Positions 1-64,000 of a DNA stretch of 64,000 nt are shown piece after piece. The notes beneath the pieces are model-generated. The model was given only the letters and a program-made list of their open reading frames with translations, was not told the DNA's origin and searched no databases. Numbering within the stretch: position 1 is the stretch's first letter; every line of letters begins with the position of its first letter. The DNA is from Bacteroidales bacterium (GTDB lineage Bacteria; Bacteroidota; Bacteroidia; Bacteroidales; UBA932): the NCBI GenBank assembly GCA_022653675.1, contig JALCST010000007.1, forward strand, positions 62,001 through 126,000, in the 5' to 3' direction. The position numbers and the translations under genes are program-made.

Positions 1-360
1 CAACTTGGAATCGAAGCGGAAGGAGAATCCCCTTTCTCCTGTGTCGAATTGGTGCGAGGAGACCCCAAGGTCGGCGATTATGCCATCTATTCCTTCACCG
101 TAACCTTCGGCCCTCAAAAGGTGGTGGATGTACTTGAAATTATTATGTATCAATATCAGACGATCGTCTGCTGGAGCGTTGGCCAAGGCGTCGAAGTCCT
201 TGTCGAAAGCTATAAGGCGTCCTTTCCGGCCGAGCATGGAAAGGATTTTAAGGCTGTGGCCGCCGCCTCCGAAAGTCGCATCAGCGTAAATTCCATCAGG
301 CTTTATGGCCAGAGCCTCTACACTCTCATTAAGGAGAACGGGTGTATGGTATTCAGACAT
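1..360 (-). CDS. rsmH: 16S rRNA m4C1402 methyltransferase RsmH, N-terminal part (runs off window)
   Basis: RsmH (MraW) uses SAM to N4-methylate C1402 of 16S rRNA in the small subunit. The 120 codons present start MSEYHTPVLLNESVEAL, followed by the SAM-binding segment ADATFGGGGHS and the family motif IADLGVSSHQFD. All are typical of the N-terminal Rossmann part. The remaining two thirds lie beyond base 1. The ATG at 360 overlaps the mraZ stop by 8 nt (ATGTCTGA), so the two are translationally coupled. This is the usual mraZ-rsmH head of the division and cell-wall (dcw) cluster, which would continue to the left. Confidence 0.95.
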   Translation of the reverse strand, partial: MSEYHTPVLLNESVEALAIKPDGIYADATFGGGGHSLKILSMLGRKGRLIAFDKDFDALANAPADDRLILIHNNFKYIHHLLRAEGYGEGIDGIIADLGVSSHQFDTGERGFSFRFDSKL

Positions 361-808
361 TTTTGTTGCCCAGTATTCTTCTGGCGAGTGCAACGAAGTC
401 GGAATTGCTCATTTTCTGGGCTTCGTATCTCTCTCTCGCCCAAATTTCGATTTTGTGGTCACTCCCGAAAAAGACGGCGTCCTTCACTACTCCGATCGAT
501 TCGAGCAGTTTCTTCGGGACGAGTATTCTGGACAGCTTTTCATCCGGCTCGACAACGGCGCGGTCGCTCATGTAGCCTCTCCAAAACCTTTCATCGTCCG
601 GATTGAAGAAATTCAGTTTCTCTCTTACATCGTCTGATGTCCTTTCCCACTCTTCATAGGTGAACATTTCAAGGCAGTCTGCGTACAAATCCTTCTTAAC
701 CACGAATTTGCCGCAGGTACCACCCATCTGTGCCTTGAAAGCGGCAGGGAAGACCATTCTGCCCTTGTCGTCTATCCTGGCTCCATATTCTCCTATGAAT
801 TTGACCAT
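353..808 (-). CDS. mraZ: Transcriptional regulator MraZ
   Basis: MraZ is an AbrB-like DNA-binding protein encoded first in the dcw cluster, where it binds repeats in its own promoter. The 152-residue product begins MVKFIGEYGARIDDKGR, with the DxKGR signature. A second half-repeat around VEPDEKLSRILVP gives the usual two-fold internal repeat, and the length is normal. The frame is open upstream to 841, but that start would add 11 residues unlike the family, so I chose the ATG at 808. rsmH follows with an 8-nt overlap. A -7 box and four 10-bp repeats upstream suggest autoregulation. Confidence 0.93.
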   Translation of the reverse strand: MVKFIGEYGARIDDKGRMVFPAAFKAQMGGTCGKFVVKKDLYADCLEMFTYEEWERTSDDVREKLNFFNPDDERFWRGYMSDRAVVEPDEKLSRILVPKKLLESIGVVKDAVFFGSDHKIEIWARERYEAQKMSNSDFVALARRILGNKNV

Positions 809-838
809 CGTAGTGCCGTTTGCGTTATTTCGGTTACG

Positions 839-890
839 CAAAAGTAAGTTAATTTTTCCACTTCTTTACATTTTATTCCATTTTTTTACA
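839..890 (-). promoter_or_regulatory. mraZ promoter with four 10-bp-spaced direct repeats (putative MraZ operator)
   Basis: On the minus strand, TACTTTTG (846-839) fits the Bacteroidota -7 consensus TANNTTTG. Directly upstream, TGTAAAAAAA, TGGAATAAAA, TGTAAAGAAG and TGGAAAAATT (890-851) form four repeats with an exact 10-bp period. MraZ in other bacteria binds tandem TGGGN-type repeats at about this period. The repeats cover the place where a -33 element would be, which fits repression. Assignment to MraZ is inference. Confidence 0.55.
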
Positions 891-946
891 CCATTTTATA
901 AACAATTTGTTAACTTGCACCCGAAAACCAAGATAGTCACTTGATA

Positions 947-2260
947 ATGGATTATTTTCGCAGAATAGCCATCTTGCTTCCCTTACCGGTCTTCATTTTA
1001 CTTGTACCTTTTCTGCAAGGATGTAAGGCTTCTTCGAAACCGGTTCCAAAAAGTGGAAGAGGGCAAATGGACACTACTGCGGTCTCAAATCTCAACGCAT
1101 ACGGAATAGACGACTCGGGTTACGATATCTCCAATGGCATTATCAGGAACGGTGACAGCTTCGGATTCATTATGAACGGTTACGGAGTAGGTCAGAATGC
1201 CCAGGATTCGGCTATGGATGCGTCCAGAGAATATTTCGATGTACGCAGGATTAAGGCCGGTAACGAATATCACGCGTATTGCACGCCGGATGATCCGCCC
1301 CGCCTGGCATATTGGCTTTATGATATCGACAGGATGAACACGGTGATTTTCTGCTTCAAGGACTCCGTCTGTGCAAGGCTTTTCAGGCACGATGTCTCCA
1401 TAGTGCCTCAATATTCGGAGGTCAAAATAATGAATTCCCTATGGCAGGATACTGAGGCTGCCGGCGTATCGCCGCTTCTCGCATTGAAGTTGTCCGACAT
1501 CTATTCATGGACCATAGATTTTTTCGGCTTGAGGAAAGGAGATTCCTTCCGGGTGATTTATGACCTCGTGACATGCGAAGGCGATACCCTGGATATAGGG
1601 GACGTGCATTATTGCGATTTTATTCACGATGGGGAGAATTACGAGTGCTTTCGTTTCGAGGAGCGGGGGGATACTACCGGTAATCTTTATTGGGATTCCG
1701 ACGGGAACAGCATGAGGAAGGCTTTCCTAAAGGCTCCTCTCAAATTTTCGCGTATTTCCTCCGGGTTCTCGTATCACAGATACCATCCGGTTTATCACAT
1801 TTACCGTCCGCATACGGGTATAGATTATGCCGCTCCCAAAGGTACGCCCGTAAGATCCATCGGGGATGGAACTGTTATAAAACGGGGATGGGGAGGGGGA
1901 GGCGGAAATGTCGTTAAGATTCGACACAACAGCGTCTACACCACGGCATACATGCATCTTTCCCGTTATGGCACCGGCATCAGGGTGGGAACAAGAGTAC
2001 GTCAGGGACAGGTCATCGGCTATGTCGGGGCTACCGGAACTGCAACAGGCCCGCACCTGGACTTCAGGGTGTGGAAGAACGGTTCCCCTATCAACCCCCT
2101 TAAGTTGAAATCTCCTCCGGACAAGCCGATAGGTGATTTGGAAAAGCAGGCGTTTGCAGCGTGCCGCGATTCGCTTCGCGCCGAATGCCGGCACATAGTT
2201 GCATTGAAATCATACGAAAGAAACATAATTGCACCGTTGAATTCGCTAAACGCTATGTAA
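947..2260 (+). CDS. M23 family murein endopeptidase, lipoprotein
   Basis: A 437-residue envelope protein. The N-terminus is hydrophobic and ends in the lipobox LQGC, so it is probably a lipoprotein. The C-terminal M23/LytM domain (about residues 280-385) carries the zinc motif HTGID (H289, D293), a glycine-rich loop, and the final motif as GPHLDF (370-372). Family members usually read HxH there, so the second His, a zinc ligand, is replaced by Asp. Such proteins cut peptide cross-links or act as amidase activators. The frame opens at a TTG at 941, but the ATG at 947 is the better start. It is divergent from mraZ and followed by its own terminator. The exact bond cut is not known. Confidence 0.85.
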   Translation: MDYFRRIAILLPLPVFILLVPFLQGCKASSKPVPKSGRGQMDTTAVSNLNAYGIDDSGYDISNGIIRNGDSFGFIMNGYGVGQNAQDSAMDASREYFDVRRIKAGNEYHAYCTPDDPPRLAYWLYDIDRMNTVIFCFKDSVCARLFRHDVSIVPQYSEVKIMNSLWQDTEAAGVSPLLALKLSDIYSWTIDFFGLRKGDSFRVIYDLVTCEGDTLDIGDVHYCDFIHDGENYECFRFEERGDTTGNLYWDSDGNSMRKAFLKAPLKFSRISSGFSYHRYHPVYHIYRPHTGIDYAAPKGTPVRSIGDGTVIKRGWGGGGGNVVKIRHNSVYTTAYMHLSRYGTGIRVGTRVRQGQVIGYVGATGTATGPHLDFRVWKNGSPINPLKLKSPPDKPIGDLEKQAFAACRDSLRAECRHIVALKSYERNIIAPLNSLNAM

Positions 2261-2301
2261 AAACATCACATTCCTTTATATTCCACACATCACATTTCCT
2301 A

Positions 2302-2337
2302 AACCGGCCTTGCACTTGTTATTCGAGGCCGGTTTTT
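2302..2337 (+). terminator. Rho-independent terminator after the M23 gene
   Basis: AACCGGCCT (2302-2310) pairs with AGGCCGGTT (2326-2334) over a 15-nt loop, followed by a T-rich tract. The loop also holds the TTG that is properly spaced to serve as -33 element of the next gene. Confidence 0.8.
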
Positions 2338-2347
2338 ATTATATTTG
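2316..2347 (+). promoter_or_regulatory. Promoter of the AraC-type regulator gene
   Basis: TTG (2316-2318), 21 nt, then TATATTTG (2340-2347), matching the Bacteroidota TTG-N19-21-TANNTTTG pattern. The -33 part lies inside the terminator hairpin loop of the upstream gene. Confidence 0.65.
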
Positions 2348-2368
2348 CATTATCAAACACTTGCAGCT

Positions 2369-3268
2369 ATGGCCGAATTCGAGATGCTTCACGATGTGCT
2401 CAGTATGAAGGAGCATGTCAATTGCCGCAATTTCAGGATTGATTCAGACAATGGTTTCTGTTACAAAGAAATAAAGGCTGGAGATTCTGTCGGTTTCGAA
2501 TCGATGGATAACAATTATCTCTTTTTTTTCCTCGATGGCGATTATAGTATAGTGCGCAGCGGATTCCGCCGTACGGTTTTCCACAAGGACGAGATGATCG
2601 TAATTCCGAAGTCCGTGGAATTTCACGGAGAGGCGTTGACTGATTGCAAGATGGTGACAATGGGATTCGAACACGTATCGAGCGGTTGCGACAAGTTCGT
2701 TTTACAGCAGTATGAACCTTATTGCCAGACAGTCAGGTATGAATTCAAGGCTACTCCCGTAAGATATCCCATTACGGCATACCTGGATCTTCTGGTTTAT
2801 TGTCTCCGCAACGGGATAGACTGTGCCCACCTTCAAGAGATGAAACAGAAAGAACTGTTCATTTATCTGTACGGATTTTATTCTTTCGAGGAAATAGGCG
2901 ATCTGTTCCACCCTTTGGTCGGAAACGCCTTGAATTTTCGGGAACAAATGATGAACTCACTCAAGAGTGCAAAGACAGTGGACGACCTTGTCGAGGCTTC
3001 TCATTTGAGCCACAGTGCCTTTTATGCAAAATTCAAGAAGGAATTCGGGATTACTGCAAAGGATTGGATGCTTGAACAGTTGTCGCGCGAAATACTTCTG
3101 AGAATTCAGGACCCTGAGGTTACGATAAAGGATATAATATACGAATACGATTTTCCTTCTTATCCTGCATTCAACAGGTTTTGCCAGAGACAATATCATT
3201 GTACGCCTACTGAACTCGTTAATTATTACAGGGATTCCAGGGCTAATGCCAAATCCGGCATCAAGTGA
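2369..3268 (+). CDS. AraC-type transcriptional regulator next to the fimbrial locus
   Basis: A 299-residue cytoplasmic regulator. The N-terminal 170 residues have a cupin-like pattern (NCRNFRI, GFCYKEIKAGDS, NYLFFFLDGDY). The C-terminal 100 residues form the AraC-family double helix-turn-helix, with SAFYAKFKKEFGITAKDW and, in the second helix pair, SYPAFNRFCQRQYHCTP. The start ATG at 2369 fits the paralogue at 22032-22907, to which it aligns along its whole length. It lies immediately upstream of the fimbrial genes and points the same way, with 321 nt between. I infer that it controls them through the 13-bp dyad found at both fimbrial promoters. No ligand can be named. Confidence 0.88.
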   Translation: MAEFEMLHDVLSMKEHVNCRNFRIDSDNGFCYKEIKAGDSVGFESMDNNYLFFFLDGDYSIVRSGFRRTVFHKDEMIVIPKSVEFHGEALTDCKMVTMGFEHVSSGCDKFVLQQYEPYCQTVRYEFKATPVRYPITAYLDLLVYCLRNGIDCAHLQEMKQKELFIYLYGFYSFEEIGDLFHPLVGNALNFREQMMNSLKSAKTVDDLVEASHLSHSAFYAKFKKEFGITAKDWMLEQLSREILLRIQDPEVTIKDIIYEYDFPSYPAFNRFCQRQYHCTPTELVNYYRDSRANAKSGIK

Positions 3269-3314
3269 GTTTTCCTCGGATCATTTTTTTATCAAGAGTT
3301 GGAAACGTAGGTTT

Positions 3315-3370
3315 CGTGAACTAAACGAAATTTTTTGATAACTCACTGCAAAAATGTAGGAATACCTTTG
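3315..3370 (+). promoter_or_regulatory. Fimbrial promoter 1
   Basis: TACCTTTG (3363-3370) is a good -7 box. Upstream at fixed distances lie TGATAAC (20 nt away) and the dyad TTTCGT-N7-ACGAAA (3312-3330, core CGTGAACTAAACG at 3315-3327). The same three blocks recur at 9881-9937 with spacings within 1 nt. The dyad centre is about 55 bp before the expected transcription start, a normal place for an AraC-type activator. Confidence 0.65.
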
Positions 3371-3389
3371 CAGCGACAAAAAAGTAATG

Positions 3390-3534
3390 CCTGTTGCTGA
3401 CATACTTATTTTACTTTATTGATAAACTTGGAGGAATGTATTTTTTCCTCCGATAAGAAAAACAGCCTCTTGAGAATCCGGGGAAATAATGGCGTCTTTT
3501 CAACCATCATGCCCCCATCTCTATCAGCAACAGG
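3390..3534. repeat. 11-bp inverted repeat pair around the fimbrial leader
   Basis: CCTGTTGCTGA (3390-3400) and its exact reverse complement TCAGCAACAGG (3524-3534) enclose 123 bp between promoter 1 and the first fimbrial gene. A third copy, in the left-hand orientation, lies at 9966-9976 downstream of promoter 2. In RNA the first pair would close a large stem. In DNA it could be the ends of an invertible segment. No recombinase gene is present in the window. Confidence 0.6.
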
Positions 3535-3589
3535 AAATTCGGGGTATAACCGGGTTCTCAAAAGGTTTTTTTATGATTATTATTTAAAG

Positions 3590-4765
3590 ATGAATATACT
3601 ATTCTACTGTTTGAAACGTTGGACCGCGTTCGCCGCGGTGCTGTTTCTTCCTCTCGCCGGGTTGTTCGCCCAGGAAAGTGCCACGTGCGAGGGGAAGATC
3701 GGGCATCGCGATTCGATAAAGGTCTATTACGTTCTGAATGGTTCCAGGCTGGATGTATCCTATAAGGACAATGGAGCGGAACTCGCACGCTTCACTGCAC
3801 TTCTGGATACTCTTACGGCGGATCCGGATGCGGAGATCGTTTCCATGGCATTCATTGGTTCCGTCTCTCCAGAAGGTCCCTTGTATATCAACAGGCGGTT
3901 GTCCCATGACCGTATAGTTTCGCTTGAAAATTATCTAAAGAGCCATTCTATGGCTTATGCGGCTGTGAATGAAAGCAAGGACGAAAGAATCACCCGTCTG
4001 GAGGATTACACAAAGCTGCAATATCCCGGACTGCGTTTCGCTTCGCTCGTACTTACGTGGCTTACCCCTGCGCCCGAACCTGTCGTTGAGCCTGAGCCGC
4101 AACCGGAATCCGAACCTGCAATTGTCCCTGAACCGGAGCCTGAACCTGTGGCTGAGCCCGAACCCGAGCTCGAGCCCGTCTCTGTCCCGGAAAAGAAAGA
4201 GTGTTGGAATTGTCCTCTTTGGGTAAAGACCAACCTGCTTTACGATTTGGCTCTTACCCCTAACGTGGGAATCGAAGTGAATCTCGGGAACCGTTGGTCC
4301 CTGCAGGGACAATGGGAATACGCTTGGTGGAAGGATGACAATATCCACTGGTACCACAGAATTTACGGTGGCGCCCTCGAGTTGCGCAAATGGTTCGGCG
4401 GCTATGACGGCGATGCGATGCACGGCCACCACATCGGGGTATATGCCCTTGGAAATACATATGACTTCGAAGCCGGCAAACTTGGCTCCTGGATCAATAA
4501 CAGCGCCTTCCAAAGCGAGACCGGAAATCTCAGCTATTTGAGTTACGGTACCGGTATAACTTATGGTTATGCCTTTCCCATAGCGAAGAAATGGAATCTG
4601 GATATCGGTATCTCCGTGGGATATTATACCGGAGAATATATGGTTTACAAACCTGTCGACAGCGATTATGTCTGGCAGGAAACCATGAAGAGGAATTATT
4701 TCGGGATCACGGGAGCGCAGATCTCTCTCGTGTATGTCCTGGGATGCAGGAACCATAACAGATAG
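3590..4765 (+). CDS. DUF3575 outer-membrane protein with Pro/Glu-rich linker (fimbrial operon)
   Basis: A 391-residue protein starting with a signal peptide (hydrophobic segment ending GLFAQ). The N-terminal domain (about 30-155) includes [17 protein letters not shown], which resembles the part of OmpA-like domains that precedes peptidoglycan contact. Residues about 158-203 are a Pro-Glu repeat linker. The rest (205-391) has alternating hydrophobic strands typical of DUF3575 barrels. DUF3575 proteins are common in Bacteroidales fimbrial operons, where their exact role is unsettled. The start at 3590 was chosen because the longer frame would bury the signal peptide. It is first in the operon; the next gene begins 12 nt later. 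Confidence 0.78.
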
Positions 4766-4777
4766 GAGGGAACGGCT

Positions 4778-5728
4778 ATGAAAAAGATGAATCTGCATGT
4801 TTTCGGAGTTGTTGCGACGATGGTTATCGCCGCGGGGGTTTCCTCCTCTTGCATACACAAGACGCTTTGCTACGATTCGAGGCACCTGACGAAAGTCGTC
4901 GTGAATATAGATTGGGCGAATGCCCCGGAGTCCCCGTCCGGTTCGCACGTGGCTTTCTACGACGCGAACGATCCCACCACATTCTATTATTTCGATATGG
5001 AGGCGAACGGCGGTGAGGTGGAAGTGCCTAAGGGAAATTACAACGTGATCTGCTTCAACAACGATTCCGAAACCATCCTCTACAGGGACGAAAGTTCCTT
5101 CGACACATACGAGGCTTACACCAGGACGACCTCCCTTCAGGAGACTTCGTTCGGGGCCGGAGCCAGCCTGCCGAGGTCCAGCGCCGACGAGGACCAGGAT
5201 GTCGTGCTTTGCCCTACGGATTTTTACCGCGACATGGACGATAACGTGAAACTTCTCGAGAATCAGGTGAACTACGTCTATTTCCAGCCCGACTCGGCCA
5301 TTCTGACATATACTTACGAAGTCATAAACATCGAGAACATCAATCTCGCCACGAAATGCGGGGCGGCCATTTCCGGCATAGCCGGTTCCATGTTCCTGGG
5401 CTCCGGAGAGCTGGGAACCACAAAGAACGTGCTTCCTCTGGATGCGACCATCTCGGGCGACAAGGTAACCGGTTCCTTTACGCTTTTCGGACACGATACC
5501 GGATCTTCGAACAAGAACTACTTCACCCTTTACATCTGGTCGCCGGGAGGAAACTTCTACGCCACTTTCGACGTGACTGACCAGATGGACAGCTATCCGG
5601 ACCAGAAACACGTCCACCTCATAATCGACGCATCCGGGATTTACATCCCTGAGCCTATCTCCGAAGGCGGAGGCATCGAACCCGGCGTCAACGACTGGGA
5701 GGATGTGAACGAAGACATTATAATGTAA
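4778..5728 (+). CDS. DUF5119-like fimbrial anchor lipoprotein (FimB/Mfa2 type)
   Basis: A 316-residue protein with a lipoprotein signal (SSSC). The mature N-terminus, with CYDSRHLTKVVVNIDW and PKGNYNVICFNND, is typical of the DUF5119 / Mfa2-FimB group, which anchor the fimbrial base in the outer membrane. The C-terminus is acidic (GGIEPGVNDWEDVNEDI). A strong Shine-Dalgarno sequence, AGGAGGG, sits 8 nt before the ATG. This is unusual for this phylum and contrasts with the A/T-rich leader of the fimbrillin that follows 32 nt downstream. The family call rests on pattern and position. Confidence 0.72.
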   Translation: MKKMNLHVFGVVATMVIAAGVSSSCIHKTLCYDSRHLTKVVVNIDWANAPESPSGSHVAFYDANDPTTFYYFDMEANGGEVEVPKGNYNVICFNNDSETILYRDESSFDTYEAYTRTTSLQETSFGAGASLPRSSADEDQDVVLCPTDFYRDMDDNVKLLENQVNYVYFQPDSAILTYTYEVINIENINLATKCGAAISGIAGSMFLGSGELGTTKNVLPLDATISGDKVTGSFTLFGHDTGSSNKNYFTLYIWSPGGNFYATFDVTDQMDSYPDQKHVHLIIDASGIYIPEPISEGGGIEPGVNDWEDVNEDIIM

Positions 5729-5760
5729 TTTACAATAAATAATACAATCAATCTACTATT

Positions 5761-6798
5761 ATGAAAAAGGTAATTATTTTAGCAGCCATCGCTGCGCTCA
5801 CTCTGACCGCTTGTTCACAGAACTCGGTCATCGAAACTCCCGCCGAAGACGCCATCGGCTTCTCGGCATTCTCTCCTGTTCCTACCAAGGGAACTGTCCT
5901 TACAGGAACAACTTTGAATCCTTATTACAAGGAATTCACAATTTACGCTTACCAAGGCACTACGACTTTCATGGACGATATTTCCTATGTCTACGGTAGC
6001 GCATGGGATTATGCCCATTCGACGGACAAGAAATATTGGCCTTCAGACGAAACCAAGAAGATCAATTTTTATGCCTACACTTCTTCCTCCGACAACGAAT
6101 TGTCAGCAAGCGTATCATCCAGTGCCCAGACCCTGGATATCACCGTTCCTACAGACAATGCAAGCCAGGAGGATATCCTCGTAGCCGAGTGTCTCAACGC
6201 GACCAAGAGCGACCGCGATGGTGATAACAGTGCTTCCCTCCCTACTACCGGCGGAGTCCCTATGGTATTCAAGCACGCACTTTCGCAGGTCAACTTCAGT
6301 GCCAGGAACGATTCGACCAGCATAATCAAGGTTACATTAAGGGGCATAACCGTACAGAACGTCCTTAACGAAGTTACCAGCACGTTTGCTGCGGTTTCTT
6401 CCAGTCCTAATTCGAACGTTTCTAATTATTCGGCCGGACTGAACGGGTCAGCCATCGTATTGACAAATAGCGCTTCAAGCGTCATGGCAAACGACGGACA
6501 TCTCATTCTCGCTCCACAGACGACCGCTGCATGGAATCTCACAAGTAGTAATACCGGCGCACGTTTCGCCATAGACTGCAAGGTAGAAGATACTGTTTCA
6601 GGTGTGGTTTACTACGACGGGACGGTTTACGTACCTGTAAGTGTAGCATGGGTCCCTGGTTACAATTATACCTACACCTTCGTATTCGGAAAGGGTGCCG
6701 GCTACGACGATAACGGCGACCCTGTCCTGAACGTTATTTCCTTCGTACCTACTGTCACTGCTTGGACCGATGCCACCGGAGAGACGGTCACGATGTAA
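5761..6798 (+). CDS. Fimbrillin family protein, copy 1
   Basis: A 345-residue lipoprotein (lipobox LTAC) whose mature part begins near the IGFSAFSPVPTKG segment typical of Mfa-like/FimA-like fimbrillins (PF13149 group). The body has recurrent family motifs: KKYWPSDETKKINFYAY, MVFKHALSQVNF, and GHLILAPQTTAAW. It is probably the shaft subunit, exported as a lipoprotein and matured by a protease at the cell surface; the cleavage site is not proven. The ATG lies in an A/T-rich context (ACTATTATG) without a Shine-Dalgarno sequence. A close paralogue is at 10301-11341 in the same position relative to a large tip protein. Confidence 0.85.
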   Translation: MKKVIILAAIAALTLTACSQNSVIETPAEDAIGFSAFSPVPTKGTVLTGTTLNPYYKEFTIYAYQGTTTFMDDISYVYGSAWDYAHSTDKKYWPSDETKKINFYAYTSSSDNELSASVSSSAQTLDITVPTDNASQEDILVAECLNATKSDRDGDNSASLPTTGGVPMVFKHALSQVNFSARNDSTSIIKVTLRGITVQNVLNEVTSTFAAVSSSPNSNVSNYSAGLNGSAIVLTNSASSVMANDGHLILAPQTTAAWNLTSSNTGARFAIDCKVEDTVSGVVYYDGTVYVPVSVAWVPGYNYTYTFVFGKGAGYDDNGDPVLNVISFVPTVTAWTDATGETVTM

Positions 6799-6819
6799 TT
6801 TAATAGATTATAGCATTTT

Positions 6820-6873
6820 GCGGAGAGGATCCGCATACCCTGGCCGGAAGGGGTTGAATGTTCCCCTTCCGGC
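6820..6873 (+). ncRNA. Intercistronic double hairpin, copy 1
   Basis: The gap between fimbrillin and tip gene holds GCGGA/TCCGC (6820-6824/6830-6834) followed by an 11-bp stem GCCGGAAGGGG/CCCCTTCCGGC (6843-6853/6863-6873) with loop TTGAATGTT. No T-run follows, so it is unlikely to be a simple terminator. The same arrangement is at 11363-11416. The closing pair of the long stem is G-C here and A-T there, so it covaries. A role in mRNA processing or in setting the pilin-to-tip ratio is inference. Confidence 0.65.
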
Positions 6874-6893
6874 TACAAAAAAAAGACAGAAAA

Positions 6894-9797
6894 ATGAAAA
6901 CGCGATTTAAAAACATCGGATTGCTTGTCCCGACGATGCTTCTCATGGCGGCCATGACGGTTCCCGTCTCCTGTGTCAGGGATGAAACCGGGAACGATTT
7001 CGGCGGGCAGGATGAAATAGGGTTCAAGACCGCTATTTCCGAAGACAACTGGACTCCCGTCACCAAATCCGGATACATACCTACCGACAGCAGCGATTCC
7101 CTCCTTATCAGGGAGGACGTTACCGTCAACCAGCCGGTCGTGACGAAAGGCTCCATGGTCGATGCCATAAGCACATACGGTTCCTTCGGTACTTTCGCAT
7201 ACGTATATGCGAGCACTTCTAACTGGAGTTCGGCGAAAAGCGGCCTGACCCCGAACTTCATGTACAACCTGAAGTCCGAGGATATCGGCGGCGAATGGCG
7301 TCCTTCCGACGGGACTTATTACTGGCCTGCCGCCACCTATAAGGTTTCATTCTTCGGTTATGCCCCGTACGTCGACTATATGGTCGGCGGTACCGATCCG
7401 GTGTCCGACCACATGCAGATATCCGGAGCTACCGCCACCGGTGCTCCCGTGATTGATTATACGGTTCCTGCGAAGATAGCCGACCAGATAGACCTGATGA
7501 CCGCCGATTCCATAGACGTTCCGGGCAACTACCATCAGGCGGTACCGATGACTTTCCGCCACGTCCTTTCGGGCGTACGCTTCAATGCCAAGACCCAGGG
7601 CCTGGACATTACGATCAAGAAAGTCACCATTTCGAATGTTTACGACCACGGCACCCTGGCGATCGACGAAAATGCATGGGACCTTTACGGTACCAAATCC
7701 GATTACACTTTTCCGACCGATCTTTCCGTCGACGGTACTTCCGTCGCGGTAAACGATCCTACGGACAGCCTTTTTTTCATGTTGCCGCAGACGTTGCCTT
7801 CCGGTTCGACCCTCAGCGTCACGTATGTGATGAACGGTATTGAAAATACGGCCACCGCCGATTTCTCCGGAAAGGTTTGGGAGATGGGGAAGATTTACAT
7901 CTATAACCTCACTATCGATGCCAACGTGATTTATTACACCTTTACGATTACCCAGGTCTCGGCACCGGGGGACAACAGCGACAATGCGGTTTACAAGGTG
8001 GTGAGCACCAGGACCACGGATTACGGCAACGGCAATCCTATCGTTGAGAACGTTCCCTATTCCATCAACGGCCTCCCTTCCGGAGTCACTTATACCAAAA
8101 ACAACGACAGCACCTTAACCATAACTGCCGCTGCCCGTACAGGCATCGATTCCACCATAATTTGCGGTTCTTCCTATGCGATGCGCACGTTGGATTCCCT
8201 GACCGGCCCAATCGACCTGACGACAGGTGCTGTTTATAACGGCAACCGGGGGGAAACCGCCAACTGCTACGTGATAAACCAGGCGGGTTATTACTGTTTC
8301 CCGGTCGACGTGATGGGGAATGGGGATGACGGCATTATTTATTCGGATGATAATAAAATAAATGAAAACGGCTATTTCATCAATTACGAAGGCAACAGTC
8401 TCACTACCAATTCCGGTAGCGGACAAAGGGCATCGATCTCGCCCAACGGATGTGAAGCGGTACTTCTTTGGGAAGATGCAAAGGGATTGATACAGGATCT
8501 TACACTTGACGGCGATTACGTGAGGTTCAAGACCATGCCGAAAGACGAAATGACTCCGGGCAATGCAGTCATAGCACTAAGAACTCAAGGGGGAAATAGT
8601 ATAATCAAGTGGAGCTGGCACATCTGGTGCACCCTTCCGACAGGATCCCACCCATATACGGATCCAATGACCGGACGGGATTCCACGCTTACGGTCGAAG
8701 GTGTTTCGATGCATGATGATCAAGGTACCGCATTCAGCACGGCGCGTTATAGCGAAGGCCCTGTAACTTGGTATGATAGATGGGGCTTGCCACATACGTC
8801 TTATGATACGATAGCTACGCCATATGCGACCAAGATAATGAGCGTCAATCTCGGTTCCGTGGAGCGAAACAGGAAGTTCATATGTTATCCTTCGCGCAGT
8901 TTCGGTTTCACCGCAGTCCAGAATGTGACGGGGAATTCGGCTGACGGGACATATTCTCAGAATGAAACTGATGTAGACATAATTCCTGCCGGAACCACCA
9001 ACACCCTTTACCAGTGGGGACGCAAGGACCCGTTCATAAGCGGCAACATATCTACTTATGTAAGCGACAACACCAGCTTGTATTATAATTCCAAACACGA
9101 GGGTGGAACCAATACCTTCACACTTGAGGGAAGCAGCGATTCAAACGAGAGCGACGGAGTTTTCGGAACCTATTCGGTACAAGATAACAGTTATATTCCA
9201 GACGGTGGAGATATGGATAGCAAATACCCTACCAATCTTAAGTTTGCCATCCGCCATCCTATGACATTCATATATAATACCCACCAATTGAATTATAATT
9301 ATAGTTGGAATAATTATTCTGATATGACCACTCCGGTTGACTGGTTCACTTATCACATTGATGTTGTCAGTGACTATGATGATGTTGATATACGTTACGA
9401 CAATGCATTGCTTTGGGGGGCTGGTTACCATGAACATAAATATCAATTTTCGTCCGTAAAGACCATATACGATCCATCCCCTGCCGGCTACAAGGTGCCC
9501 GTAGGATACTGTTACGGTTCCAGTTTCTTCTATCTGACCGGAGTATTCGATTATGGCAACTATACTAACGTCGGTTTCTTCCCTGCCACCGGAACGAGGG
9601 ATTCGAAAACCGGCAAACTCCATAACATGGGAGTGAGGGGAGATTTCTGGGCATCCTCGTTGAGATTTGTATATCAGGGCATGGATACCGCGTGCGGCAT
9701 CGTCAATGCGAACGGGGAATTCGGCCACAGTTACGAACAGGACACCTTTAATAGGGGTGAAGCATTGAGTGTCAGGCCTGTAGGAGAAGATTACTAA
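6894..9797 (+). CDS. Large fimbrillin-like tip protein, copy 1
   Basis: A 967-residue surface lipoprotein (VPVSC lipobox). The N-terminal third is fimbrillin-like (GEWRPSDGTYYWPAATYKVSFF, split here as GEWRPSDG and YYWPAATYKVSFF, then VPMTFRHVLSGVRFNAK). A middle beta-rich part contains ETANCYVINQAGYYCFPV. The C-terminal 250 residues (NTLYQWGRKDPF, TIYDPSPAGYKVP, GDFWASSLR, ending SVRPVGEDY) resemble the FISUMP/major-paralogous domain often seen at the end of Bacteroidales surface proteins. Size and position after the fimbrillin suggest an adhesive tip subunit. The ATG at 6894 is preferred to the upstream in-frame one, which lies in the hairpin loop. A paralogue is at 11430-14324. Confidence 0.78.
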   Translation: MKTRFKNIGLLVPTMLLMAAMTVPVSCVRDETGNDFGGQDEIGFKTAISEDNWTPVTKSGYIPTDSSDSLLIREDVTVNQPVVTKGSMVDAISTYGSFGTFAYVYASTSNWSSAKSGLTPNFMYNLKSEDIGGEWRPSDGTYYWPAATYKVSFFGYAPYVDYMVGGTDPVSDHMQISGATATGAPVIDYTVPAKIADQIDLMTADSIDVPGNYHQAVPMTFRHVLSGVRFNAKTQGLDITIKKVTISNVYDHGTLAIDENAWDLYGTKSDYTFPTDLSVDGTSVAVNDPTDSLFFMLPQTLPSGSTLSVTYVMNGIENTATADFSGKVWEMGKIYIYNLTIDANVIYYTFTITQVSAPGDNSDNAVYKVVSTRTTDYGNGNPIVENVPYSINGLPSGVTYTKNNDSTLTITAAARTGIDSTIICGSSYAMRTLDSLTGPIDLTTGAVYNGNRGETANCYVINQAGYYCFPVDVMGNGDDGIIYSDDNKINENGYFINYEGNSLTTNSGSGQRASISPNGCEAVLLWEDAKGLIQDLTLDGDYVRFKTMPKDEMTPGNAVIALRTQGGNSIIKWSWHIWCTLPTGSHPYTDPMTGRDSTLTVEGVSMHDDQGTAFSTARYSEGPVTWYDRWGLPHTSYDTIATPYATKIMSVNLGSVERNRKFICYPSRSFGFTAVQNVTGNSADGTYSQNETDVDIIPAGTTNTLYQWGRKDPFISGNISTYVSDNTSLYYNSKHEGGTNTFTLEGSSDSNESDGVFGTYSVQDNSYIPDGGDMDSKYPTNLKFAIRHPMTFIYNTHQLNYNYSWNNYSDMTTPVDWFTYHIDVVSDYDDVDIRYDNALLWGAGYHEHKYQFSSVKTIYDPSPAGYKVPVGYCYGSSFFYLTGVFDYGNYTNVGFFPATGTRDSKTGKLHNMGVRGDFWASSLRFVYQGMDTACGIVNANGEFGHSYEQDTFNRGEALSVRPVGEDY

Positions 9798-9834
9798 GGA
9801 AACCATACAAGAAATCTTATCATAATTTTGTCGT

Positions 9835-9863
9835 GCCCCGCGTCGTGAGATGCGGGGCTTTTT
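9835..9863 (+). terminator. Rho-independent terminator after tip protein copy 1
   Basis: GCCCCGC (9835-9841) pairs with GCGGGGC (9852-9858) over a 10-nt loop and is followed by TTTTTG. It separates module 1 from module 2, which therefore needs the promoter found just downstream. Confidence 0.85.
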
Positions 9864-9880
9864 GTTAAAAAAGTATAAAA

Positions 9881-9976
9881 CGTAAACTAAACGGAATAAA
9901 ATGATAACAATCGGGTAGAAAAATCACTGTTCCTTTGTCACCGAAAAGAAAAAAAGATCAATTTTCCTGTTGCTGA
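9881..9976 (+). promoter_or_regulatory. Fimbrial promoter 2 and leader element
   Basis: It contains CGTAAACTAAACG (9881-9893; 12 of 13 identical to promoter 1), TGATAAC (9902-9908), TTCCTTTG (9930-9937; one mismatch to TANNTTTG) and CCTGTTGCTGA (9966-9976). The order and nearly the same spacing match 3315-3400. The weaker -7 box predicts stronger dependence on an activator than at promoter 1. Confidence 0.6.
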
Positions 9977-10300
9977 AATGGAAAAGAAATTTTTAAACAC
10001 CGTACTTCATGTGTCATGTCATGCACTGAAGTTTCTTGCAGAAAGGCTCCGGCCATTCCGCAGAAAAAAGAGCATGGCTTTCCGTCGTACGATCCTGACG
10101 CAACGCGAAGAAAGATCACAACTTTCGGAGCAATGCGTAATTCTGTAAATCACATACTGGAAAACACGAACGCAGTCGAACTGCAGAACGTCGTCCTCAC
10201 GGATGGCGAAGGCTGCAACTGTGCAGGGGATCGCATTTCTCATGACGACGAAGAAAATAAATTCAATAAAATAATGAAAACAATTAAAAAACAAACTATT

Positions 10301-11341
10301 ATGAAAAAGATTCTCACATTCGCAGCAATTGCAGCTGTACTCGTTCTCAGTTCCTGTTCACAGGATTCACTTATCGAAACTCCTTCCGAAGAAGCGATCG
10401 GATTCTCGGCATTTTCTCCGGTTCCAACGAAAGGTACGGTTCTGACCGGAACTTCGCTCGAGTCGCATTGGACTTCCTTCTATGTAGACGCTTTCCAGGG
10501 GAGCACGGCTTTCATGACCGATCTTCAATATACATATGGCACAACTTGGGATTACGCCAATTCCTCATACAAGAAATACTGGCCGAGCGACACCGAAACC
10601 GGAATAGATTTCTATGCGTATGCTCCGGCAAAGGACGACAACTTCGCGGTTAACGTGACTTCTGCAGCACAGAGCTTGCTAATTACCGTTCCTCAGACAG
10701 TCACCGCCCAGGAAGACATATTATATGCGGAATGTGTCGGAGCCACCAAGGACGACCGTAACGGCTCCGCAGACGGAACTCCTACTTCCGGAAGCGTTCC
10801 GATGGTCTTCAAGCATGCGCTTTCGCAGATCAACTTCATGGTAAAGAATTCGGCGACCGACGTAATCGACGTAACCGTTACCGGCATAGCCGTCCAGAAC
10901 GTCAAGAACCAGACATCTTGTACTTTCGCAGGCGTATCTTCCGTTCCTGAGAGTGCAACGTCAGCCGACTATTCCGCAGGCCTCAGCGTAGTTTCATTCT
11001 CCCTTACGGATACTGCAGTAAACGTAATGGCTGACAATGGCCACCTGATTCTCGCTCCTCAGACTACAGCGGCATGGACACCGGCTTCGGAAAACAACGG
11101 GGCACGCTTCGCAATAACCTGCAAGGTCAAAGATCACAACTCAGACGTGGTCTATTACGATGGTACGGTTTACATACCGGTATCCGTCAATTGGGAAGCC
11201 GCAAAGAACTATACTTACACATTCGTCTTCGGAGAAGGCGCCGGCTATGACGAAGGAGGGAAAGAAGTCCTGAATATGATCACCTTCACTCCTTCGGTTA
11301 CCGACTGGACTAATGTCAGCGAACCAAGCACTAACATGTAA
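10301..11341 (+). CDS. Fimbrillin family protein, copy 2
   Basis: A 346-residue lipoprotein (LSSC lipobox), clearly a duplicate of the fimbrillin at 5761-6798. They share IGFSAFSPVPTKGTVLTGT, the KKYWPSD segment, MVFKHALSQINF, GHLILAPQTTAAW and the YTYTFVFGEGAGYD-type end. I chose the ATG at 10301 by alignment with copy 1 and because the signal peptide then begins MKKILTFAAIAAV; an in-frame ATG at 10274 would add nine residues. It lies under its own promoter behind a terminator. Sequence differences lie mostly in surface-exposed stretches such as SLESHWTSFYVDAFQG, which suggests antigenic divergence. Confidence 0.85.
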   Translation: MKKILTFAAIAAVLVLSSCSQDSLIETPSEEAIGFSAFSPVPTKGTVLTGTSLESHWTSFYVDAFQGSTAFMTDLQYTYGTTWDYANSSYKKYWPSDTETGIDFYAYAPAKDDNFAVNVTSAAQSLLITVPQTVTAQEDILYAECVGATKDDRNGSADGTPTSGSVPMVFKHALSQINFMVKNSATDVIDVTVTGIAVQNVKNQTSCTFAGVSSVPESATSADYSAGLSVVSFSLTDTAVNVMADNGHLILAPQTTAAWTPASENNGARFAITCKVKDHNSDVVYYDGTVYIPVSVNWEAAKNYTYTFVFGEGAGYDEGGKEVLNMITFTPSVTDWTNVSEPSTNM

Positions 11342-11362
11342 TTCGAATCGAAGAACAATAAC

Positions 11363-11416
11363 GCGGACAAAGTTCCGCACCCCTGACCGGAAGGGGTTGA
11401 ATGTTCCCCTTCCGGT
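11363..11416 (+). ncRNA. Intercistronic double hairpin, copy 2
   Basis: GCGGA/TCCGC (11363-11367/11374-11378) is followed by an 11-bp stem ACCGGAAGGGG/CCCCTTCCGGT (11386-11396/11406-11416) with the same loop TTGAATGTT as copy 1. The loop of the small hairpin has changed while its stem is conserved, and the closing pair of the long stem changed from G-C to A-T. This supports selection on RNA structure. Confidence 0.65.
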
Positions 11417-11429
11417 TCCTTAGACAAAA

Positions 11430-14324
11430 ATGATGATCAAGATACTCGAACATACGGCAAACAGGATAGCGGTGATTGCGCTGGCAGCATTGCTTTCCGC
11501 CGCCTGCATCAACGATACCCCGGATTCCGAGGTCGTTTCGCAGACACAGATCGGCTTTACCGCAGATGTCACGTCCGCATCTTGGAATGCGCTGACTAAA
11601 TCGAGCATGATAAGTACCGATGCCGATTCCGTCAACATAGAGGAGGAAGTTACGGCATTCGACGGTGAAGAGGTCGCTACCAAAGGGGCCAGGGTCGATG
11701 CAATCTCCCAATACGGTTCATTCGGGACTTTCGCATATGTATATCCGAACTCAAAGAATTGGGCTTCGGCGAAGTCGGCTCTCACGCCCGATTTCATGTA
11801 CAATATCGAATCGGAAAACATCGGCGGCCAATGGCGTCCGTCGGATAAGGAGTATTACTGGCCGGCCGCATCATACGCGATCTCGTTTTTCGCATATTCA
11901 CCTTATATGGATTATAAGACCAACGGAACCCCGGTATCGGACTTCATGAAGATTTCTGGTTCCACGACCACGGGAGCTCCCGTAATAGACTATACGGTTC
12001 CTGAAGAACTCGCGAACCAGATCGACCTCATGACAGCCGATTCCACCGACATATCATGCAGCTATCATCAGGCGGTTCCGATGAATTTCCATCACGTGCT
12101 TTCCGGCGTCCGCTTCAACGCCAAAACCTACGGCGCCGAGATAACCATAAGGAAAGTCGAGATTTCCAATGTATATGACCACGGAACTTTAGCCATGGAC
12201 GGTAATGCCTGGAATCTTTCGGGTACGAAGGACGATTTCACATTTTCCACTTCGCACACCGTTTCCGGCTCATCGGTCGAAATAAACGATGCTTCTGACA
12301 GCCTCTTTTTCATGCTTCCCCAGACATTGCCTTCCGGCGCGAAGCTTACCGTCACCTATGTGATGAACGGCAGCGAAAACACCGCTACCGCCGATTTCTC
12401 CGGAAAGGTTTGGGAGATGGGAAAGGTCTATGCCTATAACCTCACTCTCGATGCCAACGTAATTTACTACACCTTGACGGTGATTCCGGTTTCCATGCCT
12501 GGAGACGACTGCAACGATGCGGTCTACAAGGTCGTCAGCACGAGGACCAAAGACAATGGCAACGGCAGCCCGGTAGTCGAGGATGTCCCTTATACCATCA
12601 GCGGCCTGCCCGACGGAGCCTCGTACAAGGTCAACGGAGACGGTACCTTTACCGTTACCGCCGCCGCCCGCGAAGGCAAGGATTCGGTACTCACATGCGG
12701 TTCCGCCTATGCCATGCGCAACATACAAGCTCTCAATTATAACGGTTCAACCCCTATAGATCTCACTACCGGGGAAGAATATACGAACTCCGCCGAAGGC
12801 GAAACCGCGAACTGCTATGTCATCAATTGCGCCGGATATTACTGTTTCCCTGCAAATGTAATGGGGAACGGCGATGACGGCGTGATCAAGAACAATTCTT
12901 ACGGGATCAGTGAAAACGGCTATTTCGTGGATTACCAATATAAGAACGGAAAAACTTACCTCTCGAATGCGCAGTTGAACACTACGGGGTGCAAAGCCGT
13001 CCTGCTGTGGGAGGACGTCAAGGGATTGATAGACGAAAGTACCATCGAATTGACATCCAACCATTACATAAGGTTCAAGACCGTACCCAGGGACGAAATA
13101 ACCCCCGGCAATGCAGTCATAGCGCTGGAGGGAGCCGACGGTACGATCCGGTGGAGCTGGCATATCTGGTGCACCCTGCCGAGCAAAGATTATACGTATA
13201 ACGATCCCAATACCGGAAGGGATACCACCATTTTCGTCAAAGGCATTTCGATGCACGGCGACGGCGGGACCACGTTCAATACGGCACGTTATAAAGAAAC
13301 CTCTTACGGATGGTTCGGCACCAAGGTTACGAGTTCTTCATACCAGACGAAAATAATGGATGTCAATCTCGGGTCGGTGGAACGCAGCAGGAGGTTCGTA
13401 TGCTACTCTTCCAGAAACTTCGATTTCCGTGTTACCCAAAACATCAGCGGCAATTCCGCCGACGGGACATATTCCCAGGCGGAGAAGGATATAGACATCG
13501 TTCCTGCGGGAACCACCAACACCCTTTACCAATGGGGGAGAAAGGATCCGTTCGTCAGCGGCAACATTTCGACGGTTGCAAGCGACAATACCAGTACCTA
13601 TTACAATGCCAAACACGAGGACGGAACCAATGTCTTCACCCTTTCTGGTAACAGCAAAAACAATGAAAAGAACGGAATTTTCGGAACATACCCGGTACAG
13701 GACAACGATTATATTTCAGGTTCGATATATGGTAACACGAGCAATTATGCAGTCAATCTCCAGTTTGCCATCCAACACCCGATGACGTTGATCTCCAACA
13801 CCCATTCGCTGAATTATAATTACTGGTATGGTAAATACTCCCAGATGACTACTCCAGTGGATTGGTTCACCTACCATATCGATGTTTATAATGGCCAGGA
13901 CATAGAGGATATTTCGGTACGTTACGACAACGCCCTGCTTTGGGGGGCCGGTTATTACGAGCATGAGAACCAGTGCTCTTCCGTTAAGACGATTTACGAT
14001 CCGTCTCCGGCCGGCTACAAGGTGGCCGTCGGATACTGCTACGGTTCTGAATACATAGAAACTACGAAACCGTTCGATTACGGCAACTATACTAATGTCG
14101 GTTTCTTCCCGGCTACCGGTACACGCGACTCGCAGACCGGAGAACTCCGCAATATGGGAGTCAGGGGAGATTTCTGGGCATCCTCATTGAGATTCGTAAA
14201 CGGAGGCATGGATACCGCGTGCGGCATCGTCAATGCTGACGGGGAATTCGGTCACAGTTACGAACAGGATACCTTCAACAGGGGTGAAGCACTGAGCGTC
14301 CGACCTGTCGGAGAAGATTATTGA
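11430..14324 (+). CDS. Large fimbrillin-like tip protein, copy 2
   Basis: A 964-residue paralogue of the protein at 6894-9797. It has a signal peptide with a lipobox-like AAC at the end of the hydrophobic stretch and a fimbrillin-like N-terminal third (GGQWRPSDKEYYWPAASYA, VPMNFHHVLSGVRFNAK). It also has the ETANCYVINCAGYYCFP segment and the same FISUMP-like C-terminus ending in SVRPVGEDY. The last 100 residues are almost identical between copies, while the region around residues 620-650 differs sharply. It is the last gene of the fimbrial locus and faces the GH97 gene. It is probably an alternative adhesin tip. Confidence 0.78.
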   Translation: MMIKILEHTANRIAVIALAALLSAACINDTPDSEVVSQTQIGFTADVTSASWNALTKSSMISTDADSVNIEEEVTAFDGEEVATKGARVDAISQYGSFGTFAYVYPNSKNWASAKSALTPDFMYNIESENIGGQWRPSDKEYYWPAASYAISFFAYSPYMDYKTNGTPVSDFMKISGSTTTGAPVIDYTVPEELANQIDLMTADSTDISCSYHQAVPMNFHHVLSGVRFNAKTYGAEITIRKVEISNVYDHGTLAMDGNAWNLSGTKDDFTFSTSHTVSGSSVEINDASDSLFFMLPQTLPSGAKLTVTYVMNGSENTATADFSGKVWEMGKVYAYNLTLDANVIYYTLTVIPVSMPGDDCNDAVYKVVSTRTKDNGNGSPVVEDVPYTISGLPDGASYKVNGDGTFTVTAAAREGKDSVLTCGSAYAMRNIQALNYNGSTPIDLTTGEEYTNSAEGETANCYVINCAGYYCFPANVMGNGDDGVIKNNSYGISENGYFVDYQYKNGKTYLSNAQLNTTGCKAVLLWEDVKGLIDESTIELTSNHYIRFKTVPRDEITPGNAVIALEGADGTIRWSWHIWCTLPSKDYTYNDPNTGRDTTIFVKGISMHGDGGTTFNTARYKETSYGWFGTKVTSSSYQTKIMDVNLGSVERSRRFVCYSSRNFDFRVTQNISGNSADGTYSQAEKDIDIVPAGTTNTLYQWGRKDPFVSGNISTVASDNTSTYYNAKHEDGTNVFTLSGNSKNNEKNGIFGTYPVQDNDYISGSIYGNTSNYAVNLQFAIQHPMTLISNTHSLNYNYWYGKYSQMTTPVDWFTYHIDVYNGQDIEDISVRYDNALLWGAGYYEHENQCSSVKTIYDPSPAGYKVAVGYCYGSEYIETTKPFDYGNYTNVGFFPATGTRDSQTGELRNMGVRGDFWASSLRFVNGGMDTACGIVNADGEFGHSYEQDTFNRGEALSVRPVGEDY

Positions 14325-14356
14325 TAACTTTTGTAGCCACAGGCAGTCTCTCAAAA

Positions 14357-14392
14357 AAGGAGGGCGACTGAAATCTTTCAGTCGCCCTCCTT
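14357..14392 (-). terminator. Terminator of the SGNH-GH97 operon (possibly bidirectional)
   Basis: A 17-bp perfect stem, AAGGAGGGCGACTGAAA with its complement at 14376-14392. On the minus strand it runs into TTTTTT, so it best serves the GH97 gene. On the plus strand the following TTCGATTA is a poor tract, so stopping the fimbrial transcript there is less certain. Confidence 0.85.
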
Positions 14393-14409
14393 CGATTATA
14401 GATAGCCCT

Positions 14410-16443
14410 TTATTTTGCCGTGACCTCTACGGCTGGTTTTATGATGGCCGAATATCCGCCTCCCGGCATCAGGTGGATCTGCAGACCGCTGTCGTGTGTG
14501 ACGTTGATATTTCTGATGGAATAGTCCTCTGCGTTTTTGTCCGCGTTGATCCCGTCTTCGTAAATCGTGGCTGTGTATTTTTTATCCCTCTGAAGGAAGG
14601 AGAGGTTCACCGAGAGATCCTGCTCATCCAAGTTGCCGAGCGCCCCGACATAATAGGAATCTCCCTTGCAACGCAACATGACGATATTCTTGCCTACCTT
14701 GCCGTCAAGGACCCTGCTTCCGTCCCAGACGACGGGGATCGAAGTTATGAAATCGGTGGTTTCCCGATTCTTGATATATTCGGAAGGGGAATCGCACAGC
14801 ATCACCAAAGGAGAGTCGAATACGATGTAGGCTGCTACCTGGTGCGAACGTGTTCCCTGGCTCGAAGGTTTCAAGTATATGGGACGGTAATTCTCCTTAG
14901 TGGCGTTCCTCATGGCACCTTGCGTATAGTCCACGGGTCCGGACATCATCCTGATGTAGGGGAAAGTAACGTCGTATTCCGGATGGACGAAATCCTTTTC
15001 CCATTTGACCTGTTCCTCGCCGAAAACGCCTTCGCAGTTGAGGACGTTCGGATAGCGCCTGTTCAAGCCGGCCGGTTTGAACATTCCGTGGAAATCTATG
15101 ATAAGGTGGTATTCGGCCGCCTTGGCGGCAATCCGTTCGACCATGTCTACGGCTTTCTGGTCGTCGCGGTCTATGAAATCCACCTTCATTCCCTTGATTC
15201 CCATTCCGCCGTAATATTTGCAGGCCTCGTCCAGTTTCTTGTCGAGCACATAGGCGACGGTCCAGATGATCAGTCCGACATTCTTTGAGTCGGCGTAGCG
15301 TACGAGATTTTCGAGGTCTATTTCAGGGATTGACGTCATTATGTCCTGTCCTTTCGGGGGACTCCAACCTTCGTCGAGAATGACATATTCTATGCCGTTT
15401 GCGGCGGCGAAGTCTATGAAATATTTATACGTTTCGTTGTTTATCCCGGCTTTGAACGGGACTCCCGTCAGTGCCCAGCCGTTCCACCAATCCCATGCTA
15501 CTTTGCCGGGCTTGATCCAAACTGTATTGACGAGTTTGCAGTCGCCTCCCAAGAGATAGACGAGGTTGTCGGCCAGGATGTCCTTGTCGGAAGCCGCGAT
15601 CGACATTATACGCCATGGATATGTCCTCGCTCCCTTGACTTTTGCTATGATTGAAGAATATTCGGCTACGATTTCCTCGCCCCGTTTAGGGGTAACTTCG
15701 GTCTTAGCCGGAACCGGGGCGAACACGCCTTTAACGCCTTGGCCGTCGGCTTTCAAGAACATACCGGGATAAGATTCGATGTCGGATTCGGTAATCGTAA
15801 GTTTCACGCCGTTCCCTATGTCGAACAGGGTGGGAGTGAAGGCGATTTTAGAACCGTCCATCCCGCTGACCGGCCCTACTGTTGTATAGGTGTTTTCGAA
15901 TGAAGTCTTGAATTGATTGTCCGCCTTGCCGTTGGAGAAGGCCATCCAGCATTTGTAGTCCGACGGAAAATTGAATTCGGCTGTTTCCGAAATGATGTTG
16001 CGATCGCCTTTCAAGGTGGTGTAGAATCGGTAAGCTATTCCGCTGTCGTATGCCCTGAATTGCAATCCGAACCCCTTCGGGAATTTCAGGTCGATCTGGT
16101 TATAGTACTCTATGACACTGCCTTGCCTGTAATACAAAGTTTTGATCGTATCCCGGACTGTACTTTTGGTAAGCCTGGCGCGTTTTTCGGCGTTGCCTAG
16201 AATGGTACCGTCCCCAAGTTCCAACGCTATTCGCGAAGGAGAAATGACCTCTTTGCCATACCGGTACAGAGTATACCCGATGCTGCTTCCTACCGTGATC
16301 TCGACTCTCAACTCCTTGTCGGGAGAGGTGACGACATATTTCTTCGGTTTCCGTGCAGCAAAGGTATTGCTGCCTGCAACGGATAACATTGATACTGAGA
16401 CCAAAGCCAGTACCAACTTCCCTAAAACATGTTTTCCTTTCAT
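14410..16443 (-). CDS. Glycoside hydrolase family 97, probable retaining alpha-galactosidase type
   Basis: A 677-residue secreted glycosidase with an N-terminal signal peptide. It has the GH97 N-terminal beta-domain (about 35-290), a (beta/alpha)8 catalytic domain containing EYVILDEGWSPPKG and GMKVDFIDRDD, and a C-terminal beta-domain. GH97 enzymes split into inverting alpha-glucosidases (SusB-like, two Glu as base) and retaining alpha-galactosidases with an Asp nucleophile. Here D422 in KVDF sits where the retaining group has its nucleophile, so I favour alpha-galactosidase-type activity. The ATG overlaps the stop of the esterase gene (ATGA), so the two are co-translated. Substrate is not proven. 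Confidence 0.87.
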   Translation of the reverse strand: MKGKHVLGKLVLALVSVSMLSVAGSNTFAARKPKKYVVTSPDKELRVEITVGSSIGYTLYRYGKEVISPSRIALELGDGTILGNAEKRARLTKSTVRDTIKTLYYRQGSVIEYYNQIDLKFPKGFGLQFRAYDSGIAYRFYTTLKGDRNIISETAEFNFPSDYKCWMAFSNGKADNQFKTSFENTYTTVGPVSGMDGSKIAFTPTLFDIGNGVKLTITESDIESYPGMFLKADGQGVKGVFAPVPAKTEVTPKRGEEIVAEYSSIIAKVKGARTYPWRIMSIAASDKDILADNLVYLLGGDCKLVNTVWIKPGKVAWDWWNGWALTGVPFKAGINNETYKYFIDFAAANGIEYVILDEGWSPPKGQDIMTSIPEIDLENLVRYADSKNVGLIIWTVAYVLDKKLDEACKYYGGMGIKGMKVDFIDRDDQKAVDMVERIAAKAAEYHLIIDFHGMFKPAGLNRRYPNVLNCEGVFGEEQVKWEKDFVHPEYDVTFPYIRMMSGPVDYTQGAMRNATKENYRPIYLKPSSQGTRSHQVAAYIVFDSPLVMLCDSPSEYIKNRETTDFITSIPVVWDGSRVLDGKVGKNIVMLRCKGDSYYVGALGNLDEQDLSVNLSFLQRDKKYTATIYEDGINADKNAEDYSIRNINVTHDSGLQIHLMPGGGYSAIIKPAVEVTAK

Positions 16444-17108
16444 TTCACGTATTTCATCATGGCGTCTCTCCAGACGTCATATCCGGTACCGTTCATGTGC
16501 AATCCGTCATAGGTATACAGCGGATTCAGCTCCATGGTACCCGGTATCACCATTACCGAATACAGGTCGATATATGTTATGCCCCTCTCTTCGGCTGCCT
16601 TTTTGATCTGCTTGTTCACCTCGATGATTTCCGGCATCAGAAAGGCCGATTTCCTGCGGATGCTGTCGTTGTTAGGCAGAATGCTCTGAAGATATATCTT
16701 TGTGCGCGGGGTGCCGCTTTGCAAGGAATCCAGTACGCGGATAACGAACATTGCCGTAGAATCCGCCGAAACGTGTGCCCCAAGGTCATTGATTCCTATC
16801 ATCAGGAACAGCTTTTTGGGTTGTCCCTTGCAAATCCCTTCCAGGCGGTCAATCATCCATTCGGCATGGTCTCCGCTTATTCCACGGTTCTTGATATGGG
16901 AGTTCCCGAACAGTTCGTTCCATTCGCAACCGTCGGTTATGCTGTTCCCGAGGAAGACTATGTCCTGCCTTGTTATCGGGGGCAATTTTTTGAACAGGTC
17001 CCTGCGTCTGGAATTGTATTCGTCGTAACCGAAATCGTTACCCGGTATCTGTGCAAAAGATGCGATACAGATTACCGAAAAAAGGAGAGTTGTTAAAATC
17101 TTTTTCAT
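16440..17108 (-). CDS. Secreted SGNH/GDSL-family esterase
   Basis: A 222-residue protein with a signal peptide (ending SFAQ). The SGNH blocks are all present: GNSITDG with catalytic Ser56, the block II glycine in RGISGD, N107 of block III in GINDLG, and D201/H204 in YDGLHMNG. Such enzymes often remove acetyl or other acyl groups from glycans. It is first in a two-gene operon with GH97, so it may deacylate the same glycan. The -7 box TATCTTTG is at 17145-17138 on the minus strand. The actual acyl substrate is unknown. Confidence 0.85.
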   Translation of the reverse strand: MKKILTTLLFSVICIASFAQIPGNDFGYDEYNSRRRDLFKKLPPITRQDIVFLGNSITDGCEWNELFGNSHIKNRGISGDHAEWMIDRLEGICKGQPKKLFLMIGINDLGAHVSADSTAMFVIRVLDSLQSGTPRTKIYLQSILPNNDSIRRKSAFLMPEIIEVNKQIKKAAEERGITYIDLYSVMVIPGTMELNPLYTYDGLHMNGTGYDVWRDAMMKYVK

Positions 17109-17137
17109 TTTTTTTGAGAAATTCCATTTGATTCTTG

Positions 17138-17145
17138 CAAAGATA
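17138..17145 (-). promoter_or_regulatory. -7 box of the SGNH-GH97 operon
   Basis: TATCTTTG on the minus strand, 29 nt before the ATG at 17108; matches TANNTTTG. No good TTG at the -33 distance. Confidence 0.55.
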
Positions 17146-17168
17146 GTTCATATTTTAAAAAAAACATT

Positions 17169-17176
17169 TACCTTTG
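17169..17176 (+). promoter_or_regulatory. -7 box of the SPFH gene
   Basis: TACCTTTG, 23 nt before the ATG at 17200, back to back with the minus-strand box at 17138-17145. Confidence 0.55.
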
Positions 17177-17199
17177 TGATATCAAAATAATATCATATT

Positions 17200-18087
17200 A
17201 TGACAAAAATCAATGACAATCCTTCAAAGGAGAAATTTCTGCATCCGGCCAGCGGCTGGCTGATGTTGATCGTATCTATTGCCGTAATAATACTCTGTAT
17301 CGTCTCGTTCGTAGAATTCGATAGTGTCGTCCTAGACGTAGTGATGGTGGTACTCATGATATGCGCTTTTATTTGCCTTTTCGGGCTTACTACCGTTTAT
17401 CCGAATGAATCCAAGGTGGTAACTTTCTTCGGCAAGTATTGGGGTACCATCGCGGATGACGGTTTTAAGTTTGTCAATCCTTTTACCGTCAGGAAGAACC
17501 TGTCTCTCAGGGCACGTAATCTCAATACCGAAACCATTAAGGTCAACGACATGCTCGGCAACCCGATCATGATAGGTGTAGTTCTCGTATGGCGGGTAAA
17601 GGATACTTACAAGGCTTCGTTTGATGTGGACAATTATCTGAAATTCGTGAATGTCCAAAGCGAAGCTGCGGAACGCGAGCTTGCCGGACGCTATCCGTAC
17701 GATAACCTCGAGACGAAAGAGGACGTTCTGACACTTCGCGGAGGTGGAGAGGAGGTGAACCGCGAACTCGAAGAATCCATACGCAGGCGTGTGGCCATTG
17801 CCGGTATTGAAATAATCGAAGCCCGCATAAACTACCTCGCCTATGCCACGGAAATTGCCAGCGCCATGCTTCAACGCCAGCAGGCGACTGCGATAGTAGC
17901 GGCCCGCCAGACTATTGTAGAGGGTGCTGTCGGGATGGTACAAATGGCTCTCGACGAACTTAAGAAAAAGGAAATAGTGGATCTCGACCCTGATAAGAAA
18001 GCTGCCATGGTCAGCAACCTTCTTGTCGTCCTTTGCTCCGATCGTGCCGCCACCCCGGTAGTCAATGCCGGGACTTTGTACCAATAA
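17200..18087 (+). CDS. SPFH (stomatin/prohibitin) domain membrane protein
   Basis: A 295-residue protein with two N-terminal membrane segments (about residues 20-40 and 45-65). A Band 7/SPFH domain follows: TTVYPNESKVVTFFGKYWGT, then TEASAMLQRQQA-type helical coiled coil (seen as ATEIASAMLQRQQATAIVAA) towards the C-terminus. SPFH proteins form oligomeric rings in membranes and often partner with proteases. It is followed 6 nt later by a small DNA-binding protein gene. The start at 17200 is the first ATG after the -7 box. Confidence 0.88.
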   Translation: MTKINDNPSKEKFLHPASGWLMLIVSIAVIILCIVSFVEFDSVVLDVVMVVLMICAFICLFGLTTVYPNESKVVTFFGKYWGTIADDGFKFVNPFTVRKNLSLRARNLNTETIKVNDMLGNPIMIGVVLVWRVKDTYKASFDVDNYLKFVNVQSEAAERELAGRYPYDNLETKEDVLTLRGGGEEVNRELEESIRRRVAIAGIEIIEARINYLAYATEIASAMLQRQQATAIVAARQTIVEGAVGMVQMALDELKKKEIVDLDPDKKAAMVSNLLVVLCSDRAATPVVNAGTLYQ

Positions 18088-18093
18088 TAGAGT

Positions 18094-18249
18094 ATGGCAG
18101 GAAAAGACAAGAAATCTTTTGTGTTAAGGATAGATCCAGAAACATTTGCAGCCCTTGAGAAATGGGCGGCTGATGATTTTCGCAGTCTGAACAGCCAGAT
18201 AGAGTATTTATTGAACGAAGCATTGAAGAGGGCAAAGCGAAAGAATTGA
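18094..18249 (+). CDS. Small ribbon-helix-helix (Arc-like) protein
   Basis: A 51-codon gene starting 6 nt after the SPFH stop. The product, MAGKDKKSFVLRIDPET and on through LEKWAADDFRSLNSQIEYLL to a basic tail, fits the Arc/CopG ribbon-helix-helix pattern. It has one beta-strand with alternating SFVLRI, then two helices with the NSQIEYLLNEAL signature. Such proteins are dimeric DNA binders. Tight linkage suggests shared expression with the SPFH protein, or local autoregulation. No toxin partner is visible, so an antitoxin role is not supported. Confidence 0.8.
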   Translation: MAGKDKKSFVLRIDPETFAALEKWAADDFRSLNSQIEYLLNEALKRAKRKN

Positions 18250-18270
18250 GATGCAGATGTTCACAAACTA

Positions 18271-18302
18271 AAAGGAGCGACTCCGTTCGGGGCCGCTCCT
18301 TT
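18271..18302. terminator. Bidirectional terminator between the RHH gene and pnp
   Basis: AAAGGAGCG (18271-18279) pairs with CGCTCCTTT (18294-18302), with further pairing inside the loop. It serves two converging transcription units. Confidence 0.75.
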
Positions 18303-18319
18303 TACATGTAGTACTACTT

Positions 18320-20731
18320 TTAAAGTTCTTCGTCGGAAGAGTTGTTTTGCGAATATGTCTCTTCGTATGGGCTGCTGTTGCCCCTTTGAGGATTATTGCT
18401 GTGTTCGTTCCGATTGTCACGGCGGTCGTTACGGTATCCTCCGCGGTCGTTTGAGTGGAAATCCCTGTCGCCGCGGCGATCATTGCGGTATCCTCTCTCT
18501 CCGCCTCTGAAATCCCTGTCACCGCGGTGAAAATCTCTCCTGTCCCCTCCGCGGGAGTCCCTTCTGTCACCTGAACGTGGAGAGCGAGGCCTGATCTCCG
18601 GTTCTACGTATCCTTCAGGCTTAGGCAGGAGAGCACGGCGGGAAAGACGCATTTTTCCTGTCTTTTCATCTATTTCGAGGAGTTTGACATCGACTTCGTC
18701 ACCCTCCTTGAGAATGTCTTCTACCCTGTCGGTCTTGCCCCACTGTAGCTCTGAGATATGCAAAAGTCCCTCTTTTCCGGGAAGTATTTCCACGAATGCA
18801 CCGAATTCGAGTACGGAAACAACTTTGCCGTGGTAAACCTTGCCGATTTCAGGTACTGCAGTTATCTCTTTTATTCGTGCAAGGGCTGCATCCATCGCAT
18901 CCTTGTTCTCACCGAAGATATCAACTACCCCTTCTTCTCCCTCTTCGGTTATAGTAATTGTAGTTCCGGTTGTTTTCTGGATCTCTTGTATGACTTTTCC
19001 ACCGGTTCCTATGACGGCTCCTATGAAGTCGCCCGGAATCCGTATCTGGATTATGCGTGGTACGTTAGGACGGAAGTCCGCACGAGGCTCGCTGATGCAC
19101 TTCATCATTTCACCCATGATATGTTCGCGTCCTTCCTTTGCCTGCTGCAAAGCGGCTTCCAGGACTTCGTAAGGCATTCCGTCTACCTTTATGTCCATCT
19201 GGGTCGCGGTTATTCCGTCTTTCGTGCCGGCTACCTTGAAGTCCATGTCTCCGAGGTGGTCTTCGTCACCCAGTATGTCCGTCAATACGACGTGGCGTTT
19301 GTTTTCCGGATCGTCTATGAATCCCATCGCGATTCCTGCCACGGGCTTTTTGATCTTGAGACCTGAATCCATAAGGGCAAGGGTACCTGCGCATACGGTT
19401 GCCATAGAAGACGAACCGTTGGATTCCAGAATATCGGATACCACGCGTACTGCATAAGGATTTTCGTCACCGATGGGAACGACGGGCTTCAATGCCCTCC
19501 ATGCGAGGTTTCCATGCCCGATTTCCCTGCGGGAAAGTCCGCGTTGCGCTTTGGCTTCACCCGTGCAGAAAGGAGGGAAGTTGTAATGCAGGACGAATTG
19601 CTGCGTATCCTGCTGCAGGACATCGTCGGTTTCCTTCATGTCGAGCTTGGTGCCGAGTGTTACGGTCGCCAGCGCCTGGGTCTCGCCACGTGTGAATATC
19701 GCGGAACCGTGAGCTCCAGGAAGGTAACCTGCCTCGCACCAAATAGGGCGGACCTGTGTGGGAGTACGGCCGTCGAGGCGGACTCCTTCGTTCAGGATCA
19801 TGTTGCGCATCGCACGCTTCTCGATGGCGGCGAAATAACGGTTTACCATTATGGTCTTCTCGTCGTCACGCTCCTCCTCGGGGAAGGTTTCCATGAACTC
19901 TTCCTTCAGGGCGTCGAGAGCATCCTGCCGTTCGAGTTTGCCCGGCATCGTCTTGGCAATGGTATAACAACGATCGTAACAGAACTTTTCGCAGGCTTCC
20001 TTGACCGCATCGTCGTTCGTTTCCTGACAATAAGTGCGTTTCACACTCTTGCCTACGGCCTCGGTCAGTTCTTTCTGTGCAACGCACTGTTTCTTTATCT
20101 CTTCGTGGGCGAACTTGATTGCATCGAGCATCTCCTTTTCGGAAACCTCCTTCATTTCGCCTTCGACCATCATGATGTTTTCGTATGTGGCGCCGACCAT
20201 TATGTCGATGTCGGCGTTTTCAAGCTGCTGGAAAGTCGGATCCACTACGAATTCACCGTTTACGCGGGCGACCCTCGCCTCGGAAATAGGTCCGAGCCAG
20301 GGAATGTCGCTTACGGACAAGGCCGCCGATGCTGCAAGCCCTGCCAGTGCATCGGGCATGTCCGTCCGGTCTGCGGAAATCAGATTGACGGTGACATAAA
20401 CTTCGGAATGGAAGTCTTCGGGGAAAAGAGGACGCAATGCCCTGTCGACAAGGCGTCCAACGAGAATCTCGTAGTCAGAGGCGCGACCTTCGCGCTTCAT
20501 GAAACCGCCGGGGAAACGCCCTGCAGCGGCGAACTTTTCTTTGTACTCGACTTGCAGCGGCATGAAATCGGTGCCTTCGACTGCATCTTTTGCGCAGGTA
20601 ACAGCGGCCAACAGCATGGTGTTGCCCATCTTGACTACGACGGAACCGTCGGCCTGCTTGGCCAGCTTGCCGGTTTCGATTTGGATTGTCCGACCGTCGG
20701 ACAATGTGATTGTTTTGTCTACTATGTTCAT
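18320..20731 (-). CDS. pnp: Polyribonucleotide nucleotidyltransferase (PNPase)
   Basis: PNPase degrades RNA 3' to 5' by phosphorolysis. The 803 residues contain two RNase PH-like domains ([15 protein letters not shown] near the start; THLG-type core later, with [20 protein letters not shown], here [16 protein letters not shown]). A KH domain ([18 protein letters not shown]) and an S1 domain ([20 protein letters not shown]) follow. After S1, about 95 residues form an Arg-Gly-Asp-rich low-complexity tail ([19 protein letters not shown] repeats), not present in the E. coli enzyme. It lies downstream of rpsO with an intervening terminator-like stem. Confidence 0.96.
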
Positions 20732-20750
20732 CTTGTTAATAAATGTCTAC

Positions 20751-20791
20751 AAAAAAGGAGGTTGTCGGAATAATGGATTCTGACAACCTCC
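20751..20791 (-). terminator. Attenuator-type terminator between rpsO and pnp
   Basis: On the minus strand GGAGGTTGTC (20791-20782) pairs with GACAACCTCC (20766-20757); GAAT/ATTC extends the stem, and TTTTTT follows (20756-20751). In many bacteria the rpsO-pnp interval holds a processing or termination stem that lowers pnp expression; that role is inferred here. Confidence 0.8.
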
Positions 20792-20808
20792 CGACTGATA
20801 TTTTCCTG

Positions 20809-21087
20809 CTATCTGCGAAGGTTGAGTTCCTTCACTATGTTCCTGTATCGCTCGATGTCCGTTTCCTGAAGGTAATCCAGAATACGGCGCCTCTTGCCGA
20901 TCAACATCTTAAGAGAACGCTGGGTAACGTGGTCCTTCTTGTTTTTCTTCAGATGTTCGGTAAGATGGCCGATACGGTAGGAAAATAAAGCAACCTGGCT
21001 CTCGGCGGAGCCGGTGTCAACGTTAGACTTTCCGTACTTCGAGAAAATCTCCTGCTTTTTGTCTGCGCAAAGATATTCCGCCATCAT
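20809..21087 (-). CDS. rpsO: 30S ribosomal protein S15
   Basis: S15 binds the central domain of 16S rRNA early in 30S assembly. The product (91-92 residues, depending on which of two adjacent ATGs is used) has the family sequence GSAESQVALFSYRI, LTEHLKKNKKDH and LKMLIGKRRRILDYL, with the usual length. It is divergent from the YgjP-like gene and upstream of pnp. A well-formed -33/-7 promoter is at 21167-21138. The second ATG (21084) fits the usual N-terminus better. Confidence 0.97.
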   Translation of the reverse strand: MMAEYLCADKKQEIFSKYGKSNVDTGSAESQVALFSYRIGHLTEHLKKNKKDHVTQRSLKMLIGKRRRILDYLQETDIERYRNIVKELNLRR

Positions 21088-21137
21088 TTTTGATAAATTG
21101 GTAAATAATTATGATTCACCCCATTTTTCGGGGTGTG

Positions 21138-21167
21138 CAAAGGTATGAATTATTTTTTATTGAACAA
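21138..21167 (-). promoter_or_regulatory. rpsO promoter
   Basis: On the minus strand TTG (21167-21165), 19 nt, TACCTTTG (21145-21138), a near-perfect Bacteroidota sigma-ABfr promoter. Confidence 0.75.
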
Positions 21168-21176
21168 CTTAATTCT

Positions 21177-21184
21177 TAAATTTG
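21177..21184 (+). promoter_or_regulatory. -7 box of the YgjP-like gene
   Basis: TAAATTTG ends 9 nt before the ATG at 21194, so the transcript would have almost no 5' leader. Confidence 0.55.
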
Positions 21185-21193
21185 TTGCAGGCT

Positions 21194-22021
21194 ATGGATA
21201 AATTTATTAACGATCCTGACATCGGTCGGATACATTTGAGAAAAGTTCCCGGCATTTCCGAACTTCGAATTTCGGTTCATCCGAGGTTGGGTGTTACGGT
21301 GAGCGTCCCGTGGCTGCTGCGTTACCCTGTTGCGATCCGTTTCCTCAGGGAGAAAAAGCCTTGGATAATGAAGATGCAGGAAAAACAGCGCCGACGCGAG
21401 GCCGAGGCCGAATCTTCAGGCAAGGGAATTCCACTGATCGGGGACGGTACGGTTCTCCATACCCTGAACCGAACCGTCACGGTTCGTCAATCTGAAGACA
21501 ATCTCCTTTTCAAAGGGGCCATCGATGTCGAAGGCAACAGCCACGTGGTTTCGACCCGCCGCCGGACATTGGCTCAGAAGCGCCCCATGGTGCGTGTAAA
21601 GATGACTCCCGATTCCGCTCTGATAACTTTTCCGGCCGATTTCCCTTCCATGCCTGAAAAGGATTCGGTAGAGGGGAGGCTGCTCAGCAGCGCATACCAG
21701 CGCATACTGCGAAGGGAAGCGAAGGAGGTGCTTCCTCAAAAAATGGCCGGATTGGCCGCAAAGCACGGTTTCAAATACAACAGGCTCGCCTTCAAGAACA
21801 ATATCTCCAATTGGGGGAGCTGTTCCTCGCGGGACAACATAAATCTCAATATTCACCTGATGAGACTTCCGGAACGGCTCGTAGATTACGTTTGCCTGCA
21901 CGAGCTTTGCCATTTGAAGCATCACGATCACGGAGCGGGATTCCACAAATTGCTCGACTCGCTTTGCGGGGGGCATGAAGCCGAATACCGCGCGGAGCTC
22001 AGGAGTTACCGGCTGTATTAG
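21194..22021 (+). CDS. YgjP/DUF45 family metallopeptidase-like protein
   Basis: A 275-residue cytoplasmic protein of the YgjP (DUF45, M48-like) family. The C-terminal half has NISNWGSCSS, the zinc motif HELCH (236-240) and the downstream HHDHGAGFHKLLD. These three blocks define the family. The N-terminal half (VTVSVPWLLRYPVAIRFLREKKPW) is the family's strand-helix region and carries a basic insertion. The physiological substrate is unknown. The frame opens at a TTG at 21182, but the ATG at 21194 is the likely start, only 9 nt from a -7 box. It is divergent from rpsO. Confidence 0.85.
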   Translation: MDKFINDPDIGRIHLRKVPGISELRISVHPRLGVTVSVPWLLRYPVAIRFLREKKPWIMKMQEKQRRREAEAESSGKGIPLIGDGTVLHTLNRTVTVRQSEDNLLFKGAIDVEGNSHVVSTRRRTLAQKRPMVRVKMTPDSALITFPADFPSMPEKDSVEGRLLSSAYQRILRREAKEVLPQKMAGLAAKHGFKYNRLAFKNNISNWGSCSSRDNINLNIHLMRLPERLVDYVCLHELCHLKHHDHGAGFHKLLDSLCGGHEAEYRAELRSYRLY

Positions 22022-22031
22022 GCGAAACCGC

Positions 22032-22907
22032 CTATTGCTTTCTCTTCAGGACTTTGAGAAGGGCCGAAGGGGTATTGTGATAATGTTTCTTGCAGAAGCG
22101 GTTGAACTGTTCGTATGAATCGAATTCGAATTCGTCCATCACGCTCTTTACCGTGACATCCGGGTCTGAAAGTTTAAGGAGGACCTGTTTCGACTTCTGG
22201 TTGAGCATCCATTCCTTTACGCTCATTCCGAACTCCCGCTTGAATTTTGAGAAGAAGGAACTGCGTCCGTACATCGACAGTTTGACCAGTTCCTCGACGG
22301 ATTTCACGTTCTCGTAGTTTCTCATTACAAATTGGCGGAAATCGAGCGATTTGCCGATTATGGGATGAAAGAAGTCGGCGAGTTCGTCCGGCTGGTAAAA
22401 TTTCCGCAGCAGGAGAAACAGCTCCTTTTCCTTTATCTCGTGCAGATGCACGCAATCCATGCCGTTGTTGAGATAGTATACCATCTGGTCGAGGAACGTA
22501 TCCAGCGGCTTACGGATCGGAGTCGGGTTGAAGTTGTAACGCACGTTGGCACAGTATTCCTCGTACGACTGCAGAGCGAAGCGGTCGCATCCGCTGGAGA
22601 TGGTGTCGAACTTGAATACGAGAATCTTGCTGTCCGTCAGGATAGAAACCTTCAACGAAGCGGTCTTGGGAATAAGAATCATTTCGCCGTTCTTGAAATC
22701 CTTTGCCGCGAATTCGTTGCATGTTATGGACCATTCTCCCTCGAGAATGAAGAATATGTAGTTTTCCGTGGTGGACTTGGTCTGGAAGGATTCCCCTTTC
22801 CTGATTTCCATGTATTTGAACCCGCTTCCGGTTTCGATCTTGAAATTTCTGCAGGAGGTATGTTCTCCTATATTCGCAAGATTGTGTATTATTTCATCGG
22901 TGGCCAT
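22032..22907 (-). CDS. AraC-type transcriptional regulator, paralogue of 2369-3268
   Basis: A 291-residue regulator with the same layout as the fimbria-linked gene. The cupin-like N-terminus carries TSCRNFKIETGSGFKYMEI and NYIFFILEGEWSI. The C-terminal AraC helix-turn-helix carries SSFFSKFKREFGMSVKEW and SYEQFNRFCKKHYHNTP. Its start overlaps the end of the preceding gene by 14 nt, so it is the last gene of the LemA operon. Conserved SSGCDRFALQSYEEYC matches SSGCDKFVLQQYEPYC in the paralogue, which points to a shared ligand or fold. Its targets are unknown; cross-regulation of fimbriae is possible. Confidence 0.87.
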   Translation of the reverse strand: MATDEIIHNLANIGEHTSCRNFKIETGSGFKYMEIRKGESFQTKSTTENYIFFILEGEWSITCNEFAAKDFKNGEMILIPKTASLKVSILTDSKILVFKFDTISSGCDRFALQSYEEYCANVRYNFNPTPIRKPLDTFLDQMVYYLNNGMDCVHLHEIKEKELFLLLRKFYQPDELADFFHPIIGKSLDFRQFVMRNYENVKSVEELVKLSMYGRSSFFSKFKREFGMSVKEWMLNQKSKQVLLKLSDPDVTVKSVMDEFEFDSYEQFNRFCKKHYHNTPSALLKVLKRKQ

Positions 22908-23511
22908 TTGGGGAATGTAATGCTAAATGGCTGAAGTCCGTTACTTTATAAGTGTTTCCCACTTTCCTGACCACAACCGGTATGTTCGTCTTTTCTCCCC
23001 CGGCCCTGACGTAGAGGGTCAGCTGCCCGTTTACTGCGTAACTGTTCTTGTCCGCGTAAACGTCGACCCGGGTGGGAGAGAAGGGAGCGTAGGAATTGTC
23101 CGCCGTCGCTCCCTTATAAAATAATCTCGGATAATATTCGTATGCGGCGATGCTTCTCATCAGGGAGACCGAGGTACCCTTTGCGCTGCTCGCTATTTCC
23201 GCTATGCATTCGGAACCGAAATCCTCGTCTTTGCGAAGCATGGATATGGCTATTATCATCATGGTCACCGCACCCTGCGGAGTATTGGAGACCTGGCTTT
23301 CGAGTTTGCCGAATTCGGATATGTTATTCGGGAATCTTGAGATCGAAACCATGGAGTGGTCGTTGTAACGTTTCCAACCGTTCACGTTTATCCTTCCGAT
23401 GACCGTGCCGGTCAGGGGTTCGTCGTCCTGCGGGTTCGCCGCCGAAGCGGACATGCTGCAGGAAAAGAACGTCAGCGAAATGATTGCAAACGTGACGACG
23501 ATTTTGTTCAT
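22894..23511 (-). CDS. Exported protein of unknown function in LemA operon
   Basis: A 205-residue protein with a signal peptide (MNKIVVTFAIISLTFF then SCSMSASA). It could be a lipoprotein or cleaved after ASA. I do not recognise the domain. The sequence is conserved-looking, with RINVNGWKRYNDHSMVSISR, a helical GAVTMMIIAISMLRKDED segment and a beta-rich C-terminus (NGQLTLYVRAGGEKTNIPVVV). The ATG at 23511 overlaps the lemA stop (ATGA), and the 3' end overlaps the AraC-type gene, so the three are coupled. It may sense or modify an envelope state relayed to the regulator, but that is inference. Confidence 0.7.
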   Translation of the reverse strand: MNKIVVTFAIISLTFFSCSMSASAANPQDDEPLTGTVIGRINVNGWKRYNDHSMVSISRFPNNISEFGKLESQVSNTPQGAVTMMIIAISMLRKDEDFGSECIAEIASSAKGTSVSLMRSIAAYEYYPRLFYKGATADNSYAPFSPTRVDVYADKNSYAVNGQLTLYVRAGGEKTNIPVVVRKVGNTYKVTDFSHLALHSPNGHR

Positions 23512-24134
23512 TCCTGTTTTTCCCCGTTTTTGTTCCCGAAATTGAAGTTGACGTCGGGAGCGTTCTCGGCACCTTCTGCCGCCTTGAAGTAAGCCTTCGT
23601 CTTGAAGCCGCACATCCCTGCGACTACGTTGTTGGGGAAACGGCGGACCATAGGGTTGTATACCCTTACCGATTCGTTGAAATCCCTTCTGGCAACGGCG
23701 ATGCGGTTTTCAGTCCCTTCCAGTTGGGCCTGAAGGTCGAGGAAGTTTTGGTTGGCTTTCAATTCGGGGTATCTTTCTATGGTTACGAGCATTTTGCTCA
23801 GGGCGCTGCTCAATGCGTCCTGCGCTTTCTGGAATTGCGCTATGTTTTCTTCGGTAAGGTTGCTGGCGTCGATTTTAGTCTGAGTGGCCGATGCCCGTGC
23901 ACTTACGACGGCTTCCAGGGTGCTTTTTTCGAAATCAGCGGCTCCCTGTACCGTGGAAACCAGTCTTGGTATAAGGTCTGAGCGACGCTGATACTGTGTT
24001 TCTACATTGCCCCATGCAGTATTTACTCTCTCTTCCTGACTTACGAGCCTGTTGTTGACTCCGATTCCCCACAATACCAGGATCAGTATTACCGCAATGG
24101 CAATTCCCCAACCGGTTATTTTACCTTTTTTCAT
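23508..24134 (-). CDS. lemA: LemA family membrane protein
   Basis: A 208-residue protein with one N-terminal transmembrane segment (WGIAIAVILILVLWGIG) followed by the LemA helical domain: NNRLVSQEERVNTAWGNVE, QRRSDLIPRLVSTVQ, NFLDLQAQLEGTENRIAVAR and YNPMVRRFPNNVVA. LemA is widespread but its function is poorly defined. In several bacteria it sits with envelope-stress membrane proteins. The operon here is unusual in ending with an AraC-type regulator. It is preceded 21 nt upstream by a small conserved gene. Confidence 0.93.
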   Translation of the reverse strand: MKKGKITGWGIAIAVILILVLWGIGVNNRLVSQEERVNTAWGNVETQYQRRSDLIPRLVSTVQGAADFEKSTLEAVVSARASATQTKIDASNLTEENIAQFQKAQDALSSALSKMLVTIERYPELKANQNFLDLQAQLEGTENRIAVARRDFNESVRVYNPMVRRFPNNVVAGMCGFKTKAYFKAAEGAENAPDVNFNFGNKNGEKQE

Positions 24135-24155
24135 TTTACTTCAGGGTTAATATGA

Positions 24156-24440
24156 TTATTTTTCCTTGGCGATTTCGCTGAGACGCTTGTAGTATCCGTC
24201 GACAGAGGTGAGCAGTTCTTTGTAAATGGCTTTGTATTGGGTTTTGAGCTTGACAGTCCCGCTCTTGTCGGGATGGTTAACCTTGTCGAAAAGGGTATTG
24301 GCGAGGCCGACCGCTTCCATTACGATCCGGTTTACTTTGTCGGGGTTCTTGTCGGGATGCAGATCGGTGAAAAGAAGGCAATCTGATATGAAATCGTTTA
24401 TGACATATTCTATGTCTTTCTTGATGACTCTAAGGTTCAT
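24156..24440 (-). CDS. Conserved small helical protein, first gene of LemA operon
   Basis: A 94-residue soluble, largely helical protein with no signal peptide. It has several charged pairs (RVIKKDIEYVINDFISD, HPDKNPDKVNRIV, YKRLSEIAKEK). I recognise no domain. It begins the operon that continues with lemA (21-nt gap). A -7 box TATATTTG is 28 nt upstream. Coding is supported by position and by codon pattern. Confidence 0.72.
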   Translation of the reverse strand: MNLRVIKKDIEYVINDFISDCLLFTDLHPDKNPDKVNRIVMEAVGLANTLFDKVNHPDKSGTVKLKTQYKAIYKELLTSVDGYYKRLSEIAKEK

Positions 24441-24467
24441 ATTCGGGAGGTTTTAAATAAATCTTTG

Positions 24468-24475
24468 CAAATATA
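24468..24475 (-). promoter_or_regulatory. -7 box of the LemA operon
   Basis: TATATTTG on the minus strand, 27 nt before the ATG at 24440; no clear -33 element. Confidence 0.55.
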
Positions 24476-24483
24476 TGTAAAAA

Positions 24484-25665
24484 TTACAAATTGATAATAT
24501 CCGGTTTCTTGGTAAGTCCGAGTCCCGGTTTGTCAAATAACGTCACTTTACCGTTTACAAGTTTCATACCGTCGAAGCAGTCGTTAGCTATAAGTATATT
24601 ACCGTCCAGGTCTGCCCACGTGACTTTAGGTGCTATTTGGGCTGCGGCGGAAATGGCTACGGAAGTCTCTGTCATGCAGCCCACCATCAGTTTCATCCTG
24701 AAATCCTGCGCCAGTGAAATCATCTCGCGGGCCTCGCGCATGCCGGTGCATTTCATGAGCTTGATGTTGATGCCGCTGTAAACTCCTTTCAGATGTGGTA
24801 TGTCGGTGAGGCGCTGGCACGCTTCGTCGGCTATTATAGGCAGAGGACTACGTTCAGTAACCCATGCCGTCTCATCGAGCCATGCTTTCGGCATAGGTTG
24901 CTCTATCATCACTACGTTGCGCTCGCTCAACCAGTTTATCATGTCGAGTGCATAATATTTGTCCTTCCATCCCTGGTTGGCGTCGATACAGATAGGGGTA
25001 TTAAGCTTTGAGCGGATCATCTTTATCATCCTCTTATCCTGGGCATCGCCTATTCCGAGTTTTACCTTTATTATCTTGGCCCATGCGGCATCTTCGATTT
25101 TCTTGTTAAGAATATCATCGTCCGCATCATAGCCTATCGTGTAGCTGGTATACGGGGTCTTTTCAGGATTGAAGCCCCATATCTTCCACCACGGCTGTCC
25201 GAAAATATTGCCGATCAGATCATGCAGTGCTATGTCGACGGAGGCCTTTGCGGCGCAATTGTTTGTGGTTACCTTGTCGATGGCTGGCAATATGTCGTCC
25301 AGTACGAAGGGGTTGTCGAATTTATCGAGCACGGGGCGTGCCTTAAGCAGAAACTGGTTGCACGACTCCTGCGTTTCGCCAAGGTATGGAGGCATTGCCG
25401 CTTCACCGTATCCCTTGTATCCGTCCCATGTGATCCTTGTTATGACGATCGGGGTGCTGGTCCTGGAACAACCGGAAATGGTGAACGTATACTTCATCTG
25501 GCCAGTGAAATTTTCCCAGTCGAGCTGCATTTTCTTGCTTCCTCCCTTCCTCCGTTGTTCTACCGGAGTGCGGGCGAAAAGATCGTTGGGATTTAGGATC
25601 ATGGCTGCCGCCGTAAGTACGCCGGCGGTCTTTATGAAATCGCGTCTGTTTTGTTTTTGAGACAT
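24484..25665 (-). CDS. L-Ala-D/L-Glu dipeptide epimerase, Tat-exported
   Basis: An enolase-superfamily enzyme of 393 residues that converts L-Ala-D-Glu from peptidoglycan to L-Ala-L-Glu. It starts with a twin-arginine signal (RRDFIKTAGVLTAAAM). Catalytic features: KVKLGIG (Lys pair of the KxK motif), metal ligands in CIDANQGW, MIEQPM and IADEAC, and the second lysine in GINIKLMK. The gene begins 3 nt after the stop of an NlpC/P60 endopeptidase gene that would supply its substrate. Export of this usually cytoplasmic enzyme places recycling in the periplasm, as in other Bacteroidales. Confidence 0.9.
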   Translation of the reverse strand: MSQKQNRRDFIKTAGVLTAAAMILNPNDLFARTPVEQRRKGGSKKMQLDWENFTGQMKYTFTISGCSRTSTPIVITRITWDGYKGYGEAAMPPYLGETQESCNQFLLKARPVLDKFDNPFVLDDILPAIDKVTTNNCAAKASVDIALHDLIGNIFGQPWWKIWGFNPEKTPYTSYTIGYDADDDILNKKIEDAAWAKIIKVKLGIGDAQDKRMIKMIRSKLNTPICIDANQGWKDKYYALDMINWLSERNVVMIEQPMPKAWLDETAWVTERSPLPIIADEACQRLTDIPHLKGVYSGINIKLMKCTGMREAREMISLAQDFRMKLMVGCMTETSVAISAAAQIAPKVTWADLDGNILIANDCFDGMKLVNGKVTLFDKPGLGLTKKPDIINL

Positions 25666-25668
25666 AGT

Positions 25669-26670
25669 TTATTCCTGTTTTACCTTGATGGTGACAATTC
25701 CCAATCCCTTGTCTTCGTTTCCGATGATTCTGCGTGCACGAAGTGGCTTCCTTTCGTAGTAATCGGTGGTTCCTTTGCGGAGATTGCCGTAACGGACCAT
25801 TCCCGAGGAATGCAGGAATTCGCCATCCCCGATATAAAGGGCGACGTGGGATATTTTTTCCTTTTCCCCGCCCTTGGCTTCGGTCCCGAAGAAAATCAGG
25901 TCGCCGGCCTGAAGGTTGTCGAAACCATTTGCGATGTCGACCTCGGTCCCGGTTTTGACCTGCTGCGATGCGTCACGTTTGAGGATTATCCCGTTCATGA
26001 AATATACCGTCTTGACGAATCCGCTGCAGTCCATTCCTTTTACGGAAGTTCCACCCCAAACATACGGGAAACCGATGAACTCCCTTGCGGTAGCGATTAT
26101 ATTGCCTGGTGTCGCTTCCCGGGAATCGAGCCACCCTTCACGGTCCATGACGGCCGATTCCTTTACAAACCCTTTCCTCCCGTCGTGCGTTACTATGCTT
26201 GCATATCCGTTTGCATCGAGGACCGGATCCCCCTTTAGGACCATATCTCCCATGACGGCGTCGCTGATTACTTCGGAAGTCTCGGAAGGTTCCCTGCGAA
26301 ACAATGTGTAATGGACGTTCACGACATATTCCGGTTTTGCAAGCCATACGGCATATTGCGTGCTGTCCATCCTGCAGACGCTCATGGCGGGGCACCATCC
26401 CTCGTAACCGTCCGGAGTAGTAACTTCCAGCCACCCGTCTGAAGAGTCCCTGACCTCCATGGTCATTCCCATGAGGGCTTGCGTCGCCGATTCGGCATCC
26501 CAGTCAGGTTTTGTATTGATTTGCACTACTGAAAGTTTTCCTATTGCGTAGCCGCAAAAGGAGTCGCTGTCGGCTCCGGCAGGCGTTTTTTCCCCGGAAC
26601 CCTTGTTGTTGCAGGATACGGCCGTCATGCATAGAACGACCGTAACAAGAATGAGAATCGTTCGTTTCAT
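25669..26670 (-). CDS. NlpC/P60 gamma-D-Glu-diamino-acid endopeptidase lipoprotein with SH3 domains
   Basis: A 333-residue lipoprotein (lipobox AVSC). Two SH3-like segments (GWLEVTTPDGYEGWCP; GYASIVTHDGRKGFV) precede an NlpC/P60 domain. That domain has catalytic Cys215 in GMDCSGFVKTVY, the substrate-pocket segment PYVWGG and the His motif ISHVALYIG. It cuts the gamma-D-Glu-mDAP bond of L-Ala-gamma-D-Glu-mDAP peptides. The adjacent dipeptide epimerase takes over the L-Ala-D-Glu product. The frame opens at 26721, but the ATG at 26670 gives the proper signal peptide. Confidence 0.9.
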   Translation of the reverse strand: MKRTILILVTVVLCMTAVSCNNKGSGEKTPAGADSDSFCGYAIGKLSVVQINTKPDWDAESATQALMGMTMEVRDSSDGWLEVTTPDGYEGWCPAMSVCRMDSTQYAVWLAKPEYVVNVHYTLFRREPSETSEVISDAVMGDMVLKGDPVLDANGYASIVTHDGRKGFVKESAVMDREGWLDSREATPGNIIATAREFIGFPYVWGGTSVKGMDCSGFVKTVYFMNGIILKRDASQQVKTGTEVDIANGFDNLQAGDLIFFGTEAKGGEKEKISHVALYIGDGEFLHSSGMVRYGNLRKGTTDYYERKPLRARRIIGNEDKGLGIVTIKVKQE

Positions 26671-26677
26671 ATCATTG

Positions 26678-26685
26678 CAAAAATA
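26678..26685 (-). promoter_or_regulatory. -7 box of the NlpC/P60-epimerase operon
   Basis: TATTTTTG on the minus strand ends 7 nt before the ATG at 26670, implying a nearly leaderless mRNA. Confidence 0.5.
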
Positions 26686-26694
26686 GGAAATATT

Positions 26695-26702
26695 TATATT
26701 TG
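26695..26702 (+). promoter_or_regulatory. -7 box of the radical SAM gene
   Basis: TATATTTG, 21 nt before the ATG at 26724, divergent from the minus-strand box at 26678-26685. Confidence 0.55.
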
Positions 26703-26723
26703 CCGAAAGAAAAGCTGTCATTA

Positions 26724-27662
26724 ATGAATCGTCAGGATTTAGGCGGACACAGGTATAATTCCTTTACAGGTTATTTTAAGAGAAAATATGGCTGCCGGCT
26801 TCAGAAAGTCGTCATAGATGCCGGTTTTACCTGTCCCAACCGTGACGGTACGGCCGGCCTGGGAGGTTGTACCTATTGTGACAACAGGGCATTCCATCCT
26901 TCTTACAGCACCCCGGACAAATCCATCTCGGAACAGATAGACGAGGGTATAGAGTTCCATAAGGTCCGTTACCGTCATGTTACGCAATACCTTGCTTATT
27001 TTCAGCCTTATTCGAATACCTATGCTCCCCTCGGGAAGCTGAAGGCCCTCTATTCGGAGGCGCTTGCACATCCCGGGGTGCGCGGCATCGTCCTGGGGAC
27101 AAGGCCTGATTGTATGGACGATGCTAAGCTGGCCTATCTGAAGGAGCTTTCCGAACGGCATGTCGTAATAATCGAATACGGGATCGAATCCTGTTTCGAC
27201 GAAACCTTGCTTCGGATCAATCGCGGGCACGATTTTCAATGTGCTGTAAATACGGTCAATGCTACAGCCGGATACGGGATCGAACAGTGCGCGCATTTTA
27301 TTTTCGGCCTGCCCGGAGAGAGCAAGGAAATGATGCTCGACGAGGCTTCGATAATAAACGGGCTGCCGGTTCAGTCGCTGAAATTCCATCAGTTGCAGAT
27401 AGTAAAGGGCACCGCCATGGAAAAGGAGTTCTCCGGACATCCCGGGGAGTTCGTGACGTGGAGCCTGGACGAATATATCGATTTCTTCATCTCCTTTCTC
27501 GAAAGGCTCGATCAGAGATTCTTGATAGAGAGGTTTATAGGAGAAGTCCCTCCGAGATTTGTCAATGCAACGCCATGGGGATTGATACGTAATGTGGATA
27601 TTCTCAGAATGTTGGATAAGAGAATGGAAGAGAGGGACACTTGGCAGGGAAAATTATTGTAA
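26724..27662 (+). CDS. Radical SAM protein, YhcC/TIGR01212 family
   Basis: A 312-residue cytoplasmic protein. The family N-terminus reads GHRYNSFTGYFKRKYGCRLQ, and the iron-sulfur motif CPNRDGTAGLGGCTYC supplies the three cysteines for the [4Fe-4S] cluster. A radical SAM barrel follows (GTRPDCMDD, VIIEYGIESCFD, AHFIFGLPGES). The family lacks an agreed substrate. The ATG at 26724 is preferred over the upstream frame opening. The 3' neighbour is guaB. Confidence 0.9.
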   Translation: MNRQDLGGHRYNSFTGYFKRKYGCRLQKVVIDAGFTCPNRDGTAGLGGCTYCDNRAFHPSYSTPDKSISEQIDEGIEFHKVRYRHVTQYLAYFQPYSNTYAPLGKLKALYSEALAHPGVRGIVLGTRPDCMDDAKLAYLKELSERHVVIIEYGIESCFDETLLRINRGHDFQCAVNTVNATAGYGIEQCAHFIFGLPGESKEMMLDEASIINGLPVQSLKFHQLQIVKGTAMEKEFSGHPGEFVTWSLDEYIDFFISFLERLDQRFLIERFIGEVPPRFVNATPWGLIRNVDILRMLDKRMEERDTWQGKLL

Positions 27663-27669
27663 TTTTTCA

Positions 27670-27677
27670 TATCTTTG
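27670..27677 (+). promoter_or_regulatory. -7 box of guaB
   Basis: TATCTTTG, 29 nt before the ATG at 27707; matches TANNTTTG. No well-spaced TTG. Confidence 0.5.
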
Positions 27678-27706
27678 CCTTTTAATAAAGTACAATACAA
27701 GACAAG

Positions 27707-29170
27707 ATGATTGATAACAGTAAAATGCCGGAAGGACTGACGTTTGATGACGTCCTCCTCGTTCCGGCCCATTCCGACGTACTTCCACGGGAAGTCGACA
27801 TTACCTCCCGTTTCACTCATGAGATTGAGCTCCGTACTCCCATAGTATCCGCTGCGATGGATACGGTGACCGAATACGAGACGGCTATCGCCCTGGCCCG
27901 CGAAGGAGGCATAGGTGTAATCCACAAGAACATGCCCATCGAAGATCAGTGTGCCCAGGTTCGCAAGGTGAAGCGCGCTGAAAACGGGATGATAGACGAT
28001 CCCGTCACCATCAAGGGGGACGCGACGGTTGGAGATGCTCTCAAGATGATGGAAGACAATCATATAGGTGGACTGCCTGTGGTGGATGAACATAGGAAGC
28101 TGGTCGGCATACTGACCAACCGCGACCTCCGGTTCCTCGAGAACATGGGTACCCCCGTTTCGGAAGTGATGACGAAGGAGAATCTTGTCGTGGCTCCTAA
28201 GAATACGGATACCCGCATGGCCACCAAGATATTGAAGAAGCATAAGGTGGAGAAGCTGCCTGTCGTGGACAGCGACGGAACTCTCTTGGGGTTGATCACT
28301 TACAAGGACATATGCAAGATCAAGGACAACCCGATCGCCAGCAAGGATGACAAGGGCCGCCTGATGGTGGCGGCTGCCGTAGGGATCAAGTCGGACAGCA
28401 TTTCCAAAGCCGAAAGGCTTATCGACGCGCAAGTGGATGCCATAGTTCTCGATACGTCGCATGGCCATTCCGAAGGTGTTCTCCAGATGATAAAAAAGAT
28501 TCGCGATGCGTTTCCACACATACAGATAGTAGCCGGTAACATCGCTACGGCCGAGGCTGCGGTAGCATTGAAGGAGTGTGGGGTAGATGCCGTCAAGGTA
28601 GGAATCGGTCCTGGGTCCATCTGTACCACGAGGATAATCGCCGGAATCGGAGTTCCGCAGCTAACCGCGATCATGGACGTCTATTCCGCCCTCAAGGGGT
28701 CGGGGCTGCCTATAATAGCTGACGGAGGAATACGTTATTCCGGTGACATCGTAAAGGCTCTTGCCGCAGGCGGAGATACCATCATGGCGGGTTCGCTTTT
28801 CGCAGGGGTGGAGGAGTCGCCGGGCGAAACCATAATCTTCAACGGCAGGAAATTCAAGTCCTATCGAGGAATGGGTTCGCTCGAAGCCATGCAACTGGGG
28901 TCGAAGGACCGTTATTTCCAGGATATGGAAGAAGATGTTAAGAAGCTCGTCCCTGAAGGCATAGTAGCCCAGGTCCCGTATAAGGGGACTCTCGCGGAGG
29001 TCGTTTACCAGCTTGTCGGTGGCATCCGTTCCGGCATGGGATATTGCGGGGCGCACGACATATCCGATTTGCGGGGAGCCAAGTTCATCAGGATAACTTC
29101 TGCTGGAGAGATAGAAAGCCATCCACACGATGTCACGATAACCAGGGAGGCTCCGAACTATTCAAGATAA
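27707..29170 (+). CDS. guaB: IMP dehydrogenase
   Basis: IMP dehydrogenase makes XMP from IMP with NAD+, the committed step to GMP. The 487-residue product has the N-terminal signature [20 protein letters not shown], two CBS domains (about 95-205, with [17 protein letters not shown] and [12 protein letters not shown]), the catalytic cysteine loop [13 protein letters not shown], and the flap region [12 protein letters not shown]. Length is normal. Eleven nucleotides separate it from the following chaperone genes, so they may be co-transcribed. Confidence 0.97.
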
Positions 29171-29182
29171 AATTTTTCCATC

Positions 29183-30076
29183 ATGGGAAAGATCACTCGT
29201 GCCCCAATGAGTATAAGAAGGGCGGTTTTTGCGCTGCCCTTGGTACTGCTCGCGATATTGCCTTCCTGCAATTATTTCCGTTCTTTCACGAACCGTGATA
29301 AAGTGGCAAAGGTGGGAAACCGGATACTTTACAGAAGCGATTTGCGAAAAATAATTCCCGCTGGTACTTCCCCGGAAGACAGCACCAAGATGGCCGAACG
29401 GTATGTCAACTCGTGGGCGCTGAGTAATCTTTTGCTCATGGAAGCCGAAAAACAACTTTCCAAGCCGGAAAAGGATATAACCGAAAATGTTGAGGACTTC
29501 AAGAAAATGCTTTTGGGATACCGTTACGAGAACAGTTATCTCGAATCGCATCTCGATACGGTCATAACCGGTGGGGAGTGCCTGAAATATTACGAAGACA
29601 ACAAGCAGGCCTTCATTTGCAGCGAACCTGTAGTAAAGGCGCGGGTCATCAGGATCGATCCCTCTTCCTCCAATTATGCGTTGATAAGGAAAAACTATAC
29701 GACCACCGATCCTGAGGAATCCGATGACCTTAAGTCCCTTTGCGATTCTTATGCCGACGGCTATACGGTGTTTGATGACAAGTACGTAGGGTTGGATGCG
29801 GTGGCCCAGTATGCCGGAATTTCGGTAAAGGAGATAATCGGTTACATGAAGAGGGGTAATTCATTCGAAATAGAGGGAACGGCTCTGAACTATCTGGTTT
29901 TCATATACGAAAAGTTCGACAAGGGGGAAATCTCGCCGTTTGAATACAACGAAGGAAAAATAAGGGTTGCGATACTTAGCAAAAGAAAGCAGGACCTTCT
30001 TTCGAATTTGGAACGGGACTTGCTAGATGATGCGTTGAATACCCGCAAATTAAAACTGTACAATAAAAATGATTAA
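29183..30076 (+). CDS. SurA/PpiC-like periplasmic lipoprotein
   Basis: A 297-residue lipoprotein (lipobox LPSC). The mature N-terminus (VAKVGNRILYRSDLRKIIP) matches the SurA-N-like helical region, with a helical rest and no obvious parvulin core, so it may act as a chaperone without isomerase activity. It overlaps the next gene by 8 nt (ATGATTAA), which encodes a full SurA. Bacteroidales commonly have two or three such genes in a row here. It probably assists outer-membrane protein folding. Confidence 0.78.
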   Translation: MGKITRAPMSIRRAVFALPLVLLAILPSCNYFRSFTNRDKVAKVGNRILYRSDLRKIIPAGTSPEDSTKMAERYVNSWALSNLLLMEAEKQLSKPEKDITENVEDFKKMLLGYRYENSYLESHLDTVITGGECLKYYEDNKQAFICSEPVVKARVIRIDPSSSNYALIRKNYTTTDPEESDDLKSLCDSYADGYTVFDDKYVGLDAVAQYAGISVKEIIGYMKRGNSFEIEGTALNYLVFIYEKFDKGEISPFEYNEGKIRVAILSKRKQDLLSNLERDLLDDALNTRKLKLYNKND

Positions 30077-31439
30077 GTCTTCTTTCATTGCGTCTGCCGC
30101 GGCACTTGCACTTTTTTCGATCCCTTACGCCGCAAAGGCGCAGACTTACAATAATGGTCTCATAGATAAGACCGTCGCAATAGTAGGAGATGACGTTGTG
30201 CTCCTTTCGGACATCGAAGGCGAGGTCCAGGTCATGCAAGCTCAGGGAATGGCCACCGATAAAGATGCGCGTTGTGAAGTTCTGGAAGGGATACTTACGC
30301 AAAACCTTTTTCTGAACCAGGCTAGGCTGGACAGTCTCAAGCCCAACCAGGAAGCCGTAGAAAGCGAGCTTTCCAGCCGTGTAAACAACGTGGTTTCCCA
30401 GCTTGGAAGCGAGGCTGCTGTAGAAAAATATTTCGGTCGTGCAATGTATCGCCTGCGCGACGAGTGGCGCGAAACACTTACAGATCAGATGTTTGTACAA
30501 CAGGAACAGCAGGAAATCGTCAAGAAGGTTCCCAAACTGACTCCGGAAGATGTTAAGGCTTACTGCGATTCCATGCCTGAAGAGGACCTGCCTGTCATTT
30601 CCACCCAATACCGTATAAGTCAGATAGTGCTTTATCCGAAAAAGGATTCGGCGGTAATGGCTGTCAAGGAGAAACTGCTGGAATTCAGGCGCAGGATCAT
30701 TAAGGGCGAGAAATTCGCCACACTTGCCATCCTCTATTCCCAGGATCCCGGAAGTGCTTCCAAGGGAGGGGAGTTGGGGGTGCATTCCAAGAGCATATTC
30801 TGGCCTGCATTCTCCGATGCGGCCATGGTCCTCAAACCCGGTGAAGTTTCCCAGATCGTTGAGACTCCCGACGGATTCCATCTAATCCAGATGATAGAGA
30901 GGAACGGGGATATGATAAATGTCCGTCATATTCTTCTCAAGCCTCATTATACGGAAAATGACCGTAATATGGCGTTCAATCGTCTAGACAGCATCCGCAA
31001 TGCTGTCGTCGTGGACAGTACCCTCACTTTCTTCGATGCCGCCCGGATATATTCCCGCGATCCTAAAACACGTACCAACGGCGGTCTCATGGCGGACGAA
31101 AACACCGGTTCATCATATTATGAAAAGGACCAGTTGAAGCCAGCCGATTACAATATATTGAAAAACCTTAAGGAGGGAGAGGTTTCCGAGCCTTTCGAGT
31201 CGACCGACAACGAAGGCAGCGGTAATACCATTTACAAGATAATCCGTTTGGACAAAATCATTCCTTCCCATGTCGCAAATCCCGAGACCGATTACACCGT
31301 GCTCCTTAACGATGCAAAGAACAAGAAATCACAGGCTGCACTTGACGCTTTTATTTCCGAAAAACAGAAGAGCGCCTATATCGTGATCGACCCGATGTTT
31401 AGCGGGTGCCATTTCAAAAGGAAAGGATGGATTAAATGA
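30069..31439 (+). CDS. Periplasmic peptidyl-prolyl isomerase, SurA-like
   Basis: A 456-residue protein with a cleaved signal peptide (AAKAQ). It has a SurA N-domain (LIDKTVAIVGDDVVLLSDIE and EVLEGILTQNLFLNQA) and two parvulin domains: SQIVLYPKK to LKPGEVSQIVETPDGFHLIQ, and NVRHILLKPHYT to EGEVSEPFES. It helps outer-membrane beta-barrels fold. It is translationally coupled to its neighbours on both sides (8-nt and ATGA overlaps), including the OstA-like gene downstream. Confidence 0.92.
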   Translation: MIKSSFIASAAALALFSIPYAAKAQTYNNGLIDKTVAIVGDDVVLLSDIEGEVQVMQAQGMATDKDARCEVLEGILTQNLFLNQARLDSLKPNQEAVESELSSRVNNVVSQLGSEAAVEKYFGRAMYRLRDEWRETLTDQMFVQQEQQEIVKKVPKLTPEDVKAYCDSMPEEDLPVISTQYRISQIVLYPKKDSAVMAVKEKLLEFRRRIIKGEKFATLAILYSQDPGSASKGGELGVHSKSIFWPAFSDAAMVLKPGEVSQIVETPDGFHLIQMIERNGDMINVRHILLKPHYTENDRNMAFNRLDSIRNAVVVDSTLTFFDAARIYSRDPKTRTNGGLMADENTGSSYYEKDQLKPADYNILKNLKEGEVSEPFESTDNEGSGNTIYKIIRLDKIIPSHVANPETDYTVLLNDAKNKKSQAALDAFISEKQKSAYIVIDPMFSGCHFKRKGWIK

Positions 31440-34129
31440 CCGTGAGATTTTACAGAAGGGTTTCCATACTGTTTCTGCTTATCGTTTTCCCCTCCGTTTA
31501 TTTGGGTGCCAGGGATGAGTGGAAAGATTCGCTAGTACGGCTGATCAGTGCCAGGTCGGCGGAACTTAAGCAGATAGATGGAAGGAACTTCCGTAAAGTC
31601 ATGGGGCCGGCGCGTTTCCTGCACAACGGTACATATCTGATATGCGATTCAGCACTTTGGAACGTAGATGAGAAATACATAGATTGCATGGGGCATGTTC
31701 AGCTCGCACAGGAGGGCACACTGCTTACCAGCGACGATCTGCATTACATCATAGATTCCAATCTTGCGCAATTCCGCGGTAACGTAGTGGAATTGAATGA
31801 CAAAAATGAAAATTGCATGAAGACGCGCTTCCTGGATTACGATACCAAGGACAGCATAGGGCTTTTTTATGACGGTGCTTCCATGCGTGACAAGGACGGC
31901 AATTTGATCGAAAGCTCACAGGGTAGATATGACGGGAAGGCTTCCGTTTTCACTTTCGAGCATAACGTCGAATTCTTCAGCGACTCCTTATTCCTGAAAA
32001 CGTCGAAGCTTGTCTATGACAACAATTCGGACAAGGCGTTTTTCTCTAAGGGGACCTATCTTTGGCGCGATTCTTATTTTCTCTCGGCCGACGACGGCTG
32101 GTATGACAGGAAAACCGGCGACGTATTTTTCGACAGGAATGTTTATGCCAAGGATCCCGATTACGAATTATGGGCCGATTCGCTCTACTGCTCGCGCGAT
32201 TCCTCGAGTATCTATATCGAAATGAACAGGAATGTGGAGGTTCTCGATACCGCTTCCAGTACCGCGTTTTTCGCAAACAAGTTCACTTATGAAAACGATA
32301 CGCTAAAAAGCAACTACTCGAGGCTTTCGGATAAGGCTGCGATAATATATTTCGGAAACAACGAGTCAGGCGTGCCCGATTCCCTCTTTTTCTGTGCCGA
32401 TTCCATGCTGCTCTATACTAAAAAGAAATATGAACTTTCCAGTGAAGAGGTGAAGAAATGGGACGATTTGCGCGACCTGATGTTTCAGGATCCGATCGGA
32501 GATATGAGGAAGGAGAAGGCCGAAGCTTATGCGAAGAAAATGCAACAGGAGTATAACGAGAACCGCAAATATATGGATAGGGGGCAAGGGGCTCCTGCCG
32601 GCAAGGCTCTTTCAATTACTGCAGCAGATAGTACCGCAGCGAAGCCTGCGACATCCGATTCCATGGCGGTTACGGAAATCGATACTTCTGCGGTAGATGG
32701 CGGGGATTCCGGCGCAATATTTACGGTAGAGGAGATGAGCGCTTTGTTGAACCGTAGGGATACTTCGCTATCCGTCGGCAACGTTCAGGCGGAAGACAGC
32801 GGTGCGGTTGCCGAAATGGACAGCACCATCATTGGGTTCCTCATGGCCAAGGATAATGTCAAGGCTTACAGAACGGATATGCAGTTGGTCTGCGACTCGC
32901 TTTTCGCCTGTTCTCTGGATTCCATCGGGACGGTTTACAAGAATCCTGTACTGTGGGACGATACTGTCAACCAGCTTACAGCCGACAGCATGCGGCTGAT
33001 GATCCGCAACCGGCAGCTTGCAAAGGGCAACATGGTATCCGATGCGTTTATCATTACGCAGGAAGATTCCATACATTTCAACCAGATAAAGTCCACCGAA
33101 ATGATAGGGCATTTCATGGACAACCACCTCGTGCGTTACGATGCCCTGGGAGGGGCTTCTGCGGTATTTTTCCTTGCAGAACACGGGGAGCTGACCACAG
33201 TGAACCTGAAGGAGGCGAAAATGCTATCGGCAGACATAAAGGGTAACAAGGCCCAGAGGATGTACTATTTCGATACCGTCAAAAGCGATGCTTATCCGTT
33301 GGTCGTCTCCGATTCTACGGACGAGAGATTGAAGGATTTCGAATGGAGGGGCGATGAAAGGCCGGTCGACAGGTTTGCCGTAACTTCTTTTAATGTTTCC
33401 GCCTCTGAACGCAGGAAATGGAGCCATTTGAGACAGCCGGATTTTCCGGTGTCCGAAATCTATTTCCCCGGTTACATACATGGCATAAGGGAGGAGATAG
33501 CGACCCGTAAAGATCTGAAGAGGCGGGCGGAACTCAGGGCGAAGGCCCATGAGGATTCCATGAGGGTTTATGCAGGACTTGATGCCGAAGGGCGTCTCAT
33601 CGTGGATGATCCGGTAGTCGGGGCGCATCTGGATACGTCCGGAATCTGCATTATAGACAGTACTTTGGTCGGTATTTCCGACGATATGTTGGTCGATGTG
33701 ATGTTGGAACGTCCGCTCTTCGAAAAGATGGATGAAGACATTATCGCCGGCCAGTCTTTGGCCAGTGGGGTGGAAAATGATATTTGTGATTCCCTCGTCC
33801 GTGATTCACAGAGGTTCGCTGCTGCGTTTGCCAAGATAGCCGATTCCCTCGAAGTGGTCAGGATGCATCGCCAGGCCGTTATGGATTCGCTCGTAAGGCT
33901 GCATAGGGATTCCCTTGCCAAGACGGTTGCGTCCAGGAATGATCGACATTCCGAAACCGTCCGGGGCAACTGCAAACTTACGTTCTTCCAGAAAATCGGA
34001 AATTTCTTCCGCAGGCTATTTCATGTAAAACCGTTGGGCTGTGACAACCAGTCCGGTATGCCACAGAATGTTATGGCTACGGATTCCACGACGGTCCCCG
34101 TGCCGGACCCGTCCGAATCCCGGAAATAG
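31436..34129 (+). CDS. OstA-like (LptA/LptD N-domain) envelope protein
   Basis: An 897-residue exported protein, signal peptide about 1-25. The first 330 residues contain repeated OstA/LptA-type strands, such as GPARFLHNGTYLICDSALWN, LLTSDDLHYI, AQFRGNVVEL, and EHNVEFFSDSLFLKTSKLVYD, that form a beta-jellyroll conduit for lipopolysaccharide. The rest is low-complexity and helical, with many Asp-Ser pairs. Position directly after surA, with an ATGA overlap, fits a role in LPS transport to the outer membrane. The length is much greater than LptA and the extra C-terminal part is unassigned. Confidence 0.82.
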   Translation: MTVRFYRRVSILFLLIVFPSVYLGARDEWKDSLVRLISARSAELKQIDGRNFRKVMGPARFLHNGTYLICDSALWNVDEKYIDCMGHVQLAQEGTLLTSDDLHYIIDSNLAQFRGNVVELNDKNENCMKTRFLDYDTKDSIGLFYDGASMRDKDGNLIESSQGRYDGKASVFTFEHNVEFFSDSLFLKTSKLVYDNNSDKAFFSKGTYLWRDSYFLSADDGWYDRKTGDVFFDRNVYAKDPDYELWADSLYCSRDSSSIYIEMNRNVEVLDTASSTAFFANKFTYENDTLKSNYSRLSDKAAIIYFGNNESGVPDSLFFCADSMLLYTKKKYELSSEEVKKWDDLRDLMFQDPIGDMRKEKAEAYAKKMQQEYNENRKYMDRGQGAPAGKALSITAADSTAAKPATSDSMAVTEIDTSAVDGGDSGAIFTVEEMSALLNRRDTSLSVGNVQAEDSGAVAEMDSTIIGFLMAKDNVKAYRTDMQLVCDSLFACSLDSIGTVYKNPVLWDDTVNQLTADSMRLMIRNRQLAKGNMVSDAFIITQEDSIHFNQIKSTEMIGHFMDNHLVRYDALGGASAVFFLAEHGELTTVNLKEAKMLSADIKGNKAQRMYYFDTVKSDAYPLVVSDSTDERLKDFEWRGDERPVDRFAVTSFNVSASERRKWSHLRQPDFPVSEIYFPGYIHGIREEIATRKDLKRRAELRAKAHEDSMRVYAGLDAEGRLIVDDPVVGAHLDTSGICIIDSTLVGISDDMLVDVMLERPLFEKMDEDIIAGQSLASGVENDICDSLVRDSQRFAAAFAKIADSLEVVRMHRQAVMDSLVRLHRDSLAKTVASRNDRHSETVRGNCKLTFFQKIGNFFRRLFHVKPLGCDNQSGMPQNVMATDSTTVPVPDPSESRK

Positions 34130-34153
34130 GTTTCATCATTCTGCATATTTATT

Positions 34154-34161
34154 TATATTTG
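34154..34161 (+). promoter_or_regulatory. -7 box of the hut operon
   Basis: TATATTTG, 30 nt before the hutH ATG at 34192. Confidence 0.55.
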
Positions 34162-34191
34162 TAAACTTTTTGCTTACAAATTTTAAGTTTT

Positions 34192-35679
34192 ATGCATATT
34201 TTTACAATAGACGGTAACAAGCATACCATTGAAAATGCTAAATTGTTACTATATGATGACTGTCTCCTGGTGTTGGGGGACAATGCCAAGAAACGTATAC
34301 GGGATTGCAGGAATTTTCTGGACAGCAAGGTGGCTTCGTCCAATGATCCCATTTACGGAGTGACGACGGGGTTCGGTTCCCTTTGCGATGTAAGTGTGGG
34401 GGAAAAAGACCTCGGTTGCCTTCAGACGAATCTCGTGAAGTCCCATGCCTGTTCCATAGGGGACCCGGTCGAGATATCGATAATAAAACTCATGATGGCC
34501 CTGAAGGTCAAATCGCTTGCATACGGGTACAGCGGAATAAGGCTCGAAACGGCACAACGCCTTGTGGATATGTTCAACAACCACGTTTATCCCGTGGTTT
34601 ACCAGCAGGGATCGCTGGGCGCTTCTGGAGACCTGGCGCCTCTGGCTAACATGTGCCTTCCCCTGATAGGCCTTGGGGAAGTATATTATAAAGGTGAGAA
34701 AAGGCCTTCCGCCGGGGTTCTGTCCGAACTTGGCTGGAAGCCTCTGACCCTTGCGTCCAAAGAGGGACTCGCATTGCTCAACGGGACCCAGTTCATGCTG
34801 GCCCACTGTGTGTTGGCTTTCATCAATGCTATGCGCATATCCGCACTTGCTGATAAGATAGGGGCACTTTCCCTGGATGCATACGACGGGCGCATCGAGC
34901 CTTTCAACGAATATGTACATCTGGTCAGGCCGCATCCGGGTCAGATAGCCACGGCAAAGGCCGTCAGGGAATATCTTGCGGGCAGCGAGATGATCTCGCG
35001 CCATAAGGTCCATGTGCAGGACCCGTATTCGTTCCGCTGCATACCACAGGTTCATGGAGCTGTCAAGGATGCATTGGATTATGTAGGAAGCGTATTCGAA
35101 ATCGAATTGAACAGTGCTACGGACAACCCTACTATTTTACCAGGGAAGGACCTGATAATTTCCGCTGGCAACTTCCACGGCGAACCGCTTGCCATCGCCC
35201 TCGATTATCTCAGCATAGCCATGGCAGAGCTTGGCAGCATTTCCGAACGCCGGACGTACCGTCTCATAGAAGGAAAGAGAGGGCTTCCTTCATTCCTGGT
35301 CGCACACCCCGGCTTGAATTCCGGCTTCATGATCCCGCAATATGCCGCTGCAAGTATCGCTAGCCAGAACAAGCAACTCTGTACCCCGGCTTGCGTTGAT
35401 ACTGTGGATTCTTCGCAGGGCCAGGAGGACCATGTCTCGATGGGAGGGAATGCCGCTACGAAATGTCTTAAAGTCGTATACAACGTGGAAGAGATCCTTG
35501 CGATAGAACTTTTCAATGCCGCACAGGCCTTCGAGTTCCGCCATCCTACGCGTACCTCCCCGATTCTGGAACAATTTATCGCGGATTACAGAAAATTCGT
35601 ACCTTTCGTAGAAGAAGACGAGGTAATGTATCCTTTGATCAACAAATCTATACAATTCCTTAAAAAACAAAATATCTGA
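34192..35679 (+). CDS. hutH: Histidine ammonia-lyase
   Basis: HutH converts L-histidine to trans-urocanate and ammonia, the first step of histidine degradation. The 495-residue product has the family N-terminal motif YGVTTGFGSL, the MIO prosthetic group site in GSLGASGDLAPLAN (Ala-Ser-Gly) and the TDNPT motif. Length is usual. It begins a four-gene operon; its stop overlaps the hutI start by one base (TGATG). Confidence 0.96.
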   Translation: MHIFTIDGNKHTIENAKLLLYDDCLLVLGDNAKKRIRDCRNFLDSKVASSNDPIYGVTTGFGSLCDVSVGEKDLGCLQTNLVKSHACSIGDPVEISIIKLMMALKVKSLAYGYSGIRLETAQRLVDMFNNHVYPVVYQQGSLGASGDLAPLANMCLPLIGLGEVYYKGEKRPSAGVLSELGWKPLTLASKEGLALLNGTQFMLAHCVLAFINAMRISALADKIGALSLDAYDGRIEPFNEYVHLVRPHPGQIATAKAVREYLAGSEMISRHKVHVQDPYSFRCIPQVHGAVKDALDYVGSVFEIELNSATDNPTILPGKDLIISAGNFHGEPLAIALDYLSIAMAELGSISERRTYRLIEGKRGLPSFLVAHPGLNSGFMIPQYAAASIASQNKQLCTPACVDTVDSSQGQEDHVSMGGNAATKCLKVVYNVEEILAIELFNAAQAFEFRHPTRTSPILEQFIADYRKFVPFVEEDEVMYPLINKSIQFLKKQNI

Positions 35680-36956
35680 TGTCTATACTCCTTATCAACA
35701 TAAAGTCCCTGTTACAGGCCGGGGATGGCATGACTTCCCCGAAAAGGGGAGAGGAGATGTCACGCGTGCAATCGGTCGATGATGCTTATCTTTTGATCGG
35801 AAACGACAACCGGATCGCGGAGTACGGTAGGATGGATGATATGGACCCGAAGATACAGGAACATGCCAGTTATGTTTATGATGTTTCCGGGCGTATAGTC
35901 CTGCCTTGCTTCTGTGATTCCCATACCCACCTGGTATATGCCGGAAATCGCGAACAGGAATTCGTGGACAAGATAAAAGGATTATCATATGGGGAGATAG
36001 CTGCCAGGGGAGGAGGAATTCTCAATTCGGCGGCTCTCCTGCATACGTATCCCGAAGAGGAACTTTTCGAAGAATCGGCAGCACGGGTACGCGAGGTCAT
36101 TTCGAAGGGAACTGGTGCATTGGAAATAAAAAGCGGTTACGGTCTCAATCTCGAGGACGAGCTTAAGATACTTCGCGTGATCCGAAGGATATCCGACGGG
36201 TTCCCGTTGCCTGTTCGCGCCACTTTTCTCGGAGCTCATGCCGTTCCGGGGCGCTTCGCGTTTAACCGTAAAGGTTATGTGTCGGAAATCGTCAATTCAA
36301 TGCTGCCGGAGGTGGCGAAGGAGGGACTCGCTTCATATTGCGATGTTTTTTGCGAGAAGGGCTTTTTTTCGGTGGAGGATACGGAGGCCATATTGGATGC
36401 AGCTGCGAAATATGGTATTCGCGGCACGGTACATGCTGACCAGATGAGTTGCAGCGGCGGCGTAGAGGTCGGAATACGTTGCAATGCCGTTTCGGTATGC
36501 CACCTCGAGTATGCCGGCGATGCCCAGATAAAGCTTCTGGCCTCTTCCGATACGATAGCCACTTTGCTGCCGGGGTCCACGTTTTTCATGAACATGAAGT
36601 ATGCACGTGCCGGAGATCTTATACGTGCCGGTGCTGCCGTAGCATTGGCTTCGAATTACAATCCCGGCAGTTCCCCGTACGGCGACATGCTCTTCATGCT
36701 CGGACTTGCTTGTGTGAAATACGGCTTGACTCCCGAGGAAGCTTTGAATGCGGCTACTATAAATGGGGCGTGCGCCATGGGGCTGGGTACGGAATGCGGT
36801 TCCGTTTCACGCGGGAAGCTCGGTAATGTCATAATTACCGAGAAGATTCCTTCCCTGGGTTATATGCCGTACGCCTTCACTTCCCCGTTGATCAATACGG
36901 TTATTTTAGGAGGACACTTATATGGAAAATTACAAGACACGGTCAGGAGAGATTAG
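35679..36956 (+). CDS. hutI: Imidazolonepropionase
   Basis: HutI hydrolyses 4-imidazolone-5-propionate to N-formimino-L-glutamate. The 425-residue amidohydrolase has the metal motif DSHTHLVYAG, the substrate loop YGEIAARGGGI, later histidines in FLGAHAVP, VHADQMS and CHLEY, and the family loop ASNYNPGSSP. It belongs to the hut operon between hutH and a metallo-hydrolase whose start lies inside it by 35 nt. Confidence 0.95.
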   Translation: MSILLINIKSLLQAGDGMTSPKRGEEMSRVQSVDDAYLLIGNDNRIAEYGRMDDMDPKIQEHASYVYDVSGRIVLPCFCDSHTHLVYAGNREQEFVDKIKGLSYGEIAARGGGILNSAALLHTYPEEELFEESAARVREVISKGTGALEIKSGYGLNLEDELKILRVIRRISDGFPLPVRATFLGAHAVPGRFAFNRKGYVSEIVNSMLPEVAKEGLASYCDVFCEKGFFSVEDTEAILDAAAKYGIRGTVHADQMSCSGGVEVGIRCNAVSVCHLEYAGDAQIKLLASSDTIATLLPGSTFFMNMKYARAGDLIRAGAAVALASNYNPGSSPYGDMLFMLGLACVKYGLTPEEALNAATINGACAMGLGTECGSVSRGKLGNVIITEKIPSLGYMPYAFTSPLINTVILGGHLYGKLQDTVRRD

Positions 36957-37599
36957 TATTCAGGTTTTCGGGCACGCATCGTTATGCATCGGATGGAAAG
37001 GGAAAAACATCTATGTGGATCCGTATTCCGAAGTCCGGTCTTATGAAGGTCTGCCCAAGGCCGACGTTTTTCTGATCACCCACAACCATTGCGACCATTA
37101 CGATATGGATTCCGTCGACGAACTCGAAAAGAAGGACTCTATATTAATCGTTTCCAGAAGTGTGGGGCAACCGGATGATCGTTACAGGGTTATGAAAAAC
37201 GGTGATGTATGCAATATCTTCGAAGGGGAAGAAAGCATGATAAACGTTCTTGCGGTGCCGGCGTACAATGTCGGGAAGCACAAGCCGGACGGCACACCTT
37301 TCCATTCTAAGGGTGATGGTAACGGTTATATACTGACTTTCGGAGATTTCAAGATCTATATAGCCGGCGATACCGAAGAAATTCCGGATATGAAGTATTT
37401 CCCATATTCGGATTTGGCTTTCCTGCCGAAGGATCCGGTTTACACCATGTCCGATGAGGAGTTCATTGCTTGTGCCAATTTCCTGAGGCCGAAGTATCTT
37501 TACCCGTATCATTATGGCAGGATAGACATTCCTATGTTGAAGCGCTATCTCGATACGGGAATAACGCTGGTGACCCCACCCGTTAAGACAACATTGTAA
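36922..37599 (+). CDS. Metallo-beta-lactamase-fold hydrolase of unknown role in hut operon
   Basis: A 225-residue cytoplasmic protein with the UlaG-like pattern: an N-terminal GHASLCI strand, the zinc motif THNHCDHYD (HxHxDH as HNHCDH), then AVPAYN, IAGDTEE and a late histidine in YPYHYG. It begins 35 nt inside hutI, with a clear Shine-Dalgarno TAGGAGGAC about 8 nt before its ATG. That strengthens the start and indicates coupled translation. It has no recognised step in histidine breakdown. Confidence 0.85.
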   Translation: MENYKTRSGEISIQVFGHASLCIGWKGKNIYVDPYSEVRSYEGLPKADVFLITHNHCDHYDMDSVDELEKKDSILIVSRSVGQPDDRYRVMKNGDVCNIFEGEESMINVLAVPAYNVGKHKPDGTPFHSKGDGNGYILTFGDFKIYIAGDTEEIPDMKYFPYSDLAFLPKDPVYTMSDEEFIACANFLRPKYLYPYHYGRIDIPMLKRYLDTGITLVTPPVKTTL

Positions 37600-37612
37600 A
37601 TTCAATAAGATA

Positions 37613-39301
37613 ATGATGAAACAAATCGTGGAATGCGTCCCGAATTTTTCGGAAGGGCGCGATGCTGCAGCGATAAGTCAGATTACTGATGCAATCCGTT
37701 CCGTCGACGGAATAAACCTGTTGGATGTCGATCCAGGCAAAGCTACCAACCGTACGGTAGTGACATATGTCGGATCGCCTGAAGCGACCGCAGAGGCTGC
37801 TTTCCGTTCCATAAAGAAGGCGGCGGAGGTTATAGACATGCGACACCATCACGGCGAGCATCCGCGCATAGGTGCCACCGATGTTTTCCCTTTCGTCCCC
37901 GTTGCGGGGATAACTTTGGGAGAGTGCGCTGCCATCGCGCGGAAAGTGTCGGAGAGGGTTGGACGCGAATTGGGAATACCTGTCTATTGTTATGAAGCTG
38001 CCGCTTCTGTTCCAGAGCGAAAGAATCTTGCCGAATGCCGTCGCGGGGAATACGAAGGTATCGCCGAAAAGTTCGGGGATCCGGCATGGAGACCGGATTT
38101 CGGGCCTGACTCGTATACCGATTCCGTCGCGCGTACAGGCGTTTCCGTAATAGGTGCGCGCGATTTCCTGGTCGCTGTAAATTTCAATCTTAATACTACT
38201 TCAACACGCCGTGCGAATGCCGTCGCTTACGATGTACGGGAAAAGGGACGTCCAAAACGGGAAGGTAATCAAGTTACCGGCAAGGTGTTGAAGGATGCCG
38301 AAGGTAAGACGGTCTACGTCCCGGGAACGTTGAAGGGATGCAAGGCCATCGGCTGGTACATTCCCGAATACGGCATCTCCCAGGTGTCGATGAATATTAC
38401 CGATATCAATGCCACCCCTTTGCACATAGCTTTCGACGAAGTCTGCGAAAAAGCGGCCGGGCGCGGAATGCGTGTGACCGGCACGGAAATAGTCGGTTTG
38501 ATCCCGAAGAGAGTGCTTTTGGATGCCGGACGCTATTATCTGGACAAGCAGCACAGGTCTTCTGGTCTCCCCGAATCTGAAATAATTAAGATAGCCGTCA
38601 AATCGATGAGTCTCGACGACCTCGGACCTTTCGATCCCCGTAAGAAGGTGATAGAATATTTGATCGGGGACGAGCAGTCTGGAAGACTGATAGACAAAAC
38701 ATGCAGTGGTTTCGCATACGAGACCGCTTCCGAGTCTCCGGCACCGGGTGGCGGATCCGTTTCGGCATATATGGGAGCTCTCGGAGCGGCGCTTGCGACC
38801 ATGGTGGCGAATCTCTCTTCGCACAAGCCCGGTTGGGATGACCGCTGGAAGGAATTTTCCGATTATGCGGTAAGGGGGGAAGGACTTCTCGATAAGCTTC
38901 TTGCAGCCGTCGACGAGGATACTGCGGCGTTCAACGGGATAATGGCGGCTTTCTCACTTCCAAAGGATACTCCCGAGAACAGGGCCAGACGTGCCAAGTC
39001 TATACAGGAAGCTACATTGTACGCGACCCAGGTTCCTTTAAAGACGATGAAATCTTCGTTCGAGGTCTTCGACCTGGCCAAAAGCATGGTTGAGATAGGT
39101 AATCCCAATTCTGTGTCCGATGCCGGTGTAAGCGCGATTGCGGCCTGGGCTGCAGTCCATGGCGCATGGCTCAACGTCAAGATCAATGCGGCGTCACTTA
39201 CCGATCGTCCTGTTGCCATGAGTCTTCTTGCCGAGGCTGAAGCCATAGCAAGGGAATCCGATATTCGCAGGGATTCCATACTGTCGTCCATAAAATTATA
39301 G
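37613..39301 (+). CDS. ftcD: Glutamate formimidoyltransferase / formimidoyl-THF cyclodeaminase
   Basis: A bifunctional 562-residue enzyme. Residues about 1-325 are the formiminotransferase (MKQIVECVPNFSEGRD; HHGEHPRIGATDVFPF; VNFNLNT). Residues about 350-550 are the cyclodeaminase (FtcD_C), with SPAPGGGSVSAYMGALGAAL. It moves the formimino group of N-formimino-glutamate to tetrahydrofolate and releases ammonia, yielding glutamate and 5,10-methenyl-THF. It is last in the hut operon and is followed by a terminator. Urocanate hydratase (hutU) is not present in the window. Confidence 0.95.
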   Translation: MMKQIVECVPNFSEGRDAAAISQITDAIRSVDGINLLDVDPGKATNRTVVTYVGSPEATAEAAFRSIKKAAEVIDMRHHHGEHPRIGATDVFPFVPVAGITLGECAAIARKVSERVGRELGIPVYCYEAAASVPERKNLAECRRGEYEGIAEKFGDPAWRPDFGPDSYTDSVARTGVSVIGARDFLVAVNFNLNTTSTRRANAVAYDVREKGRPKREGNQVTGKVLKDAEGKTVYVPGTLKGCKAIGWYIPEYGISQVSMNITDINATPLHIAFDEVCEKAAGRGMRVTGTEIVGLIPKRVLLDAGRYYLDKQHRSSGLPESEIIKIAVKSMSLDDLGPFDPRKKVIEYLIGDEQSGRLIDKTCSGFAYETASESPAPGGGSVSAYMGALGAALATMVANLSSHKPGWDDRWKEFSDYAVRGEGLLDKLLAAVDEDTAAFNGIMAAFSLPKDTPENRARRAKSIQEATLYATQVPLKTMKSSFEVFDLAKSMVEIGNPNSVSDAGVSAIAAWAAVHGAWLNVKINAASLTDRPVAMSLLAEAEAIARESDIRRDSILSSIKL

Positions 39302-39322
39302 GATAGTTGTCCTGTTGACAAA

Positions 39323-39352
39323 AAAAAGCGGACCCTCGCGGATCCGCTTTTT
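39323..39352. terminator. Bidirectional terminator between ftcD and nifJ
   Basis: AAAAAGCGGA (39323-39332) pairs with TCCGCTTTTT (39343-39352); both ends finish in A/T runs, so it can stop both converging transcripts. Confidence 0.88.
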
Positions 39353-39368
39353 CAATTTGTGTTACTCC

Positions 39369-42300
39369 TTATTGGAGAGGATTCGATGCAAGGCGCTTAT
39401 ATGAAGCCAGACGGATCTTGGCGAATTCTTCCGTTTTTTGGAAGAGGTCGACCGCAACGTCCGGGAACGACTTCGTAAGTGAGGCGTAACGTGTTTCGCC
39501 CTTAAGGAAGTCCTGGAATAGAGTCCAGTCAGGTTCCTTGCTGTCGAGGGTAAACGGATTCTTACCTTCAGAAGCTTCAGGGTTATACCTGTAAAGATGC
39601 CAGTAGCCGCAAGCGACCGCTTTCTTCTCTTCTTCCTGGCTCTTGCCCATTCCTATCTTCAGGCCATGGTTGATGCAAGGGGCATAAGCGATGACGAGGG
39701 AAGGCCCGTCGTAGGCTTCGGCCTCCTTTATGGCGTTGAGGAATTGGGCTTGGCTGGCTCCCATAGCAACCTGTGCTACGTAGACATATCCATAGCTCAT
39801 TGCGCACATTCCCAAGTCTTTCTTGCGTATACGCTTACCGGAAGCTGCGAATTGTGCGACAGCCCCGGCAGGTGTGGCCTTGGACGACTGTCCGCCTGTG
39901 TTGGAGTAAACTTCCGTATCAAGGACAAGGACATTTACATTCTCGCCGCTTGCAAGTACGTGGTCGAGTCCGCCGTATCCTATGTCGTAGCCCCATCCGT
40001 CTCCGCCGATGATCCACTGGGAACGGGAGGTTATGAAGTTGCGGAGTTCGTAGATCTTCTTGCATGGATCGCAGGTGCTCTCTTTGAGGAGAGGAACGAC
40101 CTTGTCGGAAACCTCGCGGGTTACCTTGTAGCTTCCGCGATCATCGATCCATTTCTTGAATTCGGTTTTTATTTCTTCGCTGCAATCGTCGAGTTCAATG
40201 GCTTCCTTCATCAGGCTTTCGATGTTGGAACGAACTTTTTCGGTCCCAAGATGCATCCCGAGCCCGAATTCGGCGTTGTCTTCGAACAGGGAGTTGTCCC
40301 AAGCCGGACCATGTCCTTCCCTGTTGGTAGTGTATGGGCTGGAAGGGAATGCAGCGGAATAAATGGAGGTGCATCCGGTGGCGTTGGCTACCATCATGTG
40401 GTCACCGAAAAGTTGTGTGATGACCTTGATATAGGAGCTCTCGCCGCATCCTGCGCATGCGCCGCAGAATTCGAAGAGAGGTTGGGAGAACTGCGACGCC
40501 TTTGCATTGGCATACTTGTCGACCACGTTGTCCTTGTAACCTACGTTGGCATTCAGGTAATCGAAGTTGGCCTGTTCATCCATCTGGCTTCCGAGTGTCT
40601 TTGCTTCGAGAGCCTTGACTCCTCTGGTACCAGGGCAGAGGTTTACGCAATTCATGCATCCGGTGCAGTCCATCGGACTTACCTGCATGGTGAACTTGAG
40701 ACCCGGGAATTGGGATGCCGGTTTAGCATCTATGAGTTTCAGGCCCTTCGGAGCATTTGCGGCTTCCTCTTCGGTGAGAAGGAACGGGCGTATGGCTGCA
40801 TGAGGGCAGACGAATGAACACTGGTTGCACTGAATGCAATTCTCGGGATTCCACTGCGGGACGAATACGGCTATGCCGCGCTTTTCGTAGGCCGCGGTGC
40901 CGTTCGGAATGGTCCCGTCCGGATGTTCGTTTGCAAATATACTGACAGGCAGATCATTGCCCTCCTGAGCATTGACCCTGTCGGCTACTTTGCGCACGAA
41001 TTCAGGGGCCAGCCTGTTGAAGTTAGGGTTTACGAATTTGCCGGTCGCGTTTTTCCATTCTTCAGGAATCTCGACTTCGACGTATTCCCCACCGCGGTCG
41101 ACTGCGGCGTAGTTCATATTGACTATGTTCTCACCCTTGGCACCGTAAGACTTGACGATGGCCTGTTTCATGTATGTGACGGCGTCGTCATAAGGAATGA
41201 TGCCGGTGATCTTGAAGAATGCGCTCTGAAGGATGGTGTTTGTGCGTCCTCCGAGACCTATTTCATGTGCGATCTTTGTAGCGTCGATCAGATAGAGCTT
41301 TACCTTGTGTTCGTATATCTGTTTCTTTACGAAATCGGGGATTCTCTTGAGAGTTTCGTCTTTCTCGTACAGGGTGTTCAGAAGGAGGGAACCGCCGTCC
41401 TTGATCCCGCGGAGAATGTCGTATTTCGTAAGGTATGAGAATACGTGGCAGGCCACGAAATCCGGAGTGGATACGAGGTATGGGGAGTGGATAGGGTTGT
41501 CTCCGAAACGAAGGTTGGAGCAGGTGAATCCGCCGGACTTCTTGGAATCGTAATCGAAGTATGCCTGGCAATATTTGGATGTATGGTCACCTATGATCTT
41601 TATGGTATTCTTGTTCGCGCCTACCGTGCCGTCGGACCCGAGCCCGAAGAATTTCAGTTCTACGGTGCCTTTCTTCGCGAGGGAGATTTCCTTGCTTACG
41701 GGGAGGGACAGGAACGTTACGTCGTCTACGATCCCTATCGTGAAGTTGTCCTTGGGACTCTTTAGTGCGAGATTGTCGTAAACGGCGACGATTTGGGCAG
41801 GAGTGGTGTCTTTCGAAGAGAGTCCGTAACGCCCTCCGATTATGTAAGGTGCGTTCTCCTTATTGGCGAAGAGAGCCTTGATGTCTTCGCAAAGGGGTTC
41901 GCTTATCGCTCCCGAATCCTTTACGCGGTCGAGGACCGCGATCTTCTTTACGGTCTTAGGAAGTATGCGCATGAAGTAATGTTCGCTGAACGGACGGTAC
42001 AGGCGTACCTGTATCAGACCTATCTTGGCTTGCTTGGTTTCGGCGAGGTAATCTATGGTTTCCTTTATGGTTTCGCATACGGATCCCATGGCGACGACGA
42101 CGTTTTCGGCGTCGGGAGCTCCGTAATAGTCGAATGGAAGGTAATGGCGTCCGGTGAGCTCACCGATTTCTCCCATGTAACGTGCCACTATGTTCGGGAT
42201 TGCTTCATAGTACTTGTTCACCGCTTCGCGAGCCTGGAAAAATACGTCCGGATTCTGATTTGTGCCGCGTGTGACGGGACGTTCCGGATTCAATGCCCTC

Positions 42301-42920
42301 TGGCGGAACTGTGCGATCGCTTTTTCGCTGACCATTTTTTTCATGTCTTCCATGTCGATGGCCTCGATCTTCTGGATTTCGTGGGATGTGCGGAAACCAT
42401 CGAAGAAATGCAGGAAAGGCATGCTGGACTTTATGGCCGACAGATGAGCTACGGCCGCGAGATCCTCGGCTTCCTGAACGCTCGAGGAGCAAAGGAATGA
42501 GAATCCGGTGGAACGGCAGGCCATTACGTCAGTCTGGTCTCCGAAAATGGAAAGTGCGTGGAGCGCGAGGGAACGTGCAGATACGTGGAACACTGCCGGA
42601 AGCAGTTCCCCTGCTATCTTATACATGTTTGGAATCATTAGCAGCAATCCCTGTGATGCCGTGAAAGTGCTGGTCAAAGCACCGCCCTGCAATGATCCGT
42701 GGAGGGCGCCGGCAGCACCGGCTTCGCTTTCCATTTCGGTTACCTTTACGGTTTCGCCGAATATGTTCTTTCTTCCGTGAGCAGCCCAATCGTCTATGTG
42801 TTCGGCCATAGGCGAAGATGGGGTGATGGGGTAAATGGCTGCGTGTTCGCTGAACATATAAGCTACGCGCGCGCAGGCTTCATTACCGTCACAAGTGATG
42901 AATTTTTTTTCTTTTGCCAT
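39369..42920 (-). CDS. nifJ: Pyruvate:ferredoxin (flavodoxin) oxidoreductase
   Basis: A single-chain 1183-residue enzyme that oxidises pyruvate to acetyl-CoA, CO2 and reduced ferredoxin in anaerobes. Domains in order: the N-terminal TPP pyrimidine domain (DGNEACARVAYMFSEHAAIY), the gamma domain, two ferredoxin-like clusters (CIQCNQCSFVCPHAA; CTGCMNCVNLCPG), the proximal-cluster cysteines (CGACAGCGE) and the TPP pyrophosphate motif GGDGWGYDIGYGGL with SNTGGQ. It supports an anaerobic lifestyle. It has its own promoter and runs towards ftcD. Confidence 0.97.
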   Translation of the reverse strand: MAKEKKFITCDGNEACARVAYMFSEHAAIYPITPSSPMAEHIDDWAAHGRKNIFGETVKVTEMESEAGAAGALHGSLQGGALTSTFTASQGLLLMIPNMYKIAGELLPAVFHVSARSLALHALSIFGDQTDVMACRSTGFSFLCSSSVQEAEDLAAVAHLSAIKSSMPFLHFFDGFRTSHEIQKIEAIDMEDMKKMVSEKAIAQFRQRALNPERPVTRGTNQNPDVFFQAREAVNKYYEAIPNIVARYMGEIGELTGRHYLPFDYYGAPDAENVVVAMGSVCETIKETIDYLAETKQAKIGLIQVRLYRPFSEHYFMRILPKTVKKIAVLDRVKDSGAISEPLCEDIKALFANKENAPYIIGGRYGLSSKDTTPAQIVAVYDNLALKSPKDNFTIGIVDDVTFLSLPVSKEISLAKKGTVELKFFGLGSDGTVGANKNTIKIIGDHTSKYCQAYFDYDSKKSGGFTCSNLRFGDNPIHSPYLVSTPDFVACHVFSYLTKYDILRGIKDGGSLLLNTLYEKDETLKRIPDFVKKQIYEHKVKLYLIDATKIAHEIGLGGRTNTILQSAFFKITGIIPYDDAVTYMKQAIVKSYGAKGENIVNMNYAAVDRGGEYVEVEIPEEWKNATGKFVNPNFNRLAPEFVRKVADRVNAQEGNDLPVSIFANEHPDGTIPNGTAAYEKRGIAVFVPQWNPENCIQCNQCSFVCPHAAIRPFLLTEEEAANAPKGLKLIDAKPASQFPGLKFTMQVSPMDCTGCMNCVNLCPGTRGVKALEAKTLGSQMDEQANFDYLNANVGYKDNVVDKYANAKASQFSQPLFEFCGACAGCGESSYIKVITQLFGDHMMVANATGCTSIYSAAFPSSPYTTNREGHGPAWDNSLFEDNAEFGLGMHLGTEKVRSNIESLMKEAIELDDCSEEIKTEFKKWIDDRGSYKVTREVSDKVVPLLKESTCDPCKKIYELRNFITSRSQWIIGGDGWGYDIGYGGLDHVLASGENVNVLVLDTEVYSNTGGQSSKATPAGAVAQFAASGKRIRKKDLGMCAMSYGYVYVAQVAMGASQAQFLNAIKEAEAYDGPSLVIAYAPCINHGLKIGMGKSQEEEKKAVACGYWHLYRYNPEASEGKNPFTLDSKEPDWTLFQDFLKGETRYASLTKSFPDVAVDLFQKTEEFAKIRLASYKRLASNPLQ

Positions 42921-42978
42921 ATCTTTATTTGAGTTGAATTTTAACAGGATTCAAATGATCGAAATTATTTTGCAGCCT

Positions 42979-42986
42979 CAAAATTA
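42979..42986 (-). promoter_or_regulatory. -7 box of nifJ
   Basis: TAATTTTG on the minus strand, 58 nt before the ATG at 42920. Confidence 0.45.
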
Positions 42987-43034
42987 GGAATTATTTACCT
43001 TAATATAAAAAGATAATTCTAATGTGCCCCGACT

Positions 43035-43919
43035 CTATTGCAGCCCTTCGACCTGCACACCTTCGGCCGTTTTGCGGATCAGTCCCTGGAGTACCTTTCC
43101 GGGGCCGACTTCGACGAATGTGGAGGCTCCGTCGGCGACCATGTTTCTCACCGATTCCGCCCATCGCACGGGATGAGTCAACTGTAACAGAAGGTTTTGC
43201 CTGATCTCGGAAGGATCGGTGTGCGGCTTGGCATCCACGTTCTGGTATACGGGGCAGCGCGGTACATTGAATTTGGCCTTTTCTATGGCTTCGGCAAGTT
43301 CCTTGCGTGCCGGTTCCATCAATGGCGAATGGAATGCCCCGCCGACCTGAAGCTGAATTGCTCTTCTGGCTCCTGCCGCAGTCAGCATATCGCATGCCTT
43401 CCTTACTGATTCAATGCTGCCCGATACGACCACCTGGCCGTTGCAGTTGTAATTGGCCGCGACCACCGTGCCGCCGTTTGCATTGATTTCGGCACATATC
43501 TTCTCGACGGTTTCGTCGGGAAGCCCTATTATCGCCGCCATGGTGCCGGGGTTGGCTTCACAGCATTTCTGCATGGCCGTGGCACGAACGGAAACCAATT
43601 TCAGAGCCTCTTCGAACGAGAGTGCTCCGCTTACCGTCAATGCGGAGAATTCGCCCAGAGAGTGTCCCGCAGCCATGTCAGGCCTGAAGTCGGGAATGCA
43701 GCTTGAAAGGATTACCGAATGTAAAAAAACTGCAGGCTGAGTGACCTTGGTGGCCTTTAACTCGTCTGCAGTACCCTCGAACATTATTTTTGAGATATCG
43801 AATCCCAATATTTCGTTTGCTTTGCCGAACATCTTTTTCGCACGGCTGTCGCTGTCGTAAAGTGCTTTTCCCATTCCCGGGAACTGAGCCCCCTGACCGG
43901 GGAATACGTATGATTTCAT
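43035..43919 (-). CDS. fabD: Malonyl-CoA:ACP transacylase
   Basis: FabD transfers malonyl from CoA to acyl carrier protein for fatty-acid synthesis. The 294-residue product starts MKSYVFPGQGAQFPGMGK and contains the active-site GHSLGEFSAL (Ser), the AANYNCNGQVVVSG segment, and the late VGGAFHSPLM histidine. The frame opens further upstream to 43988, but the family N-terminus begins at 43919. Confidence 0.95.
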   Translation of the reverse strand: MKSYVFPGQGAQFPGMGKALYDSDSRAKKMFGKANEILGFDISKIMFEGTADELKATKVTQPAVFLHSVILSSCIPDFRPDMAAGHSLGEFSALTVSGALSFEEALKLVSVRATAMQKCCEANPGTMAAIIGLPDETVEKICAEINANGGTVVAANYNCNGQVVVSGSIESVRKACDMLTAAGARRAIQLQVGGAFHSPLMEPARKELAEAIEKAKFNVPRCPVYQNVDAKPHTDPSEIRQNLLLQLTHPVRWAESVRNMVADGASTFVEVGPGKVLQGLIRKTAEGVQVEGLQ

Positions 43920-44033
43920 ATATAGTTTGGTTTTTAGTAAACGGAAGAAAAGTTGCAATTTTCGCGCCGAAAGTCCCATTTGCAACATAGCTCTTGCCGC
44001 GTCCTTTATGGTCCGTGGCAGTTAAAGAAAAAG

Positions 44034-44105
44034 TACCCCCTGTCGGAATCGAACCGACATCGTGAGAACCGGAATCTCAAATTCTATCCATTATACTAAG
44101 GGGGC
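44034..44105 (-). tRNA. tRNA-Arg (anticodon CCG)
   Basis: On the minus strand the acceptor GCCCCCT pairs with AGGGGGT, the anticodon stem TGAGA/TCTCA encloses TTCCGGT (anticodon CCG), and the T-arm GTCGG-TTCGATT-CCGAC is standard. CCA is not encoded. The acceptor end has a G-U first pair. Confidence 0.93.
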
Positions 44106-44137
44106 GTCGGGCAAACCGCCGCAAATTTACACATTTT

Positions 44138-44785
44138 TTATTCCGCCGTCTCTTCTTCATCGGAATCCGGATTGGGAATGTTTTCCGAGGGTTCCCCGTC
44201 TTCGACGACTTCAGCCTTTTCTTCTACGACATCGGCTCCTTTCATCGCATTGCATACTTCTATGGTGGTCATGAGTTCAGCCACTCCGTATATGAGAAGC
44301 GATATTCCGAATATGATGAAAAGAACGCTCTGGGTCTTGATCGGGTAGAAAAGGATGATACATCCTGCAGCAAGGGTGAGAATCGGGGATATGAAGAAAG
44401 GCCAGCCTACAGGACTGTATTTCCGGGCGCGGACCAGCATGACAATCATGTTTATGGCTTGTACCGCCAGTAGGATACCCAGCAGTATGAATGCGTATTT
44501 CAGAAAATCGCCCGGCCAGACTGCAACTATTACACCGATTACGGTTACTATTATGCCGTTGATGATCGGAACGTCGACATTGGCCGATTTGTCTTTCTTC
44601 CTTTTTACCAGGGAGCTTATTATGGAGATCGCTCCGAGCAGGGCGAGTACCACGCCCATCGCCATCATTATGGTTTCAGGGGTGTTGTTGGGCCAAATAA
44701 TCAGGGCGAGACCCAGTATTATGGCGACTGCGCCTCTGAAGTATCCGTACGACGGTTTAAACATTCCTTTGAAAATTCCGCTCAT
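44138..44785 (-). CDS. DUF308/HdeD-family membrane protein
   Basis: A 215-residue inner-membrane protein with about six hydrophobic segments in three pairs (for example AVAIILGLALIIWPN, GIIVTVIGVIVAVWPGD, ILTLAAGCIILFYP), the repeat pattern of HdeD/DUF308. The last 35 residues are a soluble acidic tail (VVEEKAEVVEDGEPSE). HdeD was linked to acid stress in E. coli; the role here is unknown. The upstream frame opens at 44884, but ATG 44785 suits the first membrane segment and the -7 box at 44819-44812. Confidence 0.85.
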   Translation of the reverse strand: MSGIFKGMFKPSYGYFRGAVAIILGLALIIWPNNTPETIMMAMGVVLALLGAISIISSLVKRKKDKSANVDVPIINGIIVTVIGVIVAVWPGDFLKYAFILLGILLAVQAINMIVMLVRARKYSPVGWPFFISPILTLAAGCIILFYPIKTQSVLFIIFGISLLIYGVAELMTTIEVCNAMKGADVVEEKAEVVEDGEPSENIPNPDSDEEETAE

Positions 44786-44811
44786 AGTTATATGTTTTGT
44801 GTGTTTCGTTA

Positions 44812-44819
44812 CAAATGTA
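44812..44819 (-). promoter_or_regulatory. -7 box of the DUF308 gene
   Basis: TACATTTG on the minus strand, 26 nt before the ATG at 44785. Confidence 0.6.
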
Positions 44820-44890
44820 ATCCTTTTTGCGTACGATAATTTTTTTTTGCGGCTCTTCAAATAATAGTTATTTTTGCAATCCAATTCGAT

Positions 44891-44965
44891 GGTGGGCGTA
44901 GCTCAGTTGGCTAGAGTCCCGGATTGTGGTTCCGGTTGTCGTGGGTTCGAGCCCCACCTCCCACC
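44891..44965 (+). tRNA. tRNA-His (anticodon GTG)
   Basis: Anticodon stem CCGGA/TCCGG encloses TTGTGGT, anticodon GTG. The acceptor GTGGGCG pairs with CTCCCAC with one mismatch. The base before it is the encoded G-1 typical of histidine tRNA, facing C73. The T-arm GTGGG-TTCGAGC-CCCAC is standard. CCA is not encoded. Confidence 0.93.
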
Positions 44966-44972
44966 CAAATGG

Positions 44973-45000
44973 CCGGTCGCTGGAAAGCGTCCGGTTTTTT
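44973..45000 (+). terminator. Terminator after tRNA-His
   Basis: CCGG-t-CGCT (44973-44981) pairs with AGCG-t-CCGG (44986-44994) over a GGAA loop, followed by TTTTTT. Confidence 0.85.
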
Positions 45001-45025
45001 TGTGTCTTTTCACTTGATCGATTAT

Positions 45026-45256
45026 TCAAAACTGTGCGTCTGCCGGCACGTCGAAGATTTCGATTACCGGTGCTACATAGGGCTCCTTGAACCCGGCGTT
45101 TTCATCTATCATCTCCATTGCCTCGCGTTTCCTGTGGCGAGCGACCTTTCTTGGAGTCGCCTTAGCTCTGGCACGTGCGTCTCCGCTTTCCGCTTCGCCG
45201 ACAGGCCCGAATAGATCTCCTTCCACATATGGCGAACTATCGTTGATTCTTCTCAT
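45026..45256 (-). CDS. Small 76-residue protein with APVIEIFDVPADAQF C-terminus
   Basis: A short gene missed by ordinary cut-offs. The product begins MRRINDSSPYVEGDLFG, has a basic middle (RAKATPRKVARHRKREA) and ends FKEPYVAPVIEIFDVPADAQF (split: FKEPYVAP, VIEIFDVPADAQF). The tail resembles the Y-x-AP-x-x-E-hydrophobic ends of many small Bacteroidales peptides of unknown function. TACCTTTG, a good -7 box, lies 17 nt upstream of the ATG, which supports expression. There is no signal peptide or cysteine. The frame is part of a longer opposite-strand ORF over the carboxyltransferase gene, but only this part has its own start and promoter. Confidence 0.65.
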   Translation of the reverse strand: MRRINDSSPYVEGDLFGPVGEAESGDARARAKATPRKVARHRKREAMEMIDENAGFKEPYVAPVIEIFDVPADAQF

Positions 45257-45273
45257 CCGGATTTTAATTTTGT

Positions 45274-45281
45274 CAAAGGTA
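45274..45281 (-). promoter_or_regulatory. -7 box of the small-protein gene
   Basis: TACCTTTG on the minus strand, 17 nt before the ATG at 45256. Confidence 0.6.
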
Positions 45282-45307
45282 GCATAATTTTTGTTGGGAT
45301 TTATGCT

Positions 45308-45315
45308 TACATTTG
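45308..45315 (+). promoter_or_regulatory. -7 box of the carboxyltransferase gene
   Basis: TACATTTG, 34 nt before the ATG at 45350, divergent from the small-protein promoter. Confidence 0.55.
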
Positions 45316-45349
45316 CACCAAAACTCGTTTTTGTAACAATATTTAAGAT

Positions 45350-47134
45350 ATGGCACGTGAAATAAAATTTTCCCTCGTCTACCGAGACATGTGGCAGTCC
45401 TCCGGACGCTATGTGCCGCGGGTGGATATGTTCAAAAAAATAGCTCCCGTAATCATAGACATGGGATGCTTCGACAGGATTGAAACCAACGGCGGCGCCT
45501 TCGAACAGGTCAGCCTTCTCGAAGGTGAAAATCCGAATATCGCAGTCCGCGAATGGACTGCGCCTTTCCATAAGGCCGGAATCCAGACGCATATGCTGGA
45601 AAGAGGGCTCAATGCCCTTCGCATGAATCCGGTGCCTGCCGATATCCGCGAACTGATGTTCAAGGTCAAAAAGGCCCAGGGTACTGATATATCCCGTTCC
45701 TTCTGCGGCTTGAACGATCCACGCAACCTCAAGCGTTCCGTGGAGTATGCCAAGAAGGCCGGGATGATTTCCCAGGTCGCCCTTTCCATAACCCACTCTC
45801 CGATTCATACAGTGGAATATTATATGTCCGTAGTGGACAAGGTGGTGGAATACGGTTGCGACGAAATATGCCTTAAGGATATGGCCGGAATCGGCCGCCC
45901 TGCATTTCTCGGCCGCCTCGTTTCCCAAATCAAGGCGAAATACCCTCAGATAAAGGTCCAATACCATGGCCACACCGGTCCCGGCTTTTCTCCCGCATCG
46001 ATGCTCGAAGTCGCACGTGCAGGAGCCGACTACCTCGACGTTGCGATGGAACCCCTGTCGTGGGGCAAGATCCATCCGGATGTCATTACCATAAGGGAGA
46101 TGATGATTGACGCAGGTTTCAAGGTAAAGGACATAAACATGGACGCCTACATGGAAGCCCGCAGGCTCACGCAGTCGTTCATGGACGAATTCCTCGGATA
46201 TTTCATCAACCAGGACAACTTCAAGATGTCATCGATGCTCGTAGGCAGTGGCCTGCCGGGTGGAATGATGGGGTCCATGATGGCTGACCTTGGCGGTTTC
46301 ATGCCGGCCATCAACTCCTCCCTGCGCCAGCAGAACAAGAAGGAACTCACTCTCGAGGAACTCGTTACGCTGCTCTTCCAGGAAGTGGCATACGTATGGC
46401 CAAAAATGGGCTATCCTCCTTTGGTCACTCCTTTCAGCCAGTATGTGAAGAACATTTCTCTGATGAATCTGTACAATACGCTCCGGGGAGGTAAGCGCTG
46501 GCAATCGATAGATAACAACCAGTGGAACATGATCACCGGACGCATGGGTACGCTGCCCGGACCTCTGGACCCTGAAATTATACAGCTCGCAAAGGATACC
46601 GGACACGATTTCTATACGGGAGACCCTCAGGACATGTTTCCCGACGAACTCGACAAGTACCGCAAGGATATGAAGGAAAGGGGATGGGCCTTTGGAAAGG
46701 ATGACGAAGACCTGTTCGAATATGCGATGCACGGTCAGAATTACCTCGATTTCCGCAGTGGCGTAGCAAAGGAGCGTTTCGAAGCCGACCTCGAAGCGGC
46801 GAAAGCCAAGGCTAACGCTCCGAAAATCGTCGAGCGCCCGGTCATCGAGATGCCTAAGGAGGATGCCGATGCCGTATTGGCGAAGTATCCGAAAGCCAAT
46901 CCGGTACAGAGCCCTGTCAAGGGGCAGGTCCTTTGGCAGGTGGATGTCTCCGACAAGTCCCAGGCCCCGAACATAGGGACCGAAGTGCAGGCCGGCAAGA
47001 CCATGGGTTATGTACAGGCCTATTATGGAATTGAGGAAGTGGTTCCTGCATTTTCCGGCAAGATAGTCGCCATATTTGCCAAACAGGGCGACAGCGTAGA
47101 AAAGGGAGAAATGCTGGCTATGGTTTCCGAGTAG
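45350..47134 (+). CDS. Oxaloacetate decarboxylase alpha-like carboxyltransferase with degenerate biotinyl domain
   Basis: A 594-residue protein of the OadA/PycB group. The carboxyltransferase barrel (1-280) has the expected YRDMWQS start, CLKDMAG with the catalytic lysine and the metal motif QYHGHTGPG. The middle (300-480) is the conserved PYC_OADA domain. The last 70 residues (PVKGQVLWQVDVS, GYVQAYYGIEEVVPAFSGKI) have the fold pattern of a biotinyl domain, but the usual MKM with its biotinylated lysine is absent (YYGIEE at that place). Biotin must come from another protein, or the domain has another role. It is monocistronic and followed by a terminator. Confidence 0.87.
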   Translation: MAREIKFSLVYRDMWQSSGRYVPRVDMFKKIAPVIIDMGCFDRIETNGGAFEQVSLLEGENPNIAVREWTAPFHKAGIQTHMLERGLNALRMNPVPADIRELMFKVKKAQGTDISRSFCGLNDPRNLKRSVEYAKKAGMISQVALSITHSPIHTVEYYMSVVDKVVEYGCDEICLKDMAGIGRPAFLGRLVSQIKAKYPQIKVQYHGHTGPGFSPASMLEVARAGADYLDVAMEPLSWGKIHPDVITIREMMIDAGFKVKDINMDAYMEARRLTQSFMDEFLGYFINQDNFKMSSMLVGSGLPGGMMGSMMADLGGFMPAINSSLRQQNKKELTLEELVTLLFQEVAYVWPKMGYPPLVTPFSQYVKNISLMNLYNTLRGGKRWQSIDNNQWNMITGRMGTLPGPLDPEIIQLAKDTGHDFYTGDPQDMFPDELDKYRKDMKERGWAFGKDDEDLFEYAMHGQNYLDFRSGVAKERFEADLEAAKAKANAPKIVERPVIEMPKEDADAVLAKYPKANPVQSPVKGQVLWQVDVSDKSQAPNIGTEVQAGKTMGYVQAYYGIEEVVPAFSGKIVAIFAKQGDSVEKGEMLAMVSE

Positions 47135-47157
47135 GGCCACAATTTAAAAAACAAAAG

Positions 47158-47192
47158 GGAGAATGATCGAAAAACGGTCATCCTCCTTTTTT
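47158..47192 (+). terminator. Terminator after the carboxyltransferase gene
   Basis: GGAG-a-ATGA-t-CG pairs with CG-g-TCAT-c-CTCC (47158-47169/47175-47186) and is followed by TTTTTT. Confidence 0.82.
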
Positions 47193-47267
47193 ATATGTCA
47201 TTCATTTCATTTTTATGACACTTTAGTCTCATTTTTGTGGATACGGTTCCAATCATAATTGTTTTAT

Positions 47268-47275
47268 TACATTTG
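47268..47275 (+). promoter_or_regulatory. -7 box of the sigma factor gene
   Basis: TACATTTG, 22 nt before the ATG at 47298. Confidence 0.5.
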
Positions 47276-47297
47276 CAGGCGAATCGTTAAGAATTTG

Positions 47298-47879
47298 ATG
47301 GACGAAGGTGACATATCTGCGAATCTTGTGAAGGCGTTGCGCGATGGCGACGTAGAGAGTTTCCGCTCGTTCTACGAATTTTTCTATCCGAAAGTCCACT
47401 CTTTTGCATATCGCCTTACTTGTTCCGAATGGGCTGCCGACGAATGTGCGCAGAATGTGTTTATCAAGATATGGACTCACAGGAATACCTTGAAAGTCTT
47501 CGGTGGCAATCTCAAGGGGTTGGTATTCAGGATAGCCCGTAACGAAATATTCGATTATTACCGTTCCATCAAGAATATTCGCGAATATCAGTCGAGTTTG
47601 GCTGAAACTGTCCGCGGAGAAGGCGAAGCCGACGATCCAGTCAATACCGCCCAACTTGCTAAAATCATAGATGGAGTCGTGGATTCCATGCCTGTCGCAA
47701 GACGAAGGGTCTTCATATTGAGTCGTTACAGAAACATGACGAACGATGAGATAGCCAAGGAGTGCAATATTTCTAAAAGGACGGTCGAGAAACACATCAG
47801 CAATTCTCTTGCACAGATACGTCTCGCATTGAAAGCCTATATGCTTTTGATTATTGTGCTTTTCTTTATTTACGGTTAA
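47298..47879 (+). CDS. ECF-type RNA polymerase sigma factor (Bacteroidales SusCD-linked)
   Basis: A 193-residue sigma-70-family protein. Region 2 is seen in FRSFYEFFYPKVHSFAYRLT and ADECAQNVFIKIWTHR. Region 4 is seen in MPVARRRVFILSRYRNMTND, EIAKECNISKRTVEKHIS and SLAQIRLALKAY. The C-terminus ends in a hydrophobic stretch. The FecR-like gene 85 nt downstream and the STN-bearing SusC make a complete trans-envelope signalling set. The frame opens at 47259, but ATG 47298 is the likely start. Confidence 0.93.
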   Translation: MDEGDISANLVKALRDGDVESFRSFYEFFYPKVHSFAYRLTCSEWAADECAQNVFIKIWTHRNTLKVFGGNLKGLVFRIARNEIFDYYRSIKNIREYQSSLAETVRGEGEADDPVNTAQLAKIIDGVVDSMPVARRRVFILSRYRNMTNDEIAKECNISKRTVEKHISNSLAQIRLALKAYMLLIIVLFFIYG

Positions 47880-47964
47880 CGTTTCACTTTTTTTTAGCTT
47901 TTCATGTTTTAACCCGTACGTGTTCCGTCATGAAAATCCGTATTTATAATAAAACACGGGAATC

Positions 47965-48921
47965 ATGGTTGAACGTAAAATCAGGGAGGAGTTCGCAAGG
48001 GCGCTCGAGGAGAGGGACGGTGACGTAATAAATCGCATACTTTCTTCGATTGATGAAGAATCCGCCGACGAACTCCTGAAGGATGTTTGGAACACTTCTA
48101 CCGGTAAGGAATACGGTGGGAATGCTGGGTCGGCTTTCGATGAGTTCAAGGAGCGCATTTATGGGAAACGCCGCAATTCAGGTCTCTCACGTACCATCGC
48201 GTGGATATCGAGTGCTGCTGCTGTCATAGCGATAGCGCTGTGCCTGTTCCTGGCATTGAAGCCTAATCATTCCGTCACCCGCTGGGCGGAAATGACTACA
48301 GGCTACGGAAAAATGGATTCGCTTGTACTCCAAGATGGTACGAAGATATGGACGAATGCTGGGACTACACTCATTTATCCTGAAAAATTCGATGGCAAAG
48401 AGAGACACGTATATGTTTCGGGCGAAGCATTCTTCAGCGTAGCCAAAGATCCCAAGCATCCGTTTATCGTAACTGCCGAAGGAGTGAACGTCAGGGTACT
48501 GGGCACGAAGTTCAACGTGAAAGCTTACAATGACGAAAGCGATGTCGTCACCACTCTCGTAACCGGTTCGATACAGTTGACTACTCCGGTCTCCGACAGT
48601 ATATACAAACTTCAGCCAAACAAGACATTGGTTTTCGATCGCGAAAACGGAAGCGTCGAATGTTATTTGAACAAGGAGTACAACCTTCCCATGTGGTACT
48701 GTGACGAACTTAATTTCAATAACATTACTCTTGACGAGATTTCCAGGGAACTTGAAAGGAGGTTCAAGGTGAAAATAGTCTTGAGAAATCCGAAGTGCGC
48801 TTCCCTGAGATTCTACGCTTCTTTCGTAAACGGAGAAAACGTGGATGATATACTTTCTTCCCTGAACGTGAAAAACGAATTCAGGATTGTCCGCAAGGAC
48901 GATGTGATTGACATTTACTAA
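47965..48921 (+). CDS. FecR-family anti-sigma factor
   Basis: A 318-residue single-pass membrane protein. An N-terminal cytoplasmic part of about 75 residues is followed by a transmembrane helix (IAWISSAAAVIAIALCLFLA). The periplasmic FecR domain has TGYGKMDSLVLQDGTKIW, VSGEAFFSVAKDPKHPF and VRVLGTKFNVKAY. The C-terminal domain (EISRELERRFKVKIVL) contacts the STN domain of the transporter. It holds the ECF sigma factor in check until SusC binds substrate. Confidence 0.94.
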   Translation: MVERKIREEFARALEERDGDVINRILSSIDEESADELLKDVWNTSTGKEYGGNAGSAFDEFKERIYGKRRNSGLSRTIAWISSAAAVIAIALCLFLALKPNHSVTRWAEMTTGYGKMDSLVLQDGTKIWTNAGTTLIYPEKFDGKERHVYVSGEAFFSVAKDPKHPFIVTAEGVNVRVLGTKFNVKAYNDESDVVTTLVTGSIQLTTPVSDSIYKLQPNKTLVFDRENGSVECYLNKEYNLPMWYCDELNFNNITLDEISRELERRFKVKIVLRNPKCASLRFYASFVNGENVDDILSSLNVKNEFRIVRKDDVIDIY

Positions 48922-48946
48922 CTAACTAACAATAAAAAAATCTTCA

Positions 48947-51900
48947 ATGAAACAAAAATGCAACTTGAAGCTAACGTTCAGGACGGTTTCAAGAGCGGTT
49001 CTTGTATTTGTTGCCCTTATGGCCGTTCAGGCCATGTCAGCACAGAACAAAAATATTACTCTTAACGTCAAAGACGTACCATTGGAGAGCGTATTAAACA
49101 CTCTTAAAAGCGATTATGGTTATTCATTCGTAATGATCACGAACGATATAGACATTAATCGCAAGATAACCTTGAATATAAAGGACAGCCCGATAGAATC
49201 CGTACTTTCGGCACTTTTCGAAGGCCGGAACGTCAAATTCGAGGTCGATGACAACAAAATATTGATTTCGAGGGCTGCCGCTGCGCCGAAACTTTCGGCT
49301 GAGAAGGAACCGCGTACCGTTACAGGAACCGTTACCGACGTGAAGGGGGATCCCGTCGTTGGGGCTACCGTGTGGGTTCCGGGAACAAGTGTCGGAGCAA
49401 GTACCGATATGGATGGAAAATATTCCATAAAAGTGGACGGGGAGGTAGATTTGAAATGCCAATGTTTAGGTTACAAGAGTATTACCAGACATGTCGTTTC
49501 TTCGAACGGCAAGATTGATTTCCTGTTGGAGGAGGAGAATACTTCCCTGGATGAAGTAGTGGTCATAGGATACGGAGTACAGAACAAGCGCGACGTCACT
49601 ACTTCCATCTCTTCCATCAAGGCCACCGATATAGCTAATAATCCTGCAACGGATTTTCGTCAGACCCTTGTTGCCAAGATGCCTGGCGTAAGTGTGTTCC
49701 AGACGGGAGGTGACCCTTCGGGGAGCGGAGTTTCCATACGTGTGAGAGGAATTTCTTCGGCGACTGCCGGAAACGATCCGCTGTATGTCATCGACGGTGT
49801 TCCTACAGATTCGCGTTCCTTCGCGAATATTTCAAGCAGCGACATTTCGAGCGTGGAAGTGCTGAAAGACGCTTCCTCTGCCGCCATCTATGGTTCGAGA
49901 GGTTCCGGTGGCGTAATTCTCATCACTACGAAAACAGGAACATCAGATCGTCCGGTCATATCATACAACACGTATTTCGGAGTGTCGACAGTTTCCAAGA
50001 AGATAGACATGATGAATGCGTACGAATGGGCACAGGCGAACAAGGATGGACATGACGGCTCTTATCTTACCGACAATCCGGATGCTTCGGTCGACGACCC
50101 GAATTCGATGCGTACGGGGGAAACCTATTGGCAGGTTCCTTCCGAAGTCCTTCTTTACCTCAACGATACGAGCGGAGACCTTACAGACACGGATTGGCAG
50201 GATGCTATTTTCCGTACTGCGCTGAGCAACAGTCATAGCCTTTCGGTTTCAGGTAAAAGCAAATATTTGAAATACTACACTTCGGCCAATTACCTATGGC
50301 GCGAAGGTACCATAATCGATTCCGATTTTACCCGGTACGGCTTGCGTATAAATCTTGATGGAAACCGCGGCAAATTGAAATGGGGACTCAATTTTTCCCC
50401 GGCATATTCCAAACAGCACTATGTAAACGCCGATTCGCAATATACTTCCGATGGTGTGGTGGCATCCGCCCTGATGACGGCTCCGATCTTCCCGGTTTAC
50501 AACGAGGACGGATCCTACAACTGGGATATGAACGGACTGCTTAACCTCGAGGAGACGAACACCCAATACAATAATACTTTGAATGCGGTCGCCCTTGCGA
50601 ACGAAATAGACGACGTCAGGGAAAAGATGTCTATGCTAGGAAACGCCTATGCATCCTATGAGATCATCAAGGGACTGGAGTACAAATTCTCGATGGGAGG
50701 CGATTTCTATTCCTACAACCGCGACTATTACCGCCCTTCCTATCTCGAAAAGCGGGGAAACTCGACTCATGGCCAGGCCTCTTCCGCAACTGGGGAGCAT
50801 GACGCCAATTCATACTACAACTGGAACGTTGAAAACCAGCTTTCCTACAACGTATCGTTCGGGGACAATAATATCTCCGCGGTTGCGGTTTACCAGGCCC
50901 AGAAAAATGTCAACGAATCCAGTTCCATCGTGGGGACGGGATATGCCGACGACAGGATCAGGACCATTGCAGGAGCGACCGAAATAGAGACTTCCGGAAC
51001 TTCGTCAAATATAACGGGATGGACGATGGCTTCCTGGCTTACCCGTGCACAATATTCATACAAAGGTAAATACATGCTTTCAGCTGCAATAAGAGGTGAC
51101 GGCTGTTCGCGTTTCGGTAAGAACAACAGGTGGGGCTATTTCCCTTCGGCTTCGCTCGGATGGCGTATAACGGACGAGGATTTCATGAAGCAACAAACAT
51201 GGCTCAACGACTTGAAATTCCGTCTCAGTTACGGTCAAACCGGGAATTCCCAGATAGGCAATTACGATTATCTTGCGACGCTCTCGACCCTAACCTACAT
51301 ATCCGGTGCGGGCGACGGAGACATAGTTACCGGTTATTATCCTTCCGCTGCTGAAAACGATGATCTCGGGTGGGAAAAGAACTCACAGGTAGATATTGGA
51401 TTCGATGCGGTGGCATTTAAGGGACTTTTGGGACTGTCGTTCGATTATTACTATTCTGTAACGACGGATATGCTCTTCGACGTACCGATAGCCCAGACAT
51501 CGGGTATGTCTACTGCCACTATGAACATTGGTTCGATGCAGAATCAGGGTATCGAGATCAATTTGACCTCTTCGTACAATTGGGGCAAATTCGGTTATAA
51601 TTTCTCCGGGAATTTCGCACTGAATCGCAATATGGTGCTGCATCTCGGCGACAATGACGCGCCGATCATAAAGAAAAGTTCATATTCAGGTGCCTATTAT
51701 ATAACTGAGGTTGGCAAGCCTGTCGGGTGTTACTATCTCCTTGTACAGGATGGCATTTTCCATAACCAGGAAGAACTCGATTCGTATCCCCACTTCTCCA
51801 ATACCCATGTAGGCGACTTCAGGTTCGTTGATGCCAATGGTAACGGAATTATGGAAGAGGACGACGACCGTGTAATATGCGGCAACTATATGCCGGATTT

Positions 51901-52411
51901 CACTTACGGATTCTCGGGTGGGGTAAATTACGGCAACTTGGATTTGAGCGCCTCGTTCGAAGGTTCATACGGCAGCGAAATATTGAATCTGGAACGCCGC
52001 TACCTCTGCAATATGGAAGGTTCGTCTAATATGATGGCGCTTGCATTGAACAGGGCGCAGGTCGATTATACGACGGATACGGTGGTTTCCGGTTATCTGA
52101 ACCGTGCCAACCGCAAGTCGACTGGACGTAACGGTGCTTCGACTTCCACGTTCCACATCGAGGACGGATCATATCTGCGCCTTCAGAATCTGTCCATAGG
52201 CTACACATTACCTGAAAAATGGCTTAAGAATTACGGTATTTCCAAGTTCCATGTTTATATACAGGGAACGAATTTGTTCACTTGGACGGCTTATACCGGA
52301 TATAATCCTGAAGTCAACAAACGTCCGACGGATGCCCTTCGTCCAGGGGAGGATTATTGTTCATATCCTCTTTCCAGGACGGTGCAGATAGGTATAAACT
52401 TTAACTTATAA
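48947..52411 (+). CDS. SusC/RagA TonB-dependent transporter with STN signalling domain
   Basis: An 1154-residue outer-membrane transporter. Signal peptide 1-32. An STN domain follows (about 35-105, KDVPLESVLNTLKSDYGYSF) for signalling to FecR. Then comes a CarboxypepD_reg-like domain (TVTGTVTDVKGDPVVGATV), the TonB box/plug (DEVVVIGYGVQNKRDVTTS; LYVIDGVPTDS; SAAIYGSRGSGGVILITTK) and the 22-strand barrel ending QIGINFNL. It pairs with SusD directly downstream (12 nt). Confidence 0.96.
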   Translation: MKQKCNLKLTFRTVSRAVLVFVALMAVQAMSAQNKNITLNVKDVPLESVLNTLKSDYGYSFVMITNDIDINRKITLNIKDSPIESVLSALFEGRNVKFEVDDNKILISRAAAAPKLSAEKEPRTVTGTVTDVKGDPVVGATVWVPGTSVGASTDMDGKYSIKVDGEVDLKCQCLGYKSITRHVVSSNGKIDFLLEEENTSLDEVVVIGYGVQNKRDVTTSISSIKATDIANNPATDFRQTLVAKMPGVSVFQTGGDPSGSGVSIRVRGISSATAGNDPLYVIDGVPTDSRSFANISSSDISSVEVLKDASSAAIYGSRGSGGVILITTKTGTSDRPVISYNTYFGVSTVSKKIDMMNAYEWAQANKDGHDGSYLTDNPDASVDDPNSMRTGETYWQVPSEVLLYLNDTSGDLTDTDWQDAIFRTALSNSHSLSVSGKSKYLKYYTSANYLWREGTIIDSDFTRYGLRINLDGNRGKLKWGLNFSPAYSKQHYVNADSQYTSDGVVASALMTAPIFPVYNEDGSYNWDMNGLLNLEETNTQYNNTLNAVALANEIDDVREKMSMLGNAYASYEIIKGLEYKFSMGGDFYSYNRDYYRPSYLEKRGNSTHGQASSATGEHDANSYYNWNVENQLSYNVSFGDNNISAVAVYQAQKNVNESSSIVGTGYADDRIRTIAGATEIETSGTSSNITGWTMASWLTRAQYSYKGKYMLSAAIRGDGCSRFGKNNRWGYFPSASLGWRITDEDFMKQQTWLNDLKFRLSYGQTGNSQIGNYDYLATLSTLTYISGAGDGDIVTGYYPSAAENDDLGWEKNSQVDIGFDAVAFKGLLGLSFDYYYSVTTDMLFDVPIAQTSGMSTATMNIGSMQNQGIEINLTSSYNWGKFGYNFSGNFALNRNMVLHLGDNDAPIIKKSSYSGAYYITEVGKPVGCYYLLVQDGIFHNQEELDSYPHFSNTHVGDFRFVDANGNGIMEEDDDRVICGNYMPDFTYGFSGGVNYGNLDLSASFEGSYGSEILNLERRYLCNMEGSSNMMALALNRAQVDYTTDTVVSGYLNRANRKSTGRNGASTSTFHIEDGSYLRLQNLSIGYTLPEKWLKNYGISKFHVYIQGTNLFTWTAYTGYNPEVNKRPTDALRPGEDYCSYPLSRTVQIGINFNL

Positions 52412-52423
52412 TACTTAGGAAAC

Positions 52424-53803
52424 ATGAAAAGACTTAATATATTGCTTTTTACTCTCCTGGCACTTGCTTGCACCTCATGCAGCGACGATTTTTTTAACCA
52501 GGTACCAAGCAACCAAGTGGTTTCTAGCAGCTATTATGAAAGTTCCAGTGACTTCGACATGGCTTTGACGGCCTGCTACCAGAAGCTTAAGAGTGAAGTT
52601 TCATTCTTTTTGACCGAGATAGAATACAGGGGCGACAGCAACGACCTGGATGCGGTCGCTGTTTCTACGCAGTCGCGTTATGATCTGGACCACTTCGAGG
52701 ATATCTCGACGAATACCATTCTCGAAAGCGAATGGAGCGTCGAATATAACCTGATTTACCGTTGCAACTCCATGCTCGACCATATCGACGACATCGGGGA
52801 TTTTGAAAAGCACGACCAATACATGGCGGAGGCGATGTTCCTGCGTGCGTGGGCGCACTTCAACCTCTACCGCGTTTTCGGATGCGTTCCCATTGTCACT
52901 AAGGTTTTGTCTCCGGCCGAGGCTGCTCTTGCGCCGCGTTGCACTGATGATGAAATGTACGAATACCTTTCTACCGATTTGAAAGAAGCAGCTTCCATGT
53001 TGCCCGAATCATACACCGGAGATGAAATAGGCCGCGTGACTGATTGCGCCGCCAATGCTTTTCTCGGCCGTGTGGCAGCAACCTTTCATAAATACGATGA
53101 TGCCGTGACGGCCCTGACCGCTGCGATGGGGAACAAGAATTTCGGACTCGTGGCTACCACCGCCGACGCAATCGATGTCGACAACAAGCAGAATAAGGAG
53201 ATACTTTTCTCGGTACGTTATAACAAGGCCGACAATTTGGGCCATGGCGCATGGTACACGATAACTGTTCCCTCGGAAGCTACGAATCCTACGGAAAGGC
53301 TGAAGGATGCCTACGGCACAGGTGACAATCGCGCCGACCTTTTAGGATGGACCAAGATGACTACCGGTAACAATTACGTTCTCAATAAATGGTACGATAC
53401 TTACGATGCGACTTATAATACTGTGGTCGGCAACGATTTCCCTATGATCCGTTATGCCGAAGTCACCCTTTTGATGGCCGAGGCCCTCAACGAACTTGGG
53501 GAAAGCGGCTCTGCGCTGACTTACCTTAACATGACGCGCACCCGTGCCGGTTTGGTCGCTTTGACTACGAACGACGTATCCTCCAAGGACGGGATACGCA
53601 AGGAAATTCTCGACGAGGACCAGAGGGAATTCGCATACGAAGGACATCGCTGGTTCGACCTTGTCCGCATGGGTTATGCCGCGGATTATTTTACCTCTCT
53701 CGGGTATACGATAGATTCCCATAACCTTATAATGCCTATTCCAAATGCCCAGATCGAAATAGTAGGAGACGATTCCATACTTTGGCAAAATCCCGGTTAT
53801 TAA
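52424..53803 (+). CDS. SusD/RagB nutrient-binding lipoprotein
   Basis: A 459-residue outer-membrane lipoprotein (lipobox ACTSC) that caps the SusC barrel and binds substrate. TPR helices occur around residues 100-220 (MAEAMFLRAWAHFNLYRVFG, ANAFLGRVAATFHKYDDAV) and the typical C-terminus is GHRWFDLVRMG to NAQIEIVGDDSILWQNPGY. It shares the operon with the preceding transporter and the two propeller lipoproteins that follow. Confidence 0.95.
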   Translation: MKRLNILLFTLLALACTSCSDDFFNQVPSNQVVSSSYYESSSDFDMALTACYQKLKSEVSFFLTEIEYRGDSNDLDAVAVSTQSRYDLDHFEDISTNTILESEWSVEYNLIYRCNSMLDHIDDIGDFEKHDQYMAEAMFLRAWAHFNLYRVFGCVPIVTKVLSPAEAALAPRCTDDEMYEYLSTDLKEAASMLPESYTGDEIGRVTDCAANAFLGRVAATFHKYDDAVTALTAAMGNKNFGLVATTADAIDVDNKQNKEILFSVRYNKADNLGHGAWYTITVPSEATNPTERLKDAYGTGDNRADLLGWTKMTTGNNYVLNKWYDTYDATYNTVVGNDFPMIRYAEVTLLMAEALNELGESGSALTYLNMTRTRAGLVALTTNDVSSKDGIRKEILDEDQREFAYEGHRWFDLVRMGYAADYFTSLGYTIDSHNLIMPIPNAQIEIVGDDSILWQNPGY

Positions 53804-53823
53804 CGTTGTAATAAATTTTGGAT

Positions 53824-55839
53824 ATGAATAAATATATTTTTCCCATAATGGCCGCTTTTGCGGCAATATTGACCGCCTGCGTTCCGGAAGATCTCCCGAA
53901 AGCTGATTATAACCGGGCCCAGGTAAAAGATTTCGTGGCGATTCCAGGAGATAGGGAGGTAACTCTCAGTTGGTCTTCTTACGACAATTTCGCTCCCGAT
54001 TCATATTATGTGACATGGGGGAATGACGCTGATACGACCCTTACAGATACTACACTGGTTGTCAAAGAGTTGGAAAATGGAACAAAATACACGTTCACCA
54101 TACAGGCCGATTATGACGATTACGGCCTTTCCGGGCAGGTTTCGTTGGAATGCACTCCCGTAACTTCGAGGATAGCGATATCGGATGTCGTTGCGACGAC
54201 TGGAGACGGAACTGTCCACTTCGAGTGGAGCAAACCGGCGGATAACGTCGCGGGATATACGTTGACATGGTCTCTTGCCGGCGAGACGGCAGGTTCCGTC
54301 GATATCGCCGGATCGGAAACATCGGTGGCGATAAACGACCTGACCAACTACAAAAACTACACTTTCGTTTTCGTAGCGCATTATCCAAACGGTGATTCCG
54401 ATGATACATCCATAAAGGCCATGCCGTCCCCAGGCAGGCTTTACACAGTCAATACCACAAATCCTGGTCTTGGAGCTGAAGTGAATTTGAATATAGACGA
54501 AGGAGTACCTGACGGGAATGTCGTATGGAACTTCGACGATGGCACTAAAATGGCTGGAAGATCCGTTTGCCACAGATTCATGACGAGCGGGAACCATAAG
54601 GTTACGTTGGTCGTGACTTTTTCCGATAGCGACGAAATAGATGTCGAAATCGAATTTGTAGTCCGCGACACATATTTCTATAACGAAGATTATCAGATTG
54701 CCACAGGTTCATACAATGGGCTGAAGGCTCAGGCTCCAGTGTTCTCTCCGGACGGTAAAACGGTTTATGCAGCAACGTTTAACTCTCCGGCAGGCCTGTA
54801 TGCGTTCGATATAATGACTTCCACTTTGAAATGGAGTTATATATGCCAGTCGCAGGGAGGAGCGTACGGGTGTTCTCCCGTTGTAGATCCGAATTCCGGC
54901 GTTATATATTTCGGTACTTCGACGTCTGGAGAATTTTACGCATTGAATCCGGACGGTACCCTAAGATGGTCAAATAGCCAGATGAAGTCCGTGAACAAGA
55001 GCTATCCTGCCATAGGGTCGGATGGCACCGTGTACGTAATGGATTCCGGTAATACATTGTATGCATTGTCCCCGAACGACGGTTCGGTAAAATGGAGCAT
55101 GGAATTAAGCGATGCGGGAGGAAACGGAGGCATTCTCGTGAACGAAACGGGGATATCGAAAACGGGGGATGGTGCTGATGAAATCATAGTCGGTACGAAG
55201 AATTATGTGTACTTCATCACTACTGACGGCTCTGTAAAGACGGACGAAACCATACCTTCGAACGGCATGACGGCAATAAGTTGTTTTACGGCCAGTATCG
55301 ATCACAAGACAATTTATTATTCCACACAGAGTGGCAGAGGGCTTTATTCGGTGGACCTTGCGACTCATACGCAATCCTCGTTCACCGATCCGGCCCTGAC
55401 CAACAATGCCTACAATCCGGTCACTGGCCCGGACGGGACCATTTACTTCGGGTGCAAGACATCTTCCACCGATCCAGTTGAAGCTTTCTTCGCAGTTAAT
55501 CCGGATATGACTAAGAAATGGGGGTATACGGTAGCAGTTAAGAACGCCTTCAACTTTTGTTTCCCTTCGGTCGATGCGCTCGGTAACGTATATGCTGGTA
55601 TGAACGACGGATCTTTCCTCGAAATCAGCGATGCCGGCAGCCTTGTCAACGGATGGTCGTATTCCGGCGGCACCGGATTCATGGGTGGGACCAATTATTG
55701 TGACGGAGCAGTGTTCTCCGGCAAGGTAGGTTCTAAAGGCAATAACGGAGGCCTGTTCGGAATGTATATAGGTAACGACCGTGCTTCTTCGTGGTGTTCA
55801 CGTGGAGGAGATATATGCGGTTCGAGTTGTTTGAAATAA
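53824..55839 (+). CDS. Surface lipoprotein: two Fn3 domains, PKD-like domain, PQQ-type beta-propeller
   Basis: A 671-residue lipoprotein (lipobox LTAC). Two fibronectin-III-like domains (about 30-120 and 120-205; GDREVTLSWSSYD, GDGTVHFEWSKP) precede a PKD-like domain (GNVVWNFDDGTKMAG to HKVTLVVTFSD). A PQQ/outer-membrane-lipoprotein-type propeller follows, with repeats such as GLYAFDIMTSTLKW, GEFYALNPDGTLRW and NTLYALSPNDGSVKW. It has no catalytic motif, so it is more likely a surface glycan- or protein-binding protein of the SusCD locus. The ATG at 53824 gives the signal peptide. Confidence 0.82.
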   Translation: MNKYIFPIMAAFAAILTACVPEDLPKADYNRAQVKDFVAIPGDREVTLSWSSYDNFAPDSYYVTWGNDADTTLTDTTLVVKELENGTKYTFTIQADYDDYGLSGQVSLECTPVTSRIAISDVVATTGDGTVHFEWSKPADNVAGYTLTWSLAGETAGSVDIAGSETSVAINDLTNYKNYTFVFVAHYPNGDSDDTSIKAMPSPGRLYTVNTTNPGLGAEVNLNIDEGVPDGNVVWNFDDGTKMAGRSVCHRFMTSGNHKVTLVVTFSDSDEIDVEIEFVVRDTYFYNEDYQIATGSYNGLKAQAPVFSPDGKTVYAATFNSPAGLYAFDIMTSTLKWSYICQSQGGAYGCSPVVDPNSGVIYFGTSTSGEFYALNPDGTLRWSNSQMKSVNKSYPAIGSDGTVYVMDSGNTLYALSPNDGSVKWSMELSDAGGNGGILVNETGISKTGDGADEIIVGTKNYVYFITTDGSVKTDETIPSNGMTAISCFTASIDHKTIYYSTQSGRGLYSVDLATHTQSSFTDPALTNNAYNPVTGPDGTIYFGCKTSSTDPVEAFFAVNPDMTKKWGYTVAVKNAFNFCFPSVDALGNVYAGMNDGSFLEISDAGSLVNGWSYSGGTGFMGGTNYCDGAVFSGKVGSKGNNGGLFGMYIGNDRASSWCSRGGDICGSSCLK

Positions 55840-55867
55840 ATGAACATTGAAAATTATTTATCTCGAT

Positions 55868-57523
55868 ATGAAGAAAATGATCTATTCCATAATGACATTG
55901 ATAGCTGCAGCATGTTGCCTGGCTTCCTGTGTGCAACAAGAAAAAATAACGGAATACTCCGCAGGAGTGTTCCGGCTCTCCAAGGATCCTTACATAACTA
56001 CCGACGGCTCAGGAGTATCGCCTTGGGTGTGCGGAGAAAAGGTAGGGCTTATAGACGATGACGGGGAACATATCACATCCAGCGCCATAAACAACATATC
56101 CGGCCCTCTGCTTTTCGTTTTTTCAATTCCTGCTGGAGCGGCTTCGGGAAACATGTGTTTCTATTATCCGTATGCCGAATCCACCGACTATTCAGACGGC
56201 AAACTCACTTTCGATCTGTCATCTCAGACCGGAGAGATGGAACAATATTGCGCTTCGGTTTATAACGGCAAACTTTCCAATTATTCCACATCGGCTCCAA
56301 ACGATACCTTGACTCCCCTTTTCGCGCTGGTTCGTGTCGATATAGGAACGAATTCCACTATATCGGCCTCAAATCTTGTCAAGATTGCGTTCTCCGGCAA
56401 CGACGGAGAAAAGGTAGGAGGTGAGGCGACGGTAGACATGTCTACCGGCGAATGCGAATTTACGGACACGGTGTCGAGTGTGACTTTTGCGACTCCTTTG
56501 GAAGTCTCGTCTTCCATGAGCGTTTACCTTGCCATTGCTCCAGGTACGTATTCCAAAGGGTATAAGGTTACCGTGACTGATTCGGAAGGCAATTCGAATA
56601 TAACCGAGTTCGATTCCTCGACCGATTTCGAAAAGGGTACCGTAACCACGGTTTCGGGCAAGTTCGGATATACCGAATTGGCGTTCGTGGGAAGTACGAA
56701 CGTTTACATAATAAATGCCGATACCTCGGTGGATGACAGTCTTGACGTATTATGGCATTGGGATTCCTCCAAATCAGATATCCCGAGCAAATTCGTAGGC
56801 ATGTTCGTGCATTGCGACGATGCTAAGCTGGTAAATGACGGAACTGAAATCCTCGTCACTTCATCAGCTTCTACCGGAGGGTGTGCACTAATAGATCGTC
56901 AAACCCAGAAATGCCTTTTCTATGCACGTGCCAATAATGCCCATTCGGCAACCATGCTTCCTGACAACCGCGTAGTGGTCGCATGTTCGACTACCAATGC
57001 CGACAGGGGCAATTCGCTTTTGGTTTTCGACGTAGATGATCCGGACGTGGTGAAATGCCAGGTTCCTCTGTTCTGCGCCCATGGTGTGCAGTGGATTCCT
57101 TCGCGACAACGCCTTTATGCGATCGGGGACGAAAGTCTCGTCGAATATTCGCTTGTCGACTGGGATACGGATACTCCTTCGCTTAAAGTCGAGAATGTCG
57201 TTACCGCTCCGCATACGGGATTGCACGACCTGACCTTGGTATCGGACGACGAATTGCTCTGCGGAGGCAACAGTGTATATTTTTATGACTTGAATGACAG
57301 GACTTTTACGGAAGTTCCACAATTTCATGGCGAGACATCCGTTAAATCAGTGAATTACAACGAGAGCACGGGCGTAATATGGGCTACCGTCGCGGAAGAG
57401 TCATGGTGGACGTTCCATATTAAGGAATTCCATATCGGATCAAACGATGTAGTCAAAGTGCTTTCCGTACCTTTCGACAAGTTCGAAACCAACGTTTACA
57501 AGTGCCGAGTTTTCCAGTGGTAA
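55868..57523 (+). CDS. Lipoprotein with fimbrillin-like N-domain and DUF6528-type propeller
   Basis: A 551-residue lipoprotein (CLASC). The first 280 residues are beta-rich and resemble an Mfa-like domain (GKLTFDLSSQTGEMEQYC, LTPLFALVRVDIG). The C-terminal half resembles DUF6528-type propellers: VYIINADTSVDDSL, VLWHWDSSKS, HSATMLPDNRVVVACST and HTGLHDLTLVSDDELLCGG. It starts 28 nt after the propeller gene and ends the first SusCD operon, before a strong terminator. Function is unknown; it is probably a surface-exposed ligand binder. The family call is by pattern only. Confidence 0.68.
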   Translation: MKKMIYSIMTLIAAACCLASCVQQEKITEYSAGVFRLSKDPYITTDGSGVSPWVCGEKVGLIDDDGEHITSSAINNISGPLLFVFSIPAGAASGNMCFYYPYAESTDYSDGKLTFDLSSQTGEMEQYCASVYNGKLSNYSTSAPNDTLTPLFALVRVDIGTNSTISASNLVKIAFSGNDGEKVGGEATVDMSTGECEFTDTVSSVTFATPLEVSSSMSVYLAIAPGTYSKGYKVTVTDSEGNSNITEFDSSTDFEKGTVTTVSGKFGYTELAFVGSTNVYIINADTSVDDSLDVLWHWDSSKSDIPSKFVGMFVHCDDAKLVNDGTEILVTSSASTGGCALIDRQTQKCLFYARANNAHSATMLPDNRVVVACSTTNADRGNSLLVFDVDDPDVVKCQVPLFCAHGVQWIPSRQRLYAIGDESLVEYSLVDWDTDTPSLKVENVVTAPHTGLHDLTLVSDDELLCGGNSVYFYDLNDRTFTEVPQFHGETSVKSVNYNESTGVIWATVAEESWWTFHIKEFHIGSNDVVKVLSVPFDKFETNVYKCRVFQW

Positions 57524-57550
57524 AATAAGAATAATTTGTAATATCTAAGG

Positions 57551-57586
57551 AAAAGCCGGATGAATTTTAATTCATCCGGCTTTTTT
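57551..57586 (+). terminator. Terminator of the first SusCD operon
   Basis: AAAAGCCGGATGAA (57551-57564) pairs with TTCATCCGGCTTTT (57571-57584) over a 6-nt loop, with a T-run following. Confidence 0.92.
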
Positions 57587-57656
57587 AGTTACGATTAGTA
57601 AGTTTAGATAATAGCTTGAAATACTACTTGTTGCAAGTGATATTTTGTCTGATATA

Positions 57657-57687
57657 TTGCTATTATTGAAAAACGTGTTTACATTTG
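57657..57687 (+). promoter_or_regulatory. Promoter of the second SusCD operon
   Basis: TTG (57657-57659), 20 nt, TACATTTG (57680-57687), 92 nt before the ATG at 57780. The rest of the 57588-57779 gap is A/T-rich leader without an ORF. Confidence 0.7.
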
Positions 57688-57779
57688 CAATGTAAAAAGA
57701 ATTTGATTTTACATAGTACCGAATGATCCTTATATACAATTCTGCAGTTTTAATTACCAATATTTAATACCAATGATCT

Positions 57780-60700
57780 ATGAAGAAAAAAATTATGCTT
57801 TTTCTTATGTGCTTGCTTTCCAATGCAGGTTTTGTATTCGCTCAGGTTTCGGTTACCGGAACCGTTGTCTCTACGACTGACAACCAACCTGTCGTTGGTG
57901 CTTCCGTCGTCGTAAAGGGTACGATGAACGGTACTACAACGGACGTCAACGGCAAATTCACCTTGAATGGCGTCGCCTCTTATGATGAAACCATTGTGGT
58001 TTCATGTATAGGGATGAAAAGTGTCGAAGAACCGGCGAAGTCGAAAATGACCATTTATCTTTCAGAATCTCCCGACCGACTTAAGGGAGTGGTTGTCGTC
58101 GCATATGGTACGGTGAAAAAATCCGAGTTCACGGGTTCCGCCGCGGTTGTTGATAATAGTAAGATAGAGACCCCGGTTTCGTCTTTCGACAAGAGCCTTG
58201 TGGGTCAGGCTGCCGGTTTGCGGGTGTTGTCCAATTCGGGGCAACCGGGATCTGCTACTACTTTCCGCATTCGTGGTGCGGGTTCATTGACTGCTTCCAA
58301 CGAGCCTCTTTATGTGATTGACGGAGTCGCAACGGCTTCAGGAGATTACAGCCAGATAGCAAGTGATTGGGATTATTCGTCATCCAATATAATGTCATCG
58401 TTGAATCCTTCGGACATAGAATCGATAACTATTCTCAAGGATGCTGCTGCAGCTTCCCTTTACGGATCCAGGGCGGCGAACGGAGTCGTAGTAATTACGA
58501 CGAAGCATGGCAGGAAAGGAAAGCCGAAGACCTCTTTCAATGCTACCTTCGGATGGGCATCGCTTCCACAAGCCTACAATACCATGGGATCTGCGGATTA
58601 TTACAAGACTTATTTCAAATCGATTTATTCACAGCAGCTTGCTTCGGGCCTTTCTTCAGGCGATGCGGTAGCGGCTGCCAATTCTCTCGTGCAAGGGCTT
58701 ATCACCCATAATCCTTATAATGTCGACAATCCTCTGGATGCGGACGGCAATGTCGTCTCGGGAGCGAAACTGGTAGTGGATACCGACTGGCAGAATGAGG
58801 TGTTCAATGTCGCTCCCACACAGGATTATGATTTCAATGTCAGTGGAGGTACGGACAATTCCTCTTATTTCATGTCTCTCGGCTACTTCAACCAGAAGGG
58901 CATTTCACCTTCTTCGAGTTACCAGCGTTATTCCGGAAAGACCAATATTTCCTCGAAGGCGACCGAATGGCTTGAAGTAGGGGTCAACAGCACATATTCC
59001 TACTCGGTTCAAAATACGGAAATAGCCGGGGGCGCTGGCGCAAGTCCGATGTACAATGCATTGTACTTTTTAAGCGGGGTGCCTGTTTACGAGGTCGACA
59101 GCGACGGCAACTATATTCTCGACGAAAACGGGGAAAAACAATATAATTTCACCAATCCGACAAACAAGGATTTCAATCCTCTTGCGATTCCCCAAATGGA
59201 TATGAGCCGAAGCTACACCTACCGTTTGCTGGCATCCGCTTTCGCCGATGTAAGAATCCTGGACAACCTTCATTTCAAGACCGTTTTCTCCCCCGACTAT
59301 GTAGGGGTGTTCGAGAAGATTTTCTGGAACAAATACCACGGAAACGGACCGGCATATAACGGACGGGCCGAGCGTTTCCAGACCCACAGCCTAAGCTATA
59401 CTTCCACCAACACCCTTTCTTACGACAAGGCATTTTGCGATGTGCATCACATAAATCTCATGCTCGGCCAGGAGTATTGGAAGAATGTCACGAATACTAT
59501 GTCGGCTACTGCGACGAACATGCTCGGCGACATGGAAGAACTCAGTGCCGGTTCCTCGTCCCAACTGCCTTCGTCAGATTGTACGACGGAAGTCCTGATG
59601 TCTTATTTCGGCCGTGCGGAATACACCTTGGCCGACAGATACAATTTGTCAGCGAGCCTTCGCCGCGACGGTTCCTCCGTATTCGGATCCGATTACAAAT
59701 GGGGAACTTTCTGGAGTCTGGGAGCTTCTTGGCAAATGGAAAAGGAATCATTCCTTCGTGACGTTGAATGGATAAATGAATTGAAATTCAAGATCAGTTA
59801 CGGGACCTCGGGCAACAACCAGGGGATCGGACGTTATGCTTCCCTGGGTTTGTGGGAGGCCGGCGACGATTATATTTATGGAACTTCCGGCGGACTCGGG
59901 CATTATCAACTAGTCAATGACCAATTGCGTTGGGAGTCGCAGGGGATGTTCAACGCCGGAGTAGAATTCAGCATCTTCAACGACAGGGTCAACGGGGCGG
60001 TCGAATATTTCGACAAGTCTTCCCACGACCTTCTTTACGATGTCCCTATTGCTGCATCCAATGGTCTCGAATCTATTACCATGAATACTGCGGAAATCTC
60101 CAACAAAGGCGTCGAATGTACTATCGGAGCGGATGTTATAGAAAGAGGATCGTTCAAGTGGGGCGTTAATTTCAATATAACCGCTTCGGGTGACGAGATC
60201 AAGTACATAGAAGGCGGCGACAAGATAATTTCTTCCACGATGAAAATATGGAAGGAAGGATACAGCCAATACGAGTTCTATATGCCGACATGGGCCGGCG
60301 TGGACAAAACGAACGGAGCTCCGCTTTGGTATGTGGTCGATTCTGACGGAAACCGTACCACCACCAGCGATTATTCCTCCGCAACATACGAACTGCAAGG
60401 CAGGGCAACCCCTTATGCATACGGCGGCCTTACCAACACTTTTTGGTACAAGAATTTCGATCTTTCGATTCTCTTGACATACAGCCTCGGTGGCAAGATT
60501 TACGACGGTTTGTACGCCTCGCTTATGCATGGAGGCAACAGTTCCGGCACCAATCTCCATGAAGACGAACTGGATGCATGGTCCGAAACCAATACGGATT
60601 CGGATATCCCGATATTCTATTACGGCAATACCGATAAGCAGAACAGCACTTCGAGCAGATTCCTTTATTCCTCCACTAATTTGAGGGTGAAGAACATAAC

Positions 60701-60914
60701 TCTGTCTTACACTCTCCCGACCAATCTCGGAGCTGTTTCGAACACGGTTTCCCATGCCAAGGTTTTTGCAAGCATAGACAACTTATGTACCTGGTTCCCG
60801 GGTGGATGGAAAGGATATAGCGACCCGGACATGTATGGCATAGATGGTTATGCGGCATATCCGTCGATTCCTACCCCGAGAACCGTATCGTTCGGCTTCA
60901 ATCTTAATTTTTAA
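57780..60914 (+). CDS. SusC/RagA TonB-dependent transporter (no STN domain)
   Basis: A 1044-residue outer-membrane transporter. The signal peptide ends FVFAQ and is followed directly by the CarboxypepD_reg-like domain (VSVTGTVVSTTDNQPVVGA). Then come the TonB box/plug (GVVVVAYGTVKKSEFTGSAA; PLYVIDGVATAS; AASLYGSRAANGVVVITTK) and the barrel ending SFGFNLNF. Unlike the first transporter it has no STN domain, so it cannot signal through FecR directly. It pairs with the SusD 20 nt downstream. Confidence 0.96.
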   Translation: MKKKIMLFLMCLLSNAGFVFAQVSVTGTVVSTTDNQPVVGASVVVKGTMNGTTTDVNGKFTLNGVASYDETIVVSCIGMKSVEEPAKSKMTIYLSESPDRLKGVVVVAYGTVKKSEFTGSAAVVDNSKIETPVSSFDKSLVGQAAGLRVLSNSGQPGSATTFRIRGAGSLTASNEPLYVIDGVATASGDYSQIASDWDYSSSNIMSSLNPSDIESITILKDAAAASLYGSRAANGVVVITTKHGRKGKPKTSFNATFGWASLPQAYNTMGSADYYKTYFKSIYSQQLASGLSSGDAVAAANSLVQGLITHNPYNVDNPLDADGNVVSGAKLVVDTDWQNEVFNVAPTQDYDFNVSGGTDNSSYFMSLGYFNQKGISPSSSYQRYSGKTNISSKATEWLEVGVNSTYSYSVQNTEIAGGAGASPMYNALYFLSGVPVYEVDSDGNYILDENGEKQYNFTNPTNKDFNPLAIPQMDMSRSYTYRLLASAFADVRILDNLHFKTVFSPDYVGVFEKIFWNKYHGNGPAYNGRAERFQTHSLSYTSTNTLSYDKAFCDVHHINLMLGQEYWKNVTNTMSATATNMLGDMEELSAGSSSQLPSSDCTTEVLMSYFGRAEYTLADRYNLSASLRRDGSSVFGSDYKWGTFWSLGASWQMEKESFLRDVEWINELKFKISYGTSGNNQGIGRYASLGLWEAGDDYIYGTSGGLGHYQLVNDQLRWESQGMFNAGVEFSIFNDRVNGAVEYFDKSSHDLLYDVPIAASNGLESITMNTAEISNKGVECTIGADVIERGSFKWGVNFNITASGDEIKYIEGGDKIISSTMKIWKEGYSQYEFYMPTWAGVDKTNGAPLWYVVDSDGNRTTTSDYSSATYELQGRATPYAYGGLTNTFWYKNFDLSILLTYSLGGKIYDGLYASLMHGGNSSGTNLHEDELDAWSETNTDSDIPIFYYGNTDKQNSTSSRFLYSSTNLRVKNITLSYTLPTNLGAVSNTVSHAKVFASIDNLCTWFPGGWKGYSDPDMYGIDGYAAYPSIPTPRTVSFGFNLNF

Positions 60915-60934
60915 TTTTTTAACATCGAAATACA

Positions 60935-62443
60935 ATGAAATACAGATATTTGTTTTTAGGACTTATCGTTTCGACATTACTTTGTTCATGTTCCGAAAGC
61001 GATCTGACCCAGCAGCCTACCACTTTACTGTCGGACGAAACGGTCATCAAGACTGCCGAAACGGTCAAGGCTGTGCTTATGGGTGGATATGCCTACACAG
61101 GGGATTACCGCTACCAGACCATATTGGATATTTCGCTCGACGTTATGGGGGACGATTTCCATATATCCAGCGGAGCATACGGTTTCCCTACTTACAATTG
61201 GATAATGTATTCGTATGATTATGCCCAGGTCCCCAGTTCGAATCCCTGGTGGACTGGATACTGTTCATATATTTGGCGTTACGGATACAAAGCCATCGAC
61301 CAGTGCAACGAAATAATAGCCAATGCAGAGTCCCTTCCAGAAGGATGCGACGACTATCTCGCACAGGCCCATGCCTTGAGGGCATACAATATGCTGAAGA
61401 TGTGCGACGCTTTCGCCGGTGCATATAATGCCGATCCCGACGGTCCGGGCATCGTGCTTCGCCTCGAACCGGGTTCTGCCGATGCGTCGAAAGACCCTGG
61501 CCGTTCCACGATCAAAGATGCTTACGAACAGATAATTTCCGATCTTAAGTATGCCTATGAAAATTGCACCAACGAAGATACCCAGTACATTACCAAAAAA
61601 TCCGCGGCCCTTCTGCTTTCCAGGGTTTATCTTGCCATGGACGATTACGAAGATTGCAGCACTTATGCCAAGGCGGCGGCTTCCGATGTCTTCGACGGTT
61701 CCAATCTCATGAGCCAAAGCGAGTGGCAAAGCGGTTTTACCGACCATAACGACGAGTGGTTGTGGTATTTCAATTTTACTCCCGAAACATGCAATTATTA
61801 TGCGTCGATCCCTTCTTTTTGGTGGCTGGCCAGCTGCATAAACAGCAGTAGTAAATTCGGAAGTGCGGACTACGGAAGGCTGTCCACCCTTTCCGAGGTC
61901 GAATCCAACTCGGATGACAACCATATTATGGAAGGCTACAGTACCGTTCGTGCCAATAACTCCTTCGTTGCAATGTTCGACAAGGGAGACTGCCGCGCCA
62001 TGTTTCCGTTTTATTTCTACAAGGAGGACGGATATTTCGTCTCCAAATTCGGCTGGCGGACATGTGTCGGCGATGCCGAATATCCGATGGGGCGTATTGC
62101 CGAGGCTTATCTGAATGAGGCCGAAGCCGAATTGGGAATGAGTAATCCAGGAGTAGCAAAAAGTGTCCTGAACGCCCTGCAGGTAAAAAGAGGTGCTTCA
62201 ACGACCGATGCTACCGTCGACGGCATATGGAAGGAGCGGCGTAAGGAGTTGTATGGCGAAGCATTCGCACTGCCCGACATAAAACGCCTTCGCAAGCCTT
62301 TGGAAAGGACCGGCGTCGACCATTGGTCTAAGGTCACATACCTTCCTGCCGATAGCCCGCGCTTCATGTTCCCTATTCCTCTCACCGAACTGGATTACAA
62401 CCCGAATATGACGGCCGAGGACCAGAACGAATATTGGAGATGA
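60935..62443 (+). CDS. SusD/RagB nutrient-binding lipoprotein
   Basis: A 502-residue lipoprotein (lipobox LCSC). It has SusD-type helices (YKAIDQCNEIIANAESL, AQAHALRAYNMLKMCDAF) and the C-terminal KERRKELYGEAFALPDIKRL. It belongs to the second SusCD pair and is followed 7 nt later by an S9 peptidase gene. Together they suggest import of a peptide-containing ligand. Confidence 0.94.
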   Translation: MKYRYLFLGLIVSTLLCSCSESDLTQQPTTLLSDETVIKTAETVKAVLMGGYAYTGDYRYQTILDISLDVMGDDFHISSGAYGFPTYNWIMYSYDYAQVPSSNPWWTGYCSYIWRYGYKAIDQCNEIIANAESLPEGCDDYLAQAHALRAYNMLKMCDAFAGAYNADPDGPGIVLRLEPGSADASKDPGRSTIKDAYEQIISDLKYAYENCTNEDTQYITKKSAALLLSRVYLAMDDYEDCSTYAKAAASDVFDGSNLMSQSEWQSGFTDHNDEWLWYFNFTPETCNYYASIPSFWWLASCINSSSKFGSADYGRLSTLSEVESNSDDNHIMEGYSTVRANNSFVAMFDKGDCRAMFPFYFYKEDGYFVSKFGWRTCVGDAEYPMGRIAEAYLNEAEAELGMSNPGVAKSVLNALQVKRGASTTDATVDGIWKERRKELYGEAFALPDIKRLRKPLERTGVDHWSKVTYLPADSPRFMFPIPLTELDYNPNMTAEDQNEYWR

Positions 62444-62450
62444 TCACACA

Positions 62451-64000
62451 ATGAAGTGTTTTAATGTTTATATGTTGATAATGGCAGCGGTTCTGGCGAC
62501 AGGACCGCTGTCTTTAGCACAGACCGTCCATCATGGGTGGAAGGATGACGGCAGCTTTGTAATGGAATTCCAAGGCAGGAAGGTCGACATAACTCCTTTT
62601 TATGATGAATTCCCTTATACCCAGTTTACTCTCAGCAAGGATGGGACGAAACTCTTTTTCCGCAAGGATGGCAGGCTCCTTCAGTGGATCGATTTGTCTA
62701 AGGGAACCGATTTGTCTAAGGCGGCCGATGCCATTGATATCGACCTGTCTCGCTGCAATTGCTGGAATACGGAATATAATCCTGAAGACAGCTGCGTATA
62801 CTGGATAGGAGACGAGAACAACGAGGAGATTGTCAATATTTATCGCAGCAATCTTTATAAACCCTGCAGGCAAAAGCTTACGGACGTGCCTTACATTTAC
62901 GAATGGAATTTCAATCCGGATCATACCAAAATAGCTTACGTGGGCAGGATGGGACAGAACGAGCAGCGTCTGGATGAACTGCATATACTCGATCTCAAAA
63001 CCTTGGAGGATACTTTGATCGATACGGATCGCCCGGAGTTCCGTTACACTTGGGGAAACATAAGCTGGCGCCCGGACGGTAGCGGCCTTATGCTCTTGGC
63101 ATTGAAAAACATGGACCGCCATTATGCCAGTGTGCTCTATATAGATTTGAATACCGGTTCCCGAAAAGTGCTGACCGATTCTTCGAGAACCGCCAGTTAC
63201 GACGGTACGGATGTGATGGACAAATGGTTTGATAATGACGAATGCTTTTTCTTTTCGAACCAGGATGGTTATCGAAACCTGTATCGTTTCGATGCCTTTG
63301 GCGGGGATGTCAGGCAGATGACTTTTTTCAAGAAGGATCTTACCGATGCCAGATACGTAACGATCGGCGGCAGGAAATACCTTTTCTGCATCCAGGGTGA
63401 TCCTGTGGGTACTACTATGATGTTGCTCGATTGTGACAGCTGTTCGGTAATTTATTCGCAGGCATCCGGAGAGGCCTGGACTATCGGGGCAGCCGTAGGC
63501 GACGAAGTGAGCATGGTAGCGACAGGGGTCAGTACCGTCGTTAAGGTGGAAAAACTGAAAATCGGGAAGGGAGAGGCCCGGATGTCGACCATATTCGATT
63601 TGCCGGATTCGTTGAAAGACGAATTGGTGACCGGGAAGGTGGAAAAACTTTCAATCCCTACGTTCGATGACGATCCGGCCACCGGAAAACGGAGATTGCT
63701 TCATGCCTATCTTTTCGTCCCGAAGAATCCTCTGCCGGCGGATAAATCGATGGTCATGATAGAGTCATTCTATGGCGGAGACAACCGCTACCAGAAGGAA
63801 TACGAAATATACAATGCGGCGGGAATATATGTCTTGAGCGCGTCCCCACGAGGCAGCAGCGGTTTCGGGCGTGATTTTGCCGCGATGAACGACGGTGACC
63901 TCGGCGGGAACGAGGAGATAGACATGATTTATTGTGCCAAGTACATCTCAGACAGGCTTGGCGTTCCGCCTTCGCGTGTCGGATGCTTCGGCGTCAGCCA
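62451..64000 (+). CDS. S9 family (prolyl oligopeptidase/DPP-like) peptidase, N-terminal part (runs off window)
   Basis: At least 516 residues. Signal peptide MKCFNVYMLIMAAVLATGPL with cleavage near SLAQ. An N-terminal beta-propeller (about 30-390; YTQFTLSKDGTKLFF, NISWRPDGSGLMLLA) precedes the start of the alpha/beta-hydrolase domain: MVMIESFYGGDNRYQ, ASPRGSSGFGRDFAAMNDG and CFGVS, where the nucleophile serine motif GxSxG begins at the window end. It would cleave short peptides in the periplasm or at the surface. It directly follows SusD, so it may degrade the imported ligand. The His and remaining residues lie beyond 64000. Confidence 0.9.
   Translation, partial: MKCFNVYMLIMAAVLATGPLSLAQTVHHGWKDDGSFVMEFQGRKVDITPFYDEFPYTQFTLSKDGTKLFFRKDGRLLQWIDLSKGTDLSKAADAIDIDLSRCNCWNTEYNPEDSCVYWIGDENNEEIVNIYRSNLYKPCRQKLTDVPYIYEWNFNPDHTKIAYVGRMGQNEQRLDELHILDLKTLEDTLIDTDRPEFRYTWGNISWRPDGSGLMLLALKNMDRHYASVLYIDLNTGSRKVLTDSSRTASYDGTDVMDKWFDNDECFFFSNQDGYRNLYRFDAFGGDVRQMTFFKKDLTDARYVTIGGRKYLFCIQGDPVGTTMMLLDCDSCSVIYSQASGEAWTIGAAVGDEVSMVATGVSTVVKVEKLKIGKGEARMSTIFDLPDSLKDELVTGKVEKLSIPTFDDDPATGKRRLLHAYLFVPKNPLPADKSMVMIESFYGGDNRYQKEYEIYNAAGIYVLSASPRGSSGFGRDFAAMNDGDLGGNEEIDMIYCAKYISDRLGVPPSRVGCFGVS

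Follow-up and report, generated by a model that had tools for sequence, protein, structure and literature searches.

A tRNA-like predicted cleavage hairpin in the pilus operons of Bacteroidales

Between the genes for the main pilus subunit and the next subunit, many gut and oral Bacteroidales carry a small RNA hairpin that appears to imitate the end of a tRNA, and it probably invites the tRNA-processing enzyme RNase P to cut the shared message so that the main subunit and the tip can be made in different amounts. The element was first seen in a 64-kb stretch of Bacteroidales DNA (the “window”), where both fimbrillin-tip gaps hold a small hairpin, then exactly 6 nt, then a hairpin of 12 base pairs. 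An unbiased DNA scan of 84,980 genomes returned the same hairpin at about 50 other Bacteroidales sites, nearly all directly after a fimbrillin gene, and no element was found outside Bacteroidales. We assign a probability of roughly 0.68 to the reading that the large hairpin is a tRNA acceptor/T-arm minihelix mimic and the double hairpin an RNase P processing cassette; cleavage itself is inferred from sequence and structure. The features of the window are as follows.

5761..6798 (+), fimbrillin 1, the upstream cistron (PF13149 Mfa_like_1, E 1.1e-19)
6819..6835 (+), small upstream hairpin 1 (TGCGGA-gagga-TCCGCA), proposed to protect the 3' end of the pilin mRNA after the cut (gap fold p=0.02 against shuffles)
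6836..6841 (+), 6-nt single-stranded leader, with the proposed RNase P cut after 6841
6842..6874 (+), minihelix 1, a 12-bp stem (6842-6853 with 6863-6874) and loop TTGAATGTT at 6854-6862 (covariance model R1, 64.7 bits)
6875..6878 (+), 3' tail ACAA (R73-C74-N-A)
6894..9797 (+), downstream tip-type lipoprotein 1 (N-terminal Mfa_like_1, E 2.3e-23)
10301..11341 (+), fimbrillin 2 (PF13149, E 3.2e-21), 60% identical to fimbrillin 1
11363..11378 (+), small upstream hairpin 2 (GCGGA-caaagt-TCCGC; p=0.01 against shuffles)
11379..11384 (+), 6-nt leader, with the proposed RNase P cut after 11384
11385..11417 (+), minihelix 2, a 12-bp stem (11385-11396 with 11406-11417) and loop TTGAATGTT at 11397-11405 (model R1, 53.9 bits)
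11418..11421 (+), 3' tail CCTT (C74 kept, 73 and 76 off consensus)
11430..14324 (+), downstream tip-type lipoprotein 2, 66% identical to tip 1

Both gaps were read and folded. The duplicated double hairpin described in an earlier note is real: the large stems lie at 6843-6873 (GCCGGAAGGGG-TTGAATGTT-CCCCTTCCGGC) and 11386-11416 (ACCGGAAGGGG...CCCCTTCCGGT), and the small hairpin keeps its stem but not its loop. One point required correction. The note gave 11 pairs and took the covarying G-C (6843/6873) versus A-T (11386/11416) as the outer pair, but a basal G·U pair (6842/6874 and 11385/11417) lies outside it and makes 12 bp, a length that turns out to matter. The large hairpins are two of only four perfect stems of at least 11 bp (loop 3-12) in the window, their sequence occurs twice in the 2.18-Mb genome (an 85.8%-complete draft), and a covariance model found nothing else there above chance. 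Of 238 perfect 12-bp hairpins with loops of 5-10 nt in this genome, six besides window copy 1 have an R-C-H-A tail; none has the loop, and they look like chance.

The two elements lie in tandem cassettes, each with a fimbrillin followed by a tip-type lipoprotein of roughly 965 aa. Upstream are an AraC-type regulator, a DUF3575 protein and a DUF5119 protein. Tip 2 gives no Pfam fimbrillin match at E up to 1, although it is 66% identical to tip 1, which matches at 2e-23. An intrinsic terminator, GCCCCGCGTCGTGAGATGCGGGGC-TTTTT, follows tip gene 1 at 9835-9858, so the two pilin-tip cassettes may be separate transcription units, and a perfect 16-bp hairpin, AAGGAGGGCGACTGAAATCTTTCAGTCGCCCTCCTT, at 14357-14392 between tip gene 2 and a convergent gene is probably a bidirectional terminator. 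The window's genome shares a family with genomes whose elements match Candidatus Cryptobacteroides and Merdivivens records, although this placement is inferred.

A search for related loci with the fimbrillin as query found no relatives, and the DNA pattern was used instead. Several fimbrillin homologs in the same family with only 28-37% identity also have a strong hairpin right after the stop codon. A search of 399 family genomes for the 17-nt apical part, with up to one mismatch, gave 15 matches against 1 for the reversed control pattern; eleven of the 15 (two of them in the window) sit in a gap after a fimbrillin-type gene with an extended stem, and the other four look like chance. The exact scan of 84,980 genomes gave 79 stretches. 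Fifty-one matches are Bacteroidales intercistronic sites, in Bacteroides, Alistipes, Butyricimonas, Millionella, Porphyromonas uenonis, Prevotella, Leyella, Dysgonomonas, Rikenella and others, while the remaining 29, mostly from other phyla, have no lower stem. Individual loci are designated below by “L” numbers. L016 and L007 were rejected as members because their stems are not 12 bp, and L013 is degenerate. Of 50 upstream proteins (window included), 39 match PF13149 and 2 match the fimbrillin C-terminal family; of 40 downstream proteins, 27 match PF13149 and 4 match the anchor Mfa2. Apart from the window's own pair, the fimbrillins share only 13-30% identity with the first one, so the RNA element outlasts the protein sequence. 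Some Bacteroidales operons (L058; L038 with L079 on the same contig) carry two elements, one after each of successive fimbrillin-type genes.

Model R1 was then used to scan 393 Bacteroidales genomes and matched in 21 of them, one of these being only a tRNA. Of 21 hits outside the window, 19 follow fimbrillin-type lipoprotein genes (13 pass PF13149 and 1 Fimbrillin_C), one more follows an Mfa-like lipoprotein (L118), and one is the 3' half of a real tRNA-Ser (L133), a cross-hit that speaks for the tRNA likeness of the element. The model found the element in 4 of 26 genomes of one genus and, in a phylum-wide sample of 385, in none but the window's own genome. The element is thus patchy, but because the large scans use a strict first look these counts should be considered lower bounds.

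Two copies and one covarying pair alone would be weak evidence. Structural conservation in homologous loci, which had been set beforehand as the test of the idea, is clearly present. In 41 Bacteroidales elements with the 9-nt loop, all eight pairs not fixed by the search pattern show two-sided changes, 96.3% of cells are paired, and there are 100 two-sided cells against 27.7 (sd 5.9) in shuffles and 3-16 in slid controls. Note that loop and GGGG/CCCC invariance in this main set is by construction of the search, and that some loci are closely related. G·U is the commonest pair at one position (pair 8/38, 27 of 41), which speaks for RNA rather than DNA pairing. This bears on the possibility of a DNA site for site-specific recombination that swaps tip cassettes, suggested by two directly repeated copies 4.5 kb apart in tandem cassettes and by two roughly 11-bp arms and an asymmetric spacer of tyrosine-recombinase size. 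Here, however, the arms vary freely with compensatory and G·U pairs while the spacer is conserved, the opposite of recombinase sites, and the elements lie on the coding strand after a fimbrillin; we consider this reading very unlikely.

An intrinsic terminator or attenuator that lets some polymerase through is equally improbable, although the stem is stable and lies between a high-copy and a low-copy gene. No T-run follows the window stems, only 1 of 52 elements has a T-run of 4 or more within 20 nt of the stem, and the downstream flank is A-rich, whereas the real terminator of this locus at 9835 (GCCCCGC...GCGGGGC-TTTTT) looks different. The loop AUG was also considered as a start codon and rejected: the distance to the next stop ranges from 4 to over 100 codons, so there is no conserved uORF, and the in-frame loop ATG of copy 1 is not shared by copy 2.

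Stem length was assessed in 52 pattern-found elements, in which the lower stem had not been selected. Pairing is near complete through position 12, at 1.00 at position 12, 0.13 at position 13 and 0.00 at position 14; the 29 off-target matches show no stem and give 0.34 and 0.17 at positions 13 and 14. The 3' tail is R-C-N-A in 47 of 52, against about 6% expected for the motif from local composition, with R73 in 49 of 52 and C74 in 51 of 52, but position 75 is Y in 35 of 52. The 30 tRNA genes of the window's own genome (L136-L165) have C74 in 29 cases, although CCA is mostly not encoded, and show the same looseness at position 75, as if RNase P pairing preserves C74 alone. The class A RNase P RNA is present in this genome (L135, positions 1501-1831); it lacks the P18 helix that the other seven Bacteroidales P RNAs examined have. 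GGU, the partner of R73-C74-C75 (PMC11143913), is kept in all eight of these P RNAs. It lies in the P15/16 internal loop (GGGUAG), and a placement in another loop was rejected.

The loop of the main class is UUGAA plus 3-4 nt and is closed by a G-C pair, and homolog L128 has GGGGTTCGACTCCCC, a canonical T-arm with loop UUCGACU. Position 56 is, however, G where tRNAs have C, most loops have 1-2 extra nt, and a minority class (L006, L008, L011, L014) has loop CUGACC, which is not an obvious T-loop, although it keeps the 12 stem positions and an NCNA tail and may be a distinct solution to the same recognition. The element lacks the cloverleaf with D-arm and anticodon arm of a tRNA gene and does not match a known Rfam family: ARAGORN finds no tRNA at the element in the window, L124, L128 or L132, there is no Rfam tRNA hit at 5500-15000, and Rfam 15 gave only chance miRNA hits elsewhere. 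We found no report of this element in Rfam or the open literature, although literature searches cannot exclude a description elsewhere.

In 60 gaps, the segment from the fimbrillin stop to the minihelix folds far better than dinucleotide shuffles (mean z -2.16; 33 with p at most 0.05, 3 expected; Wilcoxon 9e-10). The last pair lies a median 6 nt before the stem, which together with the avoidance of pairs 13-14 leaves a single-stranded 5' leader. For comparison, same-strand gaps of the window's own genome gave a mean z of -0.14 with 10% significant, and segments between element and next start gave -0.71 with 7 of 33 significant. An 18-bp example ends 5 nt before the stem (L054). The sequence of the upstream hairpin is not conserved, which fits a generic 3'-end block.

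RNase P reads the stacked T and acceptor stems as a 12-bp ruler and pairs RCC with GGU 292-294 (PMC11143913). Minihelices are substrates (PMC11221534), and the D-loop is dispensable while a T-loop or similar loop is needed (PMC4919913). In our model, RNase P would measure 12 bp from the T-loop-like loop, pair its P15/16 GGU with the R-C-(Y) tail and cut just 5' of the stem, most likely at 6841|6842 and 11384|11385. The upstream product, pilin mRNA, would end 6 nt after the small hairpin, which would block 3' exonucleases, and the downstream product, tip mRNA, would begin with the minihelix. The two halves of one transcript could then decay and be translated at different rates, favouring excess pilin over tip. 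What the analysis itself establishes is the conserved structure with its covariation, exact length and tail, its restriction to fimbrial operons, the matching tail rule in the genome's tRNA genes, the conserved GGU in P RNA and the enriched hairpin 5' of the proposed cut; binding and cleavage by RNase P, 3' protection and the stoichiometric effect are inferred, without expression, 5'-end or coverage data. Some features fit less well. N-1 is usually A, while U is favoured in well-studied pre-tRNAs, window copy 2 has the off-consensus tail CCTT, and copy 1 can form a T-A pair at -1/73.

The interpretation in the earlier note, a processing or stabilising element rather than termination alone, is partly supported. 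Termination is indeed a poor explanation and a processing element is the best reading, but the note did not see the resemblance to a tRNA minihelix (12 bp, T-loop-like loop, RCNA tail), which points to a specific enzyme and a specific cut site, and its proposal that the element sets pilin:tip stoichiometry remains an inference.

The tRNA mimic could instead be real but serve another tRNA-recognising enzyme, such as RNase Z (a 3' cut after position 73), a CCA-adding enzyme, a T-loop modifying enzyme or a synthetase-type regulator of tip translation. The 12-bp stack, T-loop and discriminator are read by RNase Z and other tRNA enzymes, and homologs of RNase P and Z are both listed for B. thetaiotaomicron (PMC7366714). 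We consider this unlikely. C74 is near-invariant and CCA-like tails are antideterminants for RNase Z, there is no conserved synthetase identity element (position 3:70 varies: C-G 22, G-C 11, others), and a hairpin placed a median 6 nt 5' of the stem is explained by a 5' cut, not a 3' cut. More doubtful still is a plain stabilising or exonuclease-blocking hairpin at the pilin 3' end, as in REP-type or pap-type operons, with no tRNA mimicry. The GC-rich stem between pilin and the next gene and the structure-only upstream hairpin would suit it, but a plain block does not need exactly 12 bp, a conserved loop, avoidance of pairs 13-14 or an RCNA tail.

It is somewhat more likely than not that Bacteroidales type V pilus operons carry a dedicated, order-wide, evolutionarily maintained mini-tRNA signal that recruits RNase P to split the pilin mRNA from the tip mRNA, with a partner hairpin that caps the new pilin 3' end. 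If so, it would be a conserved class of mRNA element whose purpose is RNase P cleavage. RNase P is known mainly for tRNA maturation; its mRNA targets appear scattered, and its targeting rules in mRNA are an open question (PMC11143913). A small, repeated, conserved mRNA element with a predicted cut site makes this directly testable. It also offers an answer to how Bacteroidales, important gut and oral colonisers, could make far more pilin than tip from one operon, and gives a natural portable part for splitting operons in Bacteroides.

The closest comparison is with the tRNA minihelix model substrates of bacterial RNase P (pATSer-type), which share the acceptor/T-stem stack, terminal loop, short single-stranded 5' leader and, in part, the RCCA-type 3' end (PMC11221534, PMC11143913); the present element is natural, lies inside an mRNA, is conserved across an order, and has the loop UUGAAUGU(U) and a tail R-C-N-A without a full CCA. 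RNase P is reported to act on polycistronic mRNAs in E. coli (the his operon and the Li and Altman 2003 set, cited in PMC11143913); those sites appear scattered and are not known to share a conserved tRNA-like element, whereas here one element recurs in one gene context. The MALAT1/mascRNA element is a tRNA-like structure in a non-tRNA transcript that directs RNase P to make a 3' end (cited in PMC4919913), but it is a cloverleaf-like module in a eukaryotic lncRNA rather than a bare minihelix in bacterial operons. Intercistronic stabilising hairpins of pilus operons such as papA give the kind of differential stability of major pilin mRNA within an operon that is proposed here, but there through RNase E plus a plain stem, with no tRNA features.
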